Source of the DNA: a virus
Virus record (IMG/VR): IMGVR_UViG_3300013108_000165
Location: 1-26,070 of that record
Direction: 5' to 3' (one strand)
DNA length: 26,070 bases
In this document: piece after piece, positions 1 through 26,070 of the stretch
Layout: each line of letters starts with the position of its first letter
Numbering within the stretch: position 1 is the stretch's first letter
Notes under the pieces: generated by a model
What the model was told of the DNA's origin: nothing
Database searches by the model: none
What the model saw: only the letters and a program-made list of their open reading frames with translations
Position numbers and translations under genes: made by a program

Positions 1-62
1 GTGAAGGTGGTGTAGTCGCCGCCTCCCCCGGCGTCAATCGTTTTGGTAATGATGGTCGGCAT
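1..62 (-). CDS. Start of a probable beta-helix virion appendage protein (partial)
   Basis: Only the first 20 codons are in the window, and the frame is open to the left edge. The ATG at 62-60 shares one base with the TGA of the 128-aa gene (TGATG). The visible N-terminus begins MPTIITKTIDAGGGGDYTTF. A short leader followed by a glycine-rich G-GGDYTTF stretch is a common opening of phage proteins with right-handed parallel beta-helix (pectin-lyase-like) folds, such as tailspikes and appendage proteins. The position downstream of a LamG-domain protein fits a receptor-binding role. With so little sequence the fold is an inference. Confidence 0.5.
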   Translation of the reverse strand, partial: MPTIITKTIDAGGGGDYTTF

Positions 63-448
63 CAGGCGTCACCGTCCTTGTCAACGCACAGGGAGGCCTC
101 GAACTCGGCCCAGGTGAACTTCTGGTCCTCGGGGGCGTCCTCAAGGGTACGGAAGGTCTTGCAGGTCTCAGCGACTTCTGCGGGGAGGACGCAGCAGAAC
201 TTACGCTTGGCGACCAGGACCTCTTCTTCGCCCTCGCCAGTCGTGCGGGGGGTCCGGAGCATCATGGTCTCCATGCAAGTCTTGTCGGTGATGTAGATGA
301 AGGACCAGTGGCCCCCCTCGTTGGCTTCGACGGCCCGACCGGGGCTCAGTCCGGCCTCCATGCAGTCCACGATGTCGTGGTCCTCGTAGGTGAGCTTGCC
401 GCCGGGGGTTGAGATTAGAAGGAGCGTTCCAGGAGTAGTGTGTTTCAT
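62..448 (-). CDS. Hypothetical protein, 128 aa
   Basis: I do not recognise this protein. It is acidic overall, with a run of glutamates near residues 73-76 and an acidic C-terminus. It has cysteines at about residues 29, 58, 84-85, 95 and 121, and no clear signal peptide or membrane segment. The ATG at 448-446 follows a 135-base non-coding gap and has no Shine-Dalgarno sequence; the bases just upstream are AC- and T-rich. It is the first gene after the structured gap and is coupled by a 1-base overlap to the probable beta-helix gene. That context hints at an accessory, assembly or chaperone role for the appendage, but nothing in the sequence proves it. Confidence 0.75.
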   Translation of the reverse strand: MKHTTPGTLLLISTPGGKLTYEDHDIVDCMEAGLSPGRAVEANEGGHWSFIYITDKTCMETMMLRTPRTTGEGEEEVLVAKRKFCCVLPAEVAETCKTFRTLEDAPEDQKFTWAEFEASLCVDKDGDA

Positions 449-583
449 ATGAATAAGTGGTTATCCGGTTGATCGGTCCGGGTTCAACAGGGGACGAGAC
501 CCCTGCGTGTAAGGTGGGACCCCCACCCGAAGTGGGCGGGGGTCTGCCGGGGGATTAGCCCAGCGGTAGACAGATCACCTCCG
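449..583 (-). promoter_or_regulatory. Structured intergenic leader with stacked hairpins
   Basis: This 135-base gap between the LamG gene and the 128-aa gene contains no gene. Read on the minus strand it holds three consecutive hairpins. One at 571-542 is imperfect. One at 544-518 has an 11-pair stem with one G-U wobble and a 5-base loop. One at 505-488 has a 6-pair stem, CAGGGG/CCCCTG. The first two share bases 542-544 and cannot form together. There is no U-tract, so a simple intrinsic terminator is not evident. An RNA processing site, attenuator or weak terminator remains possible. No convincing phage promoter was found here. Confidence 0.45.
518..544 (-). repeat. Strong inverted repeat (RNA hairpin)
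   Basis: The arms at 518-528 and 534-544 pair over 11 positions around the 5-base loop ACTTC (minus strand). The one imperfect pair is a G-U wobble in RNA from the minus strand but an A-C mismatch in RNA from the plus strand. This favours function in the sense transcript. Confidence 0.6.
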
Positions 584-2164
584 TCAGGGGACATCGGACA
601 CAATTTCAGCAACTGTCATGTTTACCATCGTTAGGTCGGCTGTACCCGGACCATCCGAAAGGGTGGGAAAGGAGTCGCCGTCCCCCATTCTCCACCAGTT
701 AGTCGGTGAGAGGCTTGTGAGGTCTTGTGTGGAACCTCCGTTGTAGATGTTGGCGATGTCCTGCGCCTCATCTGTGCCCCAGAGGGCCAGCTCGTCGATC
801 TTCGCACCGTTTCGTAGGTAGTCGTTGCCGCCCATACGCTTGCCGATCTGAAAGGCCTCGGTAGTGAGACCGGAGGACCAGCCGTAGTTACCTTCGCTGT
901 TGGTGGTAGTCTGTATGACACCATCTACGGCCACAGTGAACCGTCCGTAGTAGCTGTTCACTGAGCCCGAAGCCGCTCCGGTGGTGCCCCCGTCGTAGGA
1001 GATGAGAACGTGCTTCCACGCGCTCATGGACAGCACGTTGGTCGGGGTCCTGAGTCGGAGGTAGTTGTTCTTAGAACCATACTCAAGGTAGAGGGCCTGC
1101 TCGCTTCCTTTGTAGTATACCCAAACATGACCCTCGTTGTCGTGGTCGTCGCCCCCGGCGTAGATGATGGTCTGTTTGGACCCGCCGCTGTGGGTGCCCG
1201 TCTTGATCCAGAAGGAGATGGTCCACTCGTCCGAAGCGCCGGACCCGTTAGAACTTCTGTCGAAGACGGCGGGCTTATCTCCGCTGGCCTGCGCGAGGTC
1301 GCTGGAGCTGAAGGATACGCTCTTGGTGTCGTTGAAGGCCGGGGCCTCCACCGTGAGCACAACGGTCTCACTGTCTTCACCGAAGTAGTTGATGGCCTTC
1401 GCCGTGATGTTGTAGGTCCCTTGCGCCAGACCCGTCCCGCCAACCAAACGCCGCACGTTTCCGTTCACGGTCACCACGCCGGACGGAAGGCCGGACCACT
1501 CGTAACCCACGGCCCGGTCTGCGGTCAGCTCGTAGTTGAGCGTCTCGCCCTCAACGATGGAGACCGCCAGTGTGGATGTGATGCTAGGCGCCAGGTTCTG
1601 CGAGGATCCCGTGGAACTGAACAGGGTGTTCAGTTCGACAACAGCATCTGAAAGCGTCTGGGAGACGAGAGCTCCGTCAATGTAGGCGTTGCTCAGAAGC
1701 AGACCCTCGTACAGAGACCGCCCGGTGGTGTGGGTGACAATGTTGATTGTCCCGCCGTCCCCTTCGGTAGCCTGGATCGAGTAGGTGCCGAAGGAGTCGC
1801 CGTTATTCAACAGCACCGTTGAGCCGTCGGGACTGATCGTGAAGTCCAGTGTGTCGTCTGGCCCCAGCAGGAACACACCTGTGTTACCTAGGACGTTGGC
1901 CTGGCTGGTGATGTAGTCCGCGGCACCTTGCGCCGTGGAGAATGAAACCCCATCGGCGTCGAGGAACTCCGTGTACGGGATCTGATAGAACTCGTAAACC
2001 GTGGACCCCTCGGTAACTGTACGAACGTCATTTACTACGTTAATGGTCGCGGGTTTCTCCGAGTCCACTTCGCCGCTCAAGCAGGCGTTCCAGTAGACGG
2101 GGTTTGTAGAACCCTCAAACACAACGCAGTTTCCTGCATCGTTTCGGATAACTTTAATGCTCAT
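584..2164 (-). CDS. LamG/concanavalin-like appendage protein, 526 aa
   Basis: A probable virion or tail appendage protein that may bind host-surface glycans. Residues 1 to about 90 form a domain ending in FSTAQGAADYI, a type often seen at the start of phage structural proteins. Residues 192-275 look like an Ig- or cadherin-like beta-sandwich, beginning SITSTLAVSIVEGE and ending TVVLTVEAP. Residues 280-526 resemble a LamG/concanavalin-like jelly roll, with the motifs WTISFWIKTG, WKHVLISYDG, FTVAVDGV, FQIGKR and IDELALW in family order, then a C-terminal NWWRMGDGD segment. The ATG overlaps the TGA of the 247-aa gene (ATGA), with no Shine-Dalgarno sequence. The domain calls come from motif recognition. 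The receptor role is inferred. Confidence 0.75.
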   Translation of the reverse strand: MSIKVIRNDAGNCVVFEGSTNPVYWNACLSGEVDSEKPATINVVNDVRTVTEGSTVYEFYQIPYTEFLDADGVSFSTAQGAADYITSQANVLGNTGVFLLGPDDTLDFTISPDGSTVLLNNGDSFGTYSIQATEGDGGTINIVTHTTGRSLYEGLLLSNAYIDGALVSQTLSDAVVELNTLFSSTGSSQNLAPSITSTLAVSIVEGETLNYELTADRAVGYEWSGLPSGVVTVNGNVRRLVGGTGLAQGTYNITAKAINYFGEDSETVVLTVEAPAFNDTKSVSFSSSDLAQASGDKPAVFDRSSNGSGASDEWTISFWIKTGTHSGGSKQTIIYAGGDDHDNEGHVWVYYKGSEQALYLEYGSKNNYLRLRTPTNVLSMSAWKHVLISYDGGTTGAASGSVNSYYGRFTVAVDGVIQTTTNSEGNYGWSSGLTTEAFQIGKRMGGNDYLRNGAKIDELALWGTDEAQDIANIYNGGSTQDLTSLSPTNWWRMGDGDSFPTLSDGPGTADLTMVNMTVAEIVSDVP

Positions 2165-2904
2165 CGTGAGATATTGGTGAGGCAGGTCAGGGGCTCAACC
2201 AGGACCTGGTTGTCTGCCCGGATCGCCGGGAGGGCGCGGGCATTGACATCCTCGTCGCTGGCGAAGTAGGCCGTGATGATGGGGCGGTTCAGATAGGCCT
2301 TTCCAACCGTTCCGGTGCCGAAGAACAGGGGCGTCCCGGTCAGCGGGAAGGTGAAGGTGACGTTATCGTCCTCGTCCCGCGTTGCCCAGATAAGGCAAAT
2401 CTCAACCGTGGTGTTCTGGACCTGCGGGGTGATAGTGAAGTCGAACCGGAACTGGAGGAAATCTCCAGCCCGGCACCCGCTGAAGTCCAGGGACCCGCCA
2501 GCGGCTGTGTAGTCCACCGTGCCGAACTGGGCGTCAGACACGGATCCGGCGGCTGAGAGCGCCGTGTCGTCGTAACTGAAGAGGCCGTCCACTGTGGCGG
2601 GCAGGTACAGGCCACCGAAGAGGCCCTTGGTCTGATCGAACTCTGGGCTGGTCTCTCCCCAGTATTCGTTGTCAAACTCGGCCTGTTTGGCGCTGGTGAA
2701 ACCGAAGCGCCTCCACGTTCCCGCAGAGGCCTCTTGAGCTGTGTAGCTCACAGGCACACCAGGGTTCTGGCGATCCGCGAAACCTCCGGTGAACTCGTAG
2801 CCACCGTCCGAAGTCTCGTCGGTGTCTACCAGCGTGTCATAGAGATCGGCGCGGGCTCCTAGCGAAGAGCGCCACCATGTGGCTATATCTCTGGGTGCTG
2901 TCAT
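2161..2904 (-). CDS. Probable virion-associated protein, 247 aa, unknown function
   Basis: I do not recognise the family. The protein is acidic, rich in aromatic residues and glycine, and looks mostly beta. Examples are FLQFRFDFTITPQV and TFTFPLTGTPLFFGTG, with a tail-protein-like N-terminus TAPRDIATWWRS. There is no signal peptide or membrane helix. ATGA overlaps tie it to both neighbours, the 106-aa gene upstream and the LamG gene downstream. Co-translation with a LamG appendage protein suggests a structural partner such as an adaptor or appendage base, which is inference only. Confidence 0.75.
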   Translation of the reverse strand: MTAPRDIATWWRSSLGARADLYDTLVDTDETSDGGYEFTGGFADRQNPGVPVSYTAQEASAGTWRRFGFTSAKQAEFDNEYWGETSPEFDQTKGLFGGLYLPATVDGLFSYDDTALSAAGSVSDAQFGTVDYTAAGGSLDFSGCRAGDFLQFRFDFTITPQVQNTTVEICLIWATRDEDDNVTFTFPLTGTPLFFGTGTVGKAYLNRPIITAYFASDEDVNARALPAIRADNQVLVEPLTCLTNISR

Positions 2905-3221
2905 ATGGTCAGTTGTTCAAATTTGGACTTGATGTAAGTAACCTCGGGTCCCAGCGGGTCCAACCCACCGAGATCGACCTCTCGGATCGCTTCATTCTTG
3001 TCGAGTGCAGTGACGTAGCAATAGAGTAGGGCCTCCAGGAGGGTCGCGTAGTTGCCTTTCTCAGCCCACTTCTCTTGTTCAAGGTCCTGTACCTTGTCGT
3101 AGCTGGGCGTGCCACGCTTGCGGTTGCCTCGGTTCTCGTAGCTTCGGGCGTACACCGCGAACTGCCCTGAGGGCTTGAGGCCCACGCGGAGGGCGTATGT
3201 CTGTCGGGGGTTCCAGGTCAT
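2901..3221 (-). CDS. Hypothetical protein, 106 aa
   Basis: I do not recognise this protein. The start chosen is the ATG at 3221-3219, giving MTWNPRQTYALRV. It overlaps the large-terminase TGA as ATGA, like most starts in this phage. A longer in-frame extension exists but would run 32 codons into the terminase gene. The N-terminal half is basic (ENRGNRKRG). The C-terminal half looks helical (YATLLEALLYCYVTAL, then a mixed acidic stretch). No membrane segment is long enough to be confident. Confidence 0.7.
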   Translation of the reverse strand: MTWNPRQTYALRVGLKPSGQFAVYARSYENRGNRKRGTPSYDKVQDLEQEKWAEKGNYATLLEALLYCYVTALDKNEAIREVDLGGLDPLGPEVTYIKSKFEQLTI

Positions 3222-4942
3222 AAGGAGAAGGGATCTGCGCCGAAGGCGGATGTGGGAGCCCCGTGGTGGAGCCAGGAGTGGTTGGTCTGTTGAGGGGTGC
3301 CTGCCAGGGTGTCCCATTCGGCCTCGGCGCGTGCGCGGAGCTCTGCTTGGGCGTCCAGCAGGATGGTGGCGTTAAAGTGACCCACGGCCAGCGCCAGACA
3401 GTCCAGGCGGTCGTCGTGGGCAAGGCACTGCTTCTCAGCAGTCAGGTGGGTCATCTGGAAGAATAGTTGGCGGTCCCGCTGGCGCTCCAGGGAGTCCTCA
3501 GAGTGCGGCACGCGGTCGGAGGAGAGCACGCTCTCATGTACCACCAGGCGGTGGCCCTCAATCACGGGGGCCAGGGTGTCGATGATCCGCTGCTCCTTCA
3601 TCTGGGAGTTGCGGACCTCTTCAATCGAGCAGGGGTAGATGCGGTTGAGCACGGGCTTGAGGAGTTGCGAGAACATCCCGTCCCCGAAGTTGCTCTCCAC
3701 CACGATCTTCTGGGCACGCACGCGGGCGCACTCACGGGCGATGGCTTCGAGGGTGTCCTCGCTGTAGCCGCTGAGGAGACCAAAGCATCGGTGGAGGAAC
3801 AGTTGTCCTCCCAGGGAACTCATGGAGACCACAGCGGTCTCATCGCGGCCCCGTGCGGACGGGTCAACCGCCACGATGGTCTGGTCGAACTTGGCGTACT
3901 CCCCGATCTCGTCCCCGGCGCTGTAGAAGCCGTCCCCGTGCATACCCACGTTAGGATGCTCCTTCAGGCGGTACATCGGGTGGTTGCTGTGGACGTAGAC
4001 CTCTCGGGCCTTGTCCGCAGGGAACGAGGCGACCATGAGGTCCTTGGTCTTCAGGGGGAACTTCTCGGCATCGCTGAGGGCCGTGGAGAGCATGAACTGG
4101 AGCATGAAGCCCAGCGTGCCGTAGGAGAGCCGACGCTCCGCGATGTCGTGCTTGGGGAAGCGTGAGGGCTCCACGGAGGTGCCGGGGGCCTCCCCGTCGT
4201 CGATCATCTTCTGGACCATCGGGGCGAGGTTGCCCCGGTACCCCTCGGCGGTGTGCTCCTCGGGGACCTCGATGGGCCACACGCGGGTGCGGTAGCCACG
4301 CTCCTCAAGGGTCGCATAGATCGTCTCCATGCTCTGGGGTGTCCCCAGGATCCGCACACGGGGGTCAACGCTGAGTTCCTTGCTCTCGGGCAGGAGAATA
4401 GCGTCGATCTCCTTGATGCTCTCAGAGAGCTTCTCGCGCATCGCAGGGGTCGCAGAGTTCGCAGGGACCTCAACGTCATCGAGGACGATGAGGGAACCAC
4501 GGGCTCCGGTGATCTGCCCGGTGATACCAGCGGCCTTCACGGAGGGGCTGTGAGCCCCTGCCTTGGCTGCACCGACATCGAAGGAGATGTTGGAGTCCCG
4601 GTCGCCCCGGTTCCTGTCAGGGCGTAGGTGCTGTAGGAAGGGCACCTCGTCGATGAGACGGCGGGTGAACTTCACGAAGGAGTCAGCACGCTCCTTGGAT
4701 GCCGAGATGACTAGGCACTTCTCCTCAGGGTTCAGGAAGAGGCTCCAGAGGACGTAGGCCGAGCATAGGTAGGACTTGCCCACCCCCCGGAAGGCGTGCG
4801 TCTGGTTACGCTTGCCGCCGTACTGGAGCCAGTCGCAGATGTCCCGCTGTACCGGGGTGAGGGGCGGGAGGTTCAGGTGCTTCCAGATACGCTCTGAGAA
4901 GACCTTGAAGTCGCGGGCGGGGTGATCTGCGGGGATTTTCAT
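3218..4942 (-). CDS. terL: Terminase large subunit (T7 gp19-like), 574 aa
   Basis: The ATPase-nuclease motor that packages phage DNA into the prohead through the portal. The N-terminal ATPase domain has a Walker A-type loop FRGVGKSY at residues 51-58, ASKERA near 81-86, and Walker B LIVLDD at 151-156 followed by the acidic VE. Residues ILGTPQS (198-204) fit the coupling motif. The C-terminal RNase H-like nuclease shows VAVDPSARGRDE with Asp360, VVESNFGDG with Glu416, and HDDRLDCLALAVG with Asp511/Asp514. The length is close to T7 gp19 (586 aa). It starts in an ATGA overlap with the 202-aa gene and ends in one with the 106-aa gene. The GC-rich sequence shows no frameshift. Confidence 0.96.
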   Translation of the reverse strand: MKIPADHPARDFKVFSERIWKHLNLPPLTPVQRDICDWLQYGGKRNQTHAFRGVGKSYLCSAYVLWSLFLNPEEKCLVISASKERADSFVKFTRRLIDEVPFLQHLRPDRNRGDRDSNISFDVGAAKAGAHSPSVKAAGITGQITGARGSLIVLDDVEVPANSATPAMREKLSESIKEIDAILLPESKELSVDPRVRILGTPQSMETIYATLEERGYRTRVWPIEVPEEHTAEGYRGNLAPMVQKMIDDGEAPGTSVEPSRFPKHDIAERRLSYGTLGFMLQFMLSTALSDAEKFPLKTKDLMVASFPADKAREVYVHSNHPMYRLKEHPNVGMHGDGFYSAGDEIGEYAKFDQTIVAVDPSARGRDETAVVSMSSLGGQLFLHRCFGLLSGYSEDTLEAIARECARVRAQKIVVESNFGDGMFSQLLKPVLNRIYPCSIEEVRNSQMKEQRIIDTLAPVIEGHRLVVHESVLSSDRVPHSEDSLERQRDRQLFFQMTHLTAEKQCLAHDDRLDCLALAVGHFNATILLDAQAELRARAEAEWDTLAGTPQQTNHSWLHHGAPTSAFGADPFSL

Positions 4943-5547
4943 GAGAATAGTTGTTTGAGTTGGTCAACGGACGTAGCCAGTACGGCCCGTGACACGGCGC
5001 TTGGTTCTTCGTCTTCGCGGTAGTGGACAGCGAGGTAGATCATCTCGGTGCCTGACAGTTTCAGACGGTACAGGCAACCCCGTTTGATTCGGGCGGCGTC
5101 CCAGATAGCCCGCAGGGTGGAGTCCTCCGGAAGTTCCTGGGGGATCTTACACAGAGTGCCCTGCTCCGCGAGTTCACGGACAAGGTGGATGTAGTGCTGG
5201 TCCGCCTGGCGCTCCTGCCACCGGGTGTTGTGTACCACAGAGTCGTGCAGGGTCCTGAAGGACTCATGGAGCACACGGATGAAGATACGGCACCCCGGCT
5301 GGGGGATACCGCCGCTGTTAGACGAGCGGATTATCATGACCCGGCTGATGTCCGTGTCGGACGCCAGGATCTGGTTGAGTTCCTCGTAGATTTGGGTGAT
5401 CTTGCGGAGACCGGACAGGTGCCTTCGCTGGGCGCGGCCCTTAATGACGGAACGCACCGTCTTGCAGGTCTGTCGGATCAGCACAGGGCCAACAGCCCCT
5501 GCGCCAAAGAGGACGCCGATCAGCTCCAGGAGTGTTTGTTTCGGCAT
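4939..5547 (-). CDS. Membrane-anchored protein of unknown function, 202 aa
   Basis: One hydrophobic N-terminal segment, residues 5-24 (around LLELIGVLFGAGAVGPVLI), is followed by a basic stretch (KGRAQRRH near 36-43), predicting one membrane helix with a cytosolic domain. The rest contains ISRVMIIRSSNSGGIPQPG and, near the end, LSGTEMIYLAVHYREDE. The order of strands and helices is reminiscent of a GAF-like sensory fold, which is tentative. It lies between the HExxH gene and large terminase, where T7 has gp18.5 (Rz) and relatives carry holins and spanins, so a membrane or lysis role is possible. The single helix and large soluble domain are not typical of a holin. It overlaps terL by ATGA. 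Confidence 0.7.
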   Translation of the reverse strand: MPKQTLLELIGVLFGAGAVGPVLIRQTCKTVRSVIKGRAQRRHLSGLRKITQIYEELNQILASDTDISRVMIIRSSNSGGIPQPGCRIFIRVLHESFRTLHDSVVHNTRWQERQADQHYIHLVRELAEQGTLCKIPQELPEDSTLRAIWDAARIKRGCLYRLKLSGTEMIYLAVHYREDEEPSAVSRAVLATSVDQLKQLFS

Positions 5548-5867
5548 CAGTGATCGCCATAGATCGCGCGGTAAGCATCAGAGTAGGCCAGCCCCCACAC
5601 CGCGTCGTGGGAGGAGCCGTAGTAGTCGGTAGAAAGAAGGTGGGCGTACTCGTGGACGAGCACTTCCACTGCGAGGGCCTCGTTGAGGTCCGCGCGAAGG
5701 TCGATGAGTGCGCTGCGCGACCCATCCTTTTGGCTGAGAACGTCGGACTCCCCGAACCCCTCCATCTTCCGCCAGCGAAGGCGAACAGGAAAGGGAACGG
5801 GGAGCACGTTGGTGAGCACGGTGAGGACTTCTCGGGCACGCTTACGCGCGTTCCGATCAGCTTCCAT
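5547..5867 (-). CDS. Small HExxH zinc-metallopeptidase-like protein, 106 aa
   Basis: Residues 71-77 read VHEYAHL, a classic HExxH zinc motif (His72, Glu73, His76). His87 lies ten residues further on as a possible third ligand (HExxH-x10-H). The motif sits in a helix-like context after ALAVEVLVHEYAHLLSTDYY, as in many small metallopeptidases. The N-terminus is basic and helical (RNARKRAREVL). There is no signal peptide, so action is cytoplasmic or in the virion. The ATG at 5867-5865 lies 11 bases inside the small-terminase gene, and the TGA shares one base with the next ATG. Substrate and role are unknown. Prohead maturation, host-protein cleavage and a catalytically dead structural use are all possible. 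Confidence 0.7.
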   Translation of the reverse strand: MEADRNARKRAREVLTVLTNVLPVPFPVRLRWRKMEGFGESDVLSQKDGSRSALIDLRADLNEALAVEVLVHEYAHLLSTDYYGSSHDAVWGLAYSDAYRAIYGDH

Positions 5868-6087
5868 ACTCTTCTCTCAGGGTGTCTTCGGTCCAGTCGG
5901 CCAGCTTCAGGACCGGGTGGTCGTCGTCAGCCTTGGCGTGTCCGGCCACAGAGGGGCCACAGTAGCCCTTCGACTGGAGGTACATCCTCGCAGCCTGCCT
6001 GTCAGCCGCAGTGGCCTCAGGGTTCCTGAGAGCGTTCAGATGGGACTCGGCCAGCAGCCGATCCATCTCTTCGAGGGGGTCATCCAT
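5857..6087 (-). CDS. terS: Probable terminase small subunit (T7 gp18-like), 76 aa
   Basis: DNA-recognition subunit of the packaging terminase. The N-terminal half is helical with LLAESHLNALRNPEATAADR followed by AARMYLQSKGY. This resembles the podovirus small-terminase pattern in which a helix ends at a P-E/S-x-A-x-x-x-x-AR-x-(F/Y)-L-x-x-x-G-(I/Y) turn. The C-terminus is acidic (DWTEDTLREEYGS). The length is near T7 gp18 (89 aa), and the place after the fibre gene and ahead of terL is canonical. The start shares one base with the fibre stop (TAATG). It is the one start in the window with a good SD-like element, AAGGAG at 6101-6096 with 8-base spacing, although that lies inside fibre coding sequence. 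Confidence 0.65.
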   Translation of the reverse strand: MDDPLEEMDRLLAESHLNALRNPEATAADRQAARMYLQSKGYCGPSVAGHAKADDDHPVLKLADWTEDTLREEYGS

Positions 6088-7133
6088 TATCGGAGCTCCT
6101 TGATAGTGAGGGTCGTGGGGGTGTCGAGGACGACGGCAGAGTCGTTCGCCTTGGTGCCCCGCAGGTTCAGGGAGGCCGTACCGGAGACGGTCACGATGGC
6201 CGTCAGGGTGACGAAGGCGCTGCCCTGGTAGGCGTCCTGGATACCCGCACCCGGCCCGTCGAAGCCCAGCTTGACGTACTTGACCTCATCGTAGGCGAGG
6301 GTCCCAAGAGCGTCCGTGAGCCACACAGAGGCCACCGACTGCCCGACAACGCTACCCTGCGGGATGCTGCGGAGGCGGGCCTGGGCCGTCACCTCGTATA
6401 CACCCGTGCTCGGGAGGACCAGATCGTAGTCACCGGAGACGTAGGGGGCCGTGCCGGACCACCACGCGCGGGAGTCTGCGACCTTCTCGACGGGCACAGC
6501 GTCCCCCAGGGCGTTGAGGGACTCAGGCAGGGCATAGCCGCCCGCTGCGTACTGAACGGGGTCGGGGGACTGCGGGACCACCCGGAAGGTGCTCACGCCC
6601 CCGCCGGGGCTCTCCCAGCCCACGTTGCCCACATTGTTGATACCGAGGGCTCGCCCAGCGTCCGCGATGGAGAAGGCGGGGATGTTCCCACCAGCCACAA
6701 TAGCGTCCGTGATGTCCGAGAGGCGGGCCGCGTCGCTGCCGTCCACAGGAGCACCGAGGCTCTTGATGGGCAGGCTGTTGGCGAGCCACTTGGTGACACC
6801 AATGTCCGAGCGGAGCGCAGAGAGGTCCTCGGCGTCCTGCTCCTGGAGGTTGTAGAGGAGCTGGAGGATCGCCAGGTTGATCTCTGCGGATCGCAGGGTG
6901 CTCGGGGAGGCGAAGGTGACCAGGGGGTCAGCGATGGGCGTGGAGCGGCTGATAGCCACCGTGTCGTCCAGGGAGGCCGGGGAGTCCAGCCGGAGCACCT
7001 GGGAGGAAGTGAGGGACCACGCCGAGGTCTCCACATCGTTGACCGAGACGGTCAGGTGTGACTCCGAGAGGTACGGGGTCACGAAGGGGAAGTCTTGCTG
7101 CCCCCCGGTTGCTGTGAAGGTTTCAGTAATCAT
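6087..7133 (-). CDS. Tail fibre protein with T7 gp17-type N-terminus, 348 aa
   Basis: Attaches to the tail and probably contacts the host surface. Residues 1 to about 105 match the T7 tail-fibre N-terminal domain pattern: DFPFVTPYLSESHLTVSVND, then TSSQVLRL, STPIADPLVTFASPSTLRSAEINLAILQLLYNLQEQ. This segment docks fibres onto the gp11/gp12 tube. A short helical, possibly coiled-coil linker follows. The C-terminal part (from about residue 215) looks like a small beta jelly roll, perhaps C1q-like (DYDLVLPSTGVYEVTAQARL, ASVWLTD). It is much shorter than T7 gp17 (553 aa), so other proteins may supply host specificity. It overlaps gp16b by ATGA. Confidence 0.88.
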   Translation of the reverse strand: MITETFTATGGQQDFPFVTPYLSESHLTVSVNDVETSAWSLTSSQVLRLDSPASLDDTVAISRSTPIADPLVTFASPSTLRSAEINLAILQLLYNLQEQDAEDLSALRSDIGVTKWLANSLPIKSLGAPVDGSDAARLSDITDAIVAGGNIPAFSIADAGRALGINNVGNVGWESPGGGVSTFRVVPQSPDPVQYAAGGYALPESLNALGDAVPVEKVADSRAWWSGTAPYVSGDYDLVLPSTGVYEVTAQARLRSIPQGSVVGQSVASVWLTDALGTLAYDEVKYVKLGFDGPGAGIQDAYQGSAFVTLTAIVTVSGTASLNLRGTKANDSAVVLDTPTTLTIKELR

Positions 7134-9439
7134 TGCTGGTAGAAGTTGAAGTTGAGGCCTTGGCGGCGCTGTTTGCGTGCCTTCTTACGGTCGGTAATAT
7201 CCTGCCGGAGCTGTGGAATCTCGTTGATGATCTGGGTACGGGCCTTGTCCCGGTATCGCTTGACCACCTTCTTGATTTCCTCCACACGGGGGTTGCTCTC
7301 GCCCTCAATGTCCTCGGTGTCAAGGCGTTGGTATCTGTCGGACTTGATGAGCTGTCGCAAAGCCTGTCGCATGGTCCTGCCGCCGATCTTGGTGGTGGAA
7401 CTGCGCTCAAGCATCTGGTCGTATGCGGAGCGGCCACCCACCTCGTAGGCTTCAGCCTTGAGGTCGATTCCGCTGGTCTTTACGGAAGGCATGGAGATAC
7501 CCTGCTGGAAACTGGCGAACTCTTCGGCCAGAACCCCGTCACGGACCTTGGAGATGTTGAAGGGGATCAACGTGTTCCAAATCTTGCCGCCGGGGCTGTC
7601 TTGGTAGGACACCTCCTCCCCCATAAAGTTCCTGCGAACGTCAACCTTGTTAGACAGGTACGGAACCTTGGCGAGGATGCTGTCCTGTACGTCACTGATG
7701 TCCTTGAGTTCCCTGTCGAACATCTGGGCCACATCGCGGCCCACGGACGGCACGAAGGAGCCCAGCCCTGAGCGGAAGGCCATTTCCACCTTGTGGTCGC
7801 TGTCTGCGAAGGCGATGTCTACCGCCTGCCGTACACCCGTCATCCAGGTCTTGGAGGTAATGTTTGACGCAATAGCCGCAACTAGGCCCATCGAGATGTC
7901 GCCTGTAGCCTCTAGAATGTCGTCGTCGCTGGAGAAGTTCACGGCGTCCACCATGTCAGCCATGAAGCCGAACATGGCACCCGCCACGGGGTCCAGTCGG
8001 TCGTAGGAGACATAGTTCCCGTTGACCATAATGCTTCGGCGCTGCCAACCGGCCTGCTCCCACATCTTGCGGGTGCGGTGGTCTCTGGGACCAGTCCCGG
8101 TAATGCGCGGGAGCCCGCTGTCGGGGTCCTTGCTGTTGGCTAGGAACACAACCCCAGCGGCTACGGGGACCGCTAGGGTAAGCTCACCGGCTGCCTTGGC
8201 GCGGACAGCGGGGTCTGCGCTCTCCAGACGCTTGGTGAAGTTGAAGATGGCCGCACCAAGCTCACCAGAGTCTCCCCGGAATCGGCGGATCATGGTCTCA
8301 GCCGAGCCGAGAGCCATGCCCATAGTGCGCTCCCATGTAGCGGAGGCGATGTTCGTGGGGGTCTTCACGAAGGGGACGATGAAGCGCATGATCGCGCTGT
8401 TGCTCGTCCAGCCTTGGAGGACCCTGCCGCCAACCTCAATCTGATTCGGCTGGAGGTCGGACGGGTCATCGGTGGCCCTTCGGATGTCCCCGGTAAACGT
8501 GATGTCCTGTCCAGCAACGCGACCAGCATCCAGGGCGTCCAGGGTAGACTCAATGTCCCCTTCGCGGGTGATGTTGAGATCATCGAGGAGTTTTTCGAGG
8601 TTGTCTGGCAGCTCCTGTCCGTGTTTGCGGAGCGCAAAGGCGGTCTGGAGGTTCTGCTTCGTGGTGGCCCGCATGGCGAGGGCGCGATCTGCTTGGTCCA
8701 CCGCAGTCCGCATGGCAAGGTCGGTATCCATACCGGCCTCGATGTGCTTTGCGTACATCATGCCAACGTGCTTGGCGCGGCCCATGATGAGCTTGGAGTG
8801 CGTGTCGCCCCGGTTCAGGAGGTTTCCGGCGAACTGGTTGACCTTGCCGAGGAGTGACAGGCTGCTGGTCAGGAGGTCGTCCCGACCAGAGTTCAGGAGG
8901 AGGAGGGCCTGACGCCCAGCAGCAGACTGGGCCATCGTGGCCTCAATCTTGCTATCTGAGCCCCAGATGTGGTCCCCGTTCTTACCGGCGTAGGCCTTGG
9001 CCCAGTCTTTCAGTTTGCGCTGGTGGTTGAACAGTTCACCAGCCTGAGCCTTGGCTGCGTTGGCGAGCCGAGTAGCGTCCTTCTCGTCCAGCTTGGCGAG
9101 CCACTTACCGGAGATGGCCCCAAGCCCCTCCTCCAAAGTGTTCACCCAAGACATGATGTTCGCGCCGATCACAGAGATGGATTGTGTCTTCCCTGAGAGA
9201 AGCATGGCGTTCAGACGCCACTCGTTGACAATATCGAAGCCCCGCGCGAACACGTTTTTCTGCATGAACTTCGCGGTGGTCGCCAGGCTCTCCTCCCCAC
9301 CGGAGAGGATGTTGTCCCGAATAATAGTCAAATGTCGGTTCACCTCGTCCTTACTGGCCCCCGTTCGGGCCAGCTCTTCGAGGCGGTCGGGCAGCGTTTG
9401 AAAGAGTGCGCTACACTCACCGGCTAGTTTCTTGTTCAT
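7130..9439 (-). CDS. Internal virion protein, C-terminal part of a gp16-like core protein, 769 aa
   Basis: Part of the internal core that is ejected into the cell ahead of DNA. The N-terminal region contains FDIVNEWRLNAMLLSGKTQSI followed by GANIMSW, resembling a segment seen in the second half of the very long gp16-like proteins of marine podoviruses. Long helical regions follow, including TQSIS-type small-residue stretches and VPVAAGVVFLANSKDPDSGLP. The basic C-terminus (DRKKARKQRRQG) is suited to contact DNA. No lytic transglycosylase motif is seen. It starts in an ATGA overlap with the 637-aa gene. Together the two products total 1406 aa, close to T7 gp16 (1318 aa). The assignment rests on position, size and weak motif memory. 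Confidence 0.75.
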   Translation of the reverse strand: MNKKLAGECSALFQTLPDRLEELARTGASKDEVNRHLTIIRDNILSGGEESLATTAKFMQKNVFARGFDIVNEWRLNAMLLSGKTQSISVIGANIMSWVNTLEEGLGAISGKWLAKLDEKDATRLANAAKAQAGELFNHQRKLKDWAKAYAGKNGDHIWGSDSKIEATMAQSAAGRQALLLLNSGRDDLLTSSLSLLGKVNQFAGNLLNRGDTHSKLIMGRAKHVGMMYAKHIEAGMDTDLAMRTAVDQADRALAMRATTKQNLQTAFALRKHGQELPDNLEKLLDDLNITREGDIESTLDALDAGRVAGQDITFTGDIRRATDDPSDLQPNQIEVGGRVLQGWTSNSAIMRFIVPFVKTPTNIASATWERTMGMALGSAETMIRRFRGDSGELGAAIFNFTKRLESADPAVRAKAAGELTLAVPVAAGVVFLANSKDPDSGLPRITGTGPRDHRTRKMWEQAGWQRRSIMVNGNYVSYDRLDPVAGAMFGFMADMVDAVNFSSDDDILEATGDISMGLVAAIASNITSKTWMTGVRQAVDIAFADSDHKVEMAFRSGLGSFVPSVGRDVAQMFDRELKDISDVQDSILAKVPYLSNKVDVRRNFMGEEVSYQDSPGGKIWNTLIPFNISKVRDGVLAEEFASFQQGISMPSVKTSGIDLKAEAYEVGGRSAYDQMLERSSTTKIGGRTMRQALRQLIKSDRYQRLDTEDIEGESNPRVEEIKKVVKRYRDKARTQIINEIPQLRQDITDRKKARKQRRQGLNFNFYQQ

Positions 9440-11349
9440 GGCTTGAGCCCGCAGGCGTCCATTGCTTTGTTAATACGAAGGTCGTCAAGTTCGACTAGAT
9501 CCTCAATATGCGCCCGGAGGCCCGTACCGAAGATCGACTTATGGTCAGTGTAGTGCTGGTGCGTCTCACCGAGGGACCGGAAGAGGTTGGCAAGTTCGTG
9601 GAGTTTGGCCGAGTCCGGCGTGTCTTCATGCTGGAGGAGCTCATCAACCAGCTTGGACGCTTTCTGCGTGTAGTCGTTTGAGATGTGTCCGAGGGCCAGC
9701 ATGTTTGAGACCGACTCCGCAAGCTGCTCTTCACTCTGCTTTCCAATTGCGTGGATCATGGCCTTGCGTTGGCGTCCGTTGAGGTTGCTGTATTTGCCCA
9801 GGAGAGCAATGGTGGCCTCCTGGAGTTCCATCTTGTCCATCTTCGCCCCCCAGTTCTGGGACTTGAAGATGTTCTCGTAAGCCTGGATGAGGTCTTTTGC
9901 GTTCGCAGAGTCTGTCAGCAGACTGCCTCGGGCATCTAGGTTACCAGCGTTGCGGGAGACATCTTCGGGTAGGTCGATGAGCTTGCCGTCAGGGCCTTTG
10001 GCCCTAGGGTTGCTGGGGACATCCGTGCGAGCGGCCATGCGCTTAATGGCAGCGAGAACGTCCTGCCCGGTAACATCCCCAACAAGTCCGAGCTCGTCCA
10101 GAATCGCCTCCTGCACCTCAGCCACCGCGTCATCTGCAACGGCCTGCCGTGTCGTGCCCGGTGCCCGAAGTGTGAACTGCCCCGTGTCGGGGCTGAACTC
10201 CATCTGCGTGCCCTCAGAAAGGTTGGGTCGGGTCTCCTTGGGTGCCTCGCTGGGCGCGTCGGACTCCAGACCGTCTCCCTCTGGGCGGCGCACTTCTGCG
10301 TCGGGGAGATCCACCTCAGCACCGCCTTCGTCCGCAACCCTCGGTCGGGCTGTGCCGTCTACGTCGATAACGTCACCGCGAGCAGTGGCTTCGTCAATGT
10401 GTCGGCGGGCCTCGGCCATATCACCCTCAAGGACTTTACCACCAGAACCCTCCGGCCAACTGAACTCAGTCTGTTCGGCATTGCGGAACTGCTCGTAGGC
10501 TTCCTCCCGCCGGACAGCGGCTTCAGCCATAGAGTCGCCTAGGGCCTTTGTGCCCGCGACGACGGCCTCGTTCGTGCTCTTACCCGCCTTGATGGCCTCC
10601 TTGTAGGCTTTGCGGCTGCGGTGCATACCCATCAGGTAGTCACCCACGATACCCAGGACGGCACCCTCAGCGGCGTTCTTGAGTCGGGCCAAGAACACGC
10701 TGTCATCTTCGTCGTGCCCGATGTAGTCCTCTAGTCCTTCCAGACCTGGGACCTTGACCAACATATCGGCCAGACGCTCCTCGTTCAGTTCGTAGGCGGC
10801 GAAGTCCACGGCGAAGCCCAGGCTGGTGGTCTTCAACAGGCTCTCACCGCGGGCCAGCCAGAGGGCCTTCTTGGTTGCGTTCCCCGTCTTACCGGCGGCT
10901 TCGGCCATCTTAATCGCGGTCTTCACGCTGGGCTCCAGCACGCGGGCCGTCTTAGTTAGGCCAGCGCCTTTGGCGACCTTGCTGGCCGCGCCGAGGGCCT
11001 TGGTGGCACCCGTGTAGGGAATCAAGAACTGGCCCATCAATGCGGCGAACTCGGGCACCGCGTGGGTCATCTCCCTCGGCTTCCAGTCAATGGTGCCGAA
11101 GTCTGTGCCCATCGAGTTGGAGATGGCGGTTCCTAGGTTCCAGATGGAGGTCGCAGCCCCCGCGACGGCGTTGGCGGGAACAAAGGCAGCGTCCAGGGCC
11201 AGGGAGCCCGCCTGTTGTAGCAGGCCAGGCTCGGCTGTCATGGCCTCCTCGGACCGGCGCTGCGCCAGCTCCTGGGTGCTCTTCTCCCAGAAGCGGTTGG
11301 CACCTGAGCGGTCGTACGCTCCTAGGTTGCTGTTGTGAAAGTCATTCAT
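9436..11349 (-). CDS. Internal virion protein, N-terminal/middle part of a gp16-like core protein, 637 aa
   Basis: Probable ejected core protein. Alanine-rich helices dominate residues 40-200. A segment GFAVDFAAYELNEERLADML, then VPGLEGLEDYIGHDEDDSVFLARLKNAAEG, resembles a stretch of long gp16-type proteins (DF-x-x-Y-x-x-x-E-x-R-L-x-x-x-L and D-D-S-x-x-x-R-x-K-N-A-x-E-G). A low-complexity acidic, proline-rich linker lies around residues 290-390. I see no soluble lytic transglycosylase domain, although T7 gp16 carries one at its N-terminus. ATGA overlaps on both sides place it between the gp15-like and gp16b genes, supporting assembly of all three in the core. Confidence 0.75.
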   Translation of the reverse strand: MNDFHNSNLGAYDRSGANRFWEKSTQELAQRRSEEAMTAEPGLLQQAGSLALDAAFVPANAVAGAATSIWNLGTAISNSMGTDFGTIDWKPREMTHAVPEFAALMGQFLIPYTGATKALGAASKVAKGAGLTKTARVLEPSVKTAIKMAEAAGKTGNATKKALWLARGESLLKTTSLGFAVDFAAYELNEERLADMLVKVPGLEGLEDYIGHDEDDSVFLARLKNAAEGAVLGIVGDYLMGMHRSRKAYKEAIKAGKSTNEAVVAGTKALGDSMAEAAVRREEAYEQFRNAEQTEFSWPEGSGGKVLEGDMAEARRHIDEATARGDVIDVDGTARPRVADEGGAEVDLPDAEVRRPEGDGLESDAPSEAPKETRPNLSEGTQMEFSPDTGQFTLRAPGTTRQAVADDAVAEVQEAILDELGLVGDVTGQDVLAAIKRMAARTDVPSNPRAKGPDGKLIDLPEDVSRNAGNLDARGSLLTDSANAKDLIQAYENIFKSQNWGAKMDKMELQEATIALLGKYSNLNGRQRKAMIHAIGKQSEEQLAESVSNMLALGHISNDYTQKASKLVDELLQHEDTPDSAKLHELANLFRSLGETHQHYTDHKSIFGTGLRAHIEDLVELDDLRINKAMDACGLKP

Positions 11350-13997
11350 TGCAGTTTGGGGGGCTGATACGCTTGGCGGATAATGAACTCACGGATAAAT
11401 GCGTCCGTTGGGTTATCCATCCCTGCGTTTCGGCGTAGATGCTCACGCACCTCGGTGTAAACGGTCTCCCGCGTGTACGTCACAGGTCCATCAGGACCCT
11501 CGAAGACACGCTTAAAGTCAGGATTGATCTGCTGCTGATCTGTGAGGATGCCGCTGAAGGCACCTCCCGGTTGGAACTCTTGGAACTTGATGGACATGGC
11601 CTCCTCTTTGCCGCTGGTGCGGGTAGAGACGCGGGCCGACATCTCGCGGAGCGTTTTGAGGTGTTCCACGGCGTCCTTGCGGTAAAGGCTCTCGGCCTCG
11701 CCAGACACACCCTCCAAGTTCTGGATAACTGTGTCGAGAGCGCCGACCATCTCGTTCCGCATCATGGACAGCATACCGCTGTCTCGCGAGATAAGACGCC
11801 ATGCGTCGATAGCCGCTTGCGACTCCTCAGGCGTTCCCTGATAGAGCGACACAAGGGCCTCAGTGCTTTCAACGTAGGAGTTCAGGGCGTCTTGCCCCTC
11901 CCGTCCTAGGCTCCCGGTAAGGCCCTCGGCGGTAAAGCCGGGCAGACCCCGGAGGTTGTCGCGGGTCTCGTAGGCTTCTTTGACGCCGTTGCCGTACCTC
12001 TTCTGCATACCCGAACTGTCGGGGAAGGCCTCTGCGGCCAGGGCGGAAGAGGTGGCGGTGATGTTTTCCCGGCTCACAGAGCCGCCATCTACCACCCAAC
12101 CAACGGGCCGGGGGACCCCGGTGATGTCGTCAACGGCGGGAAGCCCGCCCGTTCCGTACATCTCTCGTCGCAGTAGCGCCTCCTCCACCCTGGGCTCAAG
12201 CTCCGCAGCAATGCGGTCTGAGTAAATCGTGGGGTCCATGACGTTCTCTGCGAACTTCTCGTCGGACAGGATCTCGGAGGCCAAAAGCTGAAGCTCCCGG
12301 TCCACCAAGTTCCGCAGGGAGAGCGCCCGCGCATCGCTGACGTTGCTGGCAAACACCGGGCCGTCGTCGCCTGCAACCACGCTGCGGTCACGTTCTAGGA
12401 TCTTGGCAACCAACTCGGCGCCGACGGGCGCACCGATCTGCAAAACCTGCTTGCGGCCCTGGGGATTAGCCTTGAGGTTCCTGTAGGTGGTGAACACCTG
12501 GTCCTGCAACTCCTCCGGCAGGTTCAAGAGCTCACCCTGGCTGGCGCTGAACTCATCGTCAAGCTGGGTCAAACCCTCGGCCATGTTGAGGCGCGAGATG
12601 ATCCCCGTGGCGGCTTTGGTCTCCTCCTGAACGCGAAGGGTCGAAGCCTGCCGCTCTTGGCCCTGCTCGAAGAGGGTGGACGCCCTCTCGAAGCTGATCT
12701 GTTGTTGCCGCTTCTGACGCGCACGGGAGCCTCTCGTCTCATAAATCTCGCTGAAGCCCAACAGGGCCGTCTTGAGCTGGCTGGGGTCCGTGAGGCCCAG
12801 TTCGTTGGACAGCTCGCGGCGCTCCTGTAGGCCCATGTCGTCCACTTGGTGGAACAAAGACATTGCGTTACGGGCGGCTGCGTCCATAGAGTCCGAGTCG
12901 CCACGCACAGCACCAAAGCGTTCGCCGTTGGTCCACGCAGCCACGGCGGTCTCTGCGCCGCTCATGACCTCGCTGTTCTTGTCCCGCTCACGGAAAGCCC
13001 GCGCCTCGGTCTTCGTAAGGGTGAAGTCCGCCCGAAGTTCCCGAAGGCTGGTCCCGATGTCGGGGAAGTCTTCAAGCACATCCGCCGGGAACGAGTCCTC
13101 GAACGCCGTGAGAAACTCGTCGATGTCGGCGGCGTCCTCTGGGTCGTTCTTGTTCAGGATGTCCTTCGCTGAGTCCAAATAGGCCCTAGCAGCCTCAATA
13201 GAGGACTGCGACATCCGGGGGAGGTCGAGCGGGCTCAGGGCGTCCTTGCGGGTCTTCCAGACACCTTCCAGGAAACTGCCAAGCTCACCGCCGTCTAGCT
13301 GTCCGTTGAGGAACTGATCGAAACCTCCCTGGAACTCTGCGACGACGAGGGAGGCCGCGTGCTGCTCTTGGACACGCTGCGCCTTGCCGTAGGCTTGGTT
13401 CATCCGGTTGGTCAGGGACCGCTCAGTGCGGGGCGTGAACGCAGAGAGGGCGAAGGGGCTGAGGCCGTCCGAGGCTCCGCGGAGGATCTCACGATACGCG
13501 GCCTCGACTTCAGCGACCACTGCATCTCGGTCGTCCTCGATACCGATGCCCGCCAACATATTCTCTGCCGTGGCGTCGAACGCGGCCATTGAGGTCTCCG
13601 CGTCCTGGGCCCGTCCCACACCCTCCAGTTCGTCGTAGGAGAGGCGGAAGGCGGGGTCGGTGAAGGCGTCAAAGCCTCCGTGCTTGCGGATCCGCTTGAG
13701 CACCCGCGATGTGGTGATGCCGGACTCCGCAACCTCCTTCTGGATCTGGGCCTCGCTCTTGCCGTCCGCACGCATGGCGTACACGGCCTGCGCCAGGGGC
13801 TCCAGGGTCTTATCGTCGAACTGCTTGTTCTGCTGGGCCACCCCTGCAAGCGTCTGAGACAGCGAGGACAGGGCAGCACCCGTAGCGGCACCCCGCGAGG
13901 GGGTGGGGCGCATGACGACTTCGGGCGAGAAGGTGTCCACAGGGGTCGCCTGTACGTCCCGTACGCCGAAGCCGAATTCTTGGGGTTTCTTTCTCAT
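11346..13997 (-). CDS. Internal virion protein (T7 gp15-like), 883 aa
   Basis: Probable inner-core protein that is ejected into the periplasm or cytoplasm during genome entry. It is almost wholly helical and rich in Glu, Ala, Gln and Arg. The early segment AATGAALSSLSQTLAGVAQQNKQ (broken here as AATGAALSSL and SQTLAGVAQQ) is typical of the N-terminal region of gp15-type proteins, which often open with a SLxxF/L-xxxL-x helix. It is longer than T7 gp15 (747 aa). No enzymatic motif is visible. It starts with a 1-base overlap (TGATG) on the gp14-like gene and ends in ATGA with the 637-aa gene. The assignment comes mainly from gene order and composition. Confidence 0.78.
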   Translation of the reverse strand: MRKKPQEFGFGVRDVQATPVDTFSPEVVMRPTPSRGAATGAALSSLSQTLAGVAQQNKQFDDKTLEPLAQAVYAMRADGKSEAQIQKEVAESGITTSRVLKRIRKHGGFDAFTDPAFRLSYDELEGVGRAQDAETSMAAFDATAENMLAGIGIEDDRDAVVAEVEAAYREILRGASDGLSPFALSAFTPRTERSLTNRMNQAYGKAQRVQEQHAASLVVAEFQGGFDQFLNGQLDGGELGSFLEGVWKTRKDALSPLDLPRMSQSSIEAARAYLDSAKDILNKNDPEDAADIDEFLTAFEDSFPADVLEDFPDIGTSLRELRADFTLTKTEARAFRERDKNSEVMSGAETAVAAWTNGERFGAVRGDSDSMDAAARNAMSLFHQVDDMGLQERRELSNELGLTDPSQLKTALLGFSEIYETRGSRARQKRQQQISFERASTLFEQGQERQASTLRVQEETKAATGIISRLNMAEGLTQLDDEFSASQGELLNLPEELQDQVFTTYRNLKANPQGRKQVLQIGAPVGAELVAKILERDRSVVAGDDGPVFASNVSDARALSLRNLVDRELQLLASEILSDEKFAENVMDPTIYSDRIAAELEPRVEEALLRREMYGTGGLPAVDDITGVPRPVGWVVDGGSVSRENITATSSALAAEAFPDSSGMQKRYGNGVKEAYETRDNLRGLPGFTAEGLTGSLGREGQDALNSYVESTEALVSLYQGTPEESQAAIDAWRLISRDSGMLSMMRNEMVGALDTVIQNLEGVSGEAESLYRKDAVEHLKTLREMSARVSTRTSGKEEAMSIKFQEFQPGGAFSGILTDQQQINPDFKRVFEGPDGPVTYTRETVYTEVREHLRRNAGMDNPTDAFIREFIIRQAYQPPKLQ

Positions 13998-14626
13998 CAG
14001 ATGAACTCTCGACCGTCCACAGTGGGCGTGGTGACTTGTGCGTAGGTTCCGATGGTCGAAGCACCGAGCTGGAAGAGCTGGCCGAAGATGTCAGGCTGCT
14101 GGGGCTGGTACGAGGACATGGCGGAACGGATGCGGTTAGTGGCTTGTGCGGCGACCTGCTGACGCTGGGCGTCCATCTGGTCTCTCGCACTCTGTAGGTT
14201 CTGCTGCTGGGCGATGATCTGGGACATCTTCTGACGGGCCAGATCGGACTCCAGGGCTTGCACAGAAGCCCCTGAGACGCCCCCTGCGCCCGCCTGTGCC
14301 ACGGTGGCACCACGGGCCTGAGCGGACTGCCTGAGGAGGTTCTGGAGGATCTGGGCGCCCTGCTGGACCCGCTGCTGCTCCTGCTTGTTCAGTTGGGAGA
14401 ACTGGAAGGAGGCGTCCTTGAACGAGGCCTGGGCCGTCTCCTCCCACATACGCTCGGCATACTTCGCCTGCTTGCGCTGGTTGGAGATACCTGAGGCGAT
14501 GTCGAAGAGGCCTCCGGCGATGCCGAGGCCCATAGCGGCCTGACCGAGGCCGAATGAGAAGCCCGACGCGGGGTTGGCCGCGCCTGCGAGGCCGGAGGCC
14601 ATGCCTCCACTCATGGGGAACATCAT
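13997..14626 (-). CDS. Internal virion protein (T7 gp14-like), 209 aa
   Basis: T7 gp14 (196 aa) is ejected and forms the outer-membrane part of the DNA-entry channel. This protein has the same layout. A Gly/Ala-rich hydrophobic segment lies at about residues 24-50 (GLGQAAMGLGIAGGLFDIASG). A long Gln-rich helical coiled-coil region then covers about 55-170 (SQLNKQEQQRVQQGAQILQN split by family-typical small-residue turns, GVSGASVQALESD). It ends with a short tail. The start may be Met1 or Met2; Met1 makes an ATGA overlap with the gp13-like gene. No Shine-Dalgarno sequence is present. Confidence 0.85.
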   Translation of the reverse strand: MMFPMSGGMASGLAGAANPASGFSFGLGQAAMGLGIAGGLFDIASGISNQRKQAKYAERMWEETAQASFKDASFQFSQLNKQEQQRVQQGAQILQNLLRQSAQARGATVAQAGAGGVSGASVQALESDLARQKMSQIIAQQQNLQSARDQMDAQRQQVAAQATNRIRSAMSSYQPQQPDIFGQLFQLGASTIGTYAQVTTPTVDGREFI

Positions 14627-15093
14627 GATCTAATATAGTTGGTGAACAGGGTGCCCGTCCGGTCGGATCGGGTGTTGGCTTTAAATCCAGAGAGCCTCAG
14701 CCAGGAGACCAGCTTGGCGTTGTCGCTCAAGACGGTCGTGCTATACTGGGTGTAGATTTCGTCCAACTTTGGAAGGATAACGCGCCGCCAGGCGCGATTG
14801 AGCGAAGGGTAGTGCTGGTTCCACAGGGACTCCGTGGAGAGCAGCCAGACGTAACCGACGCCTGTTGGGCGGTCCCAGGCACCGTGGCCCCACACCCCGA
14901 GAAGCTCCCCCTCGTCGTCACAGATAGTGAAAGCCTGCTCCGACTCTTCAATGGAGAGCCGGATGGCTTCCGCCGGGTACTTGTCTCCGTCCGAGTAGGC
15001 GTAGGAGATCCAGCGGCGGTCGTTTTCGTGGAGGTTGGGTTCCAGCACATAGGCGTGGTCCCCGTGAGCTTCTTCGAGGTGCAGGGTGGTCAT
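14623..15093 (-). CDS. T7 gp13-like internal virion protein with GNAT fold, 156 aa
   Basis: The residue pattern follows T7 gp13 (138 aa). A central VGYVWLLSTESLW corresponds to the gp13 strand plus turn, a helical block LNRAWRRVILPKLDEIY follows, and near the C-terminus VLSDNAKLVSWLRLSGFKA mirrors the gp13 N-x-x-x-I-R-F-L-x-x-x-G-A segment. This is an acetyltransferase (GNAT)-like fold used for virion assembly rather than proven catalysis. T7 gp13 is needed for incorporation of internal proteins and is lost from mature particles. The place between gp12-like and gp14-like genes, joined by ATGA overlaps on both sides, matches T7 order exactly. Confidence 0.8.
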   Translation of the reverse strand: MTTLHLEEAHGDHAYVLEPNLHENDRRWISYAYSDGDKYPAEAIRLSIEESEQAFTICDDEGELLGVWGHGAWDRPTGVGYVWLLSTESLWNQHYPSLNRAWRRVILPKLDEIYTQYSTTVLSDNAKLVSWLRLSGFKANTRSDRTGTLFTNYIRS

Positions 15094-17960
15094 GATTGTC
15101 GGTAACGTGCGTTGAAGCGAATAGCCCAGGCCCCGTTGACCAGGGTGGAGGGCATCGCGGTATCGTTTGAGAGGGTAAGGCGGAACTCATCGGAGCTCGC
15201 GTGGATAGGCACGGAGAACTCGCGGTTTCCCAGGACGGAGGGAGTGATCTCCCCCACATCCATCCGGTCCGCCAGGAACTCCTCAGTGGCCGTGTCTTGC
15301 CCCACAGCCTCCACAGTCGCCAGGAGATACCCGGTGTCTGTGAGGGTCACAGTGAAGTCACGGACCAGCGTGCGGCCCCCGATGACCGAGGTGCTCCCGC
15401 CCTGCTGGGAGGGCGCTTGGACCACCGGGCGGGTCATGGTGAGGCTGCTGTCGTACTGCTGCCCCACCCAGACATCTACGTCGCTCAGGTCCATCTGAGC
15501 AGACACGGTGCCCGCCACGGCGTCCTGGGAGGTCACAGGGACAGGGGCTCCGTACTCGTAGCCCTCTCCGTCACTGACGACCAGCATGAGCGTGTCGTCG
15601 GCAGCAAAGTCGAAGGGGACCGTGAAGGTCGTGGTGTTGGTGCCACGGTCGTAGGTGCGATCCGCAGGGTCGTCAATGAGTGACAGGCGGTCCATACGGG
15701 GCTTGAAGGACTCGGTGAGGTCACCACGGCCTGCGCCGAGGAGCACCTTCTCCAGGCGCGTCTTACCGTCCCTGTTGATGAACAGGTACACGCTGTCCCT
15801 AATGGTCGCAGCGTCCACCAGAGTACCCCCAGGGAAGTCCCAGCGGCCCCATGCGGACATGAGGCTCTGGTTCCCCGCGCGGAGGTACTGGTACAGGAAG
15901 AATTGCCCGTCGTCGGTGAGACACACCAGATCGTTGCCGCCGCTGGCGGTCATGACCTTACGGGTGGTGCTCGGGAGCAACCGGGGGACCGCGAGGGTCG
16001 TCTCGACGGCCTGGAGGTCACCCTCGTACTGCCCCGGGACGAGCTCACGGACCTGCACACTGGACCCCGTGGTGAACAGGGAGAACAGGGAGTTGCCCTG
16101 AGCCACAGGGGAGATCGCGGGGGAGGTGCGGTACTGGCCCGTCACCTTGGCCGAGATCGTCGCAGGGGACAGGGGACCGCCGGAGCCGTCGATAGCCGCC
16201 TGTGCCGTCTCAGAGAACGCAAAGAGCTTCCGGTCGAACGGGACCGCGTGGTACACCGCTGCGCCTCCGAGGGAGGCCACGGTGACATCAATGGGGTCCG
16301 AGTCGGGAACAGAGAGAACCGTTGTCCTCCAGAAGTTCTCGATCTCTCCGGACTCCGACATGATGACGTTGGCGTCCGAGGTGAACCCCAGGCGATCCTC
16401 ATGGTAGAAGATGTCCAGGATCCGCCCACCCACGAAGGAGGGCTCCGGGTTAGTCAGGGCGTCTCCAGCGGGGCGCTGGCCCCAGGTGACCGGGGAGAAG
16501 GTCCAGTTGCCACCAGAGTCCCTCTGGAGCCTGTGGGGCATCGTGGAGGCGTCAAGGCCTCCCGTAGTCTGCCCAGGCTCCACGGACTCACGCCAGAAAC
16601 CCCTGCCGAACAGGTTGGCAGAGTAGGAGTAGTATTGCTCCTCGTCCGAGTCAGTGGTAGTGGCCCACTCCTCGGTGGAGAACTGTACGAAGTAGTCGTC
16701 CTCGGCGGTAGTGCCCACGCCACCCGTGATGCGAACCACGGCTCCCTGCTTGAAGAATACAGGCAGGTGCGTGATGTCTTCCACCTCGTCCACCCAGAGG
16801 TAACCGTAGTCCTCCACGGGGTTCGAGCCAGCATCCTCCACTTCGAGGGTCAGGGGGTTCGCCGCAGCGGCCCCTGTGGTCAGGAAGAAGGAGGAGGACT
16901 GCACCGACTCCGAGGACGGCAGGGTCATGTAGGCGTCCTCCACCGTGATGGTGGGGTCGATCACGACAATGGCGTTAGCCAAGGTCCGCGCCACATACGA
17001 GGGGCTGATCTGGGACGAGTTGGTGATAGTCAGGCGGGACACGGCGATCCAGTCACCCGCACTGTGCCCCTCAGCGGGGTCCAGGTAGAGGGCCTGGAAG
17101 TCCGGGTCAAAGTGCGCCGCGTCGAAGGGGTCGATACCCGAACCGCTGCTGTAGTCCGTGTTCCAGGTGCCCGCAGTGGGCTGGCCGGAGGTCGGGTCAG
17201 CTACGGCGGCGAATGCGTCCGAACCGGGCGCGCTGTCCCCGAAGTGGATACGCGAGGGATCAATCGTGCGGCAGTCGAAGTCCGCAAGGGTGTTCGACCG
17301 CGCAGAGGTCTGCAAGGCGTCCACGAAGATCGGGTCGGTGCCCGCAGCCTGCCCCGCAGTGAGCTTGTAGGGCTGGGCTGAGGCGTTGGTGACGGATCCG
17401 GAGTACCCAAGACCACCCAAGGTGTTCGGGGTGGCCTGGGTGGTCACGGAGACCGACGCGGTGCCCACCGTCAAGGTGTAGGTGTGGTCGTAGGCCGTCT
17501 GTCGGATGAAGACACCAGCGTCCCCGGACTGCCTCCAGGGCGCGTAGTCCTTGCCGGGAGCTCCCAGGACCGTCACATCCACGTTCGAGACGTAGAGCGT
17601 GTCGGCCACCTGCTGGAACCGGAAGCTGCCGTGTGTGGCTCCGGAGAGGTAGTCAAAGGCCCCGGAGGGCACCGTGACGCTCTCGATGGTCCCATCAGCG
17701 TTGAAGACCTTGACCGCCGTATCGTCCACGGCAACCAGGAAGTCCGCATCGTCGCGAGACATCGCAACCACCTGAGTCTTCGCGGGGTCCATCTCAATCA
17801 GATATTCCTCCACATGCTCAGTGGGGAACCGTTTGGTCGCCCCCTCGGTCGGCAGGTACTCCATGTTCACGGAGTCGTCCACCAGGTTCGTAGGGCGGAT
17901 CGCCTTCGACTGCTGGGAGATGCCGCCCAGGAAGGCCGGGACAGATTGGCGGAAAGTCAT
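15090..17960 (-). CDS. Tail tubular protein B / nozzle (T7 gp12-like), 956 aa
   Basis: Forms the distal tail tube or nozzle below gp11. The N-terminus FRQSVPAFLGGISQQSKAIR, followed by QVVAMSRDD-type strands, is the characteristic opening of gp12 proteins (GGxSQQ motif, NLVDDSVNMEYLPTEG, KRFPTE). The rest is beta-rich with many Asp, Thr, Tyr and Gly residues. The segment DRLGFTSDANVIMSESGEIE near the middle is another conserved gp12 feature. It is longer than T7 gp12 (794 aa). The start overlaps the gp11-like stop by one base (TAATG), and the stop is in ATGA with the gp13-like gene. Confidence 0.93.
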   Translation of the reverse strand: MTFRQSVPAFLGGISQQSKAIRPTNLVDDSVNMEYLPTEGATKRFPTEHVEEYLIEMDPAKTQVVAMSRDDADFLVAVDDTAVKVFNADGTIESVTVPSGAFDYLSGATHGSFRFQQVADTLYVSNVDVTVLGAPGKDYAPWRQSGDAGVFIRQTAYDHTYTLTVGTASVSVTTQATPNTLGGLGYSGSVTNASAQPYKLTAGQAAGTDPIFVDALQTSARSNTLADFDCRTIDPSRIHFGDSAPGSDAFAAVADPTSGQPTAGTWNTDYSSGSGIDPFDAAHFDPDFQALYLDPAEGHSAGDWIAVSRLTITNSSQISPSYVARTLANAIVVIDPTITVEDAYMTLPSSESVQSSSFFLTTGAAAANPLTLEVEDAGSNPVEDYGYLWVDEVEDITHLPVFFKQGAVVRITGGVGTTAEDDYFVQFSTEEWATTTDSDEEQYYSYSANLFGRGFWRESVEPGQTTGGLDASTMPHRLQRDSGGNWTFSPVTWGQRPAGDALTNPEPSFVGGRILDIFYHEDRLGFTSDANVIMSESGEIENFWRTTVLSVPDSDPIDVTVASLGGAAVYHAVPFDRKLFAFSETAQAAIDGSGGPLSPATISAKVTGQYRTSPAISPVAQGNSLFSLFTTGSSVQVRELVPGQYEGDLQAVETTLAVPRLLPSTTRKVMTASGGNDLVCLTDDGQFFLYQYLRAGNQSLMSAWGRWDFPGGTLVDAATIRDSVYLFINRDGKTRLEKVLLGAGRGDLTESFKPRMDRLSLIDDPADRTYDRGTNTTTFTVPFDFAADDTLMLVVSDGEGYEYGAPVPVTSQDAVAGTVSAQMDLSDVDVWVGQQYDSSLTMTRPVVQAPSQQGGSTSVIGGRTLVRDFTVTLTDTGYLLATVEAVGQDTATEEFLADRMDVGEITPSVLGNREFSVPIHASSDEFRLTLSNDTAMPSTLVNGAWAIRFNARYRQS

Positions 17961-18559
17961 TACACGTTAGGGTAGCGGGGAGTTCCGGGGACGTAGTTGG
18001 AACCTTTGAGGAACGGGAGGTACATATCGTTCAGCATCGAGATGTGTCCGGTGTCCGCCTCACGCTGGTCCAGGATCATCTGAGCGTTCTTCTCCTCCAC
18101 ATAGAGGTTCTGGCGACCCTCGTCGGCCCCGACGTACTGCTCGTAGACCACGCGGGCTGCGCGGGCTGCGATGTAGGTCTTGGCCTCGATGGGGAGTTCG
18201 TCCCACTCAAGCTGAAGCTGGGCCGTGCCCTCCTTCGCTCCGTCGTGGACGTAGGTTTTGTCTCGGCGGTCGTACAGACGAGTGCCGCGCTGGATCAACC
18301 AGGGCTCATCGTCCGAGTACCAGCGGGTGACGTTCTCAGGTACCGGGACCTCGCCCGTGGCCGCGTCCTGGGCCAGGGTGAAGTCGTACTCGGTGTTGAA
18401 GGACCAGCCCTCAGCCTGTACGTCGGTGGAGATTTGTCGCAGGATTGACAGGGCAATCTGCGTGTTCTTTGAGGTCGCGCCGTCGATGGTGTTTACCGGG
18501 GGAAGTCCCTGCCCGGCGAGAATCCGGTTGACGGCTGCGAGTTCGTTGAAGGTGCTCAT
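17960..18559 (-). CDS. Tail tubular protein A / adaptor (T7 gp11-like), 199 aa
   Basis: Ring protein that joins portal to tail nozzle and holds the fibres. The start is the ATG at 18559-18557 (MSTFNELAAVNRILAGQGLP); the longer open frame upstream is rejected because it runs through the post-capsid terminator. Family features are the N-terminal LAAVNRIL-x-x-x-G-x-x-P-V-x-T, WSFNTEYDFTL, PENVTRWYSDD, LYDRRDKTY, and WDELPIEAKTYIAARAARV. The length matches T7 gp11 (196 aa). The leader has no Shine-Dalgarno sequence; it is C-rich. Confidence 0.93.
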   Translation of the reverse strand: MSTFNELAAVNRILAGQGLPPVNTIDGATSKNTQIALSILRQISTDVQAEGWSFNTEYDFTLAQDAATGEVPVPENVTRWYSDDEPWLIQRGTRLYDRRDKTYVHDGAKEGTAQLQLEWDELPIEAKTYIAARAARVVYEQYVGADEGRQNLYVEEKNAQMILDQREADTGHISMLNDMYLPFLKGSNYVPGTPRYPNV

Positions 18560-18581
18560 GTGTGCGGGGGGATAAAAGGGT

Positions 18582-18613
18582 GGCGGCACCCCCGAAAATT
18601 CAGGGATGCCGCC
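18582..18613 (-). terminator. Probable rho-independent terminator after the capsid gene
   Basis: Minus-strand arms GGCGGCATCCC and GGGGTGCCGCC form an 11-pair stem with one T-G pair around an AT-rich loop of about ten bases. The stem is followed, four bases later, by TTTT (18577-18574). A smaller hairpin (TGAGG/CCTCA) precedes it at about 18619-18632. T7 has its Tphi terminator directly after gene 10, which is the same place. The short, offset U-tract suggests partial termination, allowing read-through to tail genes. Confidence 0.6.
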
Positions 18614-18642
18614 GGGGTTGAGGTGAACCTCAGAGACTGGGA

Positions 18643-19644
18643 TCAGGCAGCACTGTCGTAGATCGTGGCAAGGCACTCGGGGCGAAGAACCCCGTGGCCG
18701 CAGACGATCTTGGAGACAAGCAGGGTGCCCTGACGCTCGACCTGGTAGTCGGTCTCGGTCTGGACGCTCTGGCGCATGACGGTGCCGATGGCACCACGCT
18801 CCATCGCGAGGGCGGTCACACCACGGGCGGTGGTGTAGTCCGAGTTCTCGCCAGAGCCGGGGGTGACGGCGCTTTGCGGGAGGTGGTTCGTCCACTCGAT
18901 GTTAAACCCGTAGCCCTTGAAGATCGCGCCGTTCGCCTGCGAACCGTTCCCGGCGTTGCCGAAGTCGGTGTTGAGGAGGGCGCCGTACTTCTGGAGGGCG
19001 TAGTATTGGTCCGGGCGGATGAAGAACGTAACGTCGTCCATCGGGACATCGCGCTCCGCGAAGCCGGAGGCCGCAGCGACCATCGCGTCTTCGAGGGCCT
19101 GCATACCCGCGGTGTCGGTTCCGTTCACGCCCGTCTTGTTGATGAGCTGGGAGTCCGTCTTGTCGGCGTTGATCGCCTCGGTGAAGTCCGAGCCAACGGA
19201 GGCAAGCGCGTGGTTCGTGGCGAGCGCGAAGAGCTGCTTGTCCATCTTGCGGGCCAGGGCCGCGCCAAGCTGGAAGGAGTATTCCGAACGGGTCTCGTAG
19301 TGCTTGACGAGCTCGTCCCAGTTGTCAACGAAGATGCTGGAAAGCAGCACTTTGTCCACGGCAATCGTGGTGTCCGTGTGCTCAACGTCCGAGAGGTAGC
19401 TCTTGGTGTTGTCGAGCAGCGACTCGCCGCGAACGTGGTACGCGGTGTCGGCCTGACCGATCTTCGGGAACTGGAAGTCCTTGCCCGCGCCGACCGTCAT
19501 GACGCGAGACTTCTGCATCATCAGGTTCTTGTCACGGAAGACATTGAGGACTTCGCCGGAGAACATCGTCAGCAGAAGCTGATCGGTGCCCGTGAGGTTC
19601 TTGTTGCCCGCGATGGTCACGGGGTCAACGGTGGGGTAAGCCAT
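18643..19644 (-). CDS. Major capsid protein (T7 gp10-like), 333 aa
   Basis: HK97-fold shell protein. The start is the ATG at 19644-19642 (MAYPTVDPVTIAG); the upstream in-frame extension begins at a GTG and has low-complexity, non-conserved sequence. Family features are LLLTMFSGEVLNVFRDKN followed by VGAGKDFQFPKIG and the stretch leading to VRGESLL, like the gp10 N-arm and E-loop, and later LARKMDKQLFALA and DVTFFIRPDQYYALQKYG. The length is near T7 gp10A (345 aa). I see no frameshift product. It has its own structured leader without a Shine-Dalgarno sequence and is followed by a terminator, so it can be expressed at a level separate from its neighbours. Confidence 0.95.
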   Translation of the reverse strand: MAYPTVDPVTIAGNKNLTGTDQLLLTMFSGEVLNVFRDKNLMMQKSRVMTVGAGKDFQFPKIGQADTAYHVRGESLLDNTKSYLSDVEHTDTTIAVDKVLLSSIFVDNWDELVKHYETRSEYSFQLGAALARKMDKQLFALATNHALASVGSDFTEAINADKTDSQLINKTGVNGTDTAGMQALEDAMVAAASGFAERDVPMDDVTFFIRPDQYYALQKYGALLNTDFGNAGNGSQANGAIFKGYGFNIEWTNHLPQSAVTPGSGENSDYTTARGVTALAMERGAIGTVMRQSVQTETDYQVERQGTLLVSKIVCGHGVLRPECLATIYDSAA

Positions 19645-19763
19645 AATAGCTAAAAGTGTAAAGTGTGTAGGGAGTGAAGTAACAGGGTTGCCATTCTGGA
19701 GTGCCCGCGTCTTCGACTTGTCCACCCTTGGGTGGGTCGCTGCATCATACTCCTACACGGCAG

Positions 19764-19810
19764 CACCGCAGCGTCCTGCCCTGGCCGGGGACTTAGGGAC
19801 CTCTGCGGTG
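19764..19810 (-). repeat. Inverted repeat forming a long stem-loop in the capsid leader
   Basis: Perfect 8-base arms at 19764-19771 and 19803-19810 (CACCGCAG and CTGCGGTG) enclose 31 bases. Inside them further pairing is possible (GTCC with GGAC). With the adjacent 19820-19840 hairpin it makes a compact structured RNA block directly after the lipoprotein gene. Confidence 0.5.
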
Positions 19811-19819
19811 TGTGAGATA

Positions 19820-19840
19820 CACCCCGGCTGCGCCAGGGTG
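19820..19840 (-). repeat. Strong hairpin just after the lipoprotein gene
   Basis: Minus-strand arms CACCCTGGC and GCCGGGGTG pair over nine positions with one T-G pair around the loop GCA. No U-tract follows, so it is better read as an RNA stability or processing element than as a terminator. Confidence 0.5.
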
Positions 19841-19853
19841 ACCCTTTCGGGAT

Positions 19854-20204
19854 TTATTCTTTGGGGCCGCGAATACGGCGAGACAACGCCAGGACACCAC
19901 CGCCGCTCGCGCCTCCGAAGAGGACAAGCAGGAGGATGTCGATGAGGTCGTTGCCTGTGGTCAGGATATCATCCCCGGCCTCGCGGGCAGCAGCATCCAG
20001 CCGCTCCGACGATTCCTTGAGGATCTCGCGGACGAGCTCGTCCCGCTCAAGTGCGGTGATCTCGCCCTCGGTGTAACTCTCGTCCACGCTATCGAGCAGG
20101 ACGGTGGTTTCTTCCTCGATGGCCTCGTACTTGGCACCGAACTCGGAGAAGGTGCCGCAGCCGAACAGCGGGAGGAGGAAGAGAAGGGGAAGGAGGTATT
20201 TCAT
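19854..20204 (-). CDS. Small lipoprotein with C-terminal membrane helix, candidate unimolecular spanin, 116 aa
   Basis: Residues 1-16 are a lipoprotein signal: MKYLLPLLFLLPLFGC, with Cys16 in an L-F-G-C lipobox. Residues 20-80 are charged and helical (EAIEEETTVLLDSVDE, LERDELVREILKESSERLD). Residues 87-107 are a hydrophobic segment (LIDILLLVLFGGASGGGVLAL) ending in basic SRRIRG. An outer-membrane lipid anchor at one end and an inner-membrane helix at the other is the layout of u-spanins such as phage T1 gp11 (131 aa), which fuse the two membranes in lysis. It lies between scaffold (ATGA overlap) and the capsid leader, an unusual place for a lysis gene. A membrane protein unrelated to lysis is the main alternative. 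Confidence 0.7.
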   Translation of the reverse strand: MKYLLPLLFLLPLFGCGTFSEFGAKYEAIEEETTVLLDSVDESYTEGEITALERDELVREILKESSERLDAAAREAGDDILTTGNDLIDILLLVLFGGASGGGVLALSRRIRGPKE

Positions 20205-20701
20205 AGGTTGGAGACGCCCAGGCGTCGCATGAAGTCTTCACGGTAAGCGGGGTCCGTCGCGTACTTCGGGTCGCGCTGGGCCGCAAGCATAGCCTCATGG
20301 GAGGCAAAGGGGACCACCCCGGACGGGGCAGCGGTGCCCTGGGCGAACGGGGCCGATGCGGCGCCCGACTGCTCGATCAGGCCGCGCATGATGGCGGTCT
20401 GGCCGTCCACAGAAGCACGGGACATGTCCGCGTTGATCGCGTCAAGCTGCGGCTGGGTCATGTTCTGCTGGGCCCACTCCATCGCACCGCGGACAACGCT
20501 GTCGCCGCCGAGGGCTTCGGTGACCTGACGGGCCGTGTCGCGCCGCCGCATCTCCTGGAGTTCAGCCTGGAGCTTCGCAACGTCCTCAGCGGTCGCCGGG
20601 GCAGCCTCAGGGGCCGCAGGGATCTCAAGAGACTCCACGGGGGCCGGGGCCGGAACGGGCTGGGGAGTAACGTCAACGGGTTGGGGGTTCTGGTCAGTCA
20701 T
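20201..20701 (-). CDS. Capsid assembly scaffold protein (T7 gp9-like), 166 aa
   Basis: Guides prohead assembly and leaves before packaging. The N-terminal 40 residues are rich in Pro, Ala and Glu and probably disordered. A helical segment follows (AEDVAKLQAELQEMRRRDTA). The C-terminus has the conserved scaffold tail that binds the shell: SHEAMLAAQRDPKYATDPAY then REDFMRRLGVSNL, like the F-x-S-x-x-E-M-x-x-A-x-x-D-P-x-Y-x-x-D-x-x-Y-R pattern of T7-type scaffolds. It is about half the length of T7 gp9 (307 aa). The ATG lies three bases after the portal stop. Confidence 0.85.
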   Translation of the reverse strand: MTDQNPQPVDVTPQPVPAPAPVESLEIPAAPEAAPATAEDVAKLQAELQEMRRRDTARQVTEALGGDSVVRGAMEWAQQNMTQPQLDAINADMSRASVDGQTAIMRGLIEQSGAASAPFAQGTAAPSGVVPFASHEAMLAAQRDPKYATDPAYREDFMRRLGVSNL

Positions 20702-20704
20702 AGA

Positions 20705-22264
20705 TCAAGCGGGGGGTTGTGCGGCCTGTTGGCGCATCATTTCGGGGCCGAGGGCTTCCACTGCCTGCTGCTGCTGTCGCTGCTGCATGATCTGGGCGAG
20801 CTCCTCTGGAGTACGAATGTATTGGTCTTTGGGCAGGTTGAGCGCGGTAGCCATGTCGGCGGCAACCGCGTCGAATCGAATGAAGTCCACAAGCTGGTCC
20901 GGCGGGACGCTCTGCTGGAGAGCCCCCAGGAACTGCTGGATCCGCATAGCCTTGTGGTTCCGCGAGATGGCCTCAAGGCCCGTGGCGATCACAGGCTGGA
21001 CCTCTTGCGGGATACCGGGGATGGTGCGGCGGATCCGGTTGAACAGGTACTGGACGATGGGCCGCTGGACCGTCTGGGCCAGGGCCGCGTAGGTGTTACC
21101 AAGGGCGTCCTCAAGTTCCTGAGCGACGAAGCGGATCTCCTCGGAGGTCACACGCTCACCTGCTCGCTGCACGGAGGAGTTCAGGAGGAAGCTCTTGGAG
21201 AGCGAAAGGGAGATGTCGTTCTGCTTCTGGTAGGCGATGGCGAGGTCTTGGCCCTTCTCGGCCTGGACCGCACCAACGTCCTCCGGGTCCCCCACACGCA
21301 CAGAGCCGTTGGGCGCCTTGGCGATGGATGCGGGCTTCGTAGCGGAGCCGGGGCGGGTGAGGAAGATGACCTTGCTCATGACCAGCGCGGCTTCCGCTAG
21401 GGCACGGGAAATCTGCTCAAGGACGAGCAGGTCACCGTGGAGGTCCTCAACGAAGCCACGCCCGTAGCTGTACCCGTAGATCGGGCAGAACTGGAGAGGC
21501 ATGAGGGGCAGGTCCGCCTCGGAGACCTCGCGGCGGGTGCCCTCGATGGGCTCCCCGGCGATCTCCTGGAAGAACTCGAAGCGACCGTTGGCGAGCCTGC
21601 GGGCTCCCGTGAACAGGTCGAAGACCTCTTTGTGGATCCCGCCCTCCATCGAGGCGTCCACGGAGGTCGAGTTCTGCTGCTCGCGGGTGAGTTCATGGCC
21701 CAGGCGCTCCTCGGCGTCCGTGCGCCCGATCCCCTGCCGCAGGATAACGGTGCGGAGGCGGTTGTCCGGGTCACGCTCGACAACGTAGTGCCGGAGGTCC
21801 GAGGTGATGGGGCTCTTGCCGCCGGGGCGGTCGTAGATCAGGGCGTTGCCCGTCACCACCAGGAGCCGCATGGCCTCAGCCAGGGCGGGACGCCAGCCCT
21901 CGGTGTCGAACTCAGAGAGAGCCTGCTGCTCCAGGAGTTGGAGGGAGGCCTCGATCTCCGAGACGACCGTGGAGGACTGCTCACCCGTCTCGGCCACGAT
22001 CTGGGCCTTCGCGTCGGGCGACATCTCCAGCCGCATGAACGGCAGGGTCGGCGGGAAGAGGGACAGCATCAACTTGGAGCTGAGGTTGTTCACCCCGCGT
22101 GCGCCGATGCTCTGGAAGTTATTGGGGAACTCCGCGCGGTTCATGTTCTCGCGCGGCTGTACGGAGGGGATGGTGAGGACAGCCGATTTGTGGCCGACCT
22201 CTAGAAACTCGTGCCGGACCTGTTCCAGGGCTCGGTACTGAGTTGAGAGGGAGGGGGAGTTCAT
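20705..22264 (-). CDS. Portal / head-tail connector (T7 gp8-like), 519 aa
   Basis: Dodecameric ring at the unique vertex through which DNA enters and leaves. Family features are the N-terminal VLTIPSVQPRE, FQSIGARGVNNLSSKLMLSL followed by FPP, the TGNALIYD segment near residue 140, and the clip and wing region with PLMPLQFCPIYGYSYGRGF. The C-terminus is Gln-rich (QRQQQQAVEALG), typical for the barrel. The length is near T7 gp8 (536 aa). It starts in an ATGA overlap with the HNH gene and has no Shine-Dalgarno sequence. Confidence 0.95.
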   Translation of the reverse strand: MNSPSLSTQYRALEQVRHEFLEVGHKSAVLTIPSVQPRENMNRAEFPNNFQSIGARGVNNLSSKLMLSLFPPTLPFMRLEMSPDAKAQIVAETGEQSSTVVSEIEASLQLLEQQALSEFDTEGWRPALAEAMRLLVVTGNALIYDRPGGKSPITSDLRHYVVERDPDNRLRTVILRQGIGRTDAEERLGHELTREQQNSTSVDASMEGGIHKEVFDLFTGARRLANGRFEFFQEIAGEPIEGTRREVSEADLPLMPLQFCPIYGYSYGRGFVEDLHGDLLVLEQISRALAEAALVMSKVIFLTRPGSATKPASIAKAPNGSVRVGDPEDVGAVQAEKGQDLAIAYQKQNDISLSLSKSFLLNSSVQRAGERVTSEEIRFVAQELEDALGNTYAALAQTVQRPIVQYLFNRIRRTIPGIPQEVQPVIATGLEAISRNHKAMRIQQFLGALQQSVPPDQLVDFIRFDAVAADMATALNLPKDQYIRTPEELAQIMQQRQQQQAVEALGPEMMRQQAAQPPA

Positions 22265-22623
22265 GAGAGGTAACGCTTGGCGCGGTCGAAGATGTCAAGG
22301 TCTCGACCGTCTTTCAGGTGGCCGATGCCGGAGTTGCAGCCCCCGCACAGGAGGCCACGGACGATACCAGTGGTGTGGCAGTGATCCACCACGGCGGTGC
22401 CTTTCGGCATATGTGCGAGGCAGATAGCACAGCGCCCGTCTTGGGAGTCGAGGAGCTCGTAAAACGCCTCCTTGGACAGGGAGTACCTGCGCTCGATCTT
22501 GTCCCAGCGGTCGCTTTCCGCCTTACAAAGCCTACAGACGCTCCTGCGACCGTCAGGTGCAGAAGCGTCTTTGTGGTAGGCCGCAGCGGGCTGGTTGTCC
22601 CCGCAGGTTCGGCAGCGTTTCAT
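22261..22623 (-). CDS. Endonuclease VII-like HNH nuclease, 120 aa
   Basis: Probable structure-specific nuclease that resolves branched DNA (Holliday junctions) before packaging. The N-terminal zinc knuckle has Cys4/Cys7 and Cys30/Cys33. The second half is a typical endonuclease VII core: CAIC (Cys65/Cys68), VDHCHTTGIVRGLLCGGCNS (Asp80, His81, His83, Cys93, Cys96, Asn97), then GIGHLKD. T7 itself uses the unrelated endonuclease I (gp3) for this job. A homing HNH nuclease is the alternative, but ATGA overlaps with both neighbours show it is fully integrated in the operon. Confidence 0.85.
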   Translation of the reverse strand: MKRCRTCGDNQPAAAYHKDASAPDGRRSVCRLCKAESDRWDKIERRYSLSKEAFYELLDSQDGRCAICLAHMPKGTAVVDHCHTTGIVRGLLCGGCNSGIGHLKDGRDLDIFDRAKRYLS

Positions 22624-22805
22624 CGTGGGATGTCGAAGTTGGCAGGAAGCCGGACATCGAAGCGCCGCATGGTCTGTCGGGCGGCGCCCGCCTGGGCCTG
22701 CTCAGAGGCCTCAGCGGTCTCCTGGACCCTCACAGCCGTCTCAGCGGGTGCCGGGGGCTTGGGGATCTCCTGGATGCTGGGAGGCTTAGGGGTTTTTCCG
22801 CACAT
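22620..22805 (-). CDS. Small proline-rich protein, possible T7 gp7.3/gp6.7-type virion protein, 61 aa
   Basis: It begins MCGKTPKPPSIQEIPKPPAP, followed by a short helical Ala/Glu/Gln region and a C-terminus MRRFDVRLPANFDIPR. Small proteins with a Cys-Gly start, a Pro/Lys-rich N-terminus and an Arg-x-(L/F)-x-(I/V)-x-(I/L)-P-type C-terminus are found just upstream of portal genes in T7-like phages (gp6.7 and gp7.3, head/tail-associated). This is resemblance in position and composition only. The start is one base after the previous stop, and the stop overlaps the HNH start as ATGA. Confidence 0.6.
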   Translation of the reverse strand: MCGKTPKPPSIQEIPKPPAPAETAVRVQETAEASEQAQAGAARQTMRRFDVRLPANFDIPR

Positions 22806-22806
22806 A

Positions 22807-23064
22807 TTATCGGTTGAGGTACTGGTCCACAGGGACCGGGCCGGAAGGCTCGGGGGCCTCCTTGGGCGCGTCGAACCTGATGTCGTACTCCCCCGTCAGC
22901 CGGGAGATGAAGTAATCGAGGACCTCTTTCCGTCCAGCGTCCCGCATGATGCCAGGGAGCAGGGCCAGGGGGTCCGGGGTCGAGTCGAGGCGCTCGGAGG
23001 CGTTCCGGGTGGGAAAGCGGTCCTTGGCCTCCTCGATGATCGTCTTTACGATGTCGGTATTCAT
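22807..23064 (-). CDS. Hypothetical protein, 85 aa
   Basis: I do not recognise this protein. The ATG at 23064-23062 (MNTDIVKTIIEE) is preferred over an in-frame TTG further upstream because that TTG lies inside the promoter-like sequence. The protein is mixed-charge and mostly helical (IVKTIIEEAKDRF, KEVLDYFISRLTGEYD), with a proline-rich C-terminal tail ending PVDQYLNR. It is the first gene after the promoter-like element, so it opens the late operon. There is no Shine-Dalgarno sequence; AAGATAACTTCC precedes the ATG. Confidence 0.7.
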   Translation of the reverse strand: MNTDIVKTIIEEAKDRFPTRNASERLDSTPDPLALLPGIMRDAGRKEVLDYFISRLTGEYDIRFDAPKEAPEPSGPVPVDQYLNR

Positions 23065-23074
23065 GGAAGTTATC

Positions 23075-23089
23075 TTAGGGGTACCCAAA
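23075..23089 (-). promoter_or_regulatory. Probable phage RNA-polymerase promoter (Syn5-like)
   Basis: The minus strand reads TTTGGGTACCCCTAA in the only gap between replication and structural genes. The published Syn5 RNA-polymerase promoter, as I recall it, is ATTGGGCACCCGTAA; 12 of 15 positions agree, including GGG, ACCC and TAA. It begins three bases after the exonuclease stop and lies 10 bases upstream of the ATG of the 85-aa gene. No equally good second copy was found in the window. Confidence 0.55.
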
Positions 23090-23092
23090 CTC

Positions 23093-23842
23093 TCAGGGGG
23101 TCCACAGGACGGGTTTTTGGGCCTCCTCGTCCCAGTCCAGGGGCCGGAGGATACGGGCCACGCGGGCCTGCTGGAGAGCGTCCTCGGCGGTCAGCTCCTT
23201 GTCCTCAAAGGCCTCCACGATAGCCGCCCAGGTCTCGGGGATCTCCCCGCCTGAAATCTCACCTGGGATACTCCCAGCGCGATCCAGGAACGCCTTGGCC
23301 TTCACGGGTCCCATTCCGGGGCACCCAGCGTAGCCGTCCACCCGGTCCCCCACCAGGGTCTGGAGGAGCCAGTTGTAGTTCGCCTGGGCCGGGGAGACCT
23401 CGGTAACCTTGTCCCGCATCAGGGAGTAGACCTTCGTGGGGATGGTCAGCAAGTCCTTGTCCGATGCCGCGATGTAGTCGAAGTCCCCGTGGAAGATCCC
23501 CAGGAGGTCGTCGGCTTCCAGTCCGGGGCGCTCGATGGTGTGGTACTCGTCCTCCACCCACTGGCGAAGCCGGGGGAAGGCGAGGGGCTTACGGGAGTTC
23601 TTCCGGTTCGACTTGTAGGTCGGGAGGACATCCTTGCGGAAGTTCTTGCGGTCTGAGAGGGCCATGACGACCTCCTCAGCCCCCAGAGCCTCGCAAATCT
23701 TGGCCTCCTGGTCACAGAAAATCCGCTGGGTCGTCCCGAAGTCGGACATGAGGACATGGTTGCCGCCCATCTCCAGGTCGTATTCGGCGGCGGCACAGGC
23801 CTTGTAGATGAGCTCGTCGGCGTCAATGAGTACGTTCGTCAT
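23093..23842 (-). CDS. 5'-3' exonuclease, FEN family (T7 gp6-like), 249 aa
   Basis: Removes RNA primers, degrades host DNA and processes concatemers. The start chosen is MTNVLIDADELIYK (ATG 23842-23840), one base after the polymerase stop; the longer frame upstream would lie within the polymerase gene. PIN/FEN motifs in order are LIDADELIY (residues 5-13), MALSDRKNFRKDVLPTYKSN (about 60-80), ERPGLEADDLLGIFHGDFDY (about 105-125), IAASDKDLLTI, and the helix-hairpin-helix GCPGMGPVKAKAFL preceded by LVGDRVDGYAG. All the metal-binding acidic residues expected are visible. It is slightly shorter than T7 gp6 (300 aa). Confidence 0.93.
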   Translation of the reverse strand: MTNVLIDADELIYKACAAAEYDLEMGGNHVLMSDFGTTQRIFCDQEAKICEALGAEEVVMALSDRKNFRKDVLPTYKSNRKNSRKPLAFPRLRQWVEDEYHTIERPGLEADDLLGIFHGDFDYIAASDKDLLTIPTKVYSLMRDKVTEVSPAQANYNWLLQTLVGDRVDGYAGCPGMGPVKAKAFLDRAGSIPGEISGGEIPETWAAIVEAFEDKELTAEDALQQARVARILRPLDWDEEAQKPVLWTP

Positions 23843-23843
23843 A

Positions 23844-25733
23844 TCAGTGGGTGTCGGCCCAGGAGGAGCCGAAGTCTGCGGAGCCCACGAGGGGCACCTG
23901 GATTTCGAGGAGTCTCTGCGTTTCGTTGAAAGCCCTCTCCACACAAGCGGAGAAGGTGTCTTCGAGGCCGGGCCGCAGTGAGCCCTGAACCTCATCGTGG
24001 ATATGCCCGGTGGCAAAATAGTCGGTGCCCACACGGACACCAGACTCTTCTAGGAATTGCTCCAGCAGGACGGGGACCATCTTCATGACCGCCGCACCGT
24101 CGCTCTGAAGCTGGGAGTTCAGGACGGCGTGCTCGTGGCGAATGCCGACCCGCATACCGAGGAGGGACTCAACGTACCCCCGCTTGAAGTCTGCGGCCAG
24201 CTTGTCCTGAAGCAGATCCATCCCGTCGATCTTCTTGATGAGCGCCCGGCGGACAGCGGCACCCTTCTTGGCCCCGCCCTGCACCAAGCGTCCCAGCAGC
24301 TTGTCACCAGCCCCGTAGAGGAAGGCGTAGGAAATCTGTTTTCCTCCGTTCCTGTCCACCTCGAAGATTTCAGAGATCGCCTGGGCGTGCATGGTGTGGA
24401 CATCGGTGCCCTCCTCCTTCTTGCCGGAGTGGACAGCGTTCGCGTAAGCCCCGCCGTCGTAGGGGGCCAGACGATTCGCCAGCATACGGAGTTCGAGGCC
24501 GTCAGCGTCGAAGCCCGCCTGCCTGTACCCGTTGAACGGGATGAAGATGGAGCGCATCTCCTTGCCGTAGGGCTTCCTGATGGAGCAGATGTTCCCCGTG
24601 TTGGGGCTCCGGTGGGCACAGCGGCCCGTCACGGTCCCCGTGGAGATCGTACGACCGTGGAGCACATCGTTCTCGTCACAGAGCTTGAAGTACGCCTGGT
24701 CCCCGTCAGAGAGCACGCCGATGCGAGCCTTGATGATGTGGTACTCCGCGACCTTTGCGGCGATGGGATAGATCCGGGCGATGTCCATGAGCGCGGCCTC
24801 GTGTAGCGCCGGGTTCCCCTTGGCCGTGAGCTCCCGGGGGACCCACCCGTACTTGTCGGAGAGCCTCCGGGCAAGCTGCTGACGGGAGCCGGGGTTGAAC
24901 GGGATCATCTTGTCCGGGCACTTCTCGCCCCGGTACTTACACATGACCATGCGGGGATTCCCGTTGGGGTACGGCTTGTGCTTGATGTATTTAGGGGGGA
25001 ACTCGGATTGGATCTCGTCCTCCAACTCCATCTTGCGGTCCTCCAAGGTCCGCAGGAGCTTCATAGCGCCCTCGCGGTCCAACTGCACCCCGGTGCGCCC
25101 CAGGCGCTCACAGAAGTCTGCGAACAGGGTCTCCCAGTGGTGGTTCTCAGGGAGGCGGCTGGCGAGCACGCCGTACAGCTTGCAGTTCACCACGACATCC
25201 TGGCGGCAGTAGTCCGCCATGCTCTGCGTGAAGGTGGACCAGTCCCCACCGGGGTCGCCCTTGGGCTCCCCGAGGCGGTTGCCCCAGGAGGCCAGCGAGT
25301 GTTGCCCGATGAACTTGCCCTCGATGCGGCCTTGCTCATGCAGCCGGAAGTCGCGCTCCCGGCGGTCGGAGTAGATCAGTCGGCTCCACACTGTCGTGTC
25401 GTGCAGATCCTCCGGGGAGAACCGCAGACCGTACAGCTTCTCAAGCGCCGGGCAATCGTAGCCGATGATGTTGTGCCCAGCGAGCTTGCCGCCTTTGGCA
25501 ACGTGGGCTTGTAGGTAATCGACACCCTCCTGCGTAGAGCCCGCGCACGGCGTGATTTCCTCGTCGTCGTGGAAGAGAAGCACCTCTTCAGAATCCGTTG
25601 CAGTCGCTGGAGCGACCGCGATGCAGTGAAGGGTGTGGAGTTCGGGGAGGAGTCCATTGGTTTCGATGTCGAAGACGAGAACGTCCTCAGAGAGCGGTGT
25701 TGACGCGAGCTGCAAGTTCTTCGAGTGTGCCAT
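23844..25733 (-). CDS. DNA polymerase, family A, with 3'-5' exonuclease (T7 gp5-like), 629 aa
   Basis: Replicates the phage genome. Exonuclease motifs: Exo I VFDIETNG (Asp22, Glu24), Exo II GHNIIGYDCPAL (Asp93), Exo III YCRQD (Tyr175, Asp179), so proofreading should be active. Polymerase motifs: GTVTGRCAHRSPNTGNICSI (about 366-385), motif A DADGLELR (Asp409), motif B with Lys465, Tyr469 and YG at 473-474, motif C HDE (579-581). Tyr469 takes the position of T7 Tyr526 and E. coli PolA Phe762. It is shorter than T7 gp5 (704 aa). The ATG is 47 bases inside the upstream kinase gene, with no Shine-Dalgarno sequence. Confidence 0.97.
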   Translation of the reverse strand: MAHSKNLQLASTPLSEDVLVFDIETNGLLPELHTLHCIAVAPATATDSEEVLLFHDDEEITPCAGSTQEGVDYLQAHVAKGGKLAGHNIIGYDCPALEKLYGLRFSPEDLHDTTVWSRLIYSDRRERDFRLHEQGRIEGKFIGQHSLASWGNRLGEPKGDPGGDWSTFTQSMADYCRQDVVVNCKLYGVLASRLPENHHWETLFADFCERLGRTGVQLDREGAMKLLRTLEDRKMELEDEIQSEFPPKYIKHKPYPNGNPRMVMCKYRGEKCPDKMIPFNPGSRQQLARRLSDKYGWVPRELTAKGNPALHEAALMDIARIYPIAAKVAEYHIIKARIGVLSDGDQAYFKLCDENDVLHGRTISTGTVTGRCAHRSPNTGNICSIRKPYGKEMRSIFIPFNGYRQAGFDADGLELRMLANRLAPYDGGAYANAVHSGKKEEGTDVHTMHAQAISEIFEVDRNGGKQISYAFLYGAGDKLLGRLVQGGAKKGAAVRRALIKKIDGMDLLQDKLAADFKRGYVESLLGMRVGIRHEHAVLNSQLQSDGAAVMKMVPVLLEQFLEESGVRVGTDYFATGHIHDEVQGSLRPGLEDTFSACVERAFNETQRLLEIQVPLVGSADFGSSWADTH

Positions 25734-26070
25734 TGTTCGTTACGGTGGTGTCTGCGAGGTCCAGCAGACGGGTTGTGTTCGTTTCGGATTTGTGGTCATT
25801 GACCGGGCCGTAGCCGGGCCTGTGGACGGCGACCACGATGCCGCCCTTCTTCTTCACCCAGTCGAGCTCGTTGTCGTACCGGATGTCCGTGATGATAGCC
25901 TTGTCCGCGATGATGGCAGGCATGGATTTCACCCAGAAGTCCTCGTCGAAGTCCCTGAGTCTCTGTCCTAGACGCTGGAGCTTCTCGCGGGTCTCATGGA
26001 GCCCCCGACGCTTCCAGTCCTCCAGGCGCTCCAGGGAGTCGCCGTAGGTCTTGTCCGTAGCCAGCAGGAG
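25687..26070 (-). CDS. Deoxynucleoside monophosphate kinase, C-terminal part (partial at edge)
   Basis: The frame is open from the right edge to the TGA at 25689-25687 and gives 127 residues. Motifs follow the C-terminal half of phage dNMP kinases: KLQRLGQRLRDFDEDFWVKS (lid or helix region), then IITDIRYDNELDWVKKKGGI followed by VVAVHRPG and HKSE. The DxRY/FxNE-x-x-W/A pattern and the GG-x-V-x-x-V-x-R-P-G strand are characteristic of the family, as in T4 gp1. The ATP-binding P-loop would lie outside the window. The enzyme phosphorylates dNMPs to feed replication. It overlaps the polymerase gene by 47 bases. Confidence 0.85.
   Translation of the reverse strand, partial: LLLATDKTYGDSLERLEDWKRRGLHETREKLQRLGQRLRDFDEDFWVKSMPAIIADKAIITDIRYDNELDWVKKKGGIVVAVHRPGYGPVNDHKSETNTTRLLDLADTTVTNNGTLEELAARVNTAL

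Follow-up and report, generated by a model that had tools for sequence, protein, structure and literature searches.

What function could be served by a small, putatively two-anchored membrane protein encoded between scaffold and capsid in an uncultured T7-like phage? The window, by which we mean the whole analysed stretch of 26,070 nucleotides (IMG/VR record IMGVR_UViG_3300013108_000165), has a T7-like gene order that runs from portal through scaffold, a 116-aa gene, capsid, tail tube genes and internal virion proteins to terminase. On the minus strand, the portal (head-tail connector) gene (20705–22264; phrog_449, 4.2e-133) is upstream of a gene for a 166-aa scaffolding or head assembly protein (20201–20701; phrog_1052, 8.6e-15, and phrog_1018, 2.3e-4). 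The major capsid protein gene (18643–19644, start at 19644; phrog_267, 2.5e-57) lies on the far side of the 116-aa gene (19854–20204), a candidate helical u-spanin gene. A preliminary description had put the latter forward as a unimolecular spanin (u-spanin) without giving its strand, and we confirmed its open reading frame (ORF) on the minus strand, from 20204 to 19854. Its start codon overlaps the scaffold stop codon in an ATGA (20201–20204, minus), making translational coupling of the two genes possible.

The features first read in the 116-aa protein, namely a lipobox at Cys16, a helical charged middle and a C-terminal helix, can be read from its sequence, the helices as predictions that AlphaFold2 shares. 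The protein can be divided into a putative signal peptide (residues 1–15), the lipobox cysteine (Cys16), an acidic linker (17–86), a predicted membrane helix (about 87–107) and a basic tail. Cys16 lies within PLFGC and is preceded by an uncharged stretch; the phenylalanine at -2 departs from the strict form [LVI][ASTVI][GAS]C. The 70-residue linker contains 21 acidic and six basic residues and no proline. Beyond residue 50, the most hydrophobic stretch of 19 residues is 87–105 (mean Kyte-Doolittle 2.03), within a glycine-rich helix that is followed by the tail ALSRRIRGPKE (four basic residues, one acidic). The lipobox and membrane helix were called by a motif and hydropathy scan. We compared ORFs of 60–250 aa in the window with those in 200 order-1 Markov surrogates, looking for an early lipobox, an uncharged stretch preceding it and a hydrophobic 19-mer within the last 45 residues. 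One of 126 window ORFs, the 116-aa one, has this combination, as against one of 35,530 surrogate ORFs, a figure that measures rarity and is no blind test because the features were chosen after the protein was seen.

Nine contigs with relatives of the protein were recruited by direct searches and further contigs of the clade through capsid and portal protein searches; a family profile matched 15 of the 17 records given to it, so that each of the 15 viral contigs assigned to the clade has a homologue. The gene is absent from the other two records, L066 and L067, whose capsid proteins are only 29–30% identical. The 15 contigs yield nine distinct sequences, which share between 28% and 79% of residues with the window protein. 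Wherever the locus was read, the homologue was flanked by scaffold and capsid genes. Among seven closer members, dN/dS is 0.069–0.33 over 21 pairs, so the 116-aa ORF is a real gene under purifying selection; the 14 pairs of closer members with L023 or L024 are saturated (dN/dS 0.42–1.33) and uninformative. An additional profile search of viral contigs added no family member beyond the clade, none was found in genome contigs, and tblastn with three members against 50,697 phage records gave no match up to E 10. Searches of PHROGs, Pfam, NCBIfam and PDB sequences likewise gave no match to the family.

The two-anchor layout that had been proposed for the window protein is kept in all nine distinct homologues. 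A cysteine at position 16 or 17, leucine at -3 and glycine or serine at -1 are found in every member, and this cysteine is the only one in each protein, while the first hydrophobic stretch around it is largely variable. The lipobox reads LFGC in four members, LFSC in one, LVGC in two and LVSC in two, such that four of the nine follow the strict consensus and five have phenylalanine at -2. Glycine follows the cysteine, or leucine in two members, and aspartate in none. Linkers measured with a sliding window span 63–73 residues; the C-terminal helix, judged by hydropathy only, has a 19-residue mean of 1.63–2.11 in all nine, and each tail has four to six basic and zero to two acidic residues.

Spanins are recognised by layout rather than sequence. 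We compared the protein with known examples. In PMC6139136, u-spanins are defined by an N-terminal lipobox and a C-terminal membrane domain, and 58 of them are sorted into 13 families, one of which is shared by T1 and KP34. The same source reports a periplasmic cysteine in none of the 58, describes cysteines as ubiquitous in two-component spanins, and records deviant lipoboxes in spanins, AWAC being functional in gp11 (PMC6139136). The periplasmic part of the 116-aa protein had been remarked on as short. Its length stands, at 70 residues, but is no objection: by the same measure the linkers of SIO1, T1 and KP34 are 58, 84 and 86 residues, and two-component spanins as small as 62 residues in total are described in PMC6139136.

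The T1 gp11 family (T1, KP34, LIMElight and others) resembles the 116-aa protein in its lipobox, C-terminal helix, basic tail, similar linker length and absence of a periplasmic cysteine, and KP34, a member of the Autographiviridae, is reported in PMC4411677 to have a u-spanin. However, the periplasmic domain of the T1 family is described as beta-rich (PMC6139136), and u-spanin linkers are described as mainly beta and likened to class II fusion proteins (PMC6139136 and PMC7830690), whereas the acidic linker of the 116-aa protein is predicted to be all-helical. T1 gp11 and the KP34 protein also adjoin holin and endolysin genes, unlike a gene placed between scaffold and capsid. In sequence the window protein resembles neither T1 gp11 nor the KP34 u-spanin, and its linker is predicted to be wholly helical; the 116-aa protein does not belong to the T1 gp11 family. 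The marine T7-like cobaviruses are also reported to have u-spanins (PMC6775973); Roseophage SIO1 and its relatives are, like the virus of the window, marine T7-like podophages, and their proteins share the lipobox and C-terminal helix. The SIO1 protein carries a stretch, PNVAANVQAGAEN, that by eye resembles T1 and KP34 (PDVTAQVGAEN / PDVSAQVGAEN) and is absent from the 116-aa protein, and its gene is found outside the scaffold–capsid slot, further on than the tail and other late genes (PMC6775973). Lambda Rz/Rz1 has the job proposed here for the 116-aa protein, linking the two membranes once the wall is gone, and the Rz linker is also helical, but Rz/Rz1 comprises two proteins that form disulfide-linked homodimers, whereas the 116-aa protein is single and has no periplasmic cysteine. 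Our literature searches listed no helical u-spanin; the individual comparisons covered T1, KP34 and SIO1, and another helical one may exist among the other u-spanin families.

AlphaFold2, run on a nine-row alignment, predicted helices at residues 4–45, 51–97 and 103–111 of the window protein and no strands, giving an all-helical linker made of a helix, a turn at 46–50 and a second helix. Confidence was 77–91 per ten-residue block over residues 21–70 and low elsewhere, with a mean of 67.9. With the divergent member L023 placed first, the break fell at 46–50 again and strands were again absent (mean confidence 74.5; blocks of 85–93 across residues 21–70), the two runs being built on the same nine sequences and thus not independent. 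A Foldseek search of the family against BFVD and PDB returned nothing at E <= 0.001. If the two predicted linker helices packed as a hairpin, both anchors would be placed at one end and the periplasm would be left unspanned; such a linker would be expected after fusion, or in a protein confined to the inner membrane throughout.

We next consider the place of the gene. In T7, the lysis genes lie near the terminase, with the spanins between the small and large terminase genes, and relative to T7 the arrangement is unusual, as the preliminary description stated. That view does not extend to all relatives. We surveyed the scaffold–capsid slot in 14 annotated relatives, hand-picked among 40 matches listed of 1,338 records. 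In nine of them a protein encoded there is predicted to have a membrane helix (S45-C18, RHEph21, ctgrD200, LUZ100, BB8, Pasto, ProddE, HTVC041P and S30-C28); three have only small proteins lacking such a prediction (CRP-403, HTVC019P and P-SCSP2), and the remaining two have no annotated gene in the slot (Lau218 and CRP-114). As annotated, the slot of Rhizobium phage Pasto (L045:1057-2239) holds an endolysin, a holin, an i-spanin and an o-spanin, and that of Desulfovibrio phage ProddE (L046:1793-2437) an endolysin (lysozyme) and a holin. The endolysins match Pfam Amidase_2 (Pasto, 3.5e-17) and Phage_lysozyme (ProddE, 3.8e-18); the ProddE holin matches GTA_holin_3TM at 1.5e-4, under the curated cut-off, and our hydropathy scan gave no confirmation of a membrane helix in the annotated Pasto i-spanin. 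The position thus favours a lysis role for the 116-aa protein, since the same slot in these Autographiviridae holds membrane and lysis proteins. The comparison suggests that some Autographiviridae use the slot as a lysis locus, of which our literature searches listed no earlier description, and this would aid annotation of T7-like phages whose lysis genes have not been found. In three relatives the slot is occupied by small membrane proteins bearing LTPTPxDD (L010:2581-2769, L012:3320-3538 and L043:1375-1572). Those in L010 and L012 match phrog_9685, of unknown function, and the one in L043 was compared by eye only; these proteins are possibly holins.

The clade itself differs from Pasto and ProddE in the content of the slot. 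An endolysin and a holin are present in both of those phages, joined in Pasto by a two-component spanin; the clade has one two-anchor protein there. Among the ORFs scanned in the window and its 44-kb relative G001, none was recognised as an endolysin or holin, so that no lysis cassette was seen around the 116-aa gene in its own clade. Phage endolysins can escape family models. Read by eye, the slot showed no alternative-frame ORF with a lipobox, as a second, embedded spanin gene would have.

From layout and position, the 116-aa protein is probably a helical u-spanin that acts in late lysis. This reading draws on the two-anchor layout in nine of nine members, the lone cysteine, the presence in every contig of the clade, the slot used by lysis genes, the rarity of the combination, purifying selection, linker length and the u-spanins reported from marine T7-like cobaviruses. 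It is weakened by the lack of a recognised endolysin or holin, by dissimilarity to T1 and KP34, by a linker that is helical and not beta, and by the possible hairpin, as well as by the phenylalanine at -2, by the five of 14 relatives without a membrane protein in the slot and by poor model confidence outside residues 21–70. In the mechanism we envisage, the protein would be exported by Sec, then cleaved by signal peptidase II and lipidated at Cys16. Its lipid end would pass to the outer membrane, glycine or leucine and not aspartate following the cysteine, a rule that may not be the host's. Residues 87–107 would insert in the inner membrane, leaving the tail in the cytoplasm. Peptidoglycan would hold the tethers apart until an endolysin removed the wall, after which they could cluster; the two linker helices would then fold back at the 46–50 turn and pull the membranes together until outer and inner membranes fused and the outer membrane failed. 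That the protein is an all-helical u-spanin, whose helix-turn-helix linker joins the two membranes and folds back much as class I fusion proteins do, we regard as an evenly balanced proposition. Should the spanin function be true, the u-spanin design would have arisen with a helical linker too, and the fusion of two membranes by a single protein would become testable through the 46–50 turn.

The predicted helix-turn-helix also suits another reading, in which the two anchors of a phage lipoprotein both sit in the inner membrane and its hairpin linker stands in the periplasm. Such a protein would bind an envelope partner instead of fusing membranes, and would change the envelope while the infection proceeds, as in superinfection exclusion, or regulate a holin. 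A packed hairpin would set the anchors on one side, as this reading needs, and no endolysin or holin was found beside the gene. We nonetheless consider it unlikely, given a late-operon place among head genes, where some relatives have their lysis genes, and a cysteine that is not followed by the aspartate of inner-membrane retention. Superinfection exclusion genes, moreover, are usually expressed early.

Lower still in probability is a holin or antiholin that crosses the membrane twice (helices 3–15 and 87–107), the first helix being uncleaved. The glycine-rich C-terminal helix would fit, as would the holin-like proteins in the Pasto and ProddE slots, but an invariant cysteine with leucine at -3 and glycine or serine at -1, kept in all nine members while much of the first hydrophobic stretch varies, counts against it, and the family has no match to a holin family in Pfam, PHROG or NCBIfam. 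Two-component spanins are common, and the protein could in principle be the outer-membrane half of one, now with an additional anchor but still dependent on a distinct partner in the inner membrane. A tail-anchored small ORF of unknown function does occur elsewhere in the clade (L041:10209-10358; G001 41555-41761); its helix, however, is C-terminal, the wrong layout for an i-spanin, no i-spanin-like gene adjoins the 116-aa gene, and the periplasmic cysteine that PMC6139136 calls ubiquitous in two-component spanins is missing, which makes this reading very improbable. A structural protein of head or tail, as the location between scaffold and capsid genes might suggest, is scarcely credible in view of the signal peptide and conserved lipobox, with no match to a virion protein family in PHROGs and no significant structural match.

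Proximity to the capsid gene had been taken in the preliminary description to imply very high expression of the putative u-spanin, an expectation that our results do not bear out: the two genes are 209 nt apart, with a conserved structured RNA in between, no Shine-Dalgarno-like sequence was seen by eye ahead of the start codon, and no promoter was identified in a search covering sigma-70 types. Candidate phage-promoter repeats were also sought, yielding no convincing family.

The candidate RNA core (19685–19813, minus) is supported by covariation and lies outside the putative spanin gene. Further copies lie at L020:5027-5154, L023:3740-3859 and L009:3110-3225, and a covariance model run on 25 sources found the element in the clade members, while not one of the 14 annotated relatives gave a hit. 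RNAalifold predicted 37 pairs, 17 of them with changes on both sides. In eight distinct rows, 92.0% of cells pair, compared with 81.1% in shuffles and 34–48% when partners were slid, a test favoured by the derivation of the structure from the same sequences. Covariation was 0.365 against 0.176 in shuffles, none of 500 shuffles being as high, and the single-sequence fold gave z = -2.17. No Rfam family reached its gathering score (two weak hits fell below), and the element contains no tRNA. At the same place, directly before the capsid gene, RHEph21 (L012:3655-3728) and LUZ100 (L043:2125-2200) have a tRNA-Asn.

Other small genes were observed at some distance from the slot. Between the small and large terminase genes of the window lie a small protein with a HEYAH metal-site motif (5547–5867, minus), which has a weak SprT-like match below the cut-off, and a 202-aa protein with an N-terminal membrane helix (4939–5547, minus). 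The latter has a relative in L042 and none at that place in G001, and the basic stretch behind its helix counts against an i-spanin. Upstream of a nucleotide kinase gene, L041:10209-10358 and L040:1555-1761 are small ORFs with a strongly hydrophobic C-terminus, possibly holins; the L040 ORF has no family match. Finally, G001 (37322–41601, in L039/L040) contains genes that by eye look like QueC/D/E of 7-deazaguanine synthesis, close to one for a Mom-like protein (Pfam PF25680 at 1.4e-5, short of the cut-off); together these suggest modified phage DNA.
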